Assembly (NCBI GenBank): GCA_012729635.1
Contig: JAAYCT010000016.1
Span: forward strand, 1 to 64,000
Direction: 5' to 3'
Length of the DNA stretch: 64,000 nucleotides
DNA from: Clostridiaceae bacterium
Lineage (GTDB): Bacteria; Bacillota; Clostridia; Saccharofermentanales; Saccharofermentanaceae
Positions 1-64,000 of the stretch are shown here, one piece after another (position 1 is the first letter of the stretch; every line of letters starts with the position of its first letter). Under the pieces are notes generated by a model, which worked only from the letters and a program-made list of their open reading frames with translations, searched no databases and had not been told where the DNA came from. The translations under genes were made by a program, and so were the position numbers.

Positions 1-14
1 TCGTATAATTCTTT

Positions 15-330
15 TTAAGTCCGGAAAACTGTCTTTCCGGACCGGTTGATTTTGCAAACGTCCTGTTAGAAAATGGTCTTGAAGGCCGTTTGAGGACTAG
101 TTCTGTTTCTCCTAGTAGGATCCCTGCGGATTACTTCTAACAAAGTCCGTTCCCCTGGCCTTATGTTTAGCTTCGAACCGCTGGTTGTTTGTCTGTTACC
201 GTGTTCCTTTGGCAGGAGGTTATCGTGCAGTCGGCAACAGATGTATATTCTCATGGCGAGGGTGTCGACGCGTAAGTGTCTCAGGGCGTTTGCTTTCAAT
301 CGACCTTCAATTTTATGTGAAGGGAGGTGA
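15..330 (+). ncRNA. Putative IS110 bridge RNA region
   Basis: Members of the IS110 family make a structured bridge RNA from the non-coding end next to the transposase; it pairs with target and donor DNA. A perfect TATAAT lies at 4-9. A 9-bp hairpin follows at 19-42 (GTCCGGAAA/TTTCCGGAC). Then come a domain closed by GGACT (94-98) and AGTCC (144-148), and a second closed by CTGTTACCG (193-201) and CGGCAACAG (232-240). A 5' stem-loop followed by two loop domains is the known bridge RNA layout. No -35 is visible inside the element, which would fit a promoter completed only when the ends join in a circle. The folds were judged by eye and the 3' end is unknown. Confidence 0.35.
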
Positions 331-335
331 AACAT

Positions 336-1568
336 TTGAAAGACACAATTTTCGTCGGCATTGATGTAAGCCAGACAACAAACACCGTTCATGTCATGAA
401 CTCGTCCGGGAGCAAGTTGTGGCATCAGACCTTTTACAATTCCTTGGACGGCAGTCACGAATTCATGGATCGATTGTTGGAAACGCAAAAGAAAGAGGAT
501 GCCGCATTTTTGAGTTTTGGGCTGGAAGCCACCGGTTGCTACGGCGACCTGCTCTCCATATTCTTGCGGGAAACGGATTTGATTCCGCGAGCCTGCAAGT
601 CTGTGCGAATACTCAACCCCCGGCAAGTCCATCGATTTAAGGGCTCCTATGCGGAGCTTCCGAAGACCGATGACATCGATGCTTTTGTTATCGCCGACAG
701 CCTCAGATTTGGCCGTATGGGCTTAAAGGGTACCGTTGTGGAAGAAAAGTATCTGGCACTACAAAAACTGACACGTTCTCGCTTTCAGGTTGCCAAAGAC
801 CTGTCCGGCGAGAAGAATCGCTATCTGCAATCTCTTTTTCTCAAATTCTCCGCAATGGCTCAGGACTCGCCCTTCTCAAACAACTTCGGTGAGACTGCTT
901 TGCAGTTGATCACTGCGTTTGAAAGCGTTGATCAGATTGCCTATACATCCATCGAAGACCTGGCGATCTTCCTAAATCAACACGGCAAAGGTCACTTCGT
1001 TGATCCGGAAAGCTTAGCCAATGAAATTCAAAAGGCAGCGCGCTCTTCCTATCGTCTGCCCAAGGCGGTCGCGGATTCCGTCAATCAGGTTCTGGCCATG
1101 CAGACACAAACCATCCGTTTCTACGAGCAACAACTTCGGGAGTACGACAAGTTGATTCAAGATTACATGACCGGTATCCCCAACACCCTTACATCGGTCA
1201 AAGGCATTGGTCCGGTCTATGCGGCAGGGATTATCGCCGAGGTGGGCGATGTTACCCGCTTCAAGGATCAGGCGGCTCTTGCAAACTATGCCGGTCTTTC
1301 CTGGTCTCGACACCAGTCCGGCAAATTTGAAGCCGAGCAAACGCACTTGATCCATTCCGGAAACCGCTATCTCCGTTATTACCTCATAGAGGCCACGAAT
1401 TCGGTTCGGAAGCACGATCCCGAACTACGGCGCTTCTATGCTCTGAAGTACAAGGAGACCGCCAAAACCAAAGGGAAACGCGCACTCGTCTTATCTGCCA
1501 GAAAATTTGTCCGCGTTGTCTACGCCCTGCTGCGTGACAACCGCATTTACATCCCTCGGGAAGACTAG
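336..1568 (+). CDS. IS110 family transposase (recombinase)
   Basis: A 410-residue DEDD recombinase that moves the element by a bridge-RNA-guided reaction. The N-terminal RuvC-like part carries the expected acidic residues in GIDVSQTT, GLEATGCYGD and KTDDIDAF. The C-terminal IS116/IS110/IS902 domain has VKGIGPVYAAGIIAEVGD, then ANYAGLSWSRHQSG with the catalytic serine region, and GNRYLRYYLIEA. I chose the TTG at 336 because AGGGAGGTG at 321-329 is well spaced from it; the GTG at 327 overlaps that ribosome binding site. The frame is open and of normal family length, so the element may still be active. Confidence 0.93.
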   Translation: MKDTIFVGIDVSQTTNTVHVMNSSGSKLWHQTFYNSLDGSHEFMDRLLETQKKEDAAFLSFGLEATGCYGDLLSIFLRETDLIPRACKSVRILNPRQVHRFKGSYAELPKTDDIDAFVIADSLRFGRMGLKGTVVEEKYLALQKLTRSRFQVAKDLSGEKNRYLQSLFLKFSAMAQDSPFSNNFGETALQLITAFESVDQIAYTSIEDLAIFLNQHGKGHFVDPESLANEIQKAARSSYRLPKAVADSVNQVLAMQTQTIRFYEQQLREYDKLIQDYMTGIPNTLTSVKGIGPVYAAGIIAEVGDVTRFKDQAALANYAGLSWSRHQSGKFEAEQTHLIHSGNRYLRYYLIEATNSVRKHDPELRRFYALKYKETAKTKGKRALVLSARKFVRVVYALLRDNRIYIPRED

Positions 1569-1742
1569 AATATAGCCTTCCGCAAGTAACCCGGTCTTTG
1601 TATCGTTGAGGCAGGGTTTGTTTGCATTGTCCTCTTTTCTCGCGTCCGATTCGAAACTATTCAATTTTCTAGGTGCATATATGTAAATAGTCTATTGACT
1701 AATTACCGCTGGACTTCCAAAATCTGTAATTATTTTGATTAT

Positions 1743-1796
1743 ATGATAAAATACAAAGAAATCAAGACAGAAGATCAATGTTTGTTTACATGCTAA
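1743..1796 (+). CDS. Very short ORF upstream of the exporter, doubtful
   Basis: A 17-residue frame reading MIKYKEIKTEDQCLFTC ends 16 bases before the exporter gene. Charged residues first and a Cys-containing tail would suit a small precursor peptide for the neighbouring radical SAM enzyme. No Shine-Dalgarno sequence precedes the ATG and the length is within chance expectation. A poor promoter-like TTGACT lies at 1695-1700. Confidence 0.12.
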   Translation: MIKYKEIKTEDQCLFTC

Positions 1797-1812
1797 TACT
1801 GAAGGAAGGCCT

Positions 1813-3447
1813 ATGATCCCTTATCTGTATAAAGAAAACCGATTACGTTTTTTTCTTCACATAATGCTATGTCTCTTCTTTACGATATTTGAAGTTGGAT
1901 TGGCATACATTATGATGCTATCTGTCGATTATGCTCTGAATGGAGATTTATCGGATGCGAAATATTACATTGTCGGTTTTCTCGCCTATGTTGTGACTTT
2001 TTTTGCGATTGATTTTTTTACACAGAAATCGCGGTTAGGGTTACTGCGGCGAGCGCGAATGGAACTGAGAAGAGATGTCTTGCGTGATATATGCAAATTA
2101 AGTACTACGCAGTTTCACCGGAAAAATGTCGGAGAGTGGATTTCCATTCTGATTAAAGATATCGATATTATCGAAAGCTCATATTTCAAATCATTCTTTA
2201 ATCTATTTACGAACATTCTGCAGTTTTCGATCAGTATCGTGCTAATGATGATCATCTCGCCATATTTGTGTTTGTTTATTTTTGTGATCGGTCTGGTTCA
2301 ATTGCTGATCCCCAAAATTATGGGTCCCAAACTCGGAATGAAGAAAAAACTCCTATCTGATGCGGTTTCTGCTTTCACTGTTGAAGCCTCCGAGAAATTG
2401 CATGCCTTTGACTTGCTAAAATCTTTTCATCTGACAGCGAATGTGTTTGAAAAAGTGAATCACAGCAGTAAATCCATGGAAGAACGCCAATTTCATTCTA
2501 ACTTTTTCTCGGCGCTGATCAATTTGCTATCCTTTACATTCGGCCAGATTCTTTATGTCGGAACCTATTTTTTCGGTGCGATTTTGATCATTTTCGGTCA
2601 AATGACTTTGCCTATGATGATCGCCGCGTCTCAGCTGATCGTATATATTACCTATCCGCTTATTAGTCTGAATGACGACCTCGCTGAGTTCAGATCGGCG
2701 AAAGAAATCATTCGAAAATTGGTCCGTTTGAAGGTTGGTTCTGATGATCAAACTCATTCCATTCAGAAAAGATCTCTGGAAGATTGTTTTATTTTTGATG
2801 ATGTATGTTTCTCATATGGCGACAAATCAATAATACGGGACATTCGCTTTAAGATGCATAAAAACAGAAAATACCTACTAAGGGGTGCAAGTGGTATAGG
2901 GAAATCAACGATTCTGAAACTCATAACACGAGAAATACAACCAACGTCGGGAAGAATATTGATTGACGAAACGGACATTTCGCAGATCTCAAAGGAAGAC
3001 TATGTAAAAATCATCTCTATCAATTCACAGAATCTGTTCCTGTTCAACGCCTCCCTACGAGATAACATTACAATATTTCAGGATTCCTTCACCACGGAAC
3101 AATTAACTGAAGCCGTTCAATTTGCCGGTCTTTCCTTATCTCTTGATAAACGTAACGGATCCTATGATCTTTTGGATTTTATAATCGGGGAAAACGGCGT
3201 CAATCTGTCCGGAGGAGAAAAACAACGGATCGCTCTGGCTCGAATGTATCTTTATCAGAGTGATGTGATGTTGTTTGATGAAAGCTTTTCCAATCTGGAT
3301 AAAGATTCACGTAATGACATCATGAGGAGACTTCTGAAATGGGATAACAAGACGATCGTTTATATATCACACCAAATCGAAGAAGAACTCGCATCCGAAT
3401 TTGATAGCATCCTTGAACTTACAGAACAGGGAGTGGTTCTCTCCTGA
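1813..3447 (+). CDS. ABC exporter, fused membrane and ATPase domains
   Basis: A 544-residue half-size exporter. Residues 1-310 hold about six membrane segments of the type I exporter fold. The ATPase domain has Walker A GASGIGKST, the ABC signature LSGGEKQR, Walker B VMLFDESFSNLD and switch histidine ISHQ. No N-terminal C39 peptidase domain is present, so it should not itself cleave a leader peptide. The ribosome binding site is AAGGAAGG just before ATG. Only 71 bases separate it from the radical SAM maturase, pointing to export of a modified peptide, though the substrate is not visible. Its low GC matches the maturase and differs from the rest of the window, suggesting joint acquisition. Confidence 0.85.
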   Translation: MIPYLYKENRLRFFLHIMLCLFFTIFEVGLAYIMMLSVDYALNGDLSDAKYYIVGFLAYVVTFFAIDFFTQKSRLGLLRRARMELRRDVLRDICKLSTTQFHRKNVGEWISILIKDIDIIESSYFKSFFNLFTNILQFSISIVLMMIISPYLCLFIFVIGLVQLLIPKIMGPKLGMKKKLLSDAVSAFTVEASEKLHAFDLLKSFHLTANVFEKVNHSSKSMEERQFHSNFFSALINLLSFTFGQILYVGTYFFGAILIIFGQMTLPMMIAASQLIVYITYPLISLNDDLAEFRSAKEIIRKLVRLKVGSDDQTHSIQKRSLEDCFIFDDVCFSYGDKSIIRDIRFKMHKNRKYLLRGASGIGKSTILKLITREIQPTSGRILIDETDISQISKEDYVKIISINSQNLFLFNASLRDNITIFQDSFTTEQLTEAVQFAGLSLSLDKRNGSYDLLDFIIGENGVNLSGGEKQRIALARMYLYQSDVMLFDESFSNLDKDSRNDIMRRLLKWDNKTIVYISHQIEEELASEFDSILELTEQGVVLS

Positions 3448-3518
3448 AGGATAGAAATCATTATCAATGATAGTAAACGTGAAAAGCCATAATATTCTTT
3501 CAAAGGAGAACACGAATA

Positions 3519-4796
3519 GTGCATGATAAGGATAGTAAAGAAAGAACTGATTATTATATTTCTAAATATATTGAAGTCGTAAAAAATAAGAATGACTATA
3601 TTCTATTCAACAAAATGAACGGATCTATTGTCAGTTTCAATGAAGATAGTGTTGTTTTTACAGACGATTCGTACTTCTTGCGCGGGATCAATCAATCGGA
3701 GTGTGATTTTCTTAAGAATTATGGATTCTTTGATTCAGAGGATTTGATAAGGGCTGAGATTAAAAAATTGAACGAAGGAACCTTCATATCTGATGATGTT
3801 CATATTACTATTAGTGTTACAGAATCGTGTAATTTAGATTGCTCATACTGTTACCAGAAAAATTGGAATAAAAATGATTCAATTGATAAGAGCACATATA
3901 AGAACATGCTCATAGATTATGTCTATTTTGTTGTAGAAACGTTTAGAAACAAGAAGGCTCAGCTGGATATTCATTTTATTGGTGGAGAACCACTTTGTGA
4001 GAGAAGATTAATTGAAGAACTAACCCAAGAAATTCTTCAAATCAGAGAGATGCGAGCGTATTCAAAAATTGAGTTTAATTTTCGAATGGATACCAACTTG
4101 ACGCTAATAGATGAGAGGTTTATCCGCTCTTTTCCCAATCTGGAAATATGCACCGCTTTGTCGATGCCGGAGGATCATAATGCTCTGAGAAGTAATTCCT
4201 ATAACGATGTGATAAAGAAACTTCTGGAAATCAAGGATGTTTTCCTTGAGGAGAACTATCATTTATCAATAAGATATAATGTGCATTCCGGTAATCAAAA
4301 TGATCTGGATAAATTTTTGGAGTTATTTAGTCACTATTCAATTGTGTGTGAAATTGAGGTTCAAAACTTGATAAATGAGGGACAAACCTACTTTATGAAT
4401 TCCTTATCCGATGATCGTTTCGAAGAAAAATATGTTAATGAGTATATTTCAATTCTACATAGATTCGGATACGAAACAGATATTTTGCCTAAAAGTGGAA
4501 TCGGAAGGCATTGTTTCGGTCAAAATGTGCTTTCATGCAAATTTTACTCAAATGGTCAAAGAGTCTTATGCGATGCTATTCCGAAAAGTGATGGATTTTC
4601 AAATCAGCACTTTACGGTTCCATTCATTGAAAAACTACCGGAGAAATGTATCAATTGCTATGATTTTCCCTATTGTGGAGGGGAAAAGCCTTGTGAAAAG
4701 TCAAAGTGTAATGGTATATATTCGAAAAAAGCAATAAACCGAGCTAAAATTAAACAATACGCAGAGATGTGTGAATTGGTTTTTTCAAAAGAGTAG
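3519..4796 (+). CDS. Radical SAM/SPASM peptide maturase
   Basis: A 425-residue enzyme of the type that modifies ribosomal peptides (RiPPs). Residues 1-90 form a small domain resembling the leader-recognition region of peptide maturases. The radical SAM core starts at the CNLDCSYC cluster motif (about residue 106) and continues with a GGEPL motif. A C-terminal SPASM-type region supplies cysteines for auxiliary clusters in CINCYDFPYCGGEKPC and nearby positions. The start is GTG after AAAGGAG. The gene is very AT-rich and follows the exporter in the same direction. No precursor, protease or second modifying enzyme is evident nearby. The chemistry could be a thioether, a carbon-carbon bond or another change and cannot be told from this sequence. 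Confidence 0.85.
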   Translation: MHDKDSKERTDYYISKYIEVVKNKNDYILFNKMNGSIVSFNEDSVVFTDDSYFLRGINQSECDFLKNYGFFDSEDLIRAEIKKLNEGTFISDDVHITISVTESCNLDCSYCYQKNWNKNDSIDKSTYKNMLIDYVYFVVETFRNKKAQLDIHFIGGEPLCERRLIEELTQEILQIREMRAYSKIEFNFRMDTNLTLIDERFIRSFPNLEICTALSMPEDHNALRSNSYNDVIKKLLEIKDVFLEENYHLSIRYNVHSGNQNDLDKFLELFSHYSIVCEIEVQNLINEGQTYFMNSLSDDRFEEKYVNEYISILHRFGYETDILPKSGIGRHCFGQNVLSCKFYSNGQRVLCDAIPKSDGFSNQHFTVPFIEKLPEKCINCYDFPYCGGEKPCEKSKCNGIYSKKAINRAKIKQYAEMCELVFSKE

Positions 4797-4815
4797 AGAG
4801 AGCGATTGTTTGAAT

Positions 4816-4846
4816 GATTGACCCGCGGGTCAATCTGTGATATATT
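4816..4846 (+). promoter_or_regulatory. SigmaA promoter with 20-bp palindromic operator
   Basis: TTGACC (4818-4823), 17 bases, then TATATT (4841-4846) with an upstream TGA gives an extended -10 promoter. The perfect palindrome GATTGACCCGCGGGTCAATC (4816-4835) covers the -35 and most of the spacer, so a bound dimer would block RNA polymerase. The TetR-family gene at the end of the same operon is the obvious candidate repressor. Confidence 0.8.
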
Positions 4847-4929
4847 CACCACATCGGGGCGAAAAGCGTCGCCTCTGACGTTCCGGGAGACGCGACACAG
4901 ACACGCGCGAGTTGAATTGAGGTGATCTC

Positions 4930-5811
4930 ATGATCCAAACGGTGAATTTCAAAAAATACTACGGGAAGAACCGGGGCGTCGAGGACTTGACGCTTCATGT
5001 GAAGGCCGGGGAGATCTACGGCTTTGTCGGGCCGAACGGCGCCGGCAAGTCGACGACGATCCGGTCGCTTTTGGGTATGCTCCGGCCGACCTCGGGGGAG
5101 CTTTCTATTTTCGGGCGTCCGTGCACCGACCGGAATCTTTCGGAGGTCAAAGACCGCATCGGATATTTGCCGTCGGAAAACCACTACTACGACCGGTTGC
5201 GCGTGAAAGAGCTTTTCGAGTACGCGGCCGGATATCGGAAGAAGGATTGCTCGGGGAAGATCCGGGAGTTGTGCGAGATCCTCGCTCTGGATACGAGCCG
5301 CCTGATCGAAGACTTGTCCTTCGGGAATAAGAAGAAGGTCGGTATTGTCCTTTCGATGATGCACGAGCCGGAACTCCTGGTCCTCGACGAGCCGACGGTC
5401 GGCCTGGATCCGCTGATGCAAAATCACTTCTATGACCTGCTTCGCAAAGAAAAGTCGCGCGGGGCGACGGTGTTTTTCTCGTCGCATATCCTTTCGGAAG
5501 TTCAGCGCCTGTGTGATCGGGTCGGTATCATCAAAGAGGGCCGGCTGATCGACGAAAAGGACGTTAAAGAGCTTCGTCAGACGCAGTATAAGAAGGTCTT
5601 TATCAAACTGATCAACGGCACGCCGTTCCGGCCGGGTGAGGCCGAGTTGACGGAATTGACCGAAAAAAGCGGCGAGGTGCGTTTTATCTATCAGGGGAAT
5701 GCCGGGGATCTGACAAGGCTTCTGGCGAGTAACGAGATCGCGGATTTCTCCGTGACCGAGCCGGACTTGGAAGAGGTGTTCATGCACTATTATCGGGAGG
5801 AAGAGAAATGA
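4930..5811 (+). CDS. ABC transporter ATP-binding protein (ABC-2 type)
   Basis: A 293-residue cytoplasmic ATPase that powers the membrane protein encoded immediately downstream. It shows Walker A GPNGAGKST, a signature LSFGNKKKV of the LSxGxxKK form common in ABC-2 and NatA-like ATPases, Walker B LLVLDEPTVGLD and the switch histidine FSSHI. An extra domain of about 80 residues follows the ATPase core, as in many ABC-2 ATPases. The start ATG lies after GAGGTGATCTC. The stop overlaps the next start by four bases, so the two are translationally coupled. The substrate is not evident; drug or peptide efflux is usual for TetR-controlled systems of this kind. Confidence 0.9.
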   Translation: MIQTVNFKKYYGKNRGVEDLTLHVKAGEIYGFVGPNGAGKSTTIRSLLGMLRPTSGELSIFGRPCTDRNLSEVKDRIGYLPSENHYYDRLRVKELFEYAAGYRKKDCSGKIRELCEILALDTSRLIEDLSFGNKKKVGIVLSMMHEPELLVLDEPTVGLDPLMQNHFYDLLRKEKSRGATVFFSSHILSEVQRLCDRVGIIKEGRLIDEKDVKELRQTQYKKVFIKLINGTPFRPGEAELTELTEKSGEVRFIYQGNAGDLTRLLASNEIADFSVTEPDLEEVFMHYYREEEK

Positions 5812-6596
5812 GACTTTTTGCTTTTGAAATGAAAAGCGCCTGGAAGTCGCTTCTGGTATGGAATATTTGCATCGTCGGTTTCATGGTGTTCGCGATGTCG
5901 ATGTTTCCCTCCTTTGCGGATATGGGCAGCTCCCTCGACGATATGATGGCGGGTTTTTCGCCGGAGATGGTCAAGGCATTCCGCTTTGACGTGATCGATT
6001 TTACGAACCCGATGGACTACATCTGCTATATGTTCCAGTATTTTCTGATCGCGATGGGCTCGCTCGCGATACTTACCGGGGGCAACATCATTTCCAAGGA
6101 GGAGTCGGACCGTACGATCGACTTCCTGTACGCCCAACCGGTGACCCGCGGGCATATCGCCGCAAGTAAGATCGCCGCGCTTTTCGCGCAGATGACCGTC
6201 ACCGCGGTCCTGTTTTTTCTGGGAACGTGGGGGATTCTGGAGATCGTAGCGGACGAATATGATTTTAACGGACTGATCCTTCTGTGCGTCGGAATCGTGC
6301 TTTTCATGTTCCTTTTTGCGTCGGTCGGTCTCTTGCTCGGGCACTTTATTGTGAAGCCGGCCCGCAGACTGCCGTTCGCGCTCGGGATCGTCTTCGTCTT
6401 TTTCTTTTTGGATATCATGGGCAAGATCAGCGAGGATGTCGAGGCGATGCTGCACATCACGCCGTATCACTGGTTCGACGGAATCGAGGTCCTCGAAAAC
6501 GGCTTCCCGCCGGCGTATCTTGCGGTTGCGATCGCGATCATCGTCATCGGCCCGGGCCTGACCGGAATCCTGTATACGCGAAAAGACTTCACGTAA
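5808..6596 (+). CDS. ABC-2 type membrane permease
   Basis: A 262-residue integral membrane protein with about six hydrophobic segments. The first segment is near residues 17-38, and a large soluble loop (about 40-75) follows it. The motif SKEESDRTIDFLYAQPVTRGHIAASK matches the ABC-2 permease region that couples to the ATPase, with sequence of the type EESDRTIDFL-QPVTR. It overlaps the ATPase gene by four bases, so the pair forms one transporter. It is probably an exporter of a hydrophobic compound, but no substrate marker is visible. Confidence 0.85.
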   Translation: MRLFAFEMKSAWKSLLVWNICIVGFMVFAMSMFPSFADMGSSLDDMMAGFSPEMVKAFRFDVIDFTNPMDYICYMFQYFLIAMGSLAILTGGNIISKEESDRTIDFLYAQPVTRGHIAASKIAALFAQMTVTAVLFFLGTWGILEIVADEYDFNGLILLCVGIVLFMFLFASVGLLLGHFIVKPARRLPFALGIVFVFFFLDIMGKISEDVEAMLHITPYHWFDGIEVLENGFPPAYLAVAIAIIVIGPGLTGILYTRKDFT

Positions 6597-6660
6597 GGTC
6601 CGGGGAGGAGATCGGGAGTCGCGAGGAACGCGGTAAGCAAGCGACGGTTTTTTAGAGACG

Positions 6661-6718
6661 ATCGGGTGGCGAGCGGTTTTCGAGAAACAATCGGGTGGCG
6701 AGCCGCTTTTCGAAAATC
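6661..6718 (+). repeat. Two tandem 29-bp repeats between permease and TetR gene
   Basis: Two adjacent copies start at 6661 and 6690, both beginning ATCGGGTGGCGAGC and ending in TTTTCGA-rich sequence. They differ at a few positions. Further partial echoes lie at 6610-6650 and 6738-6775 (CGAAAAGC, GTTTTTCGA). The 206-base spacer has no convincing gene. The copies could form alternative stems in the mRNA (GAGCGG with CCGC), perhaps lowering regulator expression relative to the transporter; that role is inference. Confidence 0.5.
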
Positions 6719-6802
6719 GGTACGGGAGCAGTGTGGATACTCGAAAAGCACGCCCGGTGAGGACGCAGTTTTTCGACAATCAACAAGAGGAGAGCAGTCG
6801 GC

Positions 6803-7444
6803 ATGTGTGAGAAGTTCCTGGCGATCAGCGCCGAGAAACAGAGGGTAATCCTTCAAGCCGCGCTGTCCGAATTTTCCGAACGCGGCTACCATAAAGCCAA
6901 TACCAACACGATCTGCGAGAAGGCCGGGATCTCCAAGGGCCTTCTCTTCCATTATTTCGGCAGTAAGAAGGCGCTGTACCTGTACCTTCTGGACGATGTG
7001 ATGAAGGAGATGACCCGGAGGCTCTATGAGTACGTCGGTCGGGAGAAGACGGACCTTTTCGATCTGATCACCGCGACTTCGCTGGCGAAAATGCGCGTCG
7101 GAGCGGAGATGCCGGAGGGCTATCGTCTGATTTATGAGGCTTTTCTGGCGACGCCGGACGAGCTTTCCGAGGAGATGAAGCGGAGCTTCCGAAACACCTA
7201 TACCGAACAAAGAGCGCAGGTGCTCCTTCTCGTGGACGAGAGCAAATTCAAGCCCTCGGTCAGCAAGGAGCGGGCGGTCGATCTTCTTCTGGCTTGCACC
7301 GAGGGGATCTTCAACCGGTACTATGAGCTCTACCGGCACATGACACCGGAGGAGGCCTTGCCGCATATGGACTCCATAAGGCAGGAATTGATCGAGAGTC
7401 TCCTTCTTCTGAAATCGGCGTTCTACAAAGAAGAGTATCTTTAG
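6803..7444 (+). CDS. TetR/AcrR family transcriptional regulator
   Basis: A 213-residue repressor-type protein. The N-terminal helix-turn-helix spans about residues 14-60, with the typical ILQAALSEFSERGYHKANTN and ISKGLLFHYFGSKKALY signatures. The remaining helical domain would bind a ligand and form dimers. GAGGAGA precedes the ATG by nine bases. It is the last gene of the ABC-2 transporter operon and probably binds the 20-bp palindrome at that operon's promoter, giving autoregulation relieved by the exported compound. The link to the operator is inference from position and symmetry. Confidence 0.9.
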   Translation: MCEKFLAISAEKQRVILQAALSEFSERGYHKANTNTICEKAGISKGLLFHYFGSKKALYLYLLDDVMKEMTRRLYEYVGREKTDLFDLITATSLAKMRVGAEMPEGYRLIYEAFLATPDELSEEMKRSFRNTYTEQRAQVLLLVDESKFKPSVSKERAVDLLLACTEGIFNRYYELYRHMTPEEALPHMDSIRQELIESLLLLKSAFYKEEYL

Positions 7445-7538
7445 TTTGCACCCCGGAATTTGATGCGGTAAAAAAAAGCGTAAAAAGCGGGGAAATCCGG
7501 TGAAAAACAGAAAAATTACCGTCTGTTGAAGATTTCAT

Positions 7539-7576
7539 TTGAAGAATGGGCGAAAAGAGAATATACTCAATTGAGT
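7539..7576 (+). promoter_or_regulatory. Promoter with overlapping palindrome before zinc-ribbon gene
   Basis: TTGAAG (7539-7544), 17 bases and TATACT (7562-7567) form a plausible sigmaA promoter. The 12-base palindrome ACTCAATTGAGT (7565-7576) covers the end of the -10 and the likely start point, so it could be an operator. The leader to the next gene is about 120 bases. Confidence 0.5.
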
Positions 7577-7695
7577 TTTACTCATCGCCAACCTCGAAGA
7601 TCGTATCCTCAAGATAACCTTCGAAAAGCGGCTACCGGAGATGCCGGCATTTTGATGAACCATCTTGCCGATACGGATTATTAAGGAGAAAGAAC

Positions 7696-7977
7696 ATGGC
7701 GGACAAGACACTGGAATGCAAAGATTGCGGATCAACATTTGTTTTTACCGAAGCGGAGCAGGATTTTTACAGGGAGAAGGGGTTCGAGAACGAACCGCAG
7801 AGATGCCCCGATTGCAGACGTGCCAAGAAGATGGCCAGAAACAGTTCCGGACCACGCGGAGAACGTGAGATGTTTCCCGCAATATGTGCGGAATGCGGCA
7901 AAGAGACCATGGTGCCGTTCAAGCCCAATCCCGACAAACCGGTTTATTGCAAGGACTGTTATCAGGCTCGTAAGTAA
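7696..7977 (+). CDS. Small zinc-ribbon protein
   Basis: A 93-residue soluble protein with three pairs of zinc-binding cysteines: CKDCGSTF near the N-terminus paired with CPDCRRAKK, and CAECGKET paired with CKDCYQARK at the C-terminus. The N-terminal half matches the probable zinc-ribbon family (zf-trcl type) in which CxxC-(about 25)-CPDCR is typical. The C-terminal CxxC-(about 20)-CxxC unit is a second ribbon. Function in the family is unknown; nucleic acid binding is the usual guess. AAGGAGA lies eight bases before the ATG. It stands alone between its own promoter and a terminator. Confidence 0.8.
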   Translation: MADKTLECKDCGSTFVFTEAEQDFYREKGFENEPQRCPDCRRAKKMARNSSGPRGEREMFPAICAECGKETMVPFKPNPDKPVYCKDCYQARK

Positions 7978-8110
7978 ACGGGAGACGGATGGAGGAATAG
8001 TCTGTCCGCATCGCATGTGCGGGATTCGGGCGGATGGATAATACGTCTGCTTAGCAATTGAATGCGGTCGGACGTATGAGTAATCTGTCCGTTCCGGAAA
8101 TCGGATGAAT

Positions 8111-8151
8111 ACGACCCATGATGGATGAGAATCGATCATGGGTCGTTTTTC
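8111..8151 (+). terminator. Rho-independent terminator
   Basis: A 12-bp stem ACGACCCATGAT/ATCATGGGTCGT with a 12-base loop is followed by a T run. It ends the zinc-ribbon transcript. Confidence 0.85.
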
Positions 8152-8380
8152 GTGCCGGCTTTGACATGTGTCGGGTCGGGAGAAAGGAAAATTGCCTGCG
8201 AAAAGCACTGAAAAGGTGGGGTTGGCAGGTATTTGAATGTACAGATAAAATAGGACTTGACCAGGCTATCCTTATATTGGGAAAGATTTAGACATGCCAA
8301 TCGAACCAACGTCAGCGTTGATAATCTATTGCATATGAAAAAGTGAAAACTCTCAGGAGACGACAAAATATTAAGCGAAC
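8152..8380. other. Intergenic stretch without a convincing gene
   Basis: Between the terminator and the next promoter I see only short open frames without ribosome binding sites, such as a 41-codon frame at 8168, and a small hairpin CAACG/CGTTG near 8310. Nothing here can be assigned. Confidence 0.4.
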
Positions 8381-8408
8381 TTGACGGCCTCGTTTTTTTT
8401 TGTATACT
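8381..8408 (+). promoter_or_regulatory. SigmaA promoter of lipoprotein-ABC operon
   Basis: TTGACG (8381-8386), a 16-base spacer containing nine consecutive T, and TATACT (8403-8408). The predicted transcript starts near 8415, about 80 bases before the lipoprotein start codon. Confidence 0.75.
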
Positions 8409-8443
8409 AGAAGCAATGATAAATATTTTAATATAGCATGCAA

Positions 8444-8471
8444 AGGAGCAAGGGGTCGTCCCTTTGCTCCT
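8444..8471 (+). other. 5' UTR stem-loop
   Basis: GGAGCAA (8445-8451) pairs with TTGCTCC (8464-8470), and GGG with CCC inside after one bulged base. No T run follows, so it is not a terminator. It could stabilise the message or hide the AAGGAG-like sequence in its left arm. The role is unknown. Confidence 0.4.
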
Positions 8472-8494
8472 CTAGCGGTGTCGAGAGGGAGACT

Positions 8495-9190
8495 ATGCTT
8501 AAAAAAACTATTTATCCGGTTGTTCTCGCCATTCTTTTATGCGTAGTGCTTACTGCTTGTAATCCGTTCGGGCGTCCGCAGGGGAATGTGCCGGATATGC
8601 AACCGGCAGAGTCTTCAGTTCCGGTCAGCAATGAAAACAGTGCGATTATTGAACAACTGGATAACATGATTGCACTCGGCGATCCGATTCCCTTCACGGA
8701 TAGTGAAACCGGAAAATCGCATGAAGTGCGAATACAAGGATCAAAGGTTTATTCGGGTCTCGGGGAGGCAGAAGTCGCTTGGGAATTCGTTGCGGATTAC
8801 TTGGTAACCGGCAGCTTCGTTGATTCGGCAGGTGTCGTTCAGGGCGGACGGAAGCTTTTGGTTATCGATGTAGAAGTCATAAAGTTGGCCAATGGTGTGC
8901 CGAACGAATATATTAAAACTTCCGAACAATTGGAACGGTTTTCGTTGTCCGGGGCCATAATCATCGATGACAAGGGCGAATTGGTAGGTTCCGAAATAAT
9001 CGGCTATGTTCAACCGGATGCGTCAAAACTTCCGGGCGTGAAAAATTTATACTTTTCTAATTTCCCCAATGTTGGCGATACATATGATTGTAGATTAGTT
9101 TACCTCGTCGATGATTCAATTGAACCTTCTGATATGCGAATGACTTTTTCTGACGGCGAAGAGGCAATCGTTGCGGCGATTGCCGAATAG
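8495..9190 (+). CDS. Lipoprotein, first gene of an ABC operon
   Basis: A 231-residue secreted protein with a lipoprotein signal: a charged MLKKT start, a hydrophobic stretch and the lipobox LTAC, predicting lipidation of the Cys at about residue 22. A low-complexity linker rich in P, S and N follows, then a beta-rich domain I do not recognise (about 60-231). The ATG at 8495 is preferred over an upstream in-frame codon because GAGAGGGA precedes it and the signal peptide then begins normally. The gene is eight bases ahead of the first membrane protein, so it probably works with that transporter, for example as an outside sensor or binding component. Confidence 0.8.
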   Translation: MLKKTIYPVVLAILLCVVLTACNPFGRPQGNVPDMQPAESSVPVSNENSAIIEQLDNMIALGDPIPFTDSETGKSHEVRIQGSKVYSGLGEAEVAWEFVADYLVTGSFVDSAGVVQGGRKLLVIDVEVIKLANGVPNEYIKTSEQLERFSLSGAIIIDDKGELVGSEIIGYVQPDASKLPGVKNLYFSNFPNVGDTYDCRLVYLVDDSIEPSDMRMTFSDGEEAIVAAIAE

Positions 9191-9198
9191 GGGGACTA

Positions 9199-10035
9199 GT
9201 GAAGACAGAAATACGTAAATCTCTTTCCGGATGGCCGTTTTGGCTTACGCTCCTGATATTGTGCGGCATGACGATATACTCTGCGCTATTCATTATCCAT
9301 TCGGATTTGGAGGCATCGACGCGAATTGTACGAAAGGTCGTCGATCTTGAAAGCAATCCGATGCTGTCGGTCAAATCGCTTTACAGCAATTGGATTGGGG
9401 CAGAGTGGATGACCCCTTTTTCGACTCTGTTTTTTTTCGTTTTTCCTTTATGTGCGGCGATTCCGTACGGGCTTTCCTTATATCAGGAGAGGCGGTCGGG
9501 ATACATGGGACAGATGGTACTGCGAGAAACTCGCGCTCGCTATCTATTAAATAAATACGTTGCCGTTTTTCTCTCGGGTGGCCTGGTGATTGCCGTTCCC
9601 GTCGTCTTGAACATTATGATTATCGCTTTATATTTTCCGGCGCATGCTCCGGATCTGAATTATGACATATACACTACCGTTAAGGCGTTTTCGTTTGGGT
9701 CCAAATTATATTATGAGATACCGTGGCTCTACTTAATGATACGAGTTGCCGTTATTTTTTGGTATGGCGGTGTGGCGGCAACGGTCAGTATGGCGGTGAC
9801 TTTCTTTTCGAGAAATCGATTTGTCATTCTTTTCACGCCGATGCTTTTCTTTTTGCTCCTGAATTACAGTTACACACTATTTCAAGTCCCATACGAGATA
9901 TCGCCTTTACGGTTTCTGGGCTCCGGAAATGTCTACTATGTCGTGACACCCATTGTTATCGGCGAGGCACTTTTCTTGAGTTTTTTGACCATTGCGTTTA
10001 TCGGATTAAGAGGAAGGAAGAAAGATGTTTTGTAG
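9199..10035 (+). CDS. Polytopic membrane protein, ABC-2-like
   Basis: A 278-residue protein with about six membrane segments: one near residues 12-33, one near 75-95, and four more between about 110 and 270. The arrangement (first segment, long outside loop, then segments separated by short loops including the YQERRSGYMGQMVLRETRARYLLNKY coupling-type region, quoted in parts YQERRSGYMGQ and TRARYLLNKY) resembles ABC-2 permeases. It starts with GTG and overlaps the next gene by 11 bases. It probably forms a heterodimeric channel with the following gene. The substrate is unknown. Confidence 0.7.
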   Translation: MKTEIRKSLSGWPFWLTLLILCGMTIYSALFIIHSDLEASTRIVRKVVDLESNPMLSVKSLYSNWIGAEWMTPFSTLFFFVFPLCAAIPYGLSLYQERRSGYMGQMVLRETRARYLLNKYVAVFLSGGLVIAVPVVLNIMIIALYFPAHAPDLNYDIYTTVKAFSFGSKLYYEIPWLYLMIRVAVIFWYGGVAATVSMAVTFFSRNRFVILFTPMLFFLLLNYSYTLFQVPYEISPLRFLGSGNVYYVVTPIVIGEALFLSFLTIAFIGLRGRKKDVL

Positions 10036-10891
10036 ACTTCTTCGATATGACATACGAAAAGGCTTGATTTCCGATTATAAGAAACTATTGATCGTCGTCG
10101 CCATTAGTGTTGCTTTTTGCATTCAATTTAGGTGGGAGTATACGTCGCATTTTTCGAGTTTGTCGGAGGCTTCGTTTGGGGACATTATATTCTTCGCCTT
10201 CTCGGGTATGTCGGAGTATACATTCTCGCCGGACCAACCGTTTCTATTTCCCGCGCTCTGGGTGCTTTTGTTGGTATTGCCGATGTTTTTTGTCTTGTAC
10301 TATCCGTTTTATGATTTGTTGGGATTCGGGAAAAATGTATTGATCCAAGTGGGTCGCAGGCGCACGTGGTGGCTCTCCAAATGCGCGTGGACGGCGGTTT
10401 ATATAATGACGTATTTTTTGATTATCTATGCGGTCACAGCCGTGTTTTGCATTGTAATGAGAATTCCGTTGTCGACACAGATATCCGGTGAAACGCACGA
10501 AATGGTGGCGATGAAAGGTTACAATCCGATGCTCAACGGCGAAGGACATCTTGTTGAGTTTATGGGACGGATGGATCTTCAATTGTTCGTACTGCCGGTT
10601 ATATCGATGGTCGCACTCGCTTTGTTTCAAATGATGCTTTCTTTGATCGTGTCGCCCATATATAGTTTCATCATTTCCGTCGGAATACTGATTTCTTCGG
10701 CATATTACATGAATCCCTTTCTGATCGGAAATCATTGCATGACACAGAGAAGCAATTTAGTTGTTTCAAACGGAATGGACATCAAAAACGGTGTATTGCT
10801 TTCGCTTTGCATGGCTGTTTTTTCAATTGTCCTGGGTATGATTGCATTTAACCGAACGGATGTTTTGAGCCAACCGCTCAGAGATGAATGA
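10025..10891 (+). CDS. Second polytopic membrane protein of the ABC operon
   Basis: A 288-residue hydrophobic protein with about six predicted membrane spans, including segments near residues 20-37, 77-100, 125-150, 185-210 and 215-235. The motif GKNVLIQVGRRRTWWLSKC lies where ABC-2 permeases contact the ATPase (compare TRARYLLNK in the preceding gene). I cannot name a family. AGGAAGG precedes the ATG inside the end of the previous gene, so the two are translationally coupled. They are likely the two halves of one transporter. Confidence 0.7.
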   Translation: MFCRLLRYDIRKGLISDYKKLLIVVAISVAFCIQFRWEYTSHFSSLSEASFGDIIFFAFSGMSEYTFSPDQPFLFPALWVLLLVLPMFFVLYYPFYDLLGFGKNVLIQVGRRRTWWLSKCAWTAVYIMTYFLIIYAVTAVFCIVMRIPLSTQISGETHEMVAMKGYNPMLNGEGHLVEFMGRMDLQLFVLPVISMVALALFQMMLSLIVSPIYSFIISVGILISSAYYMNPFLIGNHCMTQRSNLVVSNGMDIKNGVLLSLCMAVFSIVLGMIAFNRTDVLSQPLRDE

Positions 10892-10923
10892 ATGTGCATT
10901 ATAATATTTATTGGAGGTGTCTT

Positions 10924-11583
10924 GTGGAACATACCATTGAGATGATCAATGTGACAAAAACGATTCGGAAAAGCACGGTTGTGAATGATGTTTCGCTGAA
11001 ATTGACTTCAGACAAGGTGACCGGTTTGATGGGCATCAACGGCTCGGGGAAAACGATGCTGATGCGTCTGATGACCGGACTGATCCGGCCGACAGAGGGC
11101 TCGGTGATCATTGACGGAAAAGAATTACATAAGGATATTTCGTTTCCGGACAGTTGTGGTTTGTTGCTTGAAAATCCGGCATTTATCGATTCATACTCCG
11201 GCTACGGAAACCTTGAGTTGCTGACCTCGGTCCGAGGGCGAGCAACCGCTGAAGACATTAGAAATGCGATTTCTCTGGTCGGACTCGATCCGGACGATAA
11301 GAAAAAGTACCGTAAATACTCTTTAGGCATGAAGCAACGTTTGGGCATTGCAGCAGCAATTGTCGAGAAGCCCGATATCGTTATTATGGACGAACCAACC
11401 AATTCATTGGACACAGACGGGGTCGATATGCTCAAAGGCGTCATCAGAGAACAAAAGAATCGTGGCGCACTCGTTGTCTTGTCTTGTCACGACATGCTTA
11501 TATTGAAGGAGTTGTCGGATATTACATACAAGATAGAAAGTGGGATCATTGTGGCCGGCGAAGAAGTGGGAGAAGCGCGATGA
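10924..11583 (+). CDS. ABC transporter ATP-binding protein
   Basis: A 219-residue ATPase with Walker A GINGSGKT (the usual final S/T pair is TM here), a signature of the form YSLGMKQRLG, Walker B IVIMDEPTNSLD and switch histidine LSCHD. GTG at 10924 is the better start because GGAGGTG (10913-10919) is correctly spaced; an ATG at 10888 would place this site inside the gene. It should energise the two membrane proteins just upstream. The short length, without a C-terminal extension, is typical of bacteriocin- or antibiotic-type ABC-2 transporters. Confidence 0.87.
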   Translation: MEHTIEMINVTKTIRKSTVVNDVSLKLTSDKVTGLMGINGSGKTMLMRLMTGLIRPTEGSVIIDGKELHKDISFPDSCGLLLENPAFIDSYSGYGNLELLTSVRGRATAEDIRNAISLVGLDPDDKKKYRKYSLGMKQRLGIAAAIVEKPDIVIMDEPTNSLDTDGVDMLKGVIREQKNRGALVVLSCHDMLILKELSDITYKIESGIIVAGEEVGEAR

Positions 11584-12206
11584 AGAAGAAATGGATTATA
11601 ATCACCTCTGTTTCTGTCATCCTTTTCGGTGCATGGCTCGTCGGTGTGATTCGACTCAATGCCGTGGCTGAAAAGCCTCAAAATGAAGTTTATCAAGTCG
11701 GTGAACGCGTTTATTACGGAAATAATTACTTCGAATATTCATCAGAAATTATGGATGGATACAGTCTGGAGGTCTTATCGGCAAAAGTCTACGAGTATGA
11801 TGCGTATTTAGAGAAAATGGGGATTGAGACCGATCCGACGACAAAATGGCGTGCTGAGTATGTCTTTGATCTGGAGATCAGATTCTATAATTCGGGAGGC
11901 ACGGACGGAAAGGGTGGTGTTCCTTTCATATCAACATACCTCGCATCTACAGACGATCGGCTCACGGTGAACTCAGAGTTGGTGGGTGCAATGTATCCGC
12001 ATCTCGGTGAAGATCCCTATGGCTTCAGCATTCGCCCTGAGACCGAAATGATTCTTCATCTACCCTATCAAATGGAATGGATATCATGGCTTTATGTCGG
12101 AGATGAGAAAGATTATTTGGAGGAATCTGATTTCTATTTGAACGTAACACAGTACCCCGTTAAACAAGTCGTATTCATACGTGACGGGGCGGGCTTGCCG
12201 ACATAA
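11580..12206 (+). CDS. Membrane-anchored extracytoplasmic protein, unrecognised
   Basis: A 208-residue protein with one N-terminal membrane segment (about residues 5-25, after KKKW) and an outside domain rich in beta-strand and aromatic residues, with YYGNNYFEYSSE near its start. The start ATG overlaps the stop of the ABC ATPase gene (ATGA), which decides the start. I do not recognise the family, though similar single-span proteins accompany peptide transporters in Firmicutes. It may be a transporter accessory or immunity-type protein; that is inference from position only. Confidence 0.65.
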   Translation: MKKKWIIITSVSVILFGAWLVGVIRLNAVAEKPQNEVYQVGERVYYGNNYFEYSSEIMDGYSLEVLSAKVYEYDAYLEKMGIETDPTTKWRAEYVFDLEIRFYNSGGTDGKGGVPFISTYLASTDDRLTVNSELVGAMYPHLGEDPYGFSIRPETEMILHLPYQMEWISWLYVGDEKDYLEESDFYLNVTQYPVKQVVFIRDGAGLPT

Positions 12207-12309
12207 GGAATCACACATCGCCGGTTAGAACGATTTTTGATGCACTTTTAATGAATCTGCCACTGTGGGCGATAGGTTCGCAAACGGCGGAGGGTCGCAG
12301 AGGCCGCGG

Positions 12310-12395
12310 ATACCGACTAAACCACCGAAAAGCGTAGTATAGTCGGTAATCATTAATTAAAAACGAGACCGCGCGCCGCCCGAATACCGACTAAA
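12310..12395. repeat. Repeated TACCGACTA motif able to form alternative hairpins
   Basis: ATACCGACTAAA occurs at 12310-12321 and again at 12384-12395, and its complement TAGTCGGTA lies between them at 12340-12348. The middle copy can pair with either outer copy, with loops of 20 and about 36 bases, so the two stems exclude each other. The stretch lies between the last gene of the ABC operon and the tyrS promoter and has no T run. The rest of this 311-base gap contains no gene that I can see. Confidence 0.5.
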
Positions 12396-12432
12396 TGGAA
12401 GATGATTCAGTTCCGGCACCTGCTTGCGCAAA

Positions 12433-12461
12433 TTGACTTTTCCGCTCCGCAAAGGTAGAAT
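12433..12461 (+). promoter_or_regulatory. SigmaA promoter of tyrS
   Basis: TTGACT (12433-12438), 17 bases, TAGAAT (12456-12461). The leader is only about 50 bases and lacks the T-box hallmarks (AGGGTGGNACCGCG and a terminator) that often precede tyrS in this phylum. Confidence 0.8.
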
Positions 12462-12517
12462 AATTCGGCGGTCTCGGATGCTTTTCGAGAACGAAAAAAT
12501 GCCCGGAGGAGACGATT

Positions 12518-13747
12518 ATGGCCGAGAATGTTTACGATATTCTGGAGGCGCGCGGATATATTTCGCAGGCGACGCATAAGGAGGAGATCTATGAGCTCCT
12601 CGGTAAGCCCGGCGTGACCTTCTATATCGGCTTCGATCCGACGGCCGACAGTCTTCATGTCGGGCATTTCGTACAGATGATGGTAATGAGCCACATGCAG
12701 AAGGCCGGGCACCGGCCGATCGCGCTGATGGGCGGCGGGACCGCGATGATCGGTGATCCGAGCGGACGGACGGATATGCGTCAGATGCTTAGTGAAGAGG
12801 ATATCGCCCATAATGTCGCGTGTTTTTTGAAGCAGATGGGCACGGTCGTCGATTTCAGCGACGGCAAGGCAATGATCGTCAATAACGCCGACTGGCTTCT
12901 GGATTTGAATTATGTTGAGTTTATCCGGGATATCGGGCCGCATTTTTCGGTGAACCGAATGCTCACCGCCGACTGTTACAAGCAGAGGATGGAAAAGGGC
13001 CTGACGTTTCTCGAGTTCAATTACATGCTGATGCAAAGCTATGATTTTCTGTACCTCTATAAGAAGCATAACTGCACATTACAGCTCGGAGGAGACGACC
13101 AGTGGTCGAATATCCTGGGCGGCGTCGAGTTGATCCGTCGAAAAGAGCAGGGCGAGGCATTCGGGCTGACGTTTACGCTTTTGACCAACAGCGAAGGCAA
13201 TAAGATGGGCAAGACCGCGCGCGGCGCTGTCTGGCTCGATCCGAACAAGACCAGTCCGTTTGAGTTCTATCAATATTGGAGAAACGTCGACGATGCCGAC
13301 GTCATGAAGTGCATGAAGCTTCTGACGTTTATTTCCCTGGAGGAGATCGCGGAATACGGAAAACTGAAAGATGCCGAGATCAACGAGGCGAAGAAGCGGC
13401 TGGCGTACGAGGTAACAAGTATCGTTCACGGCGCGGCGGCCGCCGGGGCGGCGAAGGCTCAGGCCGAGGCGCTTTTTGAGGGGGCGGGCGTATCCGAGGA
13501 TATGCCGACGACCGAGATTTCTTCCGCGCGCCTTGCCGACGGGGTTGCGATTCTGGATTTGCTTCTGGAGACGGGCCTGATGAAAAGTAAAGGCGAGGGG
13601 CGTAGAATGATCGCGCAGAACGGCGTGTACCTGAACGGGCAGGCCGTGACGGATCCGTTCTATGCGATCACGGAAGAGGATTTTACGGACGGTGAGGCGA
13701 TCATCAAGAAGGGCAAGAAGATTTTTCATCGGCTGGTCCGCGGGTGA
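12518..13747 (+). CDS. tyrS: Tyrosyl-tRNA synthetase
   Basis: A 409-residue class I enzyme that charges tRNA-Tyr. The HIGH-like motif is HVGH within [12 protein letters not shown], the KMSKS-like loop is KMGKT, and the tyrosine pocket appears in [14 protein letters not shown]. The C-terminal 60-70 residues form the S4 RNA-binding domain ([20 protein letters not shown], quoted in part). Length and domain order fit the TyrRS form typical of TyrZ and E. coli-type enzymes. GGAGGAG lies eight bases upstream of ATG. It is monocistronic, with its own promoter and terminator. Confidence 0.97.
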
Positions 13748-13813
13748 TTCGCGTCGACTGCCGATCCTGATTCGCGCGCTTAAATACCGATCCTGATTTG
13801 TGCAATCGAAAAA

Positions 13814-13839
13814 CGCGGCATCGAAGTGCCGCGCTTTTG
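13814..13839. terminator. Terminator between tyrS and ablB
   Basis: The stem CGCGGCA/TGCCGCG with loop TCGAAG is followed by CTTTTGT and preceded by AAAAA. It can end tyrS on the plus strand and, less strongly, the minus-strand ablAB transcript. Just upstream the motif CCGATCCTGATT occurs twice (13760-13795). Confidence 0.85.
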
Positions 13840-13859
13840 TCGTCTCGGGGGGGAATTTC

Positions 13860-14711
13860 TTATGATCCGATTTTTTTATACCAGATATTCATGCTCTCGA
13901 GCGAGCCGGCGATCTGGGTGTTATTGATCAGCGTTCCGCCGAAGCGGTAGCCGCGCCCGGCGAATGTCAAATTCATGCCGGGAGATACGGCGCGCGCGAT
14001 CGTGTATGCGGTCTTCAGGCCGATTTCTCGAAAATGATCATCCATCGCATGGAGAAGATGCCCGGCAAGCCCGCGCCCGCGGTAGTCCGGCAATGTCGCG
14101 AAATCGGTCATCTCGCCGTTTTCCGCATGGTATGATGCCTCGATCGAGGACAGCGCGACCGGTCGATCGTGATGACGGATACCGAAGTAGATGACATTGT
14201 CGCGCATCGTGCCTCGGATGTACTCCGCTTCCGTGATCGGGAAGGGGTAGCTTTCAAAGACTTCGCGATACACCGCGGCGATCTCATCCGCGTGCTTTTC
14301 GCTTAGGATCCCGGCGGAAAAACCGTCCGGCAAAACAGGCGGCACCTTTTCTTGCTTTGATCGATATAAGGCGCGGTCGAGAATTTCTTTGATTTTCTTG
14401 CCTTCGGTCGGGTATTTCCGGGAGGACTTTGTGAAAAGCGAGACAAATACGCAATCGTCCCGACCGTTGTAATAGCCCGGGATTTCGGCCTCTTTCGAAA
14501 AGCCGTACACCGCGAACTCCTGCTCATAGGGCGCCGGGATCTTGCAAATGATTTTGGAGTATTGGTCGCGCTCGGCCCGTTTGATCAACCGAACCGGCAG
14601 ATCCGGCATATCCGCGGCATCAAAGCGCATCAGATAAATGCGGTCGCTCTGCTTCCCGTGATGTATGACGGAAGCACCCAATTTTTCAATTCTGTCCCGT
14701 TGCTCGGTCAT
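13860..14711 (-). CDS. ablB: Beta-lysine N-acetyltransferase
   Basis: A 283-residue GNAT enzyme expected to acetylate beta-lysine with acetyl-CoA to N-epsilon-acetyl-beta-lysine, a compatible solute. The C-terminal half holds the acetyl-CoA loop [14 protein letters not shown]. The N-terminal half is the extra domain found in AblB/YodP-type proteins, with [20 protein letters not shown] (a nucleotide-free fold). Its start overlaps the stop of the aminomutase gene by four bases, the conserved ablA-ablB arrangement, which is the main reason for the specific name. Confidence 0.85.
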
Positions 14712-16060
14712 ACGTTACTCTCGTCCGGATGATCAAACTTGTTTTTCGGGCTCACCGGATCGATCATCTCGTCTTCCGCCGGTGTTAATGTGATTGTGTT
14801 ATCGTAATCGGCAAGAAGTCGGGAAATTCCGACAACGCTCTTCTCCTCTGCTTCATCCAACTTCAGGTGCAGATTGCAGGTGTCGCACTTTAAATCACAC
14901 GCGTTATGGCGATAGCAATCCGGCTCCTGGTAGGTGGTAATCACACCCTCGTAATTTCGGAGGATGACTTTGTTGGTCGACCATGAGATTAGATAATTGG
15001 GAGCGACCGGAATTTTCCCGCCGCCGCCGGGCGCGTCGATCACGTAGGTCGGCACACAGAAGCCGCTGGTATGGCCGCGCAGGCTCTCCATGATCTCGAT
15101 TCCCTTTCCGACGGAGGTGCGGAAGTGCTCCAGTCCTTCGGAAAGATCGCATTGGTACAGGTAGTAAGGCCGCACTCGGTTGATAACCAGCTTGTGAACC
15201 AGACGTTTCATAATCCGCGGACAGTCGTTGACGTCGGCGAGCAGGACCGATTGATTCCCGAGCGGGATTCCGGCGCTGGCAAGCATTTTCAAAGCCCTTT
15301 TCGCACTGGAGGTCATCTCCTGCGGATGATTGAAATGCGTGTTAATCCAGATCGGTTTTTCACTTGATTTTAAAAGCTCGACCAACTCGGCGGTAATCCG
15401 ATACGACAATACGACCGGCGTACGGGTTCCGATGCGGATTACTTCGATATGCTCGATCTTGTTGAGCTCGTCGAGCAACCACTTGATTTTTTTGTCGGAG
15501 AGCAGAAACGGGTCGCCGCCGGACAGCAGGACGTCACGGATGACCGGTGTTTTTCGAATATAATCCAGACCCCGCTCGAGCTGGTCTTGATCCGGCACGC
15601 AATCAACGTCGCCGACGCGGCGCTTGCGTGTGCAGTGTCTGCAGTACATGGCGCAGACGTTGCTGACACAAAAAAGAACCCGATCCGGGTACCGGTGCGT
15701 AATTCCCGGTGCGGGGCTGTTTTTGTCCTCCGCGAGCGGGTCGGTCATGTCATGTTTTGTAACGTGCAGTTCTCTCCGATCCGGAAAGGCCTGTTTGAAA
15801 ATCGGGTCGTTTCTGTAATCCTCGGGATCGACGAGAGACAGGTAGTACGGAGTGATTGACATCGGGAAAATATCGATCGTTTCCTGAATTCGCTTCCGTT
15901 CATCGTCATCGAAGCGAATGTTCAATATCTTTTCGATGGTGGAAATGTCCCTTATACGATGGGCGATCTGCCATTTCCAATCGACCCAGTTTGCATAGGC
16001 CTGATCGTCCAGACGACGATTTTCGAGCTTGGTTCGGGTTTCCAGTATTCCGGTGTTCAT
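14708..16060 (-). CDS. ablA: Lysine 2,3-aminomutase
   Basis: A 450-residue radical SAM and PLP enzyme converting L-lysine to beta-lysine. The cluster motif is CAMYCRHC followed by TRKR. The PLP lysine should lie in the C-terminal third, and a zinc-type cysteine group appears in CDLKCDTC near the end. The start at MNTGILETR follows an AAAGGA site and gives the usual length; an upstream in-frame ATG would add 24 unlike residues. Coupling to ablB points to osmolyte synthesis rather than lysine fermentation, for which no other genes are nearby. Its leader of about 270 bases contains no further gene. Confidence 0.93.
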
Positions 16061-16335
16061 AGGCGTTATCCTTTCGTTTTGACCGCAGGCATCGCGTGTC
16101 GCTTTCGTCACATAAAAATGCCCGGGCAACACAAAGCATGATCAACGCCGGAAAAACAATCAACCGAAAAGGGATTGGAATACGCAGGGCGGCAAGCATG
16201 AACAGAAAGGAGCAATCATTACGGTCCGAAACGCTCCGGATACTCATCGCTCAAATGCTGTAGCAGTGAAGGTGCTGCATCGTACAAATTACTGTAACGA
16301 ATGAAATGGTAACAGAACAAAGCGGGATTGTCCAA

Positions 16336-18039
16336 TTACGAGCGTCGGGCGGACTTATTGCGAACGAAGAAAACCACCCGGAAAGCGGTCATGCTCAGTA
16401 CCGTAAGAAGGCTGACCGCAGCGGAAATATGCTGCAAAAAAGTCCCTTCGTACCGAACGGTTATTGTTCCGCCCGGTTCCAAAGCCGAGGTGTCAATCCG
16501 AACGATCTGCATGTTGTCGTCACAGCCGGTCGGGAGATCCGTTTTTGCTTGACCCGGAACGGAGTATCTTGCACCGTAGCCCTTGTAGTGGATAAAAGGG
16601 ACGAGAATCGAATCGGTTTTTCGGTCGAGCGTTACCCGGAAAATACCGTATTCCTTTTCGGCAGGAAGAACCTCTCCCTCCGAATCCGTAACCGAACGGA
16701 CTGCAGAAAAAACGAAGGTGTTTAGCATGTCACGATCGCTTCGCAAGTATTCAAAACCGGTCCGCGGATAAAGCGCGTTTCCGTTCTCAAGCCATTCCTT
16801 CGGAGGGTCCGTCGGCAAGAAAACATTCAGGGTCAGAAAAGCGGCCAGAACGATTTGAGGGATTATAACGATGACGGCGATTCGCGCCTTTCGGGAGGAG
16901 ACCGCCGGAAACAATTCAATCATTGAAAACAAGAGACAAACGGCCGCGGAAAAGAAAAAGACAGCCGGGAGATAAAGTCTCCACGGAAACTGGATGAAAT
17001 CAAAAAAACTCGGAACGAATGTCCAGGGAAAGAGGGAAGAAGACATAAACAAAAGAAAAAAACCGGTGACCGCGAAAGAATCCGCAATCCGTAATCGGCG
17101 ATAATCAGCGGGTTTTTTCTTCAGAAAGTACAGTCGAATCAGAAGAAAGACGATAATACGGAAACCGAAGCTTCGATAGTACGGAGAAAAAAACATCTCG
17201 AGGAGCGGTACCGTTTCGTTTGCGGGATCCGCACCGTAGGCGTTGAGTGAAAAAAACGGTGCGGACGCGAGTTGTTCAAGAAACGGAAGCCAAAAGAAAG
17301 AGGTGCTCAGAACCGCAAGCCCCAGATAAAGGAGTAAACGATTCAGAATCGAACGATTTTTCAGCAGAAAGGGGGAGCGGACAATCAACAGGACCAGACA
17401 AACAAGAACGCTAAGCACAAAGAAAATCAAATGACTGAGAATCATTCCGGTCAAAGAGAGGTACAGGAGCAGGGGCTTATCAAAGTTTTCCTCGAACAGG
17501 TTATAAAGGGCGTACGCGAGCAGGGGCAGAAAGATGAAGATTAAAAGCTCTCCGAAGGAGGCGCGAGTATACATCAGGTCGATGTAATAATTCGCGGAAG
17601 TGTAGATTACCGCCCCGATTAAAGCTCCGAAGTCGGACTTGCAAATTCCTTTAAAGGAATACGCGGAGACAAAAAAGACCGCAGATGTGACGGAAAAAAG
17701 GAACAGGTTGAGCGCCGGGATGACCCCGAGTCCCAATGCGCCGAGAGCGGCAAACGGGTACATAAAAAAATCCGGATAGAACAAAGAGTTCCCGTACCCG
17801 CTGCCGACGAAAAACGTATAGTTCATCCGAACCGGAAAGACTCCGTTCTTGAGTCCGTCGACAATGCCTGCGAATCGGCCGAAGTGGAAGAGGATATCAT
17901 GGCTGAAAAAGAGGGAGCCGCGAAACAAGGGAAAACATATCGCCGAAATCGTGATCAAATATACACCGAAATATACGGCGACAGTCGCTTTCCGATTCTT
18001 TTTTGTGACCGCCAGTGAGGTTGTTTGCATCATGTCCAC
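16336..18039 (-). CDS. Polytopic membrane protein, YfhO/GT-C-like
   Basis: A 567-residue protein with about 12 membrane segments and a C-terminal extracytoplasmic beta domain (about residues 440-535) before a last segment. The early region FFSHDILFHFGRFAGIVDGL with an acidic pair resembles the first outside loop of GT-C glycosyltransferase-fold proteins related to YfhO and the PTPS-related membrane family. A role in transfer of sugars from lipid carriers to wall polymers is likely for such folds but not shown here. The start is uncertain: GTG at 18039 or ATG at 18033 or 18030, none with a strong ribosome binding site. It lies downstream of fabD on the same strand and may be read through from it. 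Confidence 0.7.
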   Translation of the reverse strand: MDMMQTTSLAVTKKNRKATVAVYFGVYLITISAICFPLFRGSLFFSHDILFHFGRFAGIVDGLKNGVFPVRMNYTFFVGSGYGNSLFYPDFFMYPFAALGALGLGVIPALNLFLFSVTSAVFFVSAYSFKGICKSDFGALIGAVIYTSANYYIDLMYTRASFGELLIFIFLPLLAYALYNLFEENFDKPLLLYLSLTGMILSHLIFFVLSVLVCLVLLIVRSPFLLKNRSILNRLLLYLGLAVLSTSFFWLPFLEQLASAPFFSLNAYGADPANETVPLLEMFFSPYYRSFGFRIIVFLLIRLYFLKKKPADYRRLRIADSFAVTGFFLLFMSSSLFPWTFVPSFFDFIQFPWRLYLPAVFFFSAAVCLLFSMIELFPAVSSRKARIAVIVIIPQIVLAAFLTLNVFLPTDPPKEWLENGNALYPRTGFEYLRSDRDMLNTFVFSAVRSVTDSEGEVLPAEKEYGIFRVTLDRKTDSILVPFIHYKGYGARYSVPGQAKTDLPTGCDDNMQIVRIDTSALEPGGTITVRYEGTFLQHISAAVSLLTVLSMTAFRVVFFVRNKSARRS

Positions 18040-18071
18040 CGGATTGCAATGGCTTTAGTCGACATAAAATC

Positions 18072-18093
18072 GCGAATCCCGTGAACGATTCGC
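18072..18093 (-). terminator. Weak hairpin downstream of fabD
   Basis: GCGAATC pairs with GATTCGC across an eight-base loop, followed on the minus strand by GATTTTA. It may partly end fabD transcription before the next gene, but the T run is poor. Confidence 0.3.
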
Positions 18094-18139
18094 CGTCAAC
18101 GGTTAATCCACAACTAATCATATCATATATGCGGACGGA

Positions 18140-18982
18140 TCAGATTTTTTTGGTCAGTCCGGAAAGGACCCGACCGGGACCGATCTCTATGTGCTCGGGA
18201 TAGCCGTCCTCGCGAATTTTTTTGATTTCCTCGGTGAACCGGACGGGTGAAATCATCTGCATTTCCAAATATTCGGGGAAAAGAACCGAAGCGGGAATCC
18301 GGTCTGCGGAAAAGTTGGAGTAGACCGGGATTTGAGGGACGCGAAAAGAAATGCTTTCCGCGTATCTTTTAAGTTCCGCGGCCGCCTCGCCCATCAGCGG
18401 GGTGTGAAAAGCACCGTTGACCGCCAATCGGTGTGCCCGACGGGCACCCTCCGACAGAAGCGCTTCCGCCGCATTCTCCGTTTCGATCGCTTCTCCGGCG
18501 ATGACCAGTTGACCGGGGCAGTTGTAGTTGACTGCGTAGACGTTTTTGTAGCGTGCGACGATTTCCTCCACTTTTTCGTCCGGAAGACCGATGATTGCGA
18601 ACATGGAGCCGGGATTTCTTTTCGATGCTTCCTGCATCAGACGGGCCCGCTCGTTTACAAGCCGGATCAGATCAATGAATCCGATGATTCCGGCCGCGTA
18701 CAGGGCGGTATATTCCCCGAGCGAAAAGCCCGCCGCAACCGCGTCTTCCGCTTCCTTCAGGGAAGATATTCGTTTTTCGAGCGAGGCGACACTGTGTACG
18801 ACAATCGCGAGTTGTGCGAATCGTGTGTTTTCCAGTTGCTCCCGTGAAAGCGAGGTCAGATCGACTCCGAGTACGTCGCGTGCGGTTTCATAATACGCCC
18901 GTGCTTTGGGGAACTCCGCGATGATTTCATCGGCCATACTTTCGGTTTGAGTGCCCTGTCCGGGGAACAAATAGGATTTCAT
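18140..18982 (-). CDS. fabD: Malonyl-CoA:ACP transacylase
   Basis: A 280-residue enzyme moving malonate from CoA to acyl carrier protein. LFPGQGTQ opens the protein. The active-site serine is in GFSLGEY, where the family usually has GHSLGE; the catalytic His is in GAFHTPLM and Gln in FPGQGTQ. The substitution of the His next to the serine by Phe occurs in some clostridial relatives as far as I know and need not abolish activity. GGAGGT precedes the ATG. The gene is divergent from fabH, unlike the usual fabH-fabK-fabD-fabG order, and shares the operator region with it. A likely promoter on this strand is TTGAAA, 17 bases, TATTTT, overlapped by both FabT-like sites. Confidence 0.95.
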   Translation of the reverse strand: MKSYLFPGQGTQTESMADEIIAEFPKARAYYETARDVLGVDLTSLSREQLENTRFAQLAIVVHSVASLEKRISSLKEAEDAVAAGFSLGEYTALYAAGIIGFIDLIRLVNERARLMQEASKRNPGSMFAIIGLPDEKVEEIVARYKNVYAVNYNCPGQLVIAGEAIETENAAEALLSEGARRAHRLAVNGAFHTPLMGEAAAELKRYAESISFRVPQIPVYSNFSADRIPASVLFPEYLEMQMISPVRFTEEIKKIREDGYPEHIEIGPGRVLSGLTKKI

Positions 18983-19000
18983 TTCGCGTACCTCCGATAG

Positions 19001-19029
19001 TTGACGCAGGAGAACAAAGAGAGTAGAAT
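19001..19029 (+). promoter_or_regulatory. SigmaA promoter of the fabH operon
   Basis: TTGACG (19001-19006), 17 bases, TAGAAT (19024-19029). The predicted start near 19036 lies just before the first FabT-like palindrome. Confidence 0.8.
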
Positions 19030-19040
19030 GACCCTGAATC

Positions 19041-19070
19041 TTTGATTATCAAAATAATTGATTTTCAAAA
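19041..19070. promoter_or_regulatory. Two FabT-like operators
   Basis: TTTGATTATCAAA (19041-19053) and ATTGATTTTCAAAA (19057-19070) both fit TTTGA-N3-TCAAA, the core of the site recognised by the MarR-family fatty acid regulator FabT. They lie directly downstream of the fabH promoter start and across the probable fabD promoter on the other strand, so one regulator could control both directions. No fabT or fapR gene is in the window. Confidence 0.7.
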
Positions 19071-19128
19071 GAATTTCAAGAGGTGCTCGAGAAATGAATT
19101 CCCGACACCAAACGAAGGAGACCATATT

Positions 19129-20157
19129 GTGAATACGTCCTACAAAATTCTCGGCACCGGCTCCTATCTGCCCGAACTTACGGTGGATAACGAAATGTAT
19201 GCCAAAATCATTGATACCAGCGACGAGTGGATTACCTCCCGTACGGGCATTGCCCGTCGTCATCTGTGCGACGGTGAAACGACCTGGGAGATTGCCGTAA
19301 AGGCCGCCTCGATCGCACTTTCGGATGCCGGGATTTCTCCCGAATCCATCAACATGATTATCGTGACGACGATTACGCCGGACTACACGACCCCGAACAT
19401 GGCGACGATCATTCAGGCCGAAATGGGCGCCGAAAAAGCGTTTTGTTTCGATCTGAACGCGGCGTGTACCGGCTTTATTCAGGCGTTTGATGTTGCGATG
19501 CAATATATCATGAACCGGGATACTCCCTTCACCGCATTAATTGTCGCCGCGGAAAGTCTCTCGAAGCTCGTCGATTTCAGCGATCGGCGAACCTGTGTTT
19601 TGTTCGGTGACGGCGCGGGTGCCGTCGTTCTCTCCAATCGGGAGGCAAACGGCGATCGAATCGTGTCCGGTCGCGTCTACGAATCATTTTTCGGGGCGGA
19701 CGGAACCGGAGGCGGATATATGACCGGGAAAGCGTTTGAAGCCGCGAGCCACCCTTTTCGCAGTACGGATAAGCCGCATCGCGAGGATCGATTCGATCAC
19801 GAAACGGGTATCTTTCTTTCGATGAAGGGTCAGGAGGTGTATCGATTTGCGACCACGGCAATGCCTATGGCGATCGAAACCGTGCTGGAAAACGCGGGAA
19901 TCGCACTGGATGAAATCGATTATGTCGTCCCGCATCAGGCGAACGACCGTATTTTGCAGGCCGCGGCGAAGCGTATCGGACTCGACCCGGAAAAAATGCT
20001 CTCGAATATCGCGGAGACCGGGAATACATCCTCGGCTTCCATACCGATTTGTCTGGATCAGGAGATACGTTCCGGCCGCATCCGCCGCGGGCAGAACCTG
20101 ATTCTCACCGGGTTCGGCGGCGGTTTGACTTACGGCGCATGCGCCTGTGTGTATTGA
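19129..20157 (+). CDS. fabH: Beta-ketoacyl-ACP synthase III
   Basis: A 342-residue initiating condensing enzyme joining an acyl-CoA to malonyl-ACP. The catalytic triad is clear: Cys in NAACTGF, His in PHQANDRI and Asn in GNTSSASIP. The C-terminal GFGGGLTYGA glycine loop is normal. GTG at 19129 is chosen because AAGGAG at 19114-19119 is correctly spaced and the protein then begins NTSYKILGTGSYLPE; upstream codons would place the FabT-like operators inside the gene. It is the first gene of the plus-strand fatty acid operon. Confidence 0.96.
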   Translation: MNTSYKILGTGSYLPELTVDNEMYAKIIDTSDEWITSRTGIARRHLCDGETTWEIAVKAASIALSDAGISPESINMIIVTTITPDYTTPNMATIIQAEMGAEKAFCFDLNAACTGFIQAFDVAMQYIMNRDTPFTALIVAAESLSKLVDFSDRRTCVLFGDGAGAVVLSNREANGDRIVSGRVYESFFGADGTGGGYMTGKAFEAASHPFRSTDKPHREDRFDHETGIFLSMKGQEVYRFATTAMPMAIETVLENAGIALDEIDYVVPHQANDRILQAAAKRIGLDPEKMLSNIAETGNTSSASIPICLDQEIRSGRIRRGQNLILTGFGGGLTYGACACVY

Positions 20158-20173
20158 CGGGTGAAAGAATACG

Positions 20174-20281
20174 ATGAAAACGAATATGAACTGCATTCCG
20201 GGGACCCGATATCCGTTGATTCAAGGCGGGATGACCCGGGGTTCGGAAGCAAACTCCGCAGCAGCGGTCAATGTTTACTGA
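20174..20281 (+). pseudogene. fabK: Remnant of fabK (enoyl-ACP reductase II), 5' end only
   Basis: A 35-codon frame reads MKTNMNCIPGTRYPLIQGGM then TRGSEANSAAAVNVY and stops. FabK proteins begin in the same way: MKT, then about ten residues, YPI(I/F)QGGM, and an AAAV motif about ten residues later. The match covers only the first 32 or so of about 315 residues. It lies between fabH and fabG, exactly where fabK and fabD normally stand. I infer that fabK was deleted internally, perhaps in the same rearrangement that moved fabD to the opposite strand. No other enoyl reductase is present in the window. Confidence 0.65.
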
Positions 20282-20314
20282 ATACAAAAAATGAATGATT
20301 CAGGGAGGGTTAGT

Positions 20315-21073
20315 ATGATGGAAGTACTTTCGGAAAAGAAAGTGGCTATCGTGACCGGAGCCGCACGCGGAATCGGCGCGGAAATTGCGCGTACGCTTGC
20401 GTTGAAAGGATATCACATCGCACTCGTGGATTTACGGCTGTCCGAGGAACTGGAGAGCGTAAAAAAGGAATGCGTCGCCATCCAAAAGGATTGCCGGGTG
20501 ATCCTGCTCGCGGCGGATATTTCATTGGAAGAAGACTGTAAACACGCGGTTGAGGCGACCAAGGAGACCTTCGGCAGAGTGGATGTCCTGGTCAACAACG
20601 CGGGAAGGACCAAGGACGGCTTGGCGATGCGAATGGATCGCGATTCCTTTTCGGCGGTTATCGATACCAATCTGACCGGGGCATTCATGCTTTCCTCTCT
20701 TTGCCTTCCGATGATGGTCCGGCAAAAGAGCGGAAGGATTATTAATATGTCCTCTGTTTCCGGAATTTACGGGAATGCCGGTCAGGCGAATTACTCGGCA
20801 TCCAAGGCGGGGCTGATCGGTCTTACGAAAAGCCTTGCCAAGGAGATGGGCGGAAGAGGGATTACGGTCAACGCCGTCGCTCCGGGTTTCATTGAAACGC
20901 AAATGACCGACTCGCTTCCGGACAAAGTCAAGGAAGCGGCGATCGAGCGGATTCCGCTCAAACGTTTCGGGAAACCTTCGGATGTCGCCGAACTGGTCGT
21001 TTTTCTCGCGTCCGATGAAGCGTCGTACATCACCGGACAGGTTGTCGAGGTGTCCGGCGGATTGGTTCTTTAG
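20315..21073 (+). CDS. fabG: 3-oxoacyl-ACP reductase
   Basis: A 252-residue short-chain dehydrogenase reducing beta-ketoacyl-ACP with NADPH. The nucleotide motif is TGAARGIGAEIA, the structural NNAG motif is present, and the catalytic Ser-Tyr-Lys are in MSSVSGIYGNAGQANYSASK (S, Y and K visible). ATG at 20315, with GGGAGGG five bases ahead, starts MMEVLSEKKVAIVTG; an ATG three bases later is equally possible. The gene follows the fabK remnant, and its own ribosome binding site is strong. Confidence 0.96.
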   Translation: MMEVLSEKKVAIVTGAARGIGAEIARTLALKGYHIALVDLRLSEELESVKKECVAIQKDCRVILLAADISLEEDCKHAVEATKETFGRVDVLVNNAGRTKDGLAMRMDRDSFSAVIDTNLTGAFMLSSLCLPMMVRQKSGRIINMSSVSGIYGNAGQANYSASKAGLIGLTKSLAKEMGGRGITVNAVAPGFIETQMTDSLPDKVKEAAIERIPLKRFGKPSDVAELVVFLASDEASYITGQVVEVSGGLVL

Positions 21074-21138
21074 CGTCGCTCCCGACTTAGGTGTGAACCG
21101 GACGGGATCAGCAGAATACACATCAACAGGAGGAGAAT

Positions 21139-22434
21139 ATGTCGCAATCCCCCCCATCCAATTTTGATTTCAATGATCATGCCGGAAGGCCGCGCGTCGT
21201 TGTTACCGGCACCGGTGTTATTTCTCCGGTCGGAAAAAACACGGATGAGTTTTGGAATTCTCTGGTCGAGGGTCGGCACGGCATCGGAAAAATCGACAAG
21301 GAAATCTACCCGGGTGTGCGGGTCCATACCGCCGCCGAGGTCAAAAATTTCGACCCGACGCAGTACCTGGATCGAAAAGAGGTTCGAAGAACCGATCGAT
21401 ATTGTCAGTTTGCGATTGCGGCGGCAAAAGAAGCGATCGAAATGTCCGGGATCGACTTTTCGGCAATGGACCCGTTTGATACCGGAGTGATTATCGGATC
21501 CGGCGTCGGCGGACTGTCAACACTTCAGGATCAATTTGAAGAGTTGTTGGTGCGCGGCGGACCCGATCGGATTTCACCGCTTTTTATTCCGATGATGATC
21601 AGCAACATCGCAGCCGGGAAAATATCGATGATTTACGGAATCAAGGGTGCAAACTATTGTGTAACCACAGCTTGTGCATCCGGAACACACGCGATCGGCG
21701 AAGCTTTTCATAAGATTAAGCTCGGTTATCTGAAGGCGGCGGTCACCGGAGGCGCGGAAGCGCCGATAACTCGCGTGGCACTGGCCGGTTTTGCGAATAT
21801 GAAAGCGTTGTGCATGACCGATGATCCGGATCTTTCTTCGCTTCCCTTCGACTCGCGCAGAGGCGGATTTGTCATCGCCGAAGGTGCGGGAATTCTGATC
21901 CTGGAAACGATGGAGAACGCAATGAGCCGCGGTGCCCGAATTTTGGCGGAGATTGCGGGATACGGGGCCACCGCCGATGCGTATCACATAACCAGTCCGG
22001 ACCCCGAAGGCGTGGGTGCGGGAACGGCAATGAAGCTCGCCATGCGCGAGGCAGGTGTCTCTCCCGAGGAAATCGATTACATTAACGCGCACGGGACGGG
22101 TACTCCCCTGAACGACAAATTCGAAACACTGGCGATTAAGTTCGCATTGGGTGAAAAAATTGCTTCCAAGGTATCGATCAGCTCCACAAAGTCGGTTACC
22201 GGACACCTCCTGGGGGCGGCCGGCGGAGTCGAAGCCATCGCTTCCGTTATGGCGATTCAAAACGGCGTCATTCCGCCGACCGTCGGCCTCTCGGAACCGG
22301 ATCCGGATTGCGATTTGGACTATACGCCGCTTCGGCAGAAACAAAAAGAAATTCGAGTTGTATTGTCCAATTCATTAGGATTCGGCGGACAAAACGGAAC
22401 GCTTTTGTTAAGAAAGGCAGGGAACGAAATATGA
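21139..22434 (+). CDS. fabF: Beta-ketoacyl-ACP synthase II
   Basis: A 431-residue elongating condensing enzyme. The active-site Cys is in TTACASGTHAIG, and the two catalytic histidines are in NAHGTGTPLND and SVTGHLLGAAGG. An extension of about 18 residues precedes the usual PRVVVTGTGVISPVG start. AGGAGGAG stands just before the ATG. The stop overlaps the accB start (ATGA), coupling chain elongation and malonyl-CoA supply genes. Confidence 0.96.
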   Translation: MSQSPPSNFDFNDHAGRPRVVVTGTGVISPVGKNTDEFWNSLVEGRHGIGKIDKEIYPGVRVHTAAEVKNFDPTQYLDRKEVRRTDRYCQFAIAAAKEAIEMSGIDFSAMDPFDTGVIIGSGVGGLSTLQDQFEELLVRGGPDRISPLFIPMMISNIAAGKISMIYGIKGANYCVTTACASGTHAIGEAFHKIKLGYLKAAVTGGAEAPITRVALAGFANMKALCMTDDPDLSSLPFDSRRGGFVIAEGAGILILETMENAMSRGARILAEIAGYGATADAYHITSPDPEGVGAGTAMKLAMREAGVSPEEIDYINAHGTGTPLNDKFETLAIKFALGEKIASKVSISSTKSVTGHLLGAAGGVEAIASVMAIQNGVIPPTVGLSEPDPDCDLDYTPLRQKQKEIRVVLSNSLGFGGQNGTLLLRKAGNEI

Positions 22435-22970
22435 CTCCGGAAATGAAAAAAGCAAACGACGGAAACGATCGAATCGGTTCATCGGGACTGTCATTTTGTC
22501 AAATCAAGGAAATCATGTCCCTGATGAATCAAGAGGGAATTACTGATTTTCGAATGGACGAGGGCGAAAACCGTCTGAGAATCAAAAGAAAATCGAGCTC
22601 GAAAATGATATCTGCGGAAAGCGATTCCCGATTCGTTATATCCGAGCGGTGCCCGTCAAATCATAACCGTGACGGGGAACCGAAATCAGCGGAATCAAAA
22701 CGGACCGGACACATCGTCACGTCACCGGTTGTCGGGGTATTCTATGATACGCCCGCTCCCGAGCAACCGCCTTATGTGGAGGTCGGGTCCTTCGTCAATA
22801 AGGGGGACGTTCTTTGTATTATCGAGGCGATGAAGCTGATGAACGAAGTGACCAGCCCGGTCACCGGCACGATCAAGGAAATCCTTGTGTTACAAGCCAG
22901 TCGGGTCGAATTCGGTCAGGAGTTGTTTGTGATTGATCCGAGCGACAAAAAGGAGTCCGAGAATGAGTGA
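22431..22970 (+). CDS. accB: Biotin carboxyl carrier protein of acetyl-CoA carboxylase
   Basis: A 179-residue carrier. The C-terminal biotinyl domain (about residues 100-175) has the biotin lysine in IEAMKLMNEV and the preceding PPYVEVGSFVNKGD turn. The N-terminal helix LSFCQIKEIMSLMNQEGITD is the usual AccC-binding region, joined by a flexible charged linker. The start overlaps the end of fabF by four bases and the stop overlaps fabZ by eight. Confidence 0.96.
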   Translation: MTPEMKKANDGNDRIGSSGLSFCQIKEIMSLMNQEGITDFRMDEGENRLRIKRKSSSKMISAESDSRFVISERCPSNHNRDGEPKSAESKRTGHIVTSPVVGVFYDTPAPEQPPYVEVGSFVNKGDVLCIIEAMKLMNEVTSPVTGTIKEILVLQASRVEFGQELFVIDPSDKKESENE

Positions 22971-23412
22971 AATGCCGATTATGAACCGATCCGACATCGA
23001 AGCGATCATTCCGCACAGAGAACCGTTCATCTTGGTCGACGAGGTGACGGAAATGGATGATGAGCATATTGTCGCGCATAAATTCGTCCGCGCCGACGAA
23101 TATTATTTTCAAGGCCATTTCCCCGAAATGCCGGTCATGCCGGGGGTGCTGATTGTTGAATCCATGGCACAGGCAGGCGCGATTGTCGCACTTAAAAAGC
23201 CCGAAAACAAAGGGAAAATCGCTTTTTTCGCGGGGATCGACAAGGTTCGTTTTAAAAAGAGTGTGTTCCCCGGAGATACGATGCGACTGGAGGTCCGGAT
23301 GACACGCCAACGCGGACCGATCGGATTCGGCGAAGGCAAAGCCTATGTCGGAGATTCGCTTTGCGCGTCCGCGGAAATCATGTTTGCCGTCGGCGACGCA
23401 AAAAAGGATTGA
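22963..23412 (+). CDS. fabZ: 3-hydroxyacyl-ACP dehydratase
   Basis: A 149-residue hot-dog fold enzyme removing water from 3-hydroxyacyl-ACP. The catalytic His is in YYFQGHFPEMPVMPGVL, and the Glu follows in LIVESMAQAG. The N-terminal IIPHREPFILVDEV is typical. The ATG at 22963 has AAAAGGAG in the end of accB. As FabZ alone is present, no unsaturated fatty acid isomerase can be assumed. Confidence 0.96.
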   Translation: MSEMPIMNRSDIEAIIPHREPFILVDEVTEMDDEHIVAHKFVRADEYYFQGHFPEMPVMPGVLIVESMAQAGAIVALKKPENKGKIAFFAGIDKVRFKKSVFPGDTMRLEVRMTRQRGPIGFGEGKAYVGDSLCASAEIMFAVGDAKKD

Positions 23413-23425
23413 GCGAGGGAAAGAA

Positions 23426-24784
23426 ATGTTTCGAAAAATTTTGATTGCAAACCGGGGAGAAATCGCCGTAACGATCATTCGAGCCTGTCGCGAAATGGGA
23501 ATCCTAAGCGTAGCGGTTTGTTCCGAAGCGGACCGGGAAGCGTTGCATTCGCAACTCGCGGACGAATGTGTTTGTATCGGGCCCGCCGCCTCGAAGGGCA
23601 GTTACCTGAATATGCAGGCCATCCTGTCCGCTTGTCTGACGACCGGTGCGGAAGCAATTCATCCGGGGTTTGGGTTTTTATCCGAGAACCCGGTCTTTGC
23701 CCGTCTTTGCGAGAAGTGCGGTATCCGTTTTATCGGGCCGACCGCACAGGTCATGGATATGATGGGTAATAAATCCAACGCGCGTCGAACGGCGGAACAG
23801 GCCGGGCTTCCGATTGTTCCCGGATCTTCCGGCTCCGTATCGGATTTGGGCAGTGCCATCCGGGATGCGGCGCGAATCGGATATCCGGTGTTGGTCAAGG
23901 CATCGTCCGGGGGCGGAGGCCGCGGTATGCGGATTGCCAACTCGGAGGCGGATCTTCAGTCCGCCTATCAAATGGCCAAAGCAGAGGCGAAGGCGTGTTT
24001 CGGAAATGATGAGGTTTATCTTGAAAAACTGATCATTGAACCCCGGCACATCGAAATACAGTTGCTTTGCGATGAATACGGGCATGCGATTCATTTGGGT
24101 GATCGGGATTGCTCCGTTCAACGCCGAAACCAAAAAATTCTTGAGGAAGCCTCATCGCCGTTCATGAGCGATGAACTGAGAATTCGAATGGGCGGTGCCG
24201 CGGTTTGTCTGGCAAGAAAAATCGGGTATACCGGTGTCGGCACGATTGAATTTCTTGTCGACCGCGACCGGAATTTCTATTTTATGGAAATGAACACACG
24301 CATTCAGGTCGAGCATCCGATCAGTGAGGCAATCACCGGCGTAAATCTGATTCAGGAGCAAATCCGCAGTGCCGCCGGTGAGTTGCTCCGTTACTCGCAA
24401 AGAGATATCGTTTTTCACGGACATTCGATGGAGTGTCGAATCAACGCGGAAGATCCCGAAAATGATTTTCGACCGTGCCCCGGTACCATCCGAACCCTGT
24501 ATTTACCCGGAGGACCCGGCGTTCGTATCGATTCGGCCGCCTATCCGGGGTATACGATTCCGCCGTACTATGATTCGCTTCTCGCGAAGGTAATCGTTCA
24601 CGCACCTACACGGGAAGAAGCGATTGCACGGATGCGACGTGCGCTCACGGAGTTTGTCATCACGGGCGTTACGACAAATATTGATTTTCATCTCGCGATT
24701 CTTCGCGAGCCGGATTTTATTCGCGGTCACTACGATAATACATATCTGGGCCGAAAAAGAGAGATCCTTCTTTGCGCGGAGTAA
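23426..24784 (+). CDS. accC: Biotin carboxylase subunit of acetyl-CoA carboxylase
   Basis: A 452-residue ATP-grasp enzyme carboxylating the biotin on AccB. It starts FRKILIANRGEIAVTIIRAC. The ATP loop is KASSGGGGRGMR, and the catalytic region contains MEMNTRIQVEHPI with the key Glu, Asn and Arg. Length is standard. GAGGGA precedes ATG, and 13 bases separate it from fabZ. Confidence 0.97.
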   Translation: MFRKILIANRGEIAVTIIRACREMGILSVAVCSEADREALHSQLADECVCIGPAASKGSYLNMQAILSACLTTGAEAIHPGFGFLSENPVFARLCEKCGIRFIGPTAQVMDMMGNKSNARRTAEQAGLPIVPGSSGSVSDLGSAIRDAARIGYPVLVKASSGGGGRGMRIANSEADLQSAYQMAKAEAKACFGNDEVYLEKLIIEPRHIEIQLLCDEYGHAIHLGDRDCSVQRRNQKILEEASSPFMSDELRIRMGGAAVCLARKIGYTGVGTIEFLVDRDRNFYFMEMNTRIQVEHPISEAITGVNLIQEQIRSAAGELLRYSQRDIVFHGHSMECRINAEDPENDFRPCPGTIRTLYLPGGPGVRIDSAAYPGYTIPPYYDSLLAKVIVHAPTREEAIARMRRALTEFVITGVTTNIDFHLAILREPDFIRGHYDNTYLGRKREILLCAE

Positions 24785-24819
24785 CGCGTAATCGGGACCA
24801 GCGAAAAGGAGCATGAATC

Positions 24820-26604
24820 ATGGATGATTCGTTTTCGACGATCCGGTCCCGCCTTGAGGCGAACCGGAAATACTGGGAAGAAAAAGAGGCCGCTGAAAAG
24901 AGCAGTGTGCGCGGCGAGGTCGGACAAACCGGAGTCAAGGATCGATTCAGTTATCTGATGCCGATTCCCGATGACCTCTGGGTGCGTTGCTCCTCATGTC
25001 AAGGCGTTATGCTTCGCGAGGATTTTGAGGAAAACCGAAGTGTGTGTCTTCATTGCGGGCACTGTTTCCGGGTGAACGCACACGAACGACTGGCGATGAC
25101 GGTGGACGAAGGGTCCTTTGAGGAGCTCTGGGAAACCCTGTACGGCAAAGATCCGATTTCCTTTCCGAGATACGGACATCGTTTGGGCAAGCTTCGTGAA
25201 AAGACGGGCATGACCGAGGCGGTCATTGTCGGAAGCGCGAAAATCGGCGGGTATCCTCTGATGATCGGTGCGATGGATTCGAATTTCCTGATGGGCTCGA
25301 TGGGGTCGGCCGTCGGTGAAAAAATTACCAGACTGTTTGAGACCGCTACCGAAAAAAAACTCCCCGTTGTTTTATTTACCGCCTCGGGCGGAGCCAGAAT
25401 GCAGGAAGGCATCGTATCGCTGATGCAGATGGCCAAGACTGCGGGCGCGGTCGAACGACACCATCGAGCGGGCTTGCTCTATATCTGCGTGATGACTGAT
25501 CCGACGACCGGGGGCGTGACGGCGAGTTTTGCCTCTTTGGGCGACATTATTCTCTCCGAGCCGGATACTCTGATCGGATTTGCCGGCAGAAGGGTCATCG
25601 AAGGGACCATTGCGCAAGCTCTTCCGGAGGATTTCCAGCGATCGGAATTCATCCTGAAGCACGGCTTTCTTGATCGAATCGTCACTCGTGATGAGATGCG
25701 TCGTGAGCTCACGGAACTTCTCGCGCTTCACTCCGGTAAAAAGGTTCCCGGCCCCGATACCGACGCGCCGAGAGGTCGTCTTCCCGCGCTTCCGAAGCAT
25801 CGGAGCACCGGTTCCGAGTGTTTGTCGATCATAAGGAATCGGGAACGCCCTACGCTGAATGATTATCTTCCGATGATTTTTACCGATATTCACGAGATGC
25901 ACGGCGACCGGTATTTTGCGGACGACCGCGCGATGTTCACCGGAATCGGTCGACTGAACGGTCGTCCGGTCACGATTATCGGCCATCGGAAAGGGAAAAC
26001 GCTTTTAGAGAATCAGGAATGTAATTTCGGAATGCCGCACCCGGAGGGGTATCGAAAAGCACTGCGCGCGATTCGTCAGGCTGAAAAATTTGCACGTCCG
26101 GTTATAACGATCATCGATACGCCCGGAGCGTATTGCGGTGTTGCCGCGGAAGAGCGCGGACAGGGCGAAGCGATTGCCCGAAACCTTACGGAGATTATGC
26201 CGGCTCGTACGCCGATCATCAGTATCGTAATCGGAGAAGGCGGCAGTGGCGGAGCCTTGGGAATCGCGGTATGCGACGAGCTTGCCATGACGTCAAACGC
26301 AATCTATTCGGTCATTTCTCCGCGCGGCTTTGCGTCCCTGCTCTGGAAGGATCCGTCCCGTGAAAACGAGGCGGCCGATACGGCGCACATCACGGCCTAT
26401 GACCTTAAAGATTTATCCATTTGCGATACGATTCTTGCGGAGCCGGACGGCGGTGCCCATTCCGGTGCCGAGCGCATGGCGGCTACGCTTAAAACCTATC
26501 TTCTCGGTGCCGTCGACCGACACGCGAAGGCGTTTTCCAAGGACCCGGACAAGGCACTCGAGTCTCGTTACCAGCGTTTTCGAAGGATTGGAGATTGCTC
26601 CTAA
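24820..26604 (+). CDS. accDA: Fused acetyl-CoA carboxylase carboxyltransferase (AccD-AccA)
   Basis: A 594-residue single chain combining both carboxyltransferase subunits. The first half (about 1-310) is AccD-like with the zinc finger CSSC...CLHCGHC near residue 50 and FTASGGARMQEGIVSLMQM. The second half (about 330-590) is AccA-like with LNDYLPMIFTDIHEMHGDR, IDTPGAYCGVAAEERGQGEA and VIGEGGSGGALGIA. Normally these are separate proteins of about 290 and 320 residues forming an alpha2beta2 complex. There is no sign of a frame change in the linker (GKKVPGPDTDAPRGRLPAL), so the fusion looks real. It closes the fatty acid operon. Confidence 0.95.
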   Translation: MDDSFSTIRSRLEANRKYWEEKEAAEKSSVRGEVGQTGVKDRFSYLMPIPDDLWVRCSSCQGVMLREDFEENRSVCLHCGHCFRVNAHERLAMTVDEGSFEELWETLYGKDPISFPRYGHRLGKLREKTGMTEAVIVGSAKIGGYPLMIGAMDSNFLMGSMGSAVGEKITRLFETATEKKLPVVLFTASGGARMQEGIVSLMQMAKTAGAVERHHRAGLLYICVMTDPTTGGVTASFASLGDIILSEPDTLIGFAGRRVIEGTIAQALPEDFQRSEFILKHGFLDRIVTRDEMRRELTELLALHSGKKVPGPDTDAPRGRLPALPKHRSTGSECLSIIRNRERPTLNDYLPMIFTDIHEMHGDRYFADDRAMFTGIGRLNGRPVTIIGHRKGKTLLENQECNFGMPHPEGYRKALRAIRQAEKFARPVITIIDTPGAYCGVAAEERGQGEAIARNLTEIMPARTPIISIVIGEGGSGGALGIAVCDELAMTSNAIYSVISPRGFASLLWKDPSRENEAADTAHITAYDLKDLSICDTILAEPDGGAHSGAERMAATLKTYLLGAVDRHAKAFSKDPDKALESRYQRFRRIGDCS

Positions 26605-26698
26605 AGATGGTATCATATGAGGCGGTGTATCCGTAAAATCGAGTCGGGAGTACCCGTCATTCGTTTGCACGGTTTCCGCAGGATCATCGGGAGTTTTC

Positions 26699-28480
26699 AT
26701 GAAACAGTCACTGGTATCTTTTCTGCGACCGTATTATCGGGTCACGTCGATCGGTCTTTTTATGAAACTGATGGAGGCGGCGCTTGAGCTGACGCTCCCG
26801 ATTTTTCTTTCGCGGATCATTGATTACGGCATCCTCCCGAAAAATGTTTCCTATGTGATCCGAAACGGTCTGTGGATGCTCCTGATTGTCGTTATCGCAT
26901 TGGGGTTTGCGGTCATCTGTCAGTATTGCGCGGCCGTCGCGGCTCAGGGTTTCGGCGAACGGCTTCGAACCGCATTGTTTCGTCATATCAATCGTCTTTC
27001 CGATTCCGAACAGCGGAAGGTGGGTACGGAATCATTGATGAATCGGGTGAGCGCGGACGTCGAGCGACTTCAGCTCGGTGTTTCTATGCTGGTTCGCCTC
27101 GGCTCCAGGATCCCCTTTGTAACCGTCGGAGCCATCCTGGCATCCGTATCGGTTGATGCACCGCTTTCAGCGGTGATTCTTATCGGATCGATTGCGTTTA
27201 TTATCGTGTCGGCCGTTATCATACTGACGGTTTTTCCTCTTTATGCCGAAATGCAAGGCCGTCTGGATCGAATCGGCCGAGTGGTCAGAGAGAGTTTTCT
27301 GGGTGCCCGCGTCATTCGCGCGTTTCGAAAAAGAGAAGCGCGCAGCGAACGATTGGATCATGCCGTAGGTGAGCATGAACGCAGTGCGGTCCGGGCAGCG
27401 AAGGTATCCTCGTTCATGCAACCGTCAACCCAATTCATTATGAATTGCGCAATCTGTGCCGTGTTATGGTTTGGTTCGTATCGCATAAACAGCGGTGAAT
27501 TGACCTCCGGACAGATTGTCGCATTGATCAACTATATCCTACAGATTTTGGTGGCACTGATGCTGGTGGCAAACCTGGCTGTTATTTTCACCCGGGCGGC
27601 CGCTTCGGCCGGACGGGTCCGCGAAGTGTTTGCACTGTTGCCGGAACCCGGAACGATTGACAAAATGAATTGGAAGAGAGCGGACGGAGAAAGTGAGATG
27701 ATCTGCAATCCCGATGCCTTTGCCCTGGAGTTTGAAAACGTTACTTTTCGGTATACAAACGAGCACGGTGAATTATCAAAGCGGGCTTCCCTAATGAATC
27801 TTTCGTTCGGGGTGCGACGCGGCGAAACGATGGCCGTTACCGGGACGACCGGTTCGGGGAAATCCACCTTGATTCGCTTGCTGTTTCGTACAGAGGAAGT
27901 GACAGACGGTCATATCCGCGTCAACGGATCCGACATCCGTTCTTTACCTCTGTCCGAGCTTCGCTCCGTCCTGTCCGTCGTCCACCAGGCGCCGAGGCTT
28001 TTTTCCGGAACAATTGCGGAAAACCTGCGTTGGGGAAACGAAGGGGCGGATGAAGAATCCTTGAAGGAAGCGTGCAGGGTCGCGCAGGCATGGGATTTTG
28101 TCGCGGAGCTTCCCGAGGGATTGAACGCGCGCGTGGAACGAAACGGGAGAAATTTTTCGGGCGGTCAGCGTCAACGTCTGGCCATCGCGCGAGCCCTTGT
28201 TAAAGAGTCGGAGGTGCTGATTCTGGATGATTGTGCATCGGCGCTGGATTATATCACAGAGGCGAAACTGTACCGGGCGCTGGAGAAAGACAAACGCAAA
28301 ACCGGAAGAACGCTGGTTATTGTTTCACAGCGGATTGCGGCGATTCGATTCGCTCAAAACATTTTGGTCCTGGATGACGGGCAGGTCGCCGGATTCGGGC
28401 CGCACGAGCGGTTGATCCGGGATTGTGCGGAATATAAAGCCATTGCAGAATCACAGCATTTCGGAAGGGGGGCAGTCTGA
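26699..28480 (+). CDS. Heterodimeric ABC exporter subunit with degenerate ATP site
   Basis: A 593-residue half transporter: six membrane helices (about 1-320), then the ATPase. Walker A is GTTGSGKST and the signature is the intact FSGGQRQR. Walker B reads LILDDCASALD, with Asp where the catalytic Glu belongs, and the switch histidine is Gln in VSQRIAAIR. These changes are the hallmark of the non-hydrolysing partner of heterodimeric exporters such as TmrAB and BmrCD. The next gene, starting directly after this stop, supplies the active residues. The substrate is unknown; multidrug or lipid export is usual. Confidence 0.9.
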   Translation: MKQSLVSFLRPYYRVTSIGLFMKLMEAALELTLPIFLSRIIDYGILPKNVSYVIRNGLWMLLIVVIALGFAVICQYCAAVAAQGFGERLRTALFRHINRLSDSEQRKVGTESLMNRVSADVERLQLGVSMLVRLGSRIPFVTVGAILASVSVDAPLSAVILIGSIAFIIVSAVIILTVFPLYAEMQGRLDRIGRVVRESFLGARVIRAFRKREARSERLDHAVGEHERSAVRAAKVSSFMQPSTQFIMNCAICAVLWFGSYRINSGELTSGQIVALINYILQILVALMLVANLAVIFTRAAASAGRVREVFALLPEPGTIDKMNWKRADGESEMICNPDAFALEFENVTFRYTNEHGELSKRASLMNLSFGVRRGETMAVTGTTGSGKSTLIRLLFRTEEVTDGHIRVNGSDIRSLPLSELRSVLSVVHQAPRLFSGTIAENLRWGNEGADEESLKEACRVAQAWDFVAELPEGLNARVERNGRNFSGGQRQRLAIARALVKESEVLILDDCASALDYITEAKLYRALEKDKRKTGRTLVIVSQRIAAIRFAQNILVLDDGQVAGFGPHERLIRDCAEYKAIAESQHFGRGAV

Positions 28481-30319
28481 ATGGCCGGTGAGCGATCCGT
28501 GTTGCAGGGTATGGCCAATCTGGCTCCGGACGGGAAAACACTTTCCCAAACGCGGGTCCGTCCTTCTTTGTCGAAATTGACGCGGGTCCTGTCCTTTGCC
28601 GGAGAAAAGCGAGCCGATTTGTGGATGGTGATCATATTCGGCATATTGGGCGGAGCGATGTTTGTAATCGCCCCTTTTTTTGTCGGCGAGACGATCGACC
28701 GGACGATGACGGACGGAACGACTGATTTTCAAGAAATTCTCAAGCGGATCGGAATTCTTGTTCTGCTGTACGTCATCGGGTCGACCTTGCTTTGGCTGAT
28801 GCAGTTTTTTTCCGGAATGGTCGCGGCACGAACCGCCGCGGGACTTCGCAGATCCCTCTATCGAAAGATCGATCGGCTTCCCCTATCCTTTTATGACCGA
28901 TCGTCGGACGGAGATATCGAGACGCGATTTGTCTATGATATCGATGTGATTTCGGATGGATTGACACAGGGTCTCGCGCAACTCTTTCAGGCGGCGGTGA
29001 CGATTGTCGGTACCCTTGTTTTCATGGCTGTGATGAGTATTCGAATGACGCTGTTCATCATTCCGATTGCGGTCCTTACGGTGACGGTCGCGATACAAAT
29101 TGCCCGCATGACCGCCGGTCAATTCGCCAAACAGCAAGAGTTGGTCGGTAAGATGAACGAACTTACGGAAGAGGTGATTTCGGGACAGCGGGAGGTTAAG
29201 GCTTTTGTATACGGGAAAAGAGCGCAAAGTCGATTTGAAGAGATCAGCGGCGCATTGTTCCGGGCGGCGAAGCGGGCACAGTTTTTGTCTTCTTTGCCCA
29301 ATCCGACCACCCGCTTTATCAACCATTTTGCATATATTCTCATCGCCGTTCTCGGATTTTTCGTCGGAGGGTTATCGGTCGGGAATATTTCCGCGTACAT
29401 TTTGTATTGGACGAATTTTACGCGCCCGGTTAACGATCTGACCAATATCACCGCTCAAGTGATGGCCGCATTCGCTTCCGCCGACCGTGTCTTTGAAATT
29501 CTGGATCTTCCTTCCTCCCGAAACGCAGAAAACGGAGTTAAGGCGGATCCGGACCAGATTGAGGGAGAGGTACAATTTGAAAACGTCTTTTTCTCGTACT
29601 CCGAGGAAAAGAAGTTAATCGAAAACCTCTCTTTTATCGCACGACCGGGGGATACTGTGGCCATAGTCGGACCGACCGGAGCAGGAAAGACGACGTTAAT
29701 CAATTTGCTCATGCGTTTCTATGAAATCGAGCGCGGACAAATTCGAATCGACGGCAAAGATATCTCGGACGTGAACAAGGATACGCTTCGATCCATGTTC
29801 GGAATGGTTTTACAGGACACATGGTTATTTGAAGGATCGGTACGCGAAAACCTGCTTTTCGGGAAGCCCGACGCGACGGATGACGAAATGATTGCGGCAG
29901 CGAAGGAAGTGCATGCGGACGGTTTCATCCGAAGACTTCCGGACGGATATGACACGATGCTTTCCGAAAACGCGGAAAATCTCTCCGAGGGTCAGCGGCA
30001 GTTGTTGGCCATCACGCGCGTGATGCTTGCCGATCCGCCGATGCTGATCCTGGATGAAGCGACCAGTTCGGTCGACTCCTGGACCGAAAAACGGATTCGG
30101 GACGCATTTGATCGCCTGATGAAGGGTCGGACCGGCTTTGTCATCGCCCATCGGCTTACGACCATACGAAATGCGGACCTGATTCTGGTGATGAAAAACG
30201 GCGCGATCGTCGAGCAGGGTAGCCATCGGGAACTGGTCCAAAGAGACGGTCTCTACGCAAAAATGTACGGTAGCGGTTCGGGGTTCTCGTCCGGCCCCTC
30301 TTCGAATGCATTGAATTAA
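28481..30319 (+). CDS. Heterodimeric ABC exporter subunit with catalytic residues
   Basis: A 612-residue partner of the preceding protein. An N-terminal extension of about 30 residues precedes six membrane helices and the ATPase. Walker A GPTGAGKTT, Walker B LILDEATSSVD and switch histidine IAHRLTTIR are intact, while the signature is LSEGQ instead of LSGGQ. Together with the partner's good signature this makes one active and one silent ATP site. The ATG follows the upstream TGA without any gap, so translation is coupled. No regulator is adjacent. Confidence 0.9.
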   Translation: MAGERSVLQGMANLAPDGKTLSQTRVRPSLSKLTRVLSFAGEKRADLWMVIIFGILGGAMFVIAPFFVGETIDRTMTDGTTDFQEILKRIGILVLLYVIGSTLLWLMQFFSGMVAARTAAGLRRSLYRKIDRLPLSFYDRSSDGDIETRFVYDIDVISDGLTQGLAQLFQAAVTIVGTLVFMAVMSIRMTLFIIPIAVLTVTVAIQIARMTAGQFAKQQELVGKMNELTEEVISGQREVKAFVYGKRAQSRFEEISGALFRAAKRAQFLSSLPNPTTRFINHFAYILIAVLGFFVGGLSVGNISAYILYWTNFTRPVNDLTNITAQVMAAFASADRVFEILDLPSSRNAENGVKADPDQIEGEVQFENVFFSYSEEKKLIENLSFIARPGDTVAIVGPTGAGKTTLINLLMRFYEIERGQIRIDGKDISDVNKDTLRSMFGMVLQDTWLFEGSVRENLLFGKPDATDDEMIAAAKEVHADGFIRRLPDGYDTMLSENAENLSEGQRQLLAITRVMLADPPMLILDEATSSVDSWTEKRIRDAFDRLMKGRTGFVIAHRLTTIRNADLILVMKNGAIVEQGSHRELVQRDGLYAKMYGSGSGFSSGPSSNALN

Positions 30320-30396
30320 CGAAGAAAAAGTGATAAATTTATCCTTAGTATATGTATTCGTCTTGACCGGATAATCGGAGAGGAAGGTGTTTTTGT

Positions 30397-30906
30397 ATGA
30401 AAAAATCAATCGTGTACATTCTTTTGGCGGCACTCCTGATGACCGCTTTGTTTTCGGCCTCATGTAACCGAAAGACAATCAATGATGATGATTTCGAAGA
30501 CATAATGGATGATCTTGATTATGATATCAATAAGTATGTTGATGGATTGCCCAAGGGCATGGATCGTCGAATCAATGCGTACGACAGTGATGACTTTTTT
30601 GCGTTCTATGTTGAGTTTGACGATGAGGAAGATGCGATAGAAGAGTATGAAGATATTCTTGACGATGTGATGGATGCCAAAGATGATGAGGATTTTGAAG
30701 GCAAGATCAAAAAATCGGGTTCCGGAAATTATAATAAGCTGATTGTAAACGGTGATTTTGACGACGAGGTGAATGAGTTCCCGGAGGGAAATATATATGC
30801 GGTCATATACCGGATCGAAGATATTATTATTGTCGTCGGTGCAACGGATAACGATAAAAGGGACATCGAAGAGGTCGAGGAAGTACTTAAGGAGCTCGGA
30901 TATTGA
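30397..30906 (+). CDS. Small acidic lipoprotein, first of three tandem relatives
   Basis: A 169-residue secreted lipoprotein with the charged start MKKS, a hydrophobic stretch and lipobox FSASC (Cys at about 23). The mature part is strongly acidic (DDDDFEDIMDD and similar), contains the motif IKKSGSGNYNKLIVNG and ends KELGY. The next two lipoproteins share the overall plan, and the closest neighbour has FKKSGSGSYKKLVANG and ends KKLGY. The family is not known to me. GAGGAAGG precedes ATG. Confidence 0.8.
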   Translation: MKKSIVYILLAALLMTALFSASCNRKTINDDDFEDIMDDLDYDINKYVDGLPKGMDRRINAYDSDDFFAFYVEFDDEEDAIEEYEDILDDVMDAKDDEDFEGKIKKSGSGNYNKLIVNGDFDDEVNEFPEGNIYAVIYRIEDIIIVVGATDNDKRDIEEVEEVLKELGY

Positions 30907-30957
30907 TTTTTGGACGGACGCCTTTTTCGATTCGCGGCTAGGAATTTATCAAATTCA

Positions 30958-30966
30958 TGCTATAAT
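30958..30966 (+). promoter_or_regulatory. Extended -10 promoter of second lipoprotein
   Basis: TGCTATAAT is a perfect extended -10; no good -35 is seen 17 bases upstream. The transcript would start near 30973, which rules out the upstream ATG at 30973 and supports the TTG start at 31015. Confidence 0.65.
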
Positions 30967-31014
30967 CGTAGTATGTTGGTAACCGAAAAGTATAAAGAGA
31001 AGGGGTGTTGTGAA

Positions 31015-31506
31015 TTGAAAAAGACAAAAAAGATTATTGTACTGGTATTGGCCTTTGCCATGATTCTGTCGTTGGCTGCATGCTCGAAAAAGCCGATCGA
31101 CTACAAAGATTTCAAGGACATTATGGAGGACGAGTTCGATTTTGAAGTGACCAAGATGTCCGCCGACAAGGGTGTGGACAAGAGCTACTACGCAATGGAC
31201 GAGGATTATGAGTATACCGTAACATACACGCTTTTCGATGACGAAGAGGATGCCGAGGAACAGATCGAGGATATGATCGATGAAATCGAAAAAGATATCA
31301 AGAAGGACCGGTTCGACGGCGATTTCAAGAAGAGCGGCTCCGGATCATACAAGAAGTTGGTCGCAAACGGCGAGGATGAGGACGGAAACGATATATACAT
31401 CGTTGTGATTCGATCCAAAGACATGATCATTACGGCCATGACCGACAGTACGAAAAAGAGCGATATCAAGCAAATCGACGATATCATCAAGAAACTCGGT
31501 TACTGA
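31015..31506 (+). CDS. Small acidic lipoprotein, second of three tandem relatives
   Basis: A 163-residue lipoprotein starting with TTG (KKTKKIIV next), lipobox LAAC. It is the closest relative of the first copy: DYKDFKDIMEDEFDFEVTKM aligns with the FEDIMDDLDYDINKY region, FKKSGSGSYKKLVANG is shared, and it ends IKKLGY. AAGGGG lies about ten bases before the TTG. It has its own extended -10 promoter upstream and a strong terminator downstream, so each copy seems separately transcribed. Confidence 0.8.
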   Translation: MKKTKKIIVLVLAFAMILSLAACSKKPIDYKDFKDIMEDEFDFEVTKMSADKGVDKSYYAMDEDYEYTVTYTLFDDEEDAEEQIEDMIDEIEKDIKKDRFDGDFKKSGSGSYKKLVANGEDEDGNDIYIVVIRSKDMIITAMTDSTKKSDIKQIDDIIKKLGY

Positions 31507-31533
31507 TTGATTCCGATTCATTAAAAATATCAA

Positions 31534-31576
31534 GAAGCCCGCCCGCCGATTTGATCGGCGGACGGGCTTCTTTTTT
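31534..31576 (+). terminator. Strong Rho-independent terminator
   Basis: A 17-bp stem (GAAGCCCG... with one mismatch) and three-base loop are followed by six T. It ends the second lipoprotein transcript. Confidence 0.95.
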
Positions 31577-31625
31577 GTTGAGACATATATCTGTATTGAA
31601 TGAAGCGGCGGGTTGCGTCAAACTA

Positions 31626-31634
31626 TGCTATAAT
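31626..31634 (+). promoter_or_regulatory. Extended -10 promoter of third lipoprotein
   Basis: TGCTATAAT again, identical to the element before the second copy, without a clear -35. The spacing to the start codon (about 40 bases) is similar in both, suggesting the promoter was duplicated with the gene. Confidence 0.65.
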
Positions 31635-31672
31635 TATTTGGTATTTATTCTGTTGCTTTCGGAGGAAGAACC

Positions 31673-32179
31673 ATGACCAAATCGTTCCGGGTGATTTCTT
31701 TTGTACTCTTGCTGGGTATTTTTTTATTTATCCTGTCCGCGTGTAAATCGGAAATGGATTCGGACCGGTTTATTTCCATTCTTAAGGACAACGAAGTAGG
31801 AGCGAGTGTTATTAAATCGCCGGATGATGAGGATCCGAGCGAAATCATATTCGGCTCGGGGATGGATCAGGAGATTTATTTTTTTCTTTATCAGTGCGAA
31901 ACCGTCGAGGATGCGAAAATCTACTACGACGACATGAAAAAAACACTGGTTGATCTGTCTCTGACCTCGGGAACCGAGGGTCAATGCGTGGAGACCGGGA
32001 ATAATAAATACACCAAGTGTGTTGCGGATTTGAAGTACGCCGAAAATGACGGCACGGGGGAAGGAACCTATGCGGTCCTGATCATGAACGGTCGATCGGT
32101 GATCACCATAATGACCAAAGGGCTTTCGACTCCTGTGATTGAAAAAGTGAATCATGTCGTGAAGGAACTGGGCTATTAA
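31673..32179 (+). CDS. Small lipoprotein, third of three tandem relatives
   Basis: A 168-residue lipoprotein with lipobox LSAC (Cys at about 24). It is more diverged than the other two: less acidic, with an extra pair of cysteines (QCETVEDAK and GQCVETGNNKYTKC). It keeps the MDSDRFISILKD opening, the FLYQCETVEDAKIYYDDM counterpart of the DEEDAEE segment and the final VKELGY. GGAGGAAG precedes ATG. The function is unknown. Confidence 0.78.
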   Translation: MTKSFRVISFVLLLGIFLFILSACKSEMDSDRFISILKDNEVGASVIKSPDDEDPSEIIFGSGMDQEIYFFLYQCETVEDAKIYYDDMKKTLVDLSLTSGTEGQCVETGNNKYTKCVADLKYAENDGTGEGTYAVLIMNGRSVITIMTKGLSTPVIEKVNHVVKELGY

Positions 32180-32264
32180 TCCGGATGATGATTTCGGGCA
32201 CCGGATCAACGGTAAGCACACAGATATTTCTTTTGAACGAACTGCTTTTGAATCGGAGCAACGT

Positions 32265-33197
32265 ATGATCATAACGGTTTCTCTCAATCCTGCCGTAGAC
32301 CGCTTTATAACCGTTCGGGATTTTTCTCCCGGCGGGCTGAATCGTGTGTTGTATTCGCGAAGCTTTTCGGGCGGAAAAGGAAATAATGTCGCTTCGGTCT
32401 TACACAGAATGGGTGTCCCTTGTCTGGCAACCGGTTTTATGTCCGGAAATGCGGGCAGAGGGGCGGAGGCCGGGCTTGCCGATCAGGGTATCCGTTGCGC
32501 GTTTGTGTATACGTCCGGTGAGACGCGTACGAACATAAAAATCACGGATGAAAGCTCCCGAAGTTGTACCGAACTTAACGAATCGGGACCGCCGGCGAGT
32601 TCCAAAGATCTCACGCACTTGGAAAAAATCCTGAAAAAACGGGTTCAGGCAGGCGATGTCGTTGTGTTTTCCGGGAGTCTTCCGGAGGGAATTGAGCCGG
32701 GTGCTTACGCGCGACTGATGAATGAAATGAAAAAACAGGATGCGGGAACGGTATTGGATGCCGATGACGAAGCGCTCGGCGAAGGGCTTCGCTCGTCTCC
32801 GGACGCAATCAAACCGAACATCGACGAACTGTCGAGACTTGCCGGAAGAATCCTTACGACGCCGGAGGAGATCATCGCGGCCGTACGCGAGATTCGGAAA
32901 AGCGAAGACCAGAAAGTGCTCGTTTCGATGGGCGACCGGGGAGCGATGCTTTTCGGGAAGGTTTCCGTGCTGTATGCGCAAGCACCGGATGTTTCGGTCG
33001 TGAATACGGTCGGAGCCGGTGACGCGATGACTGCGGCCCTGGCGATCGGCCTTTCCTCGGGTGCGGACGATGAGACCTTATTGAGGCGCTCGGTTGCATT
33101 TGCTGCCGCGTCGGTCATGTCCGACCACTTTGAGTGCCTGACGGAAGAGATTGTCCTCAAGCAGGAGGAAAGAATTCAAATTCAAAGATTATCGTAG
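32265..33197 (+). CDS. PfkB-family sugar-phosphate kinase (1-phosphofructokinase type)
   Basis: A 310-residue ribokinase-fold enzyme. TVSLNPAVDR and FSGGKGNNVASVL are the substrate-binding signatures of the FruK/LacC/PfkB branch, and NTVGAGDAMTAAL is the catalytic anion-hole motif with its Asp. It likely phosphorylates fructose 1-phosphate or tagatose 6-phosphate with ATP. No PTS or sugar transporter gene is adjacent, so the substrate stays open. The downstream TCGGAT/ATCCGA hairpin and later T7 run (about 33210-33248) may act as a weak terminator. Confidence 0.88.
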   Translation: MIITVSLNPAVDRFITVRDFSPGGLNRVLYSRSFSGGKGNNVASVLHRMGVPCLATGFMSGNAGRGAEAGLADQGIRCAFVYTSGETRTNIKITDESSRSCTELNESGPPASSKDLTHLEKILKKRVQAGDVVVFSGSLPEGIEPGAYARLMNEMKKQDAGTVLDADDEALGEGLRSSPDAIKPNIDELSRLAGRILTTPEEIIAAVREIRKSEDQKVLVSMGDRGAMLFGKVSVLYAQAPDVSVVNTVGAGDAMTAALAIGLSSGADDETLLRRSVAFAAASVMSDHFECLTEEIVLKQEERIQIQRLS

Positions 33198-33267
33198 CCG
33201 ATAATATCCGTCGGATCGCATCCGATCCGTATCCTCATCCCTTTTTTTCGAAAATCAGGGAAGCCTC

Positions 33268-33320
33268 TGGACAGAACATATGTTCGGCGTTATAATACGT
33301 CCATGGAAGAACATACGTTC
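33268..33320 (+). promoter_or_regulatory. SOS promoter with two LexA boxes
   Basis: TGGACA (33268-33273), 17 bases, TATAAT (33291-33296). GAACATATGTTC (33274-33285) fills the spacer right after the -35, and GAACATACGTTC (33309-33320) lies just past the expected start point. Both fit the Firmicutes LexA (DinR) box GAAC-N4-GTTC, and each is followed by G as in the consensus. Repression by LexA and induction on DNA damage are strongly suggested. Confidence 0.85.
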
Positions 33321-33339
33321 GTTATGGAGGGCGCTACCG

Positions 33340-34707
33340 GTGGATATTCTTGAAAAACTTGCGATATTGGCGGACAGTGCAAAATATGATGTTTCCTGTT
33401 CGTCGAGCGGCGTCGGTCGGAACGGACAATCCGGAAAGATCGGGAGCGCGGCCGCCTGCGGTATTTGTCACAGCTTCGCCGCCGACGGAAGATGTATCTC
33501 GCTTCTCAAAGTACTGATGAGCAATGCGTGTATTTATGACTGTAAATATTGCGTGAACCGCGTTTCTGCCGACACGCCGCGTACCTCCTTTACCCCGGAG
33601 GAGCTATCTGACCTGACGATTCAGTTCTACCGCAGAAATTACATCGAGGGACTATTTCTTTCCTCCGGAGTTCTGAAGTCGCCGGACTACACGATGGAAC
33701 GAATGATTTCGACGGCTCGTCTGCTTCGCGAGAAGCATCGATTCAACGGGTATATTCATACAAAAGCGATTCCCGGCGCGTCTCAGGCTCTGATTGACGA
33801 GATGGGACTTTGGGTTGACCGGATGAGCGTCAATATTGAACTTCCGACCGAAAAGAGTCTTCAAAGTCTGGCGCCTCAAAAGACGCCGGAAGCGGTGATC
33901 GGACCCATGGCGCGCATCAGCGAGGGAATCCGGTCCAATCTCGCCGACCGGGATCACTTTCGGCATGCACCGAAATTTGTTCCCGCGGGACAGAGCACAC
34001 AGATGATCGTCGGAGCCAGCCCCGACAGTGATCTGAGGATTCTGCGATTATCGGAAGGTCTTTATCAAAAGTATAAACTGAAACGCGTCTATTTTTCCGC
34101 GTACACGCCGGTCGTTCGGGATCCGAGCCTGCCTTCGCTGATGACGGAGCCGCCGCTGATGCGCGAGCATCGTCTCTATCAGGCGGATTGGCTGATGCGA
34201 TTTTATGGGTTTACATCGGATGAAATCGTTTCCCCGAAGCATCCGAACCTGAGTCTTATTCTCGACCCCAAGTGCGCTTGGGCACTTCGAAATATCGATC
34301 ATTTTCCGGTCGAGGTGAATCGCGCTTCCTACGCGACCCTGCTGCGCGTGCCGGGCATCGGTGTAATCGGAGCGAGGCGGATCGTTCAGGCAAGACGAGT
34401 CGGGAGCATTGATTTTGAAGGACTGAATAAGCTCGGAATTGTGATGAAGCGCGCGCGGTATTTCATCACCTGTCGGGGGAAGGTGGACGTCGGCGTTGTT
34501 TTTTCGCCCGACATCATCGCGCGAAGTCTCCTTTCTGCCCGGGAGCTTTCGCTTATTCCGGCGGCTCGAGGCGGACAGATGCGATTCGAGGATCTTCCGG
34601 AGATGCGCGAAATCGACGGAGCAAAAAAGGATGTGTTGTTATTAAACCCAACAAACGAGGTCACGGAAGAATATGAACGGCGAAGTGAATTTGGTATATG
34701 TGTATGA
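33340..34707 (+). CDS. Putative DNA repair radical SAM protein with HhH motif
   Basis: A 455-residue protein matching the family of radical SAM proteins linked to uracil-DNA-glycosylase-type genes (the TIGR03916 type, named from memory). The cluster motif is CIYDCKYC at about residue 66, preceded by further cysteines in AACGICHSFAADGRC. A C-terminal helix-hairpin-helix, VNRASYATLLRVPGIGVIGA, suggests DNA binding. The start is GTG with GGAGGG eight bases ahead. It overlaps the DUF4130 gene by 35 bases. The chemistry is unknown; a radical repair or base-modifying reaction is the family guess, and LexA-box control supports a role in DNA damage. Confidence 0.88.
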   Translation: MDILEKLAILADSAKYDVSCSSSGVGRNGQSGKIGSAAACGICHSFAADGRCISLLKVLMSNACIYDCKYCVNRVSADTPRTSFTPEELSDLTIQFYRRNYIEGLFLSSGVLKSPDYTMERMISTARLLREKHRFNGYIHTKAIPGASQALIDEMGLWVDRMSVNIELPTEKSLQSLAPQKTPEAVIGPMARISEGIRSNLADRDHFRHAPKFVPAGQSTQMIVGASPDSDLRILRLSEGLYQKYKLKRVYFSAYTPVVRDPSLPSLMTEPPLMREHRLYQADWLMRFYGFTSDEIVSPKHPNLSLILDPKCAWALRNIDHFPVEVNRASYATLLRVPGIGVIGARRIVQARRVGSIDFEGLNKLGIVMKRARYFITCRGKVDVGVVFSPDIIARSLLSARELSLIPAARGGQMRFEDLPEMREIDGAKKDVLLLNPTNEVTEEYERRSEFGICV

Positions 34708-35422
34708 CGGAACCCTGGAGGGTTTTCTATGCTGTATCTACGAGAGTTATGCGCGCCGACAGGTGCCGGATGAGATTCGTTGCGAGCAAAGTCAGGCGAC
34801 GTTTTTCGATCGGACCGAGTGGATCCGAACGGATACCGCCCATTCCGACAAGGTATACGGATCTCTCGCGGAAAAAATCTGTCTGGAGTCGCAGGATTTT
34901 ATCCGGGACGCGTTTTTAACCCGTCACCCCGAAAAAGAGATTCTGATGTACCGGTTTATTCGAATGGGATATCGGATGGGCCGGAAAGTGATGGATTTCC
35001 TGACGGATGATACCGTAAACACACTGACCAAAGCGGTACGCAATCTGCACCGTGAGGCGCACCTGCTCAAGGGATTTACCCGTTTCACTCTATACGATAA
35101 TGTAATGGTTGCCTGTATCTCGCCCAAAAACAAGGTATTGCCGATTCTGGCGGATCATTTTGCCGACCGCTATCCGGACGAGACGTTTCTGATTTATGAC
35201 AAGACGAATCAAATGGCGCTCGTACATAAGCCGGAGGGGACGTTATTGACCTCGATGAGCGATATGACGCTTCCGCCGATCGAGGACCCGGAGAAGGCGT
35301 ACCGGACGCTGTGGAAGTGTTTTTATCAGACGATCGCGATCGAGGCGCGAGAGAATCCGAAGTGTCGGATGACTCTGATGCCGAGGCGATTTTGGCACAA
35401 TATGACGGAGTTTGATCTTTGA
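34673..35422 (+). CDS. DUF4130 putative DNA metabolism protein
   Basis: A 249-residue soluble protein of the DUF4130 (TIGR03915-type) family, recognised from VYVYDGTLEGFLCCIYESY at the start and the pairing with the radical SAM gene. The C-terminal half contains FTLYDNVMVACISPKNKVLPI and TLMPRRFWHNMTEF, conserved in the family as I recall. In other bacteria this domain may be joined to a uracil-DNA-glycosylase-like domain; here it stands alone. It begins inside the upstream gene, so the two products are made together and may form a complex. Confidence 0.85.
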   Translation: MNGEVNLVYVYDGTLEGFLCCIYESYARRQVPDEIRCEQSQATFFDRTEWIRTDTAHSDKVYGSLAEKICLESQDFIRDAFLTRHPEKEILMYRFIRMGYRMGRKVMDFLTDDTVNTLTKAVRNLHREAHLLKGFTRFTLYDNVMVACISPKNKVLPILADHFADRYPDETFLIYDKTNQMALVHKPEGTLLTSMSDMTLPPIEDPEKAYRTLWKCFYQTIAIEARENPKCRMTLMPRRFWHNMTEFDL

Positions 35423-35489
35423 CCGGACCATAAAAAACAGCCGATCGGCAAAGTGCGGGCGGCTGTTTTCAAATGCGTTCGGTCCGGTC
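35421..35489. terminator. Bidirectional terminator between convergent genes
   Basis: An inner stem AACAGCCG/CGGCTGTT is flanked by A and T runs. An outer 9-bp pair GACCGGACC/GGTCCGGTC encloses it and reaches into the stop codon of the aldo/keto reductase gene. Confidence 0.85.
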
Positions 35490-36312
35490 AGAAAGTGAAT
35501 GTATCCGGGTCGGCGCCGAAGCGCTCGTTCCGGTTGAGTGCGTTGATCTCCGTCATTTGCTTTTCATCCAGTGAAAAATCGAAAAGTGCCGCATTTTCGA
35601 TGATTCGGTCTCTTCGGACGGACTTCGGAAAAACGATGAAGTCCTGTTGCAGGTGCCAACGTAAAATCACCTGTGCGGGCGTTCGGTTGAGTCGGTCGGC
35701 AATACGCGCGATAACGGGATCGTTCAGCAATGCGCCGCGACCGAGCGGACTCCAGGATTCAAGCGCAATTCCCTTCCCCCGAAAATAAGCACAGACTGTA
35801 TCCTGGGTGAGAAAAGGATGCAGTTCAATCTGATTGGCCGCGGGCGTGATTGTCGCAGATCGTTCCAGCGTCTCCATATGGTGCGGATTGAAATTACTGA
35901 CCCCGATTGCCCGGATGAGGCCTTTGTCGTAGAGTTTTTCCATGATCGACCACGCACGTACATACGCTTCTTTGACCGGCCAGTGAATCAGATACAAATC
36001 GACATAATCAAACCCCAGACGCCGAAGGCTGGCGTAGAACTCCTCTTCCTCGTTACCCTCCCGCATCGCGGCATTCCAGAGCTTGGTCGTTACGAAAATA
36101 TCCTCGCGCGGAATCCCGCTTTCACGGATTGCCTTACCGACACTCGCCTCATTTCCGTAGGCCTTGGCCGTGTCGATATGACGGTAGCCTACCTCTAGAG
36201 CCGTGCGTACGGCGCTTTCTGTTTCCTCACCGTCGCTCATCATAAATACACCGAGGCCGAGGCGGGGAATTTCCACACCGTTATTCAACGTTACGGTTGA
36301 ATGAATGTCCAT
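35488..36312 (-). CDS. Aldo/keto reductase
   Basis: A 274-residue NADPH-dependent oxidoreductase of the 2,5-diketo-D-gluconate reductase/glyoxal reductase group. Catalytic Asp and Tyr are in DTAKAYGNE, Lys in VTTKLWN and His in LIHWPV. The cofactor-binding PKSVRRDRI stretch is near the C-terminus. GGGAGG lies seven bases before the ATG at MDIHSTVTL; a longer frame upstream has no support. It probably detoxifies small aldehydes and ketones. It stands alone. Confidence 0.92.
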   Translation of the reverse strand: MDIHSTVTLNNGVEIPRLGLGVFMMSDGEETESAVRTALEVGYRHIDTAKAYGNEASVGKAIRESGIPREDIFVTTKLWNAAMREGNEEEEFYASLRRLGFDYVDLYLIHWPVKEAYVRAWSIMEKLYDKGLIRAIGVSNFNPHHMETLERSATITPAANQIELHPFLTQDTVCAYFRGKGIALESWSPLGRGALLNDPVIARIADRLNRTPAQVILRWHLQQDFIVFPKSVRRDRIIENAALFDFSLDEKQMTEINALNRNERFGADPDTFTF

Positions 36313-36504
36313 ATCTGTACCTCCCGAAAAGGAAAAGGAGCGGAATGCGTAAGAGAAACTCCGTTTCCAGAAAAGTGTCCGGTTCCGAATTTGCAAGTTA
36401 TACATTCAGAATGCCACGTTTTCTTTAGGAATGATGGGCAGATCGATTTCTTTTTTGTAAATTCGTGAACAAGAGTCCGGAGCCGCCCGACGAAGAGCGC
36501 GGCA

Positions 36505-36513
36505 TGCTATACT
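36505..36513 (+). promoter_or_regulatory. Extended -10 promoter of shikimate kinase gene
   Basis: TGCTATACT with no evident -35, about 35 bases before the start codon. It closely resembles the promoters of the two tandem lipoproteins. Confidence 0.6.
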
Positions 36514-36546
36514 GATTTTATTATTCCAACAAACGGAGGACGGGTT

Positions 36547-37071
36547 GTGTTCTCAAGAAGCAATATCGCTTTAATCGGAATGCCGGGGAGCGGAAAAAGC
36601 ACAATCGGCGTGCTTCTGGCCAAAACGCTGTGCATGCGATTTGTTGATACCGATATTCTGATACAGAACAGGGAAGGAATGTCCCTCATCGATATTATCC
36701 GTGTGAAAGGAACCGATTATTTCTCAAAGGCGGAAGAAACCGTAATCCGGGATCTCCATACCGAGAAAACGGTCATCGCGACCGGCGGAAGTGTTGTTTT
36801 GTTGCCGGAAGCGATGATTCGGCTTCGCGAATCGTCGAGGATTGTATATCTGGAGGCGGATCTATGGAAAATCAGAAAACGATTGTGGAATTTTCATACT
36901 CGCGGCATCGTATCCGAGCCCGGGAAAACGATTGAAGATTTATACCGGGAGCGATTGCCCCTGTATCGCCGGTATGCCGATATCAAAATCCGTTTGCGCG
37001 GGAAAAAAGCAAGTCAAATCGTCGATGAGATCGTGGAGAAGATTTTCGAAGAAAACGATTCGGGAGATTAA
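36547..37071 (+). CDS. aroK: Shikimate kinase
   Basis: A 174-residue P-loop kinase phosphorylating shikimate on the path to aromatic amino acids. Walker A is GMPGSGKST, the shikimate-binding Asp is in FVDTD, and the ATGGS motif is present. The lid region has TRGIVSEP in place of the more usual R-P-L-L. GTG start after GGAGGACGG. No other aro genes are nearby. It ends four bases inside the convergent V-ATPase operon, so the last gene of that operon overlaps its stop. Confidence 0.9.
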   Translation: MFSRSNIALIGMPGSGKSTIGVLLAKTLCMRFVDTDILIQNREGMSLIDIIRVKGTDYFSKAEETVIRDLHTEKTVIATGGSVVLLPEAMIRLRESSRIVYLEADLWKIRKRLWNFHTRGIVSEPGKTIEDLYRERLPLYRRYADIKIRLRGKKASQIVDEIVEKIFEENDSGD

Positions 37072-37736
37072 GCTTCATCGGAGGCTTTTCGAGCCCGGAT
37101 TGTTTTTTCGATCATCATGTCCTTCACCTTCATCAGACGTGTAATCGAGCTTCGCTCGCTTTCGTCCAGTTTCATCGTTATGAACCGAATCTGGAAAAGA
37201 TACCTCGGGATCATAACATGCTCCAGCGCATTGACTCTTCGTCGCGTTTTTTCGATTTCCGAAGACAACAGCTGACAGGCCTTCTCCTTTTCGGCGAGAC
37301 GGATCAGCGGATCCGTTAAATCCGAAAGCGCTTGGACGGCTTCGTCGAGCTCACAAGAGGTAAAAGCGAACCCGTATGAGTAAATATCGCCGGGATCCGC
37401 CGTCCTGAAATTGGTTTTGAAAACCGGAACGCGAACGCTCATAATATTTTTCTCTTCGACGGCCAGAGAAATCTCCTGTTTGTGATAAAGCATGGAAATC
37501 GCAAGGGATTCGTCGTTCATCAGCGAGCGGGCGACCGACATATGTTGATTTGTCTCGGTCAGAGCTTCTTCGATCATCCGGCGCAGACGTCGCGTTTCCC
37601 GAACGATTTCGAGAAATTGGCGCATCAACTCGTCGCGTTTATCCTTCAGTAGTTTATGTCCGCGACGTGCGGTGATCAGCCGTTTCTTAAGACGGGTCAA
37701 TTCCATTCTTGTCGGATTGATTTGAGTGCCGGCCAT
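37068..37736 (-). CDS. atpD: V-type ATPase subunit D (central shaft)
   Basis: A 222-residue protein with long coiled helices at both ends. The N-terminus INPTRMELTRLKKRLITARRG, seen here as NPTRMELTRLKKRL, is the subunit D signature. It forms the rotating axle with subunit F inside the A3B3 ring. It is the last gene of the operon and its stop overlaps that of aroK on the other strand. Confidence 0.95.
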   Translation of the reverse strand: MAGTQINPTRMELTRLKKRLITARRGHKLLKDKRDELMRQFLEIVRETRRLRRMIEEALTETNQHMSVARSLMNDESLAISMLYHKQEISLAVEEKNIMSVRVPVFKTNFRTADPGDIYSYGFAFTSCELDEAVQALSDLTDPLIRLAEKEKACQLLSSEIEKTRRRVNALEHVMIPRYLFQIRFITMKLDESERSSITRLMKVKDMMIEKTIRARKASDEA

Positions 37737-37767
37737 CGGTTCTGTTCTCCTGAGCTCGATTCAGTAT

Positions 37768-39165
37768 TTACTCGTCGGTTGACGGTTCTTCGGTTGCTTC
37801 GTCATAGTAACGGTCCAAAATTTTGTCGCTGATTCGCTTGTGCTCGCTTCGGGGCAACATGCGAAGTAATTTCCAACCCAAATCAAGCGTTTCTTCGATG
37901 GATCGGTCGGTCGAAAAGCCTTGCGAAACGTACTCCTTTTCAAAGGCGTCCGAGAAGCGGGCATACAGCTTATCCATTTCCGTAAGTGCCGCCTCGCCCA
38001 AAATGACCATGAGTTCCTTGGCATCTTTACCGCGGGCGTATGCGGAAAACAGCTGATTCATTGTATTGGAATGGTCTTCCCGGGTTTTTCCTTCGCCGAT
38101 ACCCTTGTCCTTCAGTCGGGAAAGGGAAGGCAAAACATCGATCGGCGGTGTCACTCCTTTGCGGTACAGCTCACGGCTCAGGATGATTTGTCCTTCCGTG
38201 ATGTATCCGGTCAGATCCGGGATCGGATGGGTTTTATCATCCTCCGGCATCGACAGTATCGGAATCAGCGTGATGCTTCCGGATTTTCCTCTCTGGCGTC
38301 CGGCCCTCTCGTATAAAGTGGCGAGGTCCGTATACATGTAGCCCGGATAGCCGCGACGACCGGGAACCTCCTTACGTGCCGCAGATACCTCACGCAGAGC
38401 GTCGGCGTAGTTTGTGATATCCGTCAGGATGACCAAAACATGCATATCCATCGAAAAAGCGAGGTATTCGGCCGCCGTCAAGGCCATTCTCGGCGTGGCG
38501 ATTCGTTCGATTGCGGGATCGTTCGCAAGGTTTACAAACAAAACGGTACGATCGATTGCGCCGGTCTCCCGGAAGCTCTCCATGAAAAAATTCGCTTCCT
38601 CAAAGGTAATCCCGATTGCGGCAAAAACGACGGCGAACGATTCTTTTGTTCCGCGAACCTTTGCCTGTCGCGCGATTTGCGCGGCGAGGTTGGCGTGCGG
38701 CAGTCCGCTTCCCGAAAAAATCGGAAGCTTCTGGCCGCGAACCAGCGTATTCAGGCCGTCAATCGCAGAAACACCGGTTTGAATAAATTCCATCGGGTAG
38801 CTTCTTGCGGCCGGATTCATCGGGGTGCCGTTAACGTCCATGCGCTTTTCGGGAATAATCATCGGCCCGCCGTCGATCGGATTGCCCATGCCGTTAAAGA
38901 TGCGGCCGAGCATATCCCCGGATACGGGAAGTTCCAGCTGGCGGCCGAGAAAACGAACCTTGCTTTCGGCAAGATTGATTCCGGCACCGCTTTCGAAAAG
39001 TTGGACCAAGGCATCGCTTCCGTTGATTTCAAGAACCCGGCAACGGCGTTTCTCGCCGCTACTCAATTCAATTTCGCCGAGTTCGTTAAAGGCGACATCC
39101 GAAACGTCGCGAACCAGCATCAACGGACCGGCGACCTCCTGAATCGTTCTGTATTCTTTCGGCAT
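37768..39165 (-). CDS. atpB: V-type ATPase subunit B
   Basis: A 465-residue regulatory, non-catalytic ring subunit. The P-loop position reads [15 protein letters not shown], lacking the Lys-Thr pair as expected for B, and [15 protein letters not shown] is typical. It starts [15 protein letters not shown]. The ATG overlaps the stop of the A gene by one base. Confidence 0.96.
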
Positions 39166-40931
39166 CAGTCTTCCTCCTCCAAAATCTCGGAAATTTCATG
39201 GGCGAGACGGGATTCGATCTGCATTGCCTCGTCATTGATTTCATTTCCCGAAATGTATTTGAATCGTCCGATCCTTTCCCGAACGGGAAGGGAAACGATT
39301 TTTTCAATATCCGCACCGAGCCCGAGCGCATGAGAGGCTTTGTCCCAGAACAAGAGAATCAGCTTCATCATCAGGTCCTGCTTGGGAAGAGAAGAGTAGG
39401 TATCGACCTCGTGGAACGCGAGCTGGTGTAAAAAATCCTCACGAATCGAGCGCGCGACCTCCATTTTCAAACGGTCGGACGCAGAAAGCGCGTCCATTCC
39501 GACCAATCGGACGATTTCCTCGAGTTCGGCCTCTTCCTGTAGCAAGTGCAGAAAACGCGAGCGATATTCGTTCCAGTTGTCGGATACATTTTCGGAAAAC
39601 CACGAAGCGAGCGAATCCGCATACAGCGAATAGCTGGTCAACCAGTTGATTGCCGGGAAATGACGTTTGTACGCAAGGCTCGCATCCAATCCCCAGAATA
39701 CCTTTACAATACGAAGGGTCGCCTGAGAGACCGGCTCGGAGATGTCTCCGCCCGGAGGAGAAACCGCTCCGATTGCGGAAAGAGATCCTTCCCGGTTATC
39801 GCTTCCGAGGACGGTGACGCGTCCCGCACGTTCGTAAAACTGAGCCAATCGACTTGCAAGGTAAGCGGGATAGCCTTCCTCGCCGGGCATCTCTTCGAGT
39901 CGCCCGGACATTTCACGCAAGGCTTCCGCCCAACGGGATGTCGAATCGGCCATCAAAGCGACGGAATAGCCCATATCGCGGAAGTATTCCGCGATGGTAA
40001 TGCCGGTGTATATTGAGGCCTCTCGGGCCGCGACGGGCATATCAGAGGTGTTTGCGATAAGTACCGTACGCTTCATCAGTGACTCGCCGGTATTGGGGTC
40101 AATCAGCTCCGGGAACTCGTTTAAAACGTCCGTCATTTCATTACCGCGTTCTCCGCAGCCGATATAGACGATGATATCTGCCTGAGCCCACTTGGCGAGC
40201 TGATGCTGGGTAACCGTTTTTCCGCTGCCGAAGGGACCGGGAATCGCGGCGACGCCGCCTTTGGCTAATGGAAACAGGCTGTCAATGACACGCTGACCCG
40301 TAATCAGGGGCATTGTCGGGGCATGCTTTTGCTTGTAAGGTCTGCCGACGCGTACCGGCCAACGTTGGTAGAGAAACAGTTGGATGACATTCCCTGTTTC
40401 GTCTGTAAGTTCACCGATCGGGCTTTCCAGTCGATAATCTCCGGAATGGATGGATCGGATTTTTCCGTTTACCCCCGGCGGAACCAGAATTTTGTGGGAC
40501 ACGATCCGGGTTTCCAGAACCTCTCCGAGAATGTCGCCTTCCGCGACCGTCTGACCGGAGCGGACCGATGCGACAAAGGGCCAGACAGTTTCGCGGTTTA
40601 ATGACGGAACCTCGATTCCTCGAGCCAGATTATTTCCGGATCTGCGAACAATTTCTTCCAGGGGACGTTGGATGCCGTCGAATATTCCGCCGATCAAACC
40701 GGGGCCCAGCTCGACCGATAAGGGTACGCCGGTGGAGTCGACCGGTTCACCCGGCTTCAGACCGGAGGTTTCCTCATAAACCTGAATAGAGGCCCGGTCT
40801 CCGTGCATTTCGATAATCTCACCGATAAGGCGTTGGTTGCTGACGCGCACGACGTCAAACATGTTGGCGTCCCGCATCCCTTCCGCAATGACCAGGGGTC
40901 CCGATATTTTTCGGATGGAACCTTTGCTCAT
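39165..40931 (-). CDS. atpA: V-type ATPase catalytic subunit A
   Basis: A 588-residue catalytic subunit with Walker [27 protein letters not shown] and the large non-homologous insert that separates V-type A from F-type beta. Three copies alternate with B in the head and split or make ATP. Length is normal. Confidence 0.97.
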
Positions 40932-40943
40932 GATTTGTCTCCT

Positions 40944-41261
40944 TTACGCGTCTTTTAAAATATCACTGCCGACCGCCCGTTCCACTGCTTGGGCAATGGC
41001 GCGCATACCCGCACCGGTGTTTCCGGAAACCCCGGGAATCGGAACGATGACAGGCAATGGACGATCTTTATATCGATCGATGTCTTCCTGAATTCGGGAA
41101 GCCAGAGATTCCGTAATAAAAATCACGGCGAAATCCTGCTCCGCAAGATGATGAAGCGTTGTCGCGGGGTTCTCCATTCGATCCTCGGGGAATATATGCA
41201 TTCCGAGAGAAGCAAAACCGTATATACTGTCCCGATCTCCCATGGCGGCGATTTTATACAT
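40944..41261 (-). CDS. atpF: V-type ATPase subunit F
   Basis: A 105-residue small shaft subunit. The start MYKIAAMGDRDSIYGFASLG, preceded by GGAGG, is the typical opening (GD-DS--GF---G), and the end contains VPIPGVSGNTGAGM. An upstream in-frame codon would add unlike sequence inside subunit C. It overlaps the subunit C stop by eight bases. Confidence 0.94.
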   Translation of the reverse strand: MYKIAAMGDRDSIYGFASLGMHIFPEDRMENPATTLHHLAEQDFAVIFITESLASRIQEDIDRYKDRPLPVIVPIPGVSGNTGAGMRAIAQAVERAVGSDILKDA

Positions 41262-42267
41262 AAAGCCTCCTGATTCGGGATCGGATTGCAGGTGCGGGCA
41301 ATCCGGATTGTTTGGCTGCCAAAATGATTCGTACGTTGCGTATTTCCGCCTCTTTTCCGAGATAATAAGCGACCAGAGGCGCGGTGCCCAGAGCGATGTA
41401 ACGTACATTTTCGAGCATGCCCATCGCACGGTCGTCACACCAACGCTCAAAGTCGGAAGGAGAGGTTTTTAAAAGGGCGGTTCCGTCCGCATATTCCGTG
41501 GTTGAAAGATACTCCAGAAGCGCGGAGACACCTTCCGTCGCCGCCTTTATCATACGGTCCCGATCAAGAGACGTACAGGAGCCGACGGCACGCTCGAGAA
41601 ATTCTTCTTTTTTCCCGAACCTTGCCGATCGAAAAGCGATTTTAATGTTCGCGGCGGCGACAAACAACTCGGAGATTCGGAAGATAAGCTCATCGCCGGT
41701 TTTTTCGGCACACCGTAACGTCTCATCCAGAGCGGCCCGGTCGGCGATGACATCCGACCATTGTCCGTCTCCGGTACGAACGAGGATATCGTACATTTCC
41801 TCCCCCAGCTGATCAAAAGGAGCCGGCAGATCATCAAAACGATTTTCCTCGACTGCTTTCTTCATTGTATCGGACGGAATCGTGCAGGGTAGAACGAAAT
41901 ACTCGTCCGCTTCATAGTCGCTCAGAACGGACTTAATCCCGGCCTTCAGATTATGAAAGTCGTTCTTTAAAATAAAGGGAATAAACAAAGCAGGATCCGG
42001 AGCGACCTCGGACAGATAGCGCCAAGTCTCCGAGAGTTCTTTTTCGAGCATATCGTTCACATCCGAGATTCGCCCGGTACTATGCCAACCCTTGGATTCG
42101 AGGATTGAAAGTACCGCAGTATCGGTGGGCGCCGCAATCATACGATCGATATCGGATGTCTCGAGCGCCTTGATCTGCCGCACACGCACGGCGGAGACCG
42201 CATATGCATATTGGGTTTCGTTCGTTTTCTTGGTCAAATTCAAATCCTTTCCGTGCTTCCGGGGCAT
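41254..42267 (-). CDS. atpC: V-type ATPase subunit C (rotor funnel)
   Basis: A 337-residue helical protein of the V-type C/AC39 family linking the shaft to the membrane ring. Family features include the QYAYAVSAVRVRQIKAL start, the FHNLKAGIK segment in the middle and a basic C-terminus. It stands in the expected place between E and F. Confidence 0.92.
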   Translation of the reverse strand: MPRKHGKDLNLTKKTNETQYAYAVSAVRVRQIKALETSDIDRMIAAPTDTAVLSILESKGWHSTGRISDVNDMLEKELSETWRYLSEVAPDPALFIPFILKNDFHNLKAGIKSVLSDYEADEYFVLPCTIPSDTMKKAVEENRFDDLPAPFDQLGEEMYDILVRTGDGQWSDVIADRAALDETLRCAEKTGDELIFRISELFVAAANIKIAFRSARFGKKEEFLERAVGSCTSLDRDRMIKAATEGVSALLEYLSTTEYADGTALLKTSPSDFERWCDDRAMGMLENVRYIALGTAPLVAYYLGKEAEIRNVRIILAAKQSGLPAPAIRSRIRRLYV

Positions 42268-42275
42268 GCTAATCC

Positions 42276-42869
42276 CTACGGAAGAAACAAGGATCGGTTG
42301 ATTCGATCCCGTACTTCGTCCAGTTTTTCGTTGATCAGTGCGTCGACCGTTCCGTTAAATTCAATCGGACCGCACCGAAGAATACATCCGGCTTCGAAGT
42401 TGCCCGGCTCGTCCGATATTTGAAGGGTACCGGGGATGATTTCGGAAAGCCGGTCCGAAAATTCCTTCGTCGCCGCGGCACGATCCCGGGCATTTACGAT
42501 CAGCTCGCACGCTCCGGTCAATTCGGAGGCGTGTGACGTGACGAATCGTTCGATCATATCCCGGTTTTCTTTTGCGGAAAGACTTATGATTCGAGAGCGA
42601 GCCTCGGCCAACACTTCATCAATCAACGCTACTTTTTCTTGAAGGAGTCGTTTTTTTGCCTCCGACTCGGCGGAGGACCGGCTCTTGCTTTCCAGTATCG
42701 AGATGGCTTCCTTTTCGCGCTCCAACCGCTCGTTGACTTCCTCTTCGGTTTCGATTTTTTTGCGGGCGGAATAAGCCGCCGCCTCTTCTTCGGCGCGACG
42801 GACTCTTGTTTTTGCCGAGACGTTCGCGTCTTCGATTATTTTTTCGAGTATACTATCAAGGCCCGACAT
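42276..42869 (-). CDS. atpE: V-type ATPase subunit E (peripheral stalk)
   Basis: A 197-residue stator protein: a long charged coiled coil in residues 1-100 (EEEAAAYSARKKIETEEEV) and a compact C-terminal head ending in the EKLDEVRDRINRSLF helix. It pairs with the small H/G subunit encoded first in the operon. Confidence 0.92.
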   Translation of the reverse strand: MSGLDSILEKIIEDANVSAKTRVRRAEEEAAAYSARKKIETEEEVNERLEREKEAISILESKSRSSAESEAKKRLLQEKVALIDEVLAEARSRIISLSAKENRDMIERFVTSHASELTGACELIVNARDRAAATKEFSDRLSEIIPGTLQISDEPGNFEAGCILRCGPIEFNGTVDALINEKLDEVRDRINRSLFLP

Positions 42870-42890
42870 GGCAATCTCCGATCGTTTCCG

Positions 42891-43379
42891 TTATGTACCC
42901 GTGACGGCGGGAATGTTCATGACCATCAAAAGGGAGGCGATGAAGCAAAGTAAAGCGTAGAATTCGACGAGCGTAGCGGAAATAATCGCCTTGGTCGAAT
43001 CGGAGTATTTCTTGGCGACTACGGTTACGCCGGTCACGGCGACGCGTGCCTGAAGGATTGCGGAGGTCATTCCGCCGAAGGCGACCGGCAGGCATGCAAA
43101 AAAGTACAGGAGTCCCGTTTTGAAATCAAGCGTGGGTGCGTTTCCGCCCAGAAGTCCGATGTTTAACATCACCATCACGGTAACGACCAGTCCGTATAAT
43201 CCCTGAGTTCCGGGAAGCAGTTGGAGAATCAGGAGTCTGGAGAATTTGCTCGGATCATCAATAAGAACCGGGGTAGAGGCCTCACCGACCATGCCGACGC
43301 CCTTAGACGAACCGATGCTGGCCAGTGTGACCGATAACGCCGCTCCGATCACCGCAAGAATAATGCCTAAAAAATCCAT
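42891..43379 (-). CDS. atpK: V-type ATPase membrane ring subunit K, Na+ type
   Basis: A 162-residue four-helix proteolipid formed by fusion of two hairpins. The first half has LPGTQGLY, matching the positions of Leu61, Thr64, Gln65 and Tyr68 of the Enterococcus hirae Na+ pump subunit NtpK. The second half has ILQARVA (Gln110) and TLVEFYALL (Glu139). The first hairpin lacks a carboxylate, as usual for this type. The full set of Na+ ligands suggests a sodium rather than proton pump. Confidence 0.94.
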   Translation of the reverse strand: MDFLGIILAVIGAALSVTLASIGSSKGVGMVGEASTPVLIDDPSKFSRLLILQLLPGTQGLYGLVVTVMVMLNIGLLGGNAPTLDFKTGLLYFFACLPVAFGGMTSAILQARVAVTGVTVVAKKYSDSTKAIISATLVEFYALLCFIASLLMVMNIPAVTGT

Positions 43380-45423
43380 TTACTTGTCCTCCTTGAATTT
43401 GAAGTGTCTGGTTCGGGTTGAAAACGGTGAAAATGCCTTCCCGCCGCCTTCATAGAATTTGCTGAAAAATTCGACATATTGAAGTCGGTTGGTATGTACA
43501 TACGCGCCGAGCGCGCTGATACCCAAGTTTACGGCATGTCCGAAAATAAAAACCGGAATGAAGATGAAAATGCGGACAATCCCGGATCCGATCACGGTTC
43601 CGATTGTATTGAAGACCTGCCCGACGATTCCGGTCACGAGGCCGAGGGCCATTAACCGCGAGTAAGAAAGCGTGTCACTGAAATAACCCGAAATTCCGTA
43701 CAGGCTTCCGAGACCGCCCATAATCTTGCCCGGTATACTCGGACTGGATCGCCCCTGTGTCAATACCAGCATGGCCGCTCCCGCAATTGCGACCCACGGG
43801 CCGATTTTTTCAAGCGGCAGACCGGTCGGAACGGCCATGTTGACAATCATCATCCCAAGACCCGTGAAAACGATCCACCACGAACCGACATCAAAGATTG
43901 CCCCGAGCTTGTCGTTGTGTTTCCACATGTTGACAAATTTCAGCGCAAGTCCGGCCATCAGGTGAATAAAACCGAGAATCAAGCTGAGGATCAGCATCTC
44001 GAGCGGTTTTTCGACCGGATTGAACCATAGGGCGTCCAGTGAAACATTCGAATGGAAAAAAGCGGTGCCGACCGCATTGACAACATTTCCGAAAAAACTG
44101 CCGAACATCAGGCCCCATATGACGGAAGAAACCCCGCAGAATAAAAATTTGTACATGTTCATTCGTGTCGTGCCTTCCGGCTTCAGCCGGATGATTACAA
44201 ACAGAGTTCCGAGAACCATAATCAGACCGTAACCGGCATCCGACAGCATCATGCCGAAAAACAGATAGTAGAAAAAACTCATCACAGGGTTCGGATCGAT
44301 GTCCCGTGACGTCGGCGGGCTGTACGACTGAACAATATCTTCGACCGGTGCCACGAATGCGTTGTTTGAAAAATCGCCGGGGACTTCTTCATCCTCCTTC
44401 GGGTCGCGTAATTCTATTGCGAGCATATATTTCTCGTTGAGCTTGCTTAGAAGCCGGTCGGCATCCCGGCACGGAACGAAGCCCTTCAGAATAACGGCTT
44501 TTCGGGAAAACAGCAGACGCCCGAGCGCTTCGTATTTATCCTTACGCATCAGCAGGTAATCCGACAGAAAATAAAGTCCGGGCAGATCCGGCTTATATGC
44601 CGCAATCTTCTCGCGTGCATTTGCGACCGCATCCTGTGCATCCTGAATTCTTTTTTTCAGGCGTTCAATCCGGTTGGCCGGGGGATGCCGCGTCGGGTCG
44701 GACGGTATGATAAAGCCGATTTTGCGAAGGGTTTCGTCCATCACCTCAAGATCATTTCGATGGCAGAAAACGCAAAGGCACGTCAGTTCCTTCGAAACCG
44801 AAACGAAATCCGTCTCGTATTTCGGGAGTTCGGGCACGTCCGAGTCACTCGGTGCCGGATGCGTTTCCGCAAAGGCCTTGCTCAGGGTCTCGTGAAGGGA
44901 TGTCTCGCCGAAGGCGCCCTGAATGGATCCGATTCGACAGGCAACACGCTGCGTTCCCTCGTACATCATCGGGATATCGAGGTTTTTCCAGGGGGAGCAA
45001 GTGATTGAGTTGATGGGTCACGTGCATGATGGCCGGTGTCTCATTTTCAATAATCCGTATCGCTGAGTCGATATCGTAAGCGATTTTCATGGATTGTTCG
45101 ACCCGATCCGCGTGCTCGGAGAATTGATCCAGAGTCAATTCTTTTCGACCGGAAAGACCGGCGAGAATCGAGGTTTTTGTATGAGAATATTCTTCGACGG
45201 AAGCGATTGCGGAGCGGATCATTTCCAGATTCCTGTCCAATTGAGTCAGGGTCGAGGAGGTCGGGATGATCATTAACTCCGACCCGGAATCCGTCTCGCC
45301 TTCCGCCTCGGTTTCCGGCTCGCTCAAATCGACGACGCCCTCACGCTGGAGCAGTTCGACCACTTTTTTTGCGTCTCTTTGCAAGGCGATAATCTCGATG
45401 TGCTTCATCGGTACGATGGCCAT
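43380..45423 (-). pseudogene. atpI: V-type ATPase subunit I, interrupted by a one-base frameshift
   Basis: The N-terminal part (MAIVPMKHIEIIALQ to about residue 144) and the C-terminal part (WKNLDIPMMYEG onward, with about seven membrane helices) are in different frames. They join cleanly as LLP-WKNLDIP if one base is dropped from the run of five G at 44991-44995 (five C on the coding strand). The corrected protein has about 680 residues, normal for the stator subunit that carries the ion half-channels. All other subunits are intact, so a sequencing or assembly slip, or phase variation, is more likely than true decay. The start overlaps the upstream stop (TGATG). Confidence 0.85.
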
Positions 45424-45746
45424 CAGCGCGATTCCTTTCCGGAAATGAAGTCGACGGTCACGGAAACGGCGGATTCGAACGTTGACATCGCGGCTTCTCT
45501 GAGTTGCGCACAACTCAGCTCTGTTTGCTCTTTTATCGAGGTTATATACGCCCGGTTCTTCTTCTGAAAATCACTTCGAAGGGAACTCGCTTTCTTTTCC
45601 GCTTCCATCAAGGCCTTTTCGCGATAATCAGCAGCCGAAAGACGAGCTTTTTCCAGAATCTCATCCGCACGGGATCGAGCATCCTTTTCGATGCGGGCGG
45701 CCTCCTTTTCAGAATCGAGAATCCGGTTGATTTGATCCGATGCCAT
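45423..45746 (-). CDS. V-type ATPase peripheral stalk subunit H/G
   Basis: A 107-residue almost wholly helical, charged protein (EKEAARIEKDARSRADEIL), the small coiled-coil partner of subunit E. It is the first gene of the V-ATPase operon and overlaps subunit I by one base. GGGAGG precedes the ATG. Confidence 0.85.
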   Translation of the reverse strand: MASDQINRILDSEKEAARIEKDARSRADEILEKARLSAADYREKALMEAEKKASSLRSDFQKKNRAYITSIKEQTELSCAQLREAAMSTFESAVSVTVDFISGKESR

Positions 45747-45803
45747 AAATCCTCCCTGATCGCGCAGGGCGCGAAAAAACCTGCCTTTAGGGCGTCTCGT
45801 AGT

Positions 45804-45832
45804 ATTATCACACGCGCGCGAGGCTTTGACAA
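45804..45832 (-). promoter_or_regulatory. SigmaA promoter of the V-ATPase operon
   Basis: On the minus strand TTGTCA (45832-45827), 17 bases, GATAAT (45809-45804), with an extended TGT before the -10. Confidence 0.75.
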
Positions 45833-45917
45833 GCCTGATAACGACCGAAGATCGAGAATCCCGAATGAATCGTTTCGAAATACTTTTTGGGGGTGTGAAA
45901 AGACAGGATTGACAGGA

Positions 45918-45960
45918 TTGACAGGAAGGCGGATAAAATTGTACTATCTAAATAATACAA
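45918..45960 (+). promoter_or_regulatory. Promoter and operator of the GntR-ABC operon
   Basis: TTGACA (45918-45923), 18 bases, TACTAT (45942-45947). An inverted repeat TTGTACTAT-CTAA-ATAATACAA (one mismatch) at 45939-45960 covers the -10 and start point, the usual place for a YtrA-type GntR operator. Upstream, ACAGGATTG is tandemly repeated (45904-45921), giving a second TTGACA at 45909. Confidence 0.65.
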
Positions 45961-45973
45961 TATTGAGGGCAGG

Positions 45974-46444
45974 ATGATTCATCACTCGCAATTTGCGCAA
46001 AAAAACGGGGGGTTAACGTCATTTGAGAAGGGAAAGGATTTGAAGCAGATATTTTCGGATCATTTTCCGATCTATCTTCAGGTCGTCGAAAGAATAAAAA
46101 CACAAATTATTATCGGTGTCGTCAAGCCCGGAGAGAAACTTTGTGCCGTTCGGGAACTGGCAAATCTATTCGGTATCAATCCCAACACGGTTCAGAAAGC
46201 CTGTCAGTTGCTTGAACAAGAGGGGATCATAATAAGCGAACGCGGTTCCGGAAATTATATTACGGACGACCCGGGGATCATCGCCGCGATTCGTTCGGAG
46301 TTGTCCGGCGGGGTCACCGGAGAGTATATTCGAAAGATGAAGGAATACGGATTCGCGAGTCCCGAAATCGTGCGCATCCTGACCGATGGGATCAAAGAGA
46401 TCGAAAATGGCGAAAAAAATACAGACGAGTCTTTACGACAGTAA
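45974..46444 (+). CDS. GntR family regulator, YtrA subfamily
   Basis: A 156-residue protein. The winged helix is clear: PIYLQVVERIKTQIIIGVVK, VRELANLFGINPNTVQKACQ and ERGSGNYIT. The short C-terminal tail of about 50 residues, without a ligand-binding domain, marks the YtrA group, which controls neighbouring ABC transporters. ATG follows GAGGGCAGG. The N-terminal 24 residues are extra for the family, so a TTG near 46041 (before KQIFSDHFPIY) is an alternative start. It probably represses its own operon through the adjacent inverted repeat. Confidence 0.88.
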   Translation: MIHHSQFAQKNGGLTSFEKGKDLKQIFSDHFPIYLQVVERIKTQIIIGVVKPGEKLCAVRELANLFGINPNTVQKACQLLEQEGIIISERGSGNYITDDPGIIAAIRSELSGGVTGEYIRKMKEYGFASPEIVRILTDGIKEIENGEKNTDESLRQ

Positions 46445-46534
46445 AATGACGGAAGTATAATAAGTAAACGCTGAAAGCAGACACCGGAATACCGATCGGC
46501 ACACGGTGAATGCTCATGAAGAAAGGAACAACAC

Positions 46535-47260
46535 ATGCTTACAATCGAAAACTTGACCAAGTCGTATCCGGGGGGGGTCACGGCGGTAAAGGATGTATGC
46601 CTTACGGTCGAAAACGGAGATCTGTACGGATTCATCGGACACAACGGGGCGGGTAAAACGACAACGATCAAATCCGTGGTCGGTCTTCTGCCGTTTGAAA
46701 AAGGAAAGATTACAATCGACGGGGTCTCCGTAACGCAAGATCCGATACGATGCAAGTCGATGATTGCCTATATACCGGATACTCCGGAGTTATACGACAA
46801 TCTGACCGGAATGCAGTATCTCAATTTTGTTTCCGACATTTATGGAATTTCAAAACGGGAGCGGTCAAGCAAAATCAATCAATACGCTACGATGCTGGAG
46901 ATGACGGACAGCTTGAACGACTCTGTTTCTTCGTATTCGCACGGAATGAAACAGAAACTGTCCTTCATCGCCGCGTTTGTACATACACCCAAATTACTGA
47001 TTCTGGACGAACCGTTTGTCGGACTGGATCCGCGCGCGGCCTTCTCGGTAAAAACGGTCATGAAGGAGTTTTGTGAAAAGGGGAATGCTATTTTCTTTTC
47101 GACCCATGTTCTCGAGGTTGCCGAGAAAATATGCAACAAAATAGCGATCATCAAAAACGGCAGGTTGATTGCGAGCGGTGAAACCCGGACCGTCAAGGGA
47201 GACTTGTCCCTGGAGGAAGTATTTCTTGAACTGACCGAGGAAGAGAAGGGTGAGGCATGA
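46535..47260 (+). CDS. ABC transporter ATP-binding protein
   Basis: A 241-residue ATPase: Walker A GHNGAGKTT, signature YSHGMKQKL (S-H-G-M form), Walker B LLILDEPFVGLD, switch histidine FSTHV. It follows the GntR gene after 90 bases, where TATAAT at 46456 could be a second promoter, and overlaps the permease gene by four bases. Transporters next to YtrA regulators often answer cell-envelope antibiotics, but the substrate here is unknown. Confidence 0.9.
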   Translation: MLTIENLTKSYPGGVTAVKDVCLTVENGDLYGFIGHNGAGKTTTIKSVVGLLPFEKGKITIDGVSVTQDPIRCKSMIAYIPDTPELYDNLTGMQYLNFVSDIYGISKRERSSKINQYATMLEMTDSLNDSVSSYSHGMKQKLSFIAAFVHTPKLLILDEPFVGLDPRAAFSVKTVMKEFCEKGNAIFFSTHVLEVAEKICNKIAIIKNGRLIASGETRTVKGDLSLEEVFLELTEEEKGEA

Positions 47261-48864
47261 AATCATTTTTTACACTGATCAAAGTTAATTTTCTTAACTT
47301 TCTCGGGTCCATGCAAAAAGCGAAAAAAGGGCGATATATCGTATCCGCACTGATGATTCTTGCGTTTATCGTTTTTTTCGGCGGCTCCATGTCCATGCAG
47401 GCGGTCGCGACCGCATTTTTACTGGTCGTAGAATATAATCTTCCGCAGTTGGCGGTCTTCATGGGATTATCCACCGCCTTTGCAATCAGCATCCTTTTCG
47501 GCATGATGAGAGCGACGACCGCAACCACCTCAAAGGACGCGGAATTGTTGCTCTCGATGCCGATCCGGAAAAGCATAGTGGTCCTTTCGAAAATTACCAC
47601 ACAATTTCTGCTGGATGCACCGATTCTTATTATCATGCTGCTTCCGACGATCATTGCGACCTTCGCGTTCGGAGGGCTTGATGCGGCCGGGCTCGCTCGC
47701 GGCGTATTCATTTCCCTTCTTCTTCCGACTTTGGCGATGACGATATCCATGGTGATCGGGGCCTTGTTTTCGATGATTCGCGAGCGTATTCCGGGCGGGC
47801 GAATCATCGTTTCGATTTTTGCCATGACGCTTCTGATGGGCTATATTTTTTGGAATATGCAGTCAAACGGTGCGTACCGAGGATTTGCCGAAATGGGCTC
47901 CGAACAAGCCAAACAAATCATTGAGGCCTTTTGGCCGATTAAGGTAATGACCTATTTCATTACCGAGGGCCGTCTTTTGAACACTATTTTTGCACTCCTT
48001 CTGATTTTCCTTCCGTTTGCATTGACCGTTGCCGTCTATGCCGCCCGCTACGGACGTGGCTCATATCAGAAAAAAGGCAGGAACCGGAAGCTTTCTTTTC
48101 GCTCCCGCACGATGTTCGCTTCTTTGCTTAGCGTTGAACTGAAAAAATATGTGTCGAGTACGCTTTATGTTATCAACACCTCCTTCGGAGTAGTGATGAT
48201 GGTCGTCGTGACCACCGTTTTTCTGGTTATGGGACCCGATGTCATCGAAAAGATTATGTTTGCCGGGGAGGAAATGCCGTTTGTGATCAGCACGGAGAAC
48301 TATGCCGCAATCGCTACGCTCATTTTCCTGTTTTTTGCGGCCATGACGGCAACGACGCCCGCGTCGATTTCCTTTGAAGGGAAAAGGTTGTGGATACTTC
48401 GCTCCATGCCGGTCCGTGCTTTCGAGGTTCTTCGGGCAAAGCTGATGCTGAATGTACTCCTTTTTGTTCCCGCACAAATTATTTGCTCCGCCGCCGTGAT
48501 GATTCGGCTCGGTGTGCATCCGGGTCCCGGCATCGCTATGGTGCTTCTGCCGGCCGGGACAAACTTGGTGGTTGCCGGAGGGGGATTGATACTGAATCTT
48601 TTAATGCCGAAGCTGGATTGGAGAAACGAGGCACAGGTTTTAAAGCAGAGCATTTCTGTGTTGCTTACGATGCTGATCGGATTCGGTTTGGCTTCCTTAC
48701 CGATTATCATCTACTTTGTTTTCTTCTTTTCGAGCGGTGACGGAACAGTCGCGATGACTGTGACCGCATACTCGATTACACTTTTGTATGCGGTATTATT
48801 TACCGTCGAGTTATTGATTCTTGCGTTTCCGGGGAAAAGAATGTTCGAGCGTCTTTCGGCATAA
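47257..48864 (+). CDS. ABC transporter permease, large multispanning
   Basis: A 535-residue protein with about 12 membrane segments arranged as two similar halves (about 1-260 and 290-535), twice the size of a normal ABC-2 permease. KDAELLLSMPIRKSIVVLSK and GKRLWILRSMPVRAFEVLRAK are the matching coupling loops of the two halves, which suggests fusion of two permease units. It could therefore work with two copies of the upstream ATPase as a complete channel. Confidence 0.85.
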   Translation: MKSFFTLIKVNFLNFLGSMQKAKKGRYIVSALMILAFIVFFGGSMSMQAVATAFLLVVEYNLPQLAVFMGLSTAFAISILFGMMRATTATTSKDAELLLSMPIRKSIVVLSKITTQFLLDAPILIIMLLPTIIATFAFGGLDAAGLARGVFISLLLPTLAMTISMVIGALFSMIRERIPGGRIIVSIFAMTLLMGYIFWNMQSNGAYRGFAEMGSEQAKQIIEAFWPIKVMTYFITEGRLLNTIFALLLIFLPFALTVAVYAARYGRGSYQKKGRNRKLSFRSRTMFASLLSVELKKYVSSTLYVINTSFGVVMMVVVTTVFLVMGPDVIEKIMFAGEEMPFVISTENYAAIATLIFLFFAAMTATTPASISFEGKRLWILRSMPVRAFEVLRAKLMLNVLLFVPAQIICSAAVMIRLGVHPGPGIAMVLLPAGTNLVVAGGGLILNLLMPKLDWRNEAQVLKQSISVLLTMLIGFGLASLPIIIYFVFFFSSGDGTVAMTVTAYSITLLYAVLFTVELLILAFPGKRMFERLSA

Positions 48865-48895
48865 GGACGGATAAACACCGACGCTTGTGGAAAAA

Positions 48896-48904
48896 TGATA
48901 TAAT
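48896..48904 (+). promoter_or_regulatory. Extended -10 promoter
   Basis: TGATATAAT without a clear -35, about 70 bases before the next gene. Confidence 0.5.
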
Positions 48905-48974
48905 AAGTGGGTGCCGCGAAAAATCGTGACACCTTCTTTTTATCCAATACGCGATCAGTACATCGGAGGAAACG

Positions 48975-49760
48975 ATGGGGATATTTTCTGAAATGGCCAA
49001 ACGAAAGGAAGAGAGAACCCGGGATTTGGAGGGTCCGGTTTTTCTCAAGCCGTTCTCGTCCAAAGAAGAGGAACAAAAGGCGCTGGCGGCAAAATTAGAG
49101 GCTGCACCGCCTCAGTCGAAGTATATTTTCCGGGAAGCACTGGAGTCGATTCGCGGGAAAACGGCCGCTCATAAGAAAATATATGATGTATTATCGGCAA
49201 TCGAAAGACCGATGATCATCTTTCATGATCTTCTCATTTCAAGCAAAGCGGGATCGGCGCGGGTGGATTTTGCTGTCTTGACATCCGGATTTGCCCTGGC
49301 GATTCGAACCAAAGAGGCGGAAAAGACGGGAAGGGAAACCAAGATCGATTCAGACGATTTTTCCCGGATGTACGAAGGGGACCGGAAGTCGGAAGAAACG
49401 GCATATTTGCTTTTTGAATCCATACGGGAAACCGGATTGGTTTCCGGAAAATCACTTCGGAGTATCTGGCCGGTAACGATTTTGTCCGATGCGGATCATT
49501 CAGGACAAAGAGACGTATGCGAAAGGTCTTTTTCCAGTGACTTCAGCGGTATCTATCCGGAGGTGCGGCGAGCGCAAATATTGTTGTCAACGGAACTTCC
49601 GGGCTTGATCGAGGCTTTATTCGAAGGAGATTACGCTTCTTCGGAAATTCCGGTACGGAAGTTGTTTGATCTCGGTGCGTGCCTCGCGAAATATGATTCG
49701 GAAGTGACGGGCTGTCCCGTGTCGTACCGAAATGATGCAAGTAAAGAAATAGAAAAATAG
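48975..49760 (+). CDS. Unrecognised protein with weak NERD-like region
   Basis: A 261-residue soluble protein. Residues about 70-115 read like a worn version of the NERD nuclease-related fold: IIFHDLLISSKAGSARVDFA followed by LTSGFALAIRTKE. In NERD proteins the second stretch carries an E-x-K catalytic pair; here the Glu position is Arg, so nuclease activity is unlikely if the resemblance is real. The C-terminal part (YPEVRRAQILLSTELPGLIE) suggests a Rossmann-like ending. GGAGG precedes ATG. It stands between the ABC permease and an aldo/keto reductase, with no clear functional link. Confidence 0.6.
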   Translation: MGIFSEMAKRKEERTRDLEGPVFLKPFSSKEEEQKALAAKLEAAPPQSKYIFREALESIRGKTAAHKKIYDVLSAIERPMIIFHDLLISSKAGSARVDFAVLTSGFALAIRTKEAEKTGRETKIDSDDFSRMYEGDRKSEETAYLLFESIRETGLVSGKSLRSIWPVTILSDADHSGQRDVCERSFSSDFSGIYPEVRRAQILLSTELPGLIEALFEGDYASSEIPVRKLFDLGACLAKYDSEVTGCPVSYRNDASKEIEK

Positions 49761-49788
49761 GAAAAGACGGAAGAGGGAGGACCCGAAA

Positions 49789-50919
49789 ATGGAAAAACGA
49801 AGAATGAAAAAACTGAATGTAACGACCTCGCTTTTGGGGTTCGGATGTATGCGCTTTCCGCTGGACGAAAGCGGAAAAATCAACCGGCCGGTATCGGAGG
49901 CCATGCTCTTGGATGCCTACCGCTCCGGGGTGAACTATTTTGATACCGCATATTCCTACCATAACAGTGAAAGCGAAAGTTTTATCGGAGACGTATTGGC
50001 GCAGCTTCCGAGGGAAAGTTACTATCTGGCGACCAAGTTTCCCAGTTGGATGTTGAAGAAGACCTCGGACGTCCGTGAAATTTTCGACATTCAGTTGTCA
50101 CGACTGAAAAAGGACTACGTTGATTTTTATCTGATCCACACCCTCAATCAAGGATTCTGGGAAAAAACACTTTCCCTGGGTGTAATCGAAGAATGTGAGC
50201 GGCTAAAAAAGGAAGGGAAGATTCGTTACCTGGGCTTCTCGTTTCATGATTCGTACGAAGTTTTCGAGAAGATCATCAAGGCCTATCCGTGGGATTTCTG
50301 TCAGATTCAGCTCAATTACATGGATACGGAAGAGCAGGCCGGCATGAAGGGATACGAGCTTGCCGAGAGCCTCGGAATTCCCGTTGTGGTTATGGAGCCC
50401 GTCAAGGGCGGCTCGCTGGCGCGTTTGCCCGAGGATGTCTCCTCGGTTCTGAGCGCGGTGGATCCCGACGCATCGCCGTCATCATGGGCACTTCGTTGGG
50501 TCGGAAGCCTGCCGAACGTTAAGGTGGTGTTAAGCGGGATGTCCGCGCCGGAACAGGTGCGCGAGAACTGCTCGATTTTCGAGCGTTTTGAACCGTTGAA
50601 TGACCGGGAGCACGACGCGATACAAAAGGCTTCCGAAATATTCCGGAAAAGAATTCGAAACGGTTGCACCGGATGTAAATACTGCATGCCGTGTCCGGCC
50701 GGTGTCAACATCCCGGAGAACTTTAAAATATGGAATGAGTACGGGATGTTCGAAAATATCGACCATACCCGTTGGTCGTGGAACGAGGCTTTGCCCGCCG
50801 ACGCAAAGCCGGATCGATGTGTAGAGTGCGGTCAGTGTGAGGCGGCTTGTCCTCAGGGGCTATCGATCATAGAGGACCTGAAGACACTGCAGGCGGAAAT
50901 CGAGAAAGCGATCCGCTGA
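49789..50919 (+). CDS. Ferredoxin-type aldo/keto reductase
   Basis: A 376-residue protein with an aldo/keto reductase barrel (LGFGCMRFPL; DTAYSYHNSESE; ATKFPSW; LIHTL, where the catalytic His is kept) and a C-terminal extension of about 80 residues. The extension has CTGCKYCMPCPAGV and CVECGQCEAACPQGL, two cysteine groups typical of 4Fe-4S clusters. Such proteins are common in anaerobes and may pass electrons between NAD(P)H and ferredoxin-like partners. GGGAGG lies before the ATG. The substrate is not known. Confidence 0.9.
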   Translation: MEKRRMKKLNVTTSLLGFGCMRFPLDESGKINRPVSEAMLLDAYRSGVNYFDTAYSYHNSESESFIGDVLAQLPRESYYLATKFPSWMLKKTSDVREIFDIQLSRLKKDYVDFYLIHTLNQGFWEKTLSLGVIEECERLKKEGKIRYLGFSFHDSYEVFEKIIKAYPWDFCQIQLNYMDTEEQAGMKGYELAESLGIPVVVMEPVKGGSLARLPEDVSSVLSAVDPDASPSSWALRWVGSLPNVKVVLSGMSAPEQVRENCSIFERFEPLNDREHDAIQKASEIFRKRIRNGCTGCKYCMPCPAGVNIPENFKIWNEYGMFENIDHTRWSWNEALPADAKPDRCVECGQCEAACPQGLSIIEDLKTLQAEIEKAIR

Positions 50920-50990
50920 GTGGCTTCCCACCTCAAAAACAATCATTAATAAAGGATCCGTGTAAAATCTCGGAGCGGGAGGTCGATGGT

Positions 50991-51659
50991 GTGACCGAAA
51001 ATAATAAACTGAAAAATCCGTCGGGATCGAATCGCAATTGGATTCGCGGGTTGGTATTCGGAGGATTGCTGATTGCGATCGGTATCATATTGCCGATGCT
51101 TTTCCACGCTCCGGGCGGTCAGGCTGCCGGAAAAACATTTCTTCCGATGCATATCCCAGTATTGATCGGCGGTCTTCTTCTGGGCCCGTTCTACGGTGCC
51201 GCCATCGGGGCAATCACTCCGTTTATCAACTCCGTCGCGACCGGGATGCCGCCTCCGGCGGTCATGCCGTTTATGGTGGTGGAACTCGGAGTATACGGGA
51301 TGGTCGCAGGATTTTTCTATCATACATTGAAGCTGAATCGCTTCCGCTTTCCCCTTAGCTTGAAAGAGGGGAAAGCCCCCGGAAAAGAAGTGACGAACAC
51401 GGAACGCTTTTTCGGTCTGTATACTTCGTTGATCCTTGCAATGATCGCTGGCCGAGCGGTGTATGCAATGGCTCTTCTTGTCGCAAATCGGCTTTTCGGG
51501 ATGGAGAAAGCGGACCCGGCTTCCGTTCCGATCGCGATCGCCACCGGAATCATCGGGATTATTATCCAGTTGGTGATCATTCCGCCGATTATTTTCGCGC
51601 TTCAAAAGGGAGGAATCTCGAATGGATCATTTACAAGAAGCCGTCCGAAAACTAAGTGA
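50991..51659 (+). CDS. ECF transporter substrate-binding (S) component
   Basis: A 222-residue membrane protein with about six helices. LVFGGLLIAIGIILPMLFHA and LPMHIPVLIGGLLLGPFYGA resemble the vitamin-type ECF S family, with the small-residue motif on helix 1 that binds the T component. GTG at 50991 is supported by GGGAGG eight bases upstream. No EcfA or EcfT genes are adjacent, so it must share an energising module coded elsewhere. The ligand cannot be told; no riboswitch is visible upstream. It overlaps the DUF1893 gene by 38 bases. Confidence 0.85.
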   Translation: MTENNKLKNPSGSNRNWIRGLVFGGLLIAIGIILPMLFHAPGGQAAGKTFLPMHIPVLIGGLLLGPFYGAAIGAITPFINSVATGMPPPAVMPFMVVELGVYGMVAGFFYHTLKLNRFRFPLSLKEGKAPGKEVTNTERFFGLYTSLILAMIAGRAVYAMALLVANRLFGMEKADPASVPIAIATGIIGIIIQLVIIPPIIFALQKGGISNGSFTRSRPKTK

Positions 51660-52035
51660 AACCGACGCTACCTTTGTTGCCGTAAATAACGACAGAATAA
51701 TCGAATCGCATGAGCGGGGAATCGCTCCGATTCTGACGCTTCTTCTGACAGAGCCGGAGGCGCTTCGCGGTGCGTCTGTCGCCGACAAAGTGATCGGAAA
51801 AGCGGCCGCTCTTCTCCTGATTTACGCGGGTGTCGACCATCTTCATGCCAAAACAATCAGCGAGCACGCGGTTTCGGTGCTTTCCGAACACCCGGTATCT
51901 TATTCATTCGGACAAAAAGTTCCTTTCATCGTCAATCGCAAAGGGGACGGGATTTGCCCGATGGAAAAACAGGTCCTGAACATTACCGATCCGAAGAAAG
52001 CATTCGAGATTCTACGCGTGGGGATGGAACTCTAA
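51622..52035 (+). CDS. DUF1893 protein (deaminase-like fold)
   Basis: A 137-residue soluble protein of the DUF1893 family, which has a cytidine-deaminase-like fold. It reads FVAVNNDRIIESHERGIAPI, then GKAAALLLIYAGVDHLHAKTISEHA, and ends near ICPMEKQVLNI. The family's DKVIGKAAALL motif is clear. It begins inside the ECF S gene and is probably coupled to it, suggesting that it acts on or senses the imported compound. The true reaction is not known. Confidence 0.85.
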   Translation: MDHLQEAVRKLSETDATFVAVNNDRIIESHERGIAPILTLLLTEPEALRGASVADKVIGKAAALLLIYAGVDHLHAKTISEHAVSVLSEHPVSYSFGQKVPFIVNRKGDGICPMEKQVLNITDPKKAFEILRVGMEL

Positions 52036-52289
52036 AATATCACATATTTGCGATTAGGTTGAGAATATAAATCCCCTAAATAATGGCACCAAACGCTTAT
52101 ATTTAAGCAATATACTGCAATTATACCTTTTTCTTGATTGTTAGCAACAATTTGTTCACATTTGATATAGTAAAACGACGCTTTGTTTTCAATTCGTCTA
52201 CTTTTCAGGCGCGCTGACCGTGCATAATATAGATAGGAAATCCGCTGTCTCGCGGGTTTGATTATTAAAAAAATGCAGGAGGCGGTGTT

Positions 52290-53339
52290 ATGAAACAGCA
52301 GTATCTTGTTACCGACGCGATCGGGCAACTGGGGAATGCAATCACCCGGCTTCTTCTTGACCACGGGAGTTCGGTTCGTGTTCTGGTTCCTCCGGAGACC
52401 GATATGACGGCCCTCAGAGGTCTGCCGGTTGATATCGTTTATGGCGATGTGTTGGTCAAGGATTCCATGAAGCCTTTCTTTGATATTGAGAATATTCGCG
52501 AAAGTATCGTGATTCATACGGCGGAAAAACGTTCGGTCACGGAGATGCGCGATCCTCTGATCCATCGGGTGAATGTTCAGGGAACGATGAATGTGACCGA
52601 TATTTGCGTGAAAAAAAGAGTGGCCCGGTTGGTGTATATCGGCTCCGCGCATGCGATCCCCGAAACAGGGAACGGAGATGAAATTGCCGAAATCGAGCAC
52701 TTCAACAGAGATCTTGTACAAGGAGATTACGCAAAATCAAAAGCGGAAGCGACACAATATATCCTCAATAAGGTGACGCTGAACGGTTTGAACGCAGTCA
52801 TTGTTCACCCGTCCGGAATTATCGGTCCGTATGAATACGGAGAGTCTGAGGTCGTTCAACTGATTCGGGAATATCTTTCCGGGGATTTAACGACCGTAAT
52901 CAACGGAGGATATGATTTTGCGGACGTTCGGGATGTAGCGCAAGGTGTCTTATCCGCGGCGGAAAGAGGAAACTGCGGGTCGTGCTATATTCTTTCCAAT
53001 CAGTACGTAAGCGCCGCGGATTTTCTGGACGGACTTCAGAACATTACCGGTTATCCCCCGATCAAGAAAATCGTGCCCTTGTGGGTCGCACAGCGTACCG
53101 CGGGAATCAATCGAATGGTTTACCGTTTCCTGAAGAGAAAGGCTCCCATCGATTCCTATGCGGTTTTCACGGTATATCCGAACGCAAAATACTCGCATTC
53201 CCGTGCGGATCAGGACTTGTCCTATAAACCGCGGGATATCAATAAAAGTCTTGCGGATACACTTGCATGGCTGAAAAGACAGGATAAAATGCGGGAAAGA
53301 GAAATGCAGCAGAACGTACAGACGGGTACCGGAGCGTAA
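52290..53339 (+). CDS. Extended SDR family NAD-dependent epimerase/dehydratase
   Basis: A 349-residue protein like the 3-beta-HSD/dihydroflavonol reductase branch. The nucleotide loop is VTDAIGQLG, where the first Gly of the normal TGAxGxxG is Asp. The catalytic Tyr-Lys pair is YAKSK, with Ser in YIGSAH. HPSGIIGPYEYG is the usual substrate-side motif. GGAGGCG precedes ATG. The 254-base gap before it is AT-rich and holds small inverted repeats: GCTTA/TAAGC near 52096, ATTGTT/AACAAT near 52136, and AAATCCGC/GCGGGTTT near 52230-52252 in the likely leader. Substrate unknown. Confidence 0.85.
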   Translation: MKQQYLVTDAIGQLGNAITRLLLDHGSSVRVLVPPETDMTALRGLPVDIVYGDVLVKDSMKPFFDIENIRESIVIHTAEKRSVTEMRDPLIHRVNVQGTMNVTDICVKKRVARLVYIGSAHAIPETGNGDEIAEIEHFNRDLVQGDYAKSKAEATQYILNKVTLNGLNAVIVHPSGIIGPYEYGESEVVQLIREYLSGDLTTVINGGYDFADVRDVAQGVLSAAERGNCGSCYILSNQYVSAADFLDGLQNITGYPPIKKIVPLWVAQRTAGINRMVYRFLKRKAPIDSYAVFTVYPNAKYSHSRADQDLSYKPRDINKSLADTLAWLKRQDKMREREMQQNVQTGTGA

Positions 53340-53360
53340 CGCTGATTCGCAAAAGCCAGG

Positions 53361-53391
53361 TCGGGGCCGTGACTACGGCCCCGATTTTTTT
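53361..53391 (+). terminator. Strong Rho-independent terminator
   Basis: TCGGGGCCGT pairs perfectly with ACGGCCCCGA around a four-base loop, followed by seven T. The stop codon of the convergent acetyltransferase gene lies inside the stem. Confidence 0.95.
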
Positions 53392-53843
53392 ATCTGTCGG
53401 AGCATGGGTGTAAATCGGATGCCCTGTTTTTCCTGCTCGCCGGATATGGCGCGAAACTCAAGTCGCTCATAAAAAGCGACAGCGTACGGGGATGAGTTGA
53501 CCGTAAGCGTATTACAATTCATTAGCGTAGCGAATTGCTCGACCCTCGCAACAAGAGATTTTGCGATCCCCTTTCGCTGGTGATTGGTATCGACAAACAA
53601 TAAAGAAATGTGCGAGGAACCGCGAATGGCAATAACACCGACGATTTTTCCTTGACGAATCGCTCCCCAGAAGCGAAGCACCCCGGAATCCAACATGCGA
53701 GCGATTTGATCCGGATCGATGAAGTCGCGAAAAACCCGGATGCCTTCCTGTGTATATTCGGGAGCCTCAAAGCGCGAAAAAACGGACCAGACCAGCTCGA
53801 GCGCTTCCGGAAGATCCTTTTCGAAAAGTTTTCGAATCAGCAT
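53373..53843 (-). CDS. GNAT family N-acetyltransferase
   Basis: A 156-residue enzyme with the acetyl-CoA loop VDTNHQRKGIAKSLV and the C-terminal NSSPYAVAFYERLEF signature of the family. The target could be a small amine or a protein N-terminus. It lies 19 bases downstream of the flavoprotein reductase gene and is likely co-transcribed with it. Confidence 0.9.
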   Translation of the reverse strand: MLIRKLFEKDLPEALELVWSVFSRFEAPEYTQEGIRVFRDFIDPDQIARMLDSGVLRFWGAIRQGKIVGVIAIRGSSHISLLFVDTNHQRKGIAKSLVARVEQFATLMNCNTLTVNSSPYAVAFYERLEFRAISGEQEKQGIRFTPMLRQIKKSGP

Positions 53844-53861
53844 GGGTCACCCGATTCTCCT

Positions 53862-55370
53862 TTATTCGGAGTCATGAGCGTGAAGATTGGAAAGCGCCCA
53901 GGCCGTCAATTCGTTTAAGGAGGGATGGATGACCATCGAATTCATGACCGGCATGATCGTGCCGAGCTGGCGACAAATCCTTCGGATGGGCCGGATTTCG
54001 GGTCTTTCGAGGCGAGTTCGGTCCGATTCGCCCTCGGAGTCACACATATAACCCGTATTCATCAGATAGACGAAAGGCTGAACGAGTAGTGCAGCCTGAT
54101 GGCCGACGACATGAGCACCGATCAGTTTCCCTTGCTCGTCGATTACGATTTTCACAAAACCATTGTCCGAGTCGTTCTCGGATATTCCCATCGCTGAGCC
54201 GGCCGCAATGTCGGAAAAGCGATTTCGTCCGACAAAGACGCGAATCCCGCGCTCCAAAGCTTGTTTTTCGGTCATTCCGACATGAGCTACCTGAGGACAG
54301 GTGAAAATGGTCCACGGGACGGAATGATATCGGACCGGCTTCGGATCGTCTGCGCCAAAAAGGTTTCCAATAAGTATCCCGGCTTCGTAATTTGCTTTAT
54401 GACGGAACGGATAGATCCCGTTAATATCACCGATTGCCCAGATGTGATCCTGATTGGTCTTCAAATATTCATCGGTCTTGATCCATCCCCGCTCATCCGT
54501 TTCGATATTTGCGTTTTCGATTCCGAGCCAATCGCTGTTGGGTCGTAAACCGGAGGCGATGAATATTTCGTCCGTATCGATACGGGTCCGACTCGGGTCG
54601 TTGGAATTTTCGACAAGAACATATTTACCTTTTTCATCCCGTCCCGCAAAAACCAACTGGTGATGAGTTAAAACCTCGATGCCGTTGTGTTCGAACTCCT
54701 TTTGGACCGCGATGCTGATTTCCTCATCCTCGGTCGGAAGAATCATCGGAAGCCGTTCGACCAGCGTGACCTTAGAACCGAACGCAGAAAAAATATGCGC
54801 GAATTCCGCGCCGACCGCTCCGGCTCCCACAATCACCAGTTTTCTCCACGGAGCGGCCGGAAATTTTTCCCCGAAAAAACTCTCTGAAGTGACATAACCG
54901 GTCTGTTCGAGACCTTCGATCGAGGGTACCAACGTTCGCCCGCCGGGTGCCAGAATGAATCGGTCCGATTCAAATTCGACGTGCTCCTCAAGGCGTTCCG
55001 AAGTGACGCGAAACGTGTGCGGTCCCGTGAACGCGCCGGTTCCTCGATATACGTCCAGTCCGTCGACGCCCGAAAGACCTTCGGAAATGCGATCGGAGTG
55101 AGCAATTTGTGCCCACATTCGTGACGCAATTTTGTTCCAATCGATTCCCAGCGCGTCGAGATGGACGCCGACTCGTCCGGAGCGCTGGGCTTCGCGGATC
55201 AGATCCGCGGGATATACGAGCATCTTCGAGGGAATACAACCGCGAGTGAGGCATGTTCCGCCGAATTTTGATTTTTCTACGAAAGCGACGGAAAGTCCTG
55301 CCTGTAAAGCCGGTTCGACCAACATGAGGCCGGCACCGCTGCCGACGATGGTCAGATCGCATTTCTTCAT
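53862..55370 (-). CDS. FAD-dependent pyridine nucleotide-disulfide oxidoreductase
   Basis: A 502-residue enzyme of the dihydrolipoamide dehydrogenase/mycothione reductase/mercuric reductase class. It has the FAD loop VGSGAGLMLVEPA, the redox pair GGTCLTRGCIPSK, the NAD(P) loop IVGAGAVGAEFAHIF, the second FAD motif AIGDINGI and the C-terminal dimer region with HPSLNEL, where the active His is expected. The first loop has GSGAG instead of GxGxxG with a final small residue, but this occurs in relatives. No 2-oxoacid dehydrogenase genes are nearby, so the disulfide partner is unknown. Confidence 0.88.
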   Translation of the reverse strand: MKKCDLTIVGSGAGLMLVEPALQAGLSVAFVEKSKFGGTCLTRGCIPSKMLVYPADLIREAQRSGRVGVHLDALGIDWNKIASRMWAQIAHSDRISEGLSGVDGLDVYRGTGAFTGPHTFRVTSERLEEHVEFESDRFILAPGGRTLVPSIEGLEQTGYVTSESFFGEKFPAAPWRKLVIVGAGAVGAEFAHIFSAFGSKVTLVERLPMILPTEDEEISIAVQKEFEHNGIEVLTHHQLVFAGRDEKGKYVLVENSNDPSRTRIDTDEIFIASGLRPNSDWLGIENANIETDERGWIKTDEYLKTNQDHIWAIGDINGIYPFRHKANYEAGILIGNLFGADDPKPVRYHSVPWTIFTCPQVAHVGMTEKQALERGIRVFVGRNRFSDIAAGSAMGISENDSDNGFVKIVIDEQGKLIGAHVVGHQAALLVQPFVYLMNTGYMCDSEGESDRTRLERPEIRPIRRICRQLGTIMPVMNSMVIHPSLNELTAWALSNLHAHDSE

Positions 55371-55524
55371 GAATCAACACCTCCGATCTTTATTGAACGA
55401 AATCGACGGCGGATATCTTTATGTCTATTATACCCGGAAAATAAGGTTGCGGAAATAACTTGCTTATTCTGTCGGATACAGTTTGGGGACAGCTTCTGTG
55501 CAAATCGGCCGCCATAGAACCAAG

Positions 55525-55607
55525 AAAAGGACATTTTCCCGCCGGAGTTCCGCAGAGCCGCATTTGCGGTTCGAGGACCTGTCCGAACGCCGGAAAAATG
55601 TCCTTTT
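55525..55607. repeat. Large structured inverted repeat beside tRNA-Ala
   Basis: A 13-bp perfect stem AAAAGGACATTTT/AAAATGTCCTTTT encloses about 57 bases that can fold further (CCGCA/TGCGG; GTTCG/CGAAC with GGAC/GTCC; outer CCGG pairs). On the minus strand it begins seven bases after the tRNA CCA end and finishes in TTTTC, so it may be the tRNA terminator, though it is unusually long for that. Confidence 0.6.
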
Positions 55608-55613
55608 CATTTG

Positions 55614-55689
55614 TGGTGGAGACGAAGAGGATCGAACTCTCGACCTTACGGATGCGAACCGTACGCTCTCCCAGCTGAGCTACGCCCCC
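55614..55689 (-). tRNA. tRNA-Ala (anticodon CGC)
   Basis: A full cloverleaf of 76 bases with encoded CCA. Acceptor GGGGGCG pairs with CGTCTCC and contains the G3-U70 pair that identifies alanine tRNAs. The D arm is GCTC/GAGC, anticodon stem TACGG/CCGTA with loop TTCGCAT (anticodon CGC, codon GCG), T arm GAGAG/CTCTT with TTCGATC. It is transcribed alone from a strong promoter with an 87-base leader. Confidence 0.93.
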
Positions 55690-55782
55690 AAATCGGTGCT
55701 CTTGACGGTAATCGATCACGCCCGGTGCCAATGATGCGTTAAATATTGAGCTGAACCGGAGCTTTCGAAAAACTGCCTTTCT

Positions 55783-55811
55783 ATTATCGTTTGCGTCCCC
55801 CTTTCTGTCAA
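55783..55811 (-). promoter_or_regulatory. Strong sigmaA promoter of tRNA-Ala
   Basis: On the minus strand TTGACA (55811-55806), 17 bases, GATAAT (55788-55783). Confidence 0.85.
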
Positions 55812-55911
55812 GACCGAACGGCGGAATGTTGTTGACCCGTAAACACTTCACTTTCGACTATCCGGTGCATCTTTTCCCGGAAGTGACAGCGTTGATCGCC
55901 CGATATAATAA

Positions 55912-55944
55912 CCCCCATGCCGGATCCGATGACCGGCATGGGGG
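55912..55944 (-). terminator. Terminator of pckA
   Basis: A 12-bp perfect stem CCCCCATGCCGG/CCGGCATGGGGG with a nine-base loop, followed on the minus strand by TTATTAT. Confidence 0.9.
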
Positions 55945-55982
55945 AAATCTCATCATGCGTGACGAAGTCCTGTCGAAGTTCC

Positions 55983-57881
55983 TTAGACCTTGTATTCGCC
56001 CGGCTTGATCAGGTCTCCGTACTTCTCGCGAGCGGCCTTGATTCGATCGATCTCGGCATCCCAGTAATCAAAGACTTCCTTCGGCGTGTTGGAATCCATT
56101 TTCTCGTAAAACGCTTTGGTGCGTTCGAGCTTTTCGATCCACTTCGTGCAACGGAACGTAAACAGATAGGTGTACTTGTCTTCGCTGAAGTCTTCGTTCA
56201 GGTACTTCTTGAACAGAACGGCGAGATCCTTGTAGTGCGGGATCTTGCCCGTCGGGGTATCGTACGTCTCGTACTCTCCGTGAATCCGGCCTTCCGCCCA
56301 GTGCAACCAAACCCGCTTCGCGAGCTTACTGGTCATGAATTTGCCCTCTTCGCTGAGCATAAAGTAGTTCGTACTGAATACCTTCGGCGTTTCCTTAACG
56401 CTTTCGCCAAACTTGATGTTATTCATCGTATATTCGCCCAACGGATAAGAGACAAAGTCGAGGTTTGCCATCGGGCTCGGCTTGCGTACACCTTCCGCAC
56501 CGATTGTGGCGCTTGTCGTCTCGGACTCCAGTGTCGCGGCCTTCAGGAGGATACCGTCTCTCCATGACGGAGACTCCTCGATCGGAACGGAGATATCACT
56601 GTCGCGTCCGCCGTATAGGATCCCTTCGACCTTGACACCGTTCTTGGCCTCAAAGCCCTCTTTGTCGATGTTGTCCAGATAATCCAGTCGCATGGTATAG
56701 CGCGCGTTCCCGTGCGCGATTCCGACCGTATTGCCCTTCGCGTCCTTAACGCCTTCGTGCCAAGCTCCGAAATGGTTGCGTCCCTCCTTCGGAGCCTCCT
56801 CGCCCATGCCCAACCAGTACGGGTTCCCGTCGGGTCCCATCAGGACATTGGAAAAGATCACTTCCTGATTCTTTTTCAAATTCTCGAAAATCACCGGGTC
56901 ATCCTCGGCGTTAACATCCTTAATGATCCCGAACATCCCGAACTCGACGTTAACGGCCCGGAATTCCCCGTTCATATTGCGGAAGTAGGCAATATCGTCA
57001 CCGACGATTTGCTCGCCGGGGATCATCGCCGTCGAGGTTTTGCCGCAAGCGGACGGGTACGCGCCGCAAAAGTAGGTCTTACGATTCTTCTCTTCGTTGA
57101 GCGCGGCCATAACAAACATGTGCTCGCAAAGCCATCCCTCTTTCCCCGCTTTGTTGATCGCGAGACGCATCGAATGCTTCTTCAATCCGATCGAGTTGCC
57201 GGCATATTGGTTGTTCATCGAATATACGATGTTGTTCTGCGTATCCATGTAGATCCGACGCTTGTCGAGATTGACCGTATTGTTGTTCTCGTCCAGTTCT
57301 CCGGCCGAATGGATAAAACGGAAGAAGTCGCCTTTTTCCGAATCCTTCATCTTCATGAAGTGATTGTATGCCAAACGATATAAGATGGTCTCCGAGTGCG
57401 CAACATACCAACTGTCCGTGAACTGAATGCAGGGAATGGTGAACGGACTTTCGGTCGGACCTTCGGAGAAAAAGAGAACCACCGCATCTTTTCCCTTCAT
57501 GATCCCCTTAGAAATACCCATGATCTCTTCATATCCGGCTTCGTACTCGATCGAGTTGAGCGATTTCATGTTCTCCAGATTCTCTTTGTACACCATGAAT
57601 CGGGTCGACTGCTTGTCTCTGGCCTGGTCGCCGTAACCGTCCCAGTGGATCGTCTGTTTGGAGTTGGCCAACGTCACTTCCTCGCCGAGGCGAAGTGCCT
57701 GATCGCGAACATACTGGATATCCTTCTCGCTGTCATCGCAGATATATACGGACTTCGGGTCACAGTGATCAATAAAGAAGCCGATAAAATCCATTACCTT
57801 ATCGTTCTGGAGCGCAGTCAACTTCTCATAACTCTCACTACTCATTCGATTCTTCAGCAGGTTCTCATAGTTTGTATTCAT
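55983..57881 (-). CDS. pckA: Phosphoenolpyruvate carboxykinase (GTP)
   Basis: A 632-residue enzyme interconverting oxaloacetate and PEP with GTP or GDP. The kinase loop is YPSACGKTSTAMI, whose position and cysteine mark the GTP-dependent class; the length also fits that class and not the ATP form of about 530. GDDIAYFRN supplies metal-binding residues. The start MNTNYENLLKNR follows AAGGAG; longer upstream frames run through the promoter. In anaerobes it may run towards oxaloacetate as well as in gluconeogenesis. Confidence 0.95.
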   Translation of the reverse strand: MNTNYENLLKNRMSSESYEKLTALQNDKVMDFIGFFIDHCDPKSVYICDDSEKDIQYVRDQALRLGEEVTLANSKQTIHWDGYGDQARDKQSTRFMVYKENLENMKSLNSIEYEAGYEEIMGISKGIMKGKDAVVLFFSEGPTESPFTIPCIQFTDSWYVAHSETILYRLAYNHFMKMKDSEKGDFFRFIHSAGELDENNNTVNLDKRRIYMDTQNNIVYSMNNQYAGNSIGLKKHSMRLAINKAGKEGWLCEHMFVMAALNEEKNRKTYFCGAYPSACGKTSTAMIPGEQIVGDDIAYFRNMNGEFRAVNVEFGMFGIIKDVNAEDDPVIFENLKKNQEVIFSNVLMGPDGNPYWLGMGEEAPKEGRNHFGAWHEGVKDAKGNTVGIAHGNARYTMRLDYLDNIDKEGFEAKNGVKVEGILYGGRDSDISVPIEESPSWRDGILLKAATLESETTSATIGAEGVRKPSPMANLDFVSYPLGEYTMNNIKFGESVKETPKVFSTNYFMLSEEGKFMTSKLAKRVWLHWAEGRIHGEYETYDTPTGKIPHYKDLAVLFKKYLNEDFSEDKYTYLFTFRCTKWIEKLERTKAFYEKMDSNTPKEVFDYWDAEIDRIKAAREKYGDLIKPGEYKV

Positions 57882-57987
57882 GGGGACTCCTTTTCTTCCT
57901 GTCTTGGATTTCACGAAATTATCGATCGCGACAGAGCGCGAATAAACATGATGATTGATTTCAAGTTTGAACAACACAGGCCATATT

Positions 57988-58017
57988 ATTTTAATGGTTT
58001 TGCATTGCGTCTGTCAA
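57988..58017 (-). promoter_or_regulatory. SigmaA promoter of pckA
   Basis: On the minus strand TTGACA (58017-58012), 18 bases, TAAAAT (57993-57988). The leader is about 100 bases. A MITE-like element begins nine bases upstream of the -35. Confidence 0.75.
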
Positions 58018-58025
58018 TGATGTTC

Positions 58026-58452
58026 AACTCTGGGCTCTTCACCTGTTTCCGTGAAAAGCGAACAGAAAACCGGTCCGTGATCAATCGGTTGCCGTTTTCC
58101 TGCGGCCCAGTAGTCAGGATCCGGAATCCTAAATAATTCGAAGTAAGTTCACAATGCGGAATGGCTGACCGATGGCGCTGTTACTTGCTCGGTATAAGCA
58201 ACACATTCTAATGCACAAAAATGGCGTGATTGACGATTTTCGATCGGTAGTGATCGACTCGAAAGGCCAAAACTACGGAACTCTTCTCTCGTCGGGGTTT
58301 CGCACGAATCATCGCTCCGGTTGCCGGAATATCGCTTTCGTACGCATCATCGCTCCGGTTGCCGGAATATCGCTTTCGCACGCTTCATCGCTTCGGTTGC
58401 AGAAAACAATTATTCTGTGTTTCACGGAAACAGGTGAAGAGCCTAAACTCTG
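58026..58452. mobile_element. MITE-like element with 23-bp inverted ends
   Basis: The arms 58034-58056 (GCTCTTCACCTGTTTCC, then GTGAAA) and 58420-58442 are perfect inverted copies of each other. AACTCTG occurs directly repeated just outside them (58026-58032 and 58446-58452), as a target duplication would, though one and three bases separate it from the arms. The roughly 360 bases between hold no gene but do contain a 38-bp tandem repeat. This explains most of the 728-base gap between pckA and the next gene; 58453-58609 holds only a poor promoter-like stretch. Confidence 0.5.
58298..58401. repeat. 38-bp tandem repeat, about 2.7 copies
   Basis: Copies start at 58298, 58336 and 58374, each beginning TTTCG(C/T)ACG and containing TCATCGCT(C/T)CGGTTGC. 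Copies one and two differ at only a few positions; the third is cut short after GGTTGCAG. GCCGGAATATCGC completes the first two units. It lies inside the MITE-like element. Confidence 0.8.
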
Positions 58453-58609
58453 TACTACCAAACGGCGATGATTTCACCTTCAAACGAATCGTAGAAAGCA
58501 CACCCGTTATTGACAGCCCGAGCGGCGGAATCGAGTGGTTTTCTTGCTTGCAATATTTTCGGAAAAAGAATAAAGTCGAAAGAGAAAACGGCATTGAAGG
58601 AGGCGCACT

Positions 58610-58876
58610 ATGGGACTTTGGGATATTATCGCGTGGGTGGTCATGGGCGGATTGGCCGGATGGGTCGCCAGCCTGATCATGAAGAAGAAGGGCACGACAG
58701 TCCTGATGAACATCATCGTCGGGATCGTCGGAGCGTTTGTCGGCGGATTTATCATGTCGCAATTCGGCGGATCGGGGGTCAGCGGATTTAACCTTCAGAG
58801 TTTTCTGGTCGCGACCGGGGGATCCGTTGTGGTTCTGGCGGTCATCAATTTGATCACCAAGGGCAAACTGAAGTAG
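58610..58876 (+). CDS. GlsB/YeaQ/YmgE-type small membrane protein
   Basis: An 88-residue protein with three membrane segments and many glycines (GGLAGWVASLIMKKKG; IVGIVGAFVGGFIM; VATGGSVVVLAVINL), matching the transglycosylase-associated protein family linked to envelope and general stress. Despite the family name, no enzymatic role is known. GGAGGCG lies just before ATG. Confidence 0.88.
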   Translation: MGLWDIIAWVVMGGLAGWVASLIMKKKGTTVLMNIIVGIVGAFVGGFIMSQFGGSGVSGFNLQSFLVATGGSVVVLAVINLITKGKLK

Positions 58877-58911
58877 TCAGAAAAAGAAAAGCAACGAAAG
58901 AGAGGGGCCTC

Positions 58912-59472
58912 GTGAAGAGAATCTTTCAGATCCTTATCGCGACTCTGACCGCAAGTCTGCTCTTTTCATCCTGCAGTGCGAAGGCAAAGACCCTTGAAAC
59001 GGAGCCGATGACCGAAGACCATGAAGGGAGTACGGCCATGGGTTATGATCCTTTTTCTCTCTTAACAATCGACGGAGATTATACATTGACCGCAGAGGCG
59101 GGTTTTCGCAGTGATTTTTTCGAATCCTATGAGTGCCAAAGTACCGGATATATGCTGGATTCGATCGTCCGCTATATTCTTCGAGTCAATGATGTGGACA
59201 CAAGTGAATTTGAGTTTGACAGCGAGACCGGCGCTTTCGTGATGAGAAGCGATGACGAAGAGGATGTTCGAAAAGCGGCGGAGATCCTTACCCGTGAGAT
59301 CAATCGGGATGAGGTTCTGATCGCCGCCATGGAATCCGATGAGGTTCGCGAGGAACTTGAAATGTCGCAAAAAATATCCGACACGGTATCAAAGATTTTA
59401 TCCGAGTCGGAAGAGCCGCTTTCCGCCGAGGAGTTCCTGGAACAATTTAACGCGCTGTATACAGATGACTGA
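58912..59472 (+). CDS. Lipoprotein of unknown function
   Basis: A 186-residue protein with signal MKRIFQILIATLTASLLF and lipobox SSC (Cys at about 21). The mature part is acidic and has no family I recognise; the region DSIVRYILRVNDVDTSEFEF followed by DEEDVRKAAEILTREI could be a small alpha-beta domain. Start is GTG after AGAGAGGGG. It lies 35 bases after the GlsB-like gene and is probably co-transcribed. Confidence 0.78.
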   Translation: MKRIFQILIATLTASLLFSSCSAKAKTLETEPMTEDHEGSTAMGYDPFSLLTIDGDYTLTAEAGFRSDFFESYECQSTGYMLDSIVRYILRVNDVDTSEFEFDSETGAFVMRSDDEEDVRKAAEILTREINRDEVLIAAMESDEVREELEMSQKISDTVSKILSESEEPLSAEEFLEQFNALYTDD

Positions 59473-59566
59473 ATTTGCGGTCCGTCAAAATCGTTCACAC
59501 GAGGATTGGCAAGGTTTTTGTCTGATTCCCTTTCGAATAACCTATTCGCATATTCTTCAGTCGCAA

Positions 59567-60937
59567 TTATCGCAGAAAAAAGCGCAGTAATCCGAAATTC
59601 GCTTTCTTATACGGCCGGTAGCGCATCGGAAGATCAAGCCAGGTCTTTTTGTCGATGATGCTCTTTTCGTGCGTGAAGGTGTCGAAGGAGCGTTTTCCGT
59701 GGTATGCGCCCATTCCGCTTTCACCGACGCCGCCGAAACCGAGTTTTTCGTTGACCAGATGGATGACGGTGTCGTTGATGCATCCGCCGCCGAAAGAAAC
59801 AGAGCGGAGGATCTTGTCTTGAAAGGTTTTTTCCTTCGAAAAAATATAAAGCGCGAGCGGCTTCGGGCGTCGCTTCAATTCCGAGACCACTGCATCGATA
59901 TCCGTAAACGAGATGACCGGAAGGATCGGCCCGAATATCTCCTCCTGCATGACCGGCGAATCGAAGGTGACGTCGGAAAGGATCGTCGGCTCGATCGCGC
60001 GCGCGGCCGGATCGCTTCCGCCGCCGATCACGAGCGTACCGTCGGACAGGTAGGGAGTGACCCGAGCGAATTGCTTTTCGTTGATGATGTGGACGTATTC
60101 GGGGTCCGTAAGCGCGCCCTCGGGGAAGGCCTCTTTGATCGCATCGACGCAGGCGTCAAGGAATGCGCCGCGGACGCGCTCTTCGACCAGGACGTAGTCC
60201 GGCGCGACACAGGTCTGGCCGGCATTCAGGAACTTGCCCCAGCAAATGCGTTTGGCGGTGAGCTTCATATTGACGGTTGAATCAATGATCGCCGGGCTCT
60301 TTCCGCCGAGTTCCAGCGTGACGGGCGTGAGGTTCGCGGATGCCTTTTCCATGACGAGGCGGCCGACGGTCGTGCTCCCCGTAAAGAAGATATAGTCAAA
60401 GGTCTGCTCCAGAAGACCGGCGTTTTCCTTGCGTCCGCCCTGAACGACGGTGATGTATTCCGGAGGGAAGACCTCGGCGATCAGGTCCGCAATGACCTGC
60501 GAGGTGGCGGGTGAGTACGCGGAAGGTTTAATGACGGCGCAGTTACCCGCGGCGATCGCCCCGATGAGCGGACAGAGGGTCAGTTGAAACGGATAGTTCC
60601 ACGGCGACATGATCAACGCGACGCCGTAGGGCTCCTTGAGGACGAAGCTTCTGCACGGGAACTGAGAGATCGGGGAGGAGACACGCTTTTTGCGCGCCCA
60701 TTTTCCGAGATGGGCGATCGCGTGGTGACATTCCTCCCGCACGATCCCGACCTCGCTCATGTAGGCCTCAAAGTCGGATTTGTTCAGATCTTTCTTAAGT
60801 GCCTCGAAAATCGACGATTCTTTTCGCACGATCGCATCGTACAGCTTCCGGAGTGCCTTTTTTCGAAAAGCGACATCGCGGGTCGCGTCGGTATAAAAAT
60901 ATTCGCGTTGGGCGGAGACGATTTTATTAAAATCCAT
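59567..60937 (-). CDS. Aldehyde dehydrogenase (class 3-like)
   Basis: A 456-residue NAD(P)-dependent enzyme oxidising aldehydes to acids. The active Cys is in NAGQTCVAPDY, the general base Glu in LELGGKSP, and the cofactor loop is FTGSTTVGRLV. The length without an N-terminal extension and the PWNYPFQLTLCPL motif fit the class 3/fatty aldehyde group. GGAGG precedes the ATG. It lies 33 bases downstream of the alcohol dehydrogenase gene, and the pair could interconvert alcohol, aldehyde and acid. Confidence 0.93.
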   Translation of the reverse strand: MDFNKIVSAQREYFYTDATRDVAFRKKALRKLYDAIVRKESSIFEALKKDLNKSDFEAYMSEVGIVREECHHAIAHLGKWARKKRVSSPISQFPCRSFVLKEPYGVALIMSPWNYPFQLTLCPLIGAIAAGNCAVIKPSAYSPATSQVIADLIAEVFPPEYITVVQGGRKENAGLLEQTFDYIFFTGSTTVGRLVMEKASANLTPVTLELGGKSPAIIDSTVNMKLTAKRICWGKFLNAGQTCVAPDYVLVEERVRGAFLDACVDAIKEAFPEGALTDPEYVHIINEKQFARVTPYLSDGTLVIGGGSDPAARAIEPTILSDVTFDSPVMQEEIFGPILPVISFTDIDAVVSELKRRPKPLALYIFSKEKTFQDKILRSVSFGGGCINDTVIHLVNEKLGFGGVGESGMGAYHGKRSFDTFTHEKSIIDKKTWLDLPMRYRPYKKANFGLLRFFLR

Positions 60938-60970
60938 GGGTCAGACCTCCTTAGCGGTGAGCGGCAATCA

Positions 60971-62182
60971 TTAAGCGCGAATTCGATCGATCAACTCACG
61001 GAGTTCCTTCGATCCGTAAATCTTCGGGACGGGATAGAAGGGGTTGGCTTCCCGAAGTGCCCAGTCGATCATCTTTGGAATATCCTCGTCGCGGATTTCC
61101 GTGATCCGATCGGGGATATTCAGTGCCCGGTTCAGACGTATAATCGCTTCGATAAATACAGAAGCGGCTTCGGAATCGGTTTGACCTTCGACGGCAAGGC
61201 CTGCGGCACAGGCAAGCTCAGAAAGCTTTTTGTGTACAATTTTTCCGTAATAGTCGAGCGCCTTGGGAAGGATGACGGCATTTGCGAGCCCGTGCGGTAT
61301 TCGGTAAAGACCGCCGAGCGTGTGTGCGATCGGGTGAATATAATTGAGCCCCGATCGTGTAAACGCAACCCCGGCCAAATAGGAAGCGGTCAGCATGTTT
61401 TGGCGTGCGGCAAGGTCATTTCCGTTTTCAAAAACAACCGGAAGATTCTGAAAAATAAGCGCAACCGTTTCTTTGCAGTAGCGCCTGCACCTCGTCGAAA
61501 CAAAGCGGCACAGGTACGACTCAACGGCATGCGTCAGTGCATCCATACCCGTCGCGGCGGTCACACTCGGCGGTAACCCGACGGTAAGTTCCGGATCCAG
61601 AACGGCAAATCGGGGAATAAGGGGAAGATCGGAAATGGCATATTTTCTGTGCGTTTCGGAATCGGTAACCACGGCGACAATCGTCGCTTCGGAGCCGGTT
61701 CCCGCCGTTGTCGGAATCGCGATAACGGTAGGCGTCCTTCGAATAACCTTAAGAAAACCGCCGAGCCGGGCCAGGGATTTTTTGGGGCGGGCAATGCGTG
61801 CCGCAGCGGCTTTGGCCGCGTCCATGACCGAGCCGCCGCCGATCGCCACAAAAGCGCGACATGATTTTTCAATAAAGAAGTTTCGAAGCGTCTCCACCGT
61901 TTCGGTTGACGGGTTTGCCTCGACGGCGTCAAAAACATGATAGGCGATGTGCGCTTCATTCAGCGTTTTTAACAAACGGTCCGCCAGCCCGATCTTGATC
62001 AGCTGTTGATCGGTGACAACCAAAACCGGTGATATTTTTTCCGCGTGAAGAATCTCCGGCAACTTCGCGATGGATCCGGGGCCTTTGAGTATTTGCGGCT
62101 CCCGCCAGGGAAGCAATCGGCTTCCGTAATAAAAGCAAAATTGAAAAATTCGATAAGTGATGTTTTTTAGGATCCGTACCAT
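60971..62182 (-). CDS. Iron-containing alcohol dehydrogenase
   Basis: A 403-residue group III dehydrogenase. The NAD loop is GGGSVMDAAKA, the family signature IPTTAGTGSEAT is present, and metal ligands are in DALTHAVESY (Asp/His), HPIAHTLGG and IPHGLANAV. The second of two adjacent ATGs (62182) is better spaced from GAGG. A first segment of about 40 residues (ITYRIFQFCFYYGSRLLPW) is longer and more hydrophobic than usual. It is the first gene of a pair with the aldehyde dehydrogenase. Confidence 0.92.
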   Translation of the reverse strand: MVRILKNITYRIFQFCFYYGSRLLPWREPQILKGPGSIAKLPEILHAEKISPVLVVTDQQLIKIGLADRLLKTLNEAHIAYHVFDAVEANPSTETVETLRNFFIEKSCRAFVAIGGGSVMDAAKAAAARIARPKKSLARLGGFLKVIRRTPTVIAIPTTAGTGSEATIVAVVTDSETHRKYAISDLPLIPRFAVLDPELTVGLPPSVTAATGMDALTHAVESYLCRFVSTRCRRYCKETVALIFQNLPVVFENGNDLAARQNMLTASYLAGVAFTRSGLNYIHPIAHTLGGLYRIPHGLANAVILPKALDYYGKIVHKKLSELACAAGLAVEGQTDSEAASVFIEAIIRLNRALNIPDRITEIRDEDIPKMIDWALREANPFYPVPKIYGSKELRELIDRIRA

Positions 62183-62320
62183 CATTAACCTCGCAATCTG
62201 TGCCGGAATCGGCGGGCCGCAAGGCGTATGCGGCAATTTGGCGCCTGAATTGAATGTACATCAATAAGGCTGAATGCGCAATGCGGGCGTCAACCTGTCA
62301 TGCATTCACGATTCTTACCG

Positions 62321-62355
62321 AAAAAAATCACGCCGTTTTTGCGGCGCGATTTTTT
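62321..62355. terminator. Terminator, probably for the small membrane protein gene
   Basis: ATCACGCCG pairs with CGGCGCGAT (one mismatch) around a short T-rich loop, flanked by an A run and a T run, so it can work on both strands. On the minus strand it ends the small membrane protein gene before the dehydrogenase pair. Confidence 0.8.
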
Positions 62356-62386
62356 GATTCGATGTTCGGATTTAGGGTCCGGGTTT

Positions 62387-62653
62387 TCAGAAGACATCCT
62401 CGAACGCACCGCTGGCGATCATGGCCGCGAAAACGAACACATAGAGCAAAATTACAATCGCGAATCCGATCAGTCCGAGAATCAGCGATGCCCGTGCCCA
62501 GTTTTTCTTGGATTGCGGAGCATCCGAGCCGAAAGCCCAAACAATCAGCATAATAAAGCCGATTACCGGAAGACCGCTCAGGATAAAGGTGATAATCCAA
62601 TCTCCGATGGATACGGTTTCACTTCTTGCGGGGTAGTTATTTTGTGTAGACAT
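62387..62653 (-). CDS. Small two-span membrane protein
   Basis: An 88-residue protein with membrane segments at about residues 17-40 and 55-80 separated by a polar loop GSDAPQSKKNWARAS. The start MSTQNNYPARSE follows GGAGGG, which decides it over an upstream codon. The family is not known to me. It stands alone. Confidence 0.7.
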   Translation of the reverse strand: MSTQNNYPARSETVSIGDWIITFILSGLPVIGFIMLIVWAFGSDAPQSKKNWARASLILGLIGFAIVILLYVFVFAAMIASGAFEDVF

Positions 62654-62693
62654 AGCACCCTCCTTGCATTTGATAACAAACACCTACATAAAA

Positions 62694-62722
62694 AGATTAC
62701 ACTTTCGGGCCGGTATATGCAA
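62694..62722 (-). promoter_or_regulatory. Promoter of small membrane protein gene
   Basis: On the minus strand TTGCAT (62722-62717), 17 bases, TAATCT (62699-62694). An imperfect palindrome CGGGCC...GGCCCG (62706-62737) covers the -35 and could be an operator or simply a hairpin at the end of the neighbouring exporter transcript. Confidence 0.4.
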
Positions 62723-62816
62723 CATATTTGCGGCCCGGTGGTGATTCATTTTAATATGCGAAAACAAGAAAGTGTTTTTTTTCGAAAAACCGTGAACGAA
62801 TGAGGCCGCTGCTCAG

Positions 62817-64000
62817 TTAAACCGCCTCACCGATCCCGGATCGGAATTGGCTGTGGTATAGCTCGTGATAGAAGCCGCCGGCGGCAAGAAGAGCTTCATG
62901 AGTGCCCTGCTCGACGATTTTACCCCGATCCATGACCAGGATGATATCTGCATCGCGAATGGTTGAGAGACGGTGTGCGATGACAAAGCTCGTGCGTCCG
63001 GAGGTCAGGCGATTCATAGCCTTCTGGATCATAAGCTCGGTACGTGTGTCGACCGAACTGGTCGCTTCATCCAGAATCAGTATTCGGGGATCGGACAGAA
63101 AAGCCCGCGCGATCGTCAGAAGCTGTTTTTGACCTTGCGATAAGTTTTCCGCCTGATCCGTAAGAACGGTATCATAACCGTCCGGAAACGTTCGTATAAA
63201 ATGATCGGCATAGGCCGCACGGGATGCGGCGAGAATGCCTTCCGTGTCCGCTTCCGAGGGTGAAGAGATTCCGTACGCGATATTGTCCCGGATGGTTCCC
63301 GAAAAGAGCCATGTGTCCTGAAGCACCATACCAAAATTTTCGCGGAGATCATCACGCCGAATATCCCGGATATCGATACCGTCGATGGATATTTCCCCCT
63401 CCTGAATGTCGTAGAAACGCATAAGAAGATTGACGAGTGTTGTTTTACCGGCGCCGGTCGGACCGACGATGGCGACCGTCTGCCCCGGCAGAACGTGAAG
63501 ATTTAAATTTTCAATCAGCGGAGCATCTTCCTCGTAGCGAAAACGGACATTCTCGAATCGTATCTCACCGTGAACCTCCGGGATCATTTTTGCCGGGTCT
63601 TTGTCCGGAATCTCTTCCGGGGTATCCATAAGCTCGAAAACCCGCTCCGCGGAAGCAATGGTTGACTGCATGGTATTGATGATGCTTGCGGTCTGTGTAA
63701 TCGGTTGGGTGAATTGCTTCGAGTAGGTAATAAAAGCGGTGATATCACCCAAGGTGAGGTTCCCGCTGATGATTTGGAGACCGCCGACAACACAAAGAAT
63801 AACATAATTCAAATTCTCAATCAGGTGCATCGCAGGCATCACGATTCCCGATACAAATTGGGCCTTGAAAGATGCCCGGAAAAGATGTTTGTTTTCCCGG
63901 TCGAAGTCCTCCTCGGACTGCTTTTGTCGGTTATTCAACCGTACGATCGTCTGACCGGTGTACATTTCTTCGACATGTCCGTTCAGACGACCCGTTGATG
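62817..64000 (-). CDS. ABC exporter subunit, 5' end outside the window
   Basis: The last 394 residues of a half transporter: the final membrane helices (about the first 130 visible residues) and a complete ATPase with Walker A GPTGAGKTT, signature LSQGQ, Walker B LILDEATSSVD and switch histidine IAHRLSTIR. The Gln in the signature with otherwise intact catalytic residues is typical of the active-site subunit of a heterodimeric exporter, as in the second gene of the pair at 26.7-30.3 kb. The partner should lie beyond the window edge on the same strand. Confidence 0.93.
   Translation of the reverse strand, partial: STGRLNGHVEEMYTGQTIVRLNNRQKQSEEDFDRENKHLFRASFKAQFVSGIVMPAMHLIENLNYVILCVVGGLQIISGNLTLGDITAFITYSKQFTQPITQTASIINTMQSTIASAERVFELMDTPEEIPDKDPAKMIPEVHGEIRFENVRFRYEEDAPLIENLNLHVLPGQTVAIVGPTGAGKTTLVNLLMRFYDIQEGEISIDGIDIRDIRRDDLRENFGMVLQDTWLFSGTIRDNIAYGISSPSEADTEGILAASRAAYADHFIRTFPDGYDTVLTDQAENLSQGQKQLLTIARAFLSDPRILILDEATSSVDTRTELMIQKAMNRLTSGRTSFVIAHRLSTIRDADIILVMDRGKIVEQGTHEALLAAGGFYHELYHSQFRSGIGEAV

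What the first reader, a model, noticed from the sequence alone, without database searches (positions are those of the whole stretch)
1813..4796. AT-rich radical SAM/SPASM and ABC exporter cassette without a recognisable precursor
The pair has the make-up of a RiPP pathway, but no normal precursor gene lies before, between or after the two genes. The base composition differs from the surroundings and an IS110 element borders it, so the cassette was probably acquired and may have lost its peptide gene, or the peptide is very short or coded elsewhere.
Basis: partly seen in the sequence, partly recalled or inferred. Interest (0 to 1): 0.6.

Follow-up and report, generated by a model that had tools for sequence, protein, structure and literature searches.

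The report
Peptide-modifying cassette cut off by IS110
A foreign pair of genes for changing and exporting a small peptide really does lack its peptide gene here, most likely because a jumping element sits where relatives carry that gene and the assembly stops inside the element, so this is an incomplete copy of a rare but recognisable kind of system.

Summary
In detail: an intact AT-rich exporter gene (1813-3447) and radical SAM gene (3519-4796), no normal precursor in the window. The lack is explained by position, not by new chemistry. Six related loci found by homology and a motif scan all carry a 25-32 aa Cys ORF with a good ribosome site. In the nearest relative the order is precursor, hairpin, exporter, radical SAM. 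In the window an IS110 ends 96 bases before the exporter, about where that relative's precursor ends. At least four copies of this IS110 break the assembly, and the left flank of the window's copy is not in the bin. So the precursor probably lies, or lay, beyond the IS110. The only local candidate, a 17-codon ORF (1743-1796, MIKYKEIKTEDQCLFTC), weakly resembles the nearest relative's precursor but has no ribosome site. The enzyme belongs to an uncharacterised subfamily (C-x2-C-x5-C-GG-x3-C), in outline like Rgg-linked RaS-RiPP systems; the product's chemistry is unknown. In passing: the IS110 seems to insert at Shine-Dalgarno sequences.

The parts
1..1716 (+). IS110 element; contig C11 begins at or very near its left end
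   Evidence: bases 1591/1592-1716 are identical at the ends of contigs C36, C39 and C37, which then diverge; bases 1-127 are shared with C26 and C32 ends
327..1568 (+). IS110 transposase, 413 aa
   Evidence: NF033542 237 bits over cut-off 140; Pfam PF01548 and PF02371
1695..1723 (+). possible hybrid promoter: TTGACT at the IS end, 17 bases, CAAAAT in the flank, pointing at the exporter
   Evidence: consensus scan, 9 of 12; such matches are as common as chance in this region (12 found, 11.7 expected)
1717..1812 (+). 96 bases of upstream region left between IS110 and exporter; no hairpin, no ORF with a ribosome site
   Evidence: (z 0.63)
1738..1765 (-). possible promoter pointing left into the IS110 (TTGATT-16-TATAAT), as if for a divergent gene beyond it
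   Evidence: consensus scan, 10 of 12; same caveat as above
1743..1796 (+). 17-codon ORF MIKYKEIKTEDQCLFTC, weak precursor candidate
   Evidence: no Shine-Dalgarno pairing (0.6 kcal/mol); 1.5% of shuffles give an ATG ORF of 12+ codons with 2+ Cys; local similarity to the L168 precursor reached by 0.6% of shuffles
1801..1809 (+). Shine-Dalgarno of the exporter, GAAGGAAGG
   Evidence: -8.3 kcal/mol with the anti-SD
1813..3447 (+). ABC exporter, 544 aa, fused membrane and ATPase domains, no N-terminal peptidase domain found
   Evidence: Pfam ABC_membrane 14-283 and ABC_tran 342-492; L168 exporter 41% identical
3502..3508 (+). Shine-Dalgarno of the radical SAM gene, AAAGGAG
   Evidence: -8.9 kcal/mol
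3519..4796 (+). radical SAM peptide maturase, 425 aa, CxxxCxxC at 104-111, auxiliary Cys including C-x2-C-x5-C-GG-x3-C
   Evidence: Pfam Radical_SAM; alignment A3 with four relatives at 26-38% identity, 53 invariant columns

Best explanation
This is a horizontally acquired radical SAM RiPP cassette of the order precursor - exporter - radical SAM, from an uncharacterised subfamily. An IS110 inserted just upstream of the exporter, at about the place where the nearest relative's precursor gene ends, so the precursor is separated from the two genes (or was lost with the original upstream part) and is not seen because the assembly breaks inside the repeated IS110. Expected working: a 25-32 aa peptide is made from its own promoter, bound through its N-terminal leader, cross-linked at or near Cys by the radical SAM enzyme, and exported by the ABC protein. 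Shown: intact enzyme and exporter with ribosome sites, IS position, missing left flank, precursor in all six related loci. Inferred: that the window's precursor was of the same kind, that it is or was left of the IS110, the leader binding, the kind of cross-link (thioether is a guess from Cys and from fold neighbours) and the export.
For: Related loci: a pattern scan of genome contigs gave 94 stretches; blastp of the window proteins against all 94 gave five loci of the subfamily (L133, L102, L130, L129, L168), and L010/L120 (Ezakiella) is a sixth. A short Cys ORF next to the enzyme was found in 6 of 6, with anti-SD pairing of -8.2 to -16.2 kcal/mol in 6 of 6; 9 of the 15 pairs of these peptides are more alike than 97% of shuffles. 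Nearest relative L168: precursor 2880-2966, hairpin (z -3.7), exporter from 3047; so 80 bases lie between precursor and exporter there, and 96 between IS and exporter in the window. A hairpin follows the precursor in 3 of the 4 loci folded and is absent from the window's 96 bases. IS110: six matches in the own genome, left ends only in C11, C26 and C32; C26+C36 are one copy, because congeneric G006 has the empty site; C32 (clpP, dnaK) and C37 (grpE, hrcA) fit as a second; C39 and the window's C11 have no left partner in the bin.
Against: The left flank of the window's copy was never seen, so a precursor there is inference. By analogy with C26 and C32, whose left flanks carry a leftward gene with its Shine-Dalgarno at the IS, the gene left of the IS would be divergent, which is not the orientation of the precursors in the six relatives; a regulator fits as well (RNPP-like next to L133, HTH plus TPR next to L130). 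Gene order varies among the relatives (precursor first, middle or last). The four intact relatives are only 26-38% identical over the full length; the closest, L168, is itself broken: exporter in two frames, radical SAM reduced to its C-terminal part.
Confidence: 0.55

Rival explanations
1. The 17-codon ORF at 1743-1796 is the precursor: a very short peptide with two Cys at its end, translated weakly from a transcript that starts at the IS end.
For: It is the only ORF of 12 or more codons closed inside the 96 bases; two Cys (1.5% of shuffles) and a Cys at the end (0.5%); IKYKEIKTE..C aligns with IEAKEASTE..C of the L168 precursor, reached by 0.6% of shuffles; same strand, just before the exporter.
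Against: No ribosome site, 0.6 kcal/mol, 96% of random window 20-mers pair at least as well, while 6 of 6 relatives' precursors and both window genes have one; shorter than the 25-32 aa of the relatives; no similarity to the other five precursors; the statistics were made after seeing the ORF, and L168 is one of six comparisons.
Confidence: 0.15
2. The precursor is gone for good and the pair is a remnant on its way to decay; the exporter may still serve as immunity or transport.
For: Decay occurs in this group: L168 keeps the precursor but has a broken exporter and a stub of the enzyme; L010 has five stops in the matched part of the enzyme. An IS110 borders the cassette.
Against: In the window both genes are fully open, the key Cys are in place and both have ribosome sites, which a long-dead pathway would not keep.
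Confidence: 0.2
3. The precursor is coded elsewhere in the genome and modified in trans.
For: The bin is not complete (96.65%) and one pattern cannot cover all precursors.
Against: The pattern for Met-[KR]-[IV]-[ILV] followed by Cys-[GA] gave 13 places in the own genome against 5 for the reversed control; the six that I read through had no ribosome site by eye, and one of them lies inside the radical SAM gene itself. All six relatives have the precursor beside the enzyme.
Confidence: 0.1

Closest known systems
Rgg-linked streptococcal RaS-RiPPs, in particular the CGx and CGG subfamilies
   Same: In outline: short precursor with a Cys-Gly motif (in most of the six relatives), a radical SAM enzyme, an exporter, and an RNPP-like or HTH-TPR regulator next to two of the six relatives. 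The review PMC13361665 (passages read) lists CGx and CGG as subfamilies with an rgg but no identified shp, function not characterised.
   Different: No sequence of those subfamilies was at hand, so kinship was not tested. In the window no precursor and no regulator are seen.
PapB ranthipeptide maturases (NF047865) and geopeptide maturases (TIGR04280)
   Same: Best NCBIfam matches of the window enzyme (67.6 and 62.0 bits) and among the best of the relatives.
   Different: Far below the curated cut-offs of 340 and 400; the match covers part of the protein only.
CteB, the SCIFF maturase (5why), and SuiB, the streptide maturase (5v1q)
   Same: Fold neighbours of the predicted model (ranks 1 and 5; the name CteB for 5why is recalled, the listing gives only the title on sactipeptide thioether formation).
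   Different: Model of low confidence (mean pLDDT 60, much of the C-terminal region under 50); TM-score about 0.43; identity 15-18%.

Membership tests
Radical SAM superfamily | CxxxCxxC in a Pfam Radical_SAM domain | tested here: met
   PF04055 37.8 bits over 29.5; C104, C108, C111 invariant in A3
SPASM proteins (PF13186) | match to the Pfam SPASM model | tested here: not met
   no match; the search of the own genome finds two other proteins and not this one
SPASM proteins (PF13186) | auxiliary cysteines C-x2-C-x5-C after the barrel (feature recalled) | tested here: met
   C377, C380, C386 with C332, C351, C392, C397 invariant in A3; spacing C-GG-x3-C in place of the C-x-GG-C of L006-L009 and L011-L014
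RaS-RiPP cassette | precursor gene next to the enzyme | tested here: not met
   absent from the window as far as it reaches; present in 6 of 6 related loci
RaS-RiPP cassette | exporter next to the enzyme | tested here: met
   ABC exporter 71 bases before the enzyme gene; homologous pair in L133, L130, L129 and, broken, L168; not seen in L102
Rgg-linked RaS-RiPP | Rgg/RNPP regulator | tested here: inconclusive
   HTH_3 plus RNPP_C (24.4 bits, under the 26.5 cut-off) next to L133, HTH_3 plus TPR next to L130; none in the window, whose left side is unassembled
PapB ranthipeptide maturases NF047865 | score over the curated cut-off | tested here: not met
   67.6 bits against 340
IS110 family | score over the curated cut-off of NF033542 | tested here: met
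   237.3 bits against 140

The most novel reading that the evidence does not exclude
The 17-codon ORF is a working minimal precursor: a peptide ending in CLFTC, made without a Shine-Dalgarno from a transcript started at the IS110 end, and turned as a whole into a small Cys-linked product, which would be a very short radical SAM RiPP precursor.
Probability: 0.1. Interest if true: 0.6.

Novelty: new variant of a known kind. Interest (0 to 1): 0.38.

Why it matters
The finding itself becomes ordinary: an interrupted copy, not a precursor-free pathway. What is left over is useful. A rare subfamily of radical SAM peptide maturases with an unusual cysteine spacing is now tied to a short precursor family that no Pfam or NCBIfam model matched, with one source (Pseudoflavonifractor sp. 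MSJ-30, L133, a record not marked as a MAG) in which enzyme, exporter, precursor and regulator are all open and can be tested. It also warns that 'orphan' maturases in fragmented assemblies can be artefacts of IS-broken contigs. The IS110 that seems to aim at Shine-Dalgarno sequences is a separate lead.

Tried and rejected
Protein searches of plasmids and phages gave only distant radical SAM proteins; DNA searches of both with 1717-4800 gave nothing. A draw from the phylum (398 genomes) gave no relative and a draw from the class (391) only the broken L005/L010. The family of that genome (130) gave L006-L009, which have the common C-x-GG-C spacing and were dropped from the subfamily. A profile search of 384 genomes of the order of L133 gave L133 alone. 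The stricter DNA pattern in viral contigs gave two stretches without a radical SAM gene. Of the 94 stretches, L186 (21% identity) and L109 (E 3e-5) also matched the enzyme by blastp, and a second, unlike enzyme in L130; they were left out of the subfamily; L186 has its own Cys-rich ORF upstream. In one search I had examined 80 of the 94 loci; one search covers all 94. Rfam gave nothing above its cut-off for 1-1900. The promoter scan is no better than chance in number, so both promoters named here are only possible ones. The idea that the window's left flank was C26 or C32 was rejected by pairing; the C32+C37 pairing rests on heat-shock operon order and is inferred.

The statistics on the 17-codon ORF were made after the ORF was seen.

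Full report
What is there. The window is contig C11 of its assembly from base 1. Bases 1-1716 are an IS110 element with its transposase at 327-1568. An ABC exporter gene follows at 1813-3447 and a radical SAM gene at 3519-4796, both intact and each with a ribosome site. This stretch has 36% G+C in a window of 50% and is its most AT-rich part. The genes after it (ABC ATPase, ABC-2 permease, TetR regulator) have a third-position G+C of 0.74. Within the family (115 genomes), the order (188) and a draw from the phylum (398) only the window's own genome has the enzyme at the thresholds used. So the cassette is probably acquired.

No normal precursor. The regions before, between and after the genes hold no short ORF with a ribosome site. 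One 17-codon ORF, MIKYKEIKTEDQCLFTC, ends 16 bases before the exporter.

Finding relatives. The enzyme is rare: no curated family claims it. Its last cysteines are spaced C-x2-C-x5-C-GG-x3-C, where L006-L009 and L011-L014 have C-x-GG-C. A DNA pattern for this spacing, run over the genome collection, matched 94 stretches. Comparing all 94 with the window proteins left five loci: L133 (Pseudoflavonifractor sp. MSJ-30, 37% identical over nearly the whole length), L102, L130, L129 (26-28%) and L168, whose enzyme is reduced to a C-terminal stub that is 61% identical and whose exporter is 41% identical but broken. L010/L120 (Ezakiella), found first, is a sixth, with a broken enzyme gene. That the two names are one record follows from the contig length of 70351 and the shared ORF; it also suggests that the window genome, of the same class, is a clostridium (inference).

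The precursor family. In 6 of 6 of these loci a short Cys ORF lies beside the enzyme: MKILVEASKIVHMSRGCAHGHDSKHDMDPFG (L133), MRIIVEAREVTPRGCGVGRFSSQRI (L130), MKIIRIEAKEASTEPMGCGQCHWAKQRD (L168), MVVVKKPIKSIKIVCGCGNGNWSSQCKKDQ (L102), MNIVKPSSQMMETRCGPYWSRQCSERFRGC (L129), MKVLVPPTVTNEEDWPNEFACGSCNGSKSDKS (L010). All pair well with the anti-SD, -8.2 to -16.2 kcal/mol. Where the precursor comes before another gene, a strong hairpin follows it in 3 of 4 (L168, L133, L130; not L102), as if the downstream genes were read at a lower level (the reading is inference). L133 has an RNPP-like regulator and L130 an HTH-TPR regulator upstream. L168 and L102 lie beside large serine recombinases. No Pfam or NCBIfam model matched the peptides (the L129 peptide was given to NCBIfam only).

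Why the window lacks it. In L168, the nearest relative, the order is precursor, hairpin, exporter, enzyme, with 80 bases between precursor and exporter. In the window 96 bases lie between the IS110 and the exporter. So the IS stands where the precursor would be expected to end. The IS is repeated: its right end recurs in contigs C36, C39 and C37 and its left end in C26 and C32. C26 and C36 belong together, because a congeneric genome (G006) has the uninterrupted site. C32 and C37 fit the order hrcA-grpE / clpP-dnaK (inferred). C39 and the window's contig have no left partner in the bin. The far side of the IS next to the exporter is therefore missing from the assembly, and the precursor with it if it was there. 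Against this: in C26 and C32 the gene at the left junction reads away from the IS, so the window's missing neighbour may be a divergent gene, such as a regulator, and not the precursor.

The 17-codon ORF. For it: two Cys at the end (1.5% and 0.5% of shuffles) and a weak likeness to the L168 peptide (0.6% of shuffles). Against it: no ribosome site at all (0.6 kcal/mol), no likeness to the other five peptides, and a test made after the fact. I rate it at 0.15.

Elsewhere in the genome. A pattern for the family's start and first Cys gave 13 places against 5 for the reversed control. I read six through; none had a ribosome site by eye, and one lies inside the radical SAM gene. This does not exclude a precursor of another form, and the bin is 96.65% complete.

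How it would work. By analogy with characterised radical SAM RiPP pathways (established knowledge, not tested here), the leader is bound by the N-terminal part of the enzyme, a cross-link is set at or near Cys, and the exporter sends the product out. In the predicted model the N-terminal part reads as three strands and two helices, as a leader-binding domain might, but the model is poor (mean pLDDT 60). Fold neighbours include peptide maturases (5why first, SuiB fifth). No peptidase domain was found in the exporter, so a separate protease would be needed if the leader is removed.

Closest known. A review of streptococcal RaS-RiPPs (PMC13361665, passages read) names CGx and CGG subfamilies, tied to Rgg regulators and not characterised. 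The present peptides resemble these in outline. No sequence of theirs was compared. PqqA is given as 29 aa in one species (PMC10906245, passages), so precursors of 25-32 aa are not unusual.

Verdict. The missing precursor is best explained by an IS110 insertion together with an assembly break, and the finding is a damaged, or only apparently damaged, copy of a rare radical SAM RiPP cassette of an uncharacterised subfamily.

Noticed in passing
window 1-1716; contigs C26, C32, C36, C37, C39 of the same genome: This IS110 seems to insert at Shine-Dalgarno sequences: both left flanks seen end in TCTCCT, the anti-sense of a ribosome site a few bases before the start of a leftward gene. The part of the IS before the transposase holds TGTTTCTCCTAGTAGGA around 108, a possible target-binding stretch of the bridge RNA. 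Two left flanks only. A search for papers with IS110, bridge RNA and Shine-Dalgarno (listing only) showed 12 of 30 titles, none about this.
   Followed up: partly
L241:1881-4001: The L130 genome has, 4 kb from the first, a second cassette with peptides rich in GCGC and another radical SAM enzyme; the profile search found nine matches in that genome.
   Followed up: no
L010:7204-9888: The Ezakiella locus has a class II lanthipeptide synthetase (DUF4135 plus LANC_like) near the broken radical SAM gene and its precursor.
   Followed up: no
L011, about 5640-5940, minus strand: A more distant locus carries two short peptides in tandem, MRIIRRPSKPEDTILDCGVGGVTNCCPGTSPVRGK and MKIIRRPSKLEFGMACPTGGVRNCCPGSGPIQEGD (the second from a TTG start), before its radical SAM and exporter genes.
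   Followed up: no
L012:1376-1801 and L013:4560-5036: Two more distant loci have a lipoprotein-like gene just before the radical SAM gene and Cys peptides in the gap before the exporter.
   Followed up: no
window 4930-7444: DrrA-type ABC ATPase, ABC-2 permease and TetR regulator of host composition follow the cassette; L010 also has an ABC ATPase and two membrane genes after its enzyme, perhaps by chance.
   Followed up: no

What the first reader, a model, noticed from the sequence alone, without database searches (positions are those of the whole stretch)
20174..20281. Vestige of fabK between fabH and fabG
A 35-codon frame matches the FabK N-terminus (MKT start, YPLIQGGM, AAAV at the right spacing) and then stops. 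It sits where fabK and fabD usually are, while fabD itself now points the other way on the far side of fabH. This looks like a footprint of a rearrangement that removed the enoyl-ACP reductase from the cluster. The cell must then have another enoyl reductase elsewhere or take fatty acids from outside.
Basis: partly seen in the sequence, partly recalled or inferred. Interest (0 to 1): 0.65.

Follow-up and report, generated by a model that had tools for sequence, protein, structure and literature searches.

The report
Decayed fabK gene in fatty-acid operon
A bacterium has lost most of fabK, the gene for the last enzyme of each fatty-acid elongation cycle, by an internal 791-base deletion, yet keeps the rest of the fatty-acid operon intact and shows no recognisable replacement in its nearly complete genome.

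Summary
The 35-codon frame at 20174-20281 is the first 32 codons of fabK: same-genus genomes carry an intact 311-codon fabK at the same place, 61% identical over the fragment (E 4e-7). The last ~48 nt of fabK also survive (about 20270-20318), out of frame and with an internal stop. So fabK lost exactly 791 bp between two surviving ends, a frameshifting internal deletion. The ends have decayed: 9 of 27 residues conserved in the relatives are changed, against 5.5% in neighbouring fab genes (P = 1.5e-5). That argues against an assembly error or a conserved small protein.

The fabD pointing away from fabH is ancestral, seen in related genera with an intact fabK, so there was no fabD rearrangement. 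The rest of the cluster is intact and evolving at normal rates. Searches of the 96.65%-complete genome found no FabK, no FabV, no SDR that classifies as FabI/FabL, and no OYE, acyl-CoA dehydrogenase, MDR or FakB. AMP-forming fatty-acyl ligases are present. The cell therefore uses an unbinned or unrecognised enoyl reductase, or depends on external fatty acids.

The parts
18140..18982 (-). fabD (malonyl-CoA:ACP transacylase), divergent from fabH; ancestral layout
   Evidence: tblastn to same-place fabD in relatives, 55-69% id
19129..20157 (+). fabH (KAS III), intact
   Evidence: TIGR00747 328.9 bits, cut-off 292.1; synteny
20174..20269 (+). 5' remnant of fabK: codons 1-32 of 311, then frame-shifted nonsense to a TGA at 20279-20281
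20268..20271 (.). Deletion junction: 791 bp of fabK missing relative to each congeneric copy (791 is not a multiple of 3)
   Evidence: alignment A1
20270..20318 (+). 3' remnant of fabK: reads MFTEYKK*MIQGGLV* from 20271 against MFTEYEKIMSRGGSI* in relatives; includes the fabK stop (TGA 20316-20318), which overlaps the fabG start, and the likely Shine-Dalgarno of fabG (GGGAGGG 20303-20309)
20318..21073 (+). fabG, intact (ATG at 20318; 20315 also possible)
   Evidence: TIGR01830 317.4 bits, cut-off 297.75
21139..22434 (+). fabF, intact
   Evidence: 70-85% id to relatives
22434..22970 (+). accB (start approximate), intact
22963..23412 (+). fabZ, intact
   Evidence: 63-86% id
23427..24784 (+). accC (start approximate), intact
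   Evidence: 75-88% id
24820..26604 (+). accD-accA fused in one 594-codon frame, intact; fused in the relatives too

Best explanation
Shown: the feature is a pseudogene. The ancestor of this genome had fabD(divergent)-fabH-fabK-fabG-fabF-accB-fabZ-accC-accDA, as its relatives still have; an internal out-of-frame deletion removed 791 of the 936 bp of fabK, including the catalytic His144-equivalent, leaving 32 5' codons and ~48 3' nt. What remains is drifting, while the fabG Shine-Dalgarno and start, which lie in the old fabK 3' end, are kept. Inferred: the rest of the FAS II cluster is still used, because it evolves as slowly as in the relatives, so enoyl reduction must be done by an enzyme encoded elsewhere (an unbinned, perhaps horizontally acquired, enoyl reductase; one of the genome's unassigned SDRs; or a class not yet recognised). 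My estimate is about 0.65 for a replacement enzyme and about 0.3 for dependence on external fatty acids; the confidence below is for the pseudogene statement.
For: Homology and synteny. Precise 791-bp gap against three congeneric copies and a surviving 3' end. Decay: 9/27 residues conserved in three congeneric FabKs are changed, against 54/988 in fabH, fabG, fabF, accB and fabZ on the same branch (Fisher P 1.5e-5); pN of the remnant 0.22-0.25 against 0.04-0.07 between congeners; an in-frame stop within the 3' remnant. Neighbours not relaxed: 5.5% of conserved residues changed on this branch against 5.7% on the G001 branch. No second fabK in the genome: TIGR03151 gives no match, PF03060 gives only a PyrD-like gene. 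His144 of S. pneumoniae FabK aligns within the deleted part (role from PMC9260719).
Against: No replacement enzyme was found, so the second half is inference. The genome is a 44-contig assembly, 96.65% complete; a second enoyl reductase could lie in the missing part. accC shows somewhat more changes on this branch (20/363 against 8/351 on the G001 branch). Only one genome of this species is held, so the deletion could not be confirmed in a second strain.
Confidence: 0.9

Rival explanations
1. Assembly or binning error: the genome has an intact fabK and the 791-bp gap was created in assembly.
For: The genome is a multi-contig assembly with 2.37% contamination.
Against: An assembly join would leave intact ends; here both ends carry replacements at otherwise conserved sites and there is a stop codon in the 3' part. 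The gap lies inside an 88-kb contig and there is no other fabK copy.
Confidence: 0.03
2. The cell has become dependent on external fatty acids, taken up through AMP-forming acyl-CoA/acyl-ACP ligases, and the rest of the fab cluster serves a residual purpose or is only starting to decay. (This is a rival to the second half of the best explanation, not to the pseudogene itself.)
For: Nine AMP-binding matches, several resembling fatty-acyl ligases; no enoyl reductase found. Streptococci partly bypass FabK inhibition with external fatty acids (PMC11091888).
Against: All other fab/acc genes are intact and about as constrained as in relatives, although the remnant is old enough to have lost a third of its conserved residues. 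No FakB/DegV protein. Any use of the elongation cycle needs an enoyl reductase.
Confidence: 0.3
3. The 35-codon frame is a functional small protein or leader peptide kept to couple translation to fabG.
For: The frame starts at the original fabK ATG and ends upstream of fabG; the fabG Shine-Dalgarno and TGATG overlap are kept.
Against: Its amino-acid sequence is not conserved (9/27 conserved residues changed), and the significant hits in relatives are all full-length fabK, none truncated. Its stop lies 36 nt before the fabG start, not overlapping it.
Confidence: 0.05

Closest known systems
FabK, FMN-dependent enoyl-ACP reductase II (TIGR03151; solved structures 2Z6I and 7L00)
   Same: N-terminal 32 residues, C-terminal tail, and place between fabH and fabG as in relatives
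   Different: 791 of 936 bp deleted, including the region aligned to catalytic His144; not a functional enzyme
Ordinary bacterial pseudogenes made by internal deletion
   Same: Surviving ends, frameshift, stop codons, faster change at conserved sites
   Different: The gene encodes a step of an essential pathway, the rest of the operon is kept, and no recognisable substitute was found

Membership tests
FabK (remnant of) | Significant similarity to FabK at the same gene position | tested here: met
   E 4.1e-7 to the congeneric gene that passes TIGR03151; synteny; DNA alignment of both ends
FabK (functional enzyme) | Complete FMN-binding TIM barrel with catalytic His144 equivalent | tested here: not met
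   Only codons 1-32 and an out-of-frame tail remain; the His lies in the deleted part
FabK (functional enzyme) | Score above the TIGR03151 cut-off (453.1 bits) | tested here: not met
   12.5 bits
Pseudogene | Loss of purifying selection relative to neighbours | tested here: met
   9/27 against 54/988 conserved residues changed, P 1.5e-5
Conserved small protein | Same short intact frame in several genomes | tested here: not met
   58 genomes searched; no significant hit in a relative is a truncated frame
Genome with alternative enoyl reductase FabV | PF12241 match | tested here: not met
   None in the own genome; the same search rings in 6 genomes of the order
Genome with alternative enoyl reductase FabI/FabL | SDR that best matches FabI/FabL models | tested here: not met
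   Six SDR matches: FabG, one over the cut-off for the EF-P aminopentanone reductase YmfI, and four unassigned SDRs; no FabI/FabL model among the families shown. A diverged SDR with enoyl reductase activity is not excluded
Genome with FabMG-type enoyl reductase | ~438-aa SDR with Yx5K (PMC9260719) | not tested

The most novel reading that the evidence does not exclude
The genome runs a complete, selected FAS II pathway with an enoyl-ACP reductase outside all described classes (FabI, FabL, FabK, FabV, FabMG), acquired before or with the loss of fabK.
Probability: 0.15. Interest if true: 0.75.

Novelty: new member of a known kind. Interest (0 to 1): 0.42.

Why it matters
It is a natural fabK knockout in which the remaining pathway still appears to be under selection, which points to a substitute enoyl reductase that can be sought by comparing this species with its fabK-bearing congeners. 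FabK is a narrow-spectrum antibacterial target (PMC11091888), so natural ways of doing without it are of interest. As a gene-decay event it is ordinary.

Tried and rejected
The fabD-rearrangement reading: rejected, since divergent fabD predates the loss. A second fabK elsewhere in the genome: none; weak matches on C2, C5 and C23 are a frame with stops, a HisF region and PyrD. FabI/FabL, FabV, OYE, acyl-CoA dehydrogenase and MDR reductases: none found. FakB: none. A literature search for fabK pseudogenes in Clostridia gave no papers, and a search for genomes missing an enoyl reductase gave nothing that I followed up. A first attempt at dN/dS for accB and accC used a wrong frame and was discarded; accC and accDA were redone. 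The script stopped with an error after accC; the counts it printed before that are used.

Full report
Observation. The window holds, between fabH (ends 20157) and fabG (starts 20318), an ORF of 35 codons at 20174-20281, MKTNMNCIPGTRYPLIQGGMTRGSEANSAAAVNVY. In a search of 58 whole genomes of relatives it matches the first 33 residues of long open frames (311-388 aa), best in the two held congeners (61% identity, E 4.1e-7 and 1.4e-6) and then in the nearest genera. Those long frames are FabK: they exceed the curated TIGR03151 cut-off, and the congeneric protein aligns over nearly its whole length to solved FabK structures 7L00 and 2Z6I. By itself the fragment is too short and too diverged for a significant family score (E 0.066), so the close relatives carry the case.

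What is left of fabK. The DNA alignment of window 20120-20400 with three congeneric loci shows one gap of exactly 791 bp in each comparison. Upstream of it remain 32 codons; downstream remain about 48 nt of the fabK 3' end, reading MFTEYKK*MIQGGLV* from 20271 where a relative reads MFTEYEKIMSRGGSI*. The deletion is not a multiple of three, so the 5' part runs into a TGA at 20279 and the 3' part lies in another frame with its own stop. The fabK stop, which overlaps the fabG start in two congeneric copies (TAATG), survives as TGATG, and the GGGAGG before fabG is kept (sequence). The deleted part includes the residue aligned to the putative catalytic His144 of S. pneumoniae FabK (PMC9260719).

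It is decayed, not merely cut. Of 27 residues identical in the three congeneric FabKs, 9 differ here, for example MAWVADANLAAAV to MTRGSEANSAAAV. In five neighbouring genes the same count is 54 of 988 (Fisher P 1.5e-5). Non-synonymous divergence of the remnant from the congeners is 0.22-0.25 against 0.04-0.07 among the congeners. An assembly error would not produce this, and a conserved small protein would not show it.

In every relative examined from genera g1, g3 and g5 the order is fabD (divergent), fabH, fabK, fabG, fabF, accB, fabZ, accC, accDA; a genome from another family of the order has fabD, fabH, fabK and fabG in the same layout (L009). In genera g2 and g4 the order is fabH-fabK-fabD. 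So the divergent fabD predates the loss of fabK and has nothing to do with it.

Is there another enoyl reductase? The genome as held is 2.15 Mb in 44 contigs, 96.65% complete. No FabK: TIGR03151 gives no match in this genome, while 37 of the 58 genomes searched pass its cut-off, and the only PF03060 match is a PyrD-like gene. No FabV: PF12241 is absent here but rings in six genomes of the order, which serves as control. The six SDR matches are FabG, one over the YmfI cut-off and four unassigned SDRs; none matches a FabI or FabL model among the families shown. No OYE-type, acyl-CoA-dehydrogenase or MDR protein, each with working controls. FabMG-like enzymes were not tested.

Where it comes from. 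The congeners are unnamed uncultured Clostridia: the fabH-bearing records of the nearest ones are MAGs 'Clostridiaceae bacterium isolate AS10tlH2TH_129' (JAAYIQ01) and 'Clostridiales bacterium isolate Zod_Metabat.14' (JAFGGR01).

Consequences. The elongation cycle cannot turn without enoyl reduction (established biochemistry). The remaining cluster is intact, and on this branch its conserved residues changed no more often than on the G001 branch (5.5% against 5.7% over fabH, fabG, fabF, accB and fabZ), even though the remnant has had time to lose a third of its conserved residues; accC alone is somewhat faster. I therefore infer that FAS II is still used and that an enzyme elsewhere supplies the step: in the missing part of the genome or unbinned, an unassigned SDR, or a new class. 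The rival is dependence on external fatty acids: FakB is absent, but there are several acyl-ligase-like AMP-binding proteins, and fatty acids partly bypass FabK inhibition in streptococci though not in Fusobacterium nucleatum (PMC11091888).

Verdict. The vestige is real and well explained as an internal-deletion pseudogene of fabK. The event itself is ordinary; the missing enoyl reductase in a pathway that still looks selected is the interesting part and remains open.

Noticed in passing
window 24820-26604: accD and accA are fused in one 594-codon frame; the fusion is shared by the relatives examined.
   Followed up: partly
related genomes G034, G036, G039, G040, G046, G048, G052, G055: Several genomes of the same order, two of them single-contig, have neither a strong FabK match nor FabV, while G041 has both: the enoyl reductase type seems labile in this order. 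FabI was not tested in them.
   Followed up: no
G009 and G027, same family: No FabK found although all other members of the family searched have it; incomplete assembly or further losses.
   Followed up: no
G002 contigs C230 and C146 (L023, L024): Two different copies of the fab cluster, each with an intact fabK; either a true duplication or a second organism in the bin (contamination 5%).
   Followed up: partly
G000:C29:73592-74758 (L058): An acyl-ligase domain sits in an 898-aa open frame behind a ~330-residue N-terminal part that by eye resembles a sugar phosphate isomerase/epimerase (TIM barrel); an unusual fusion.
   Followed up: no
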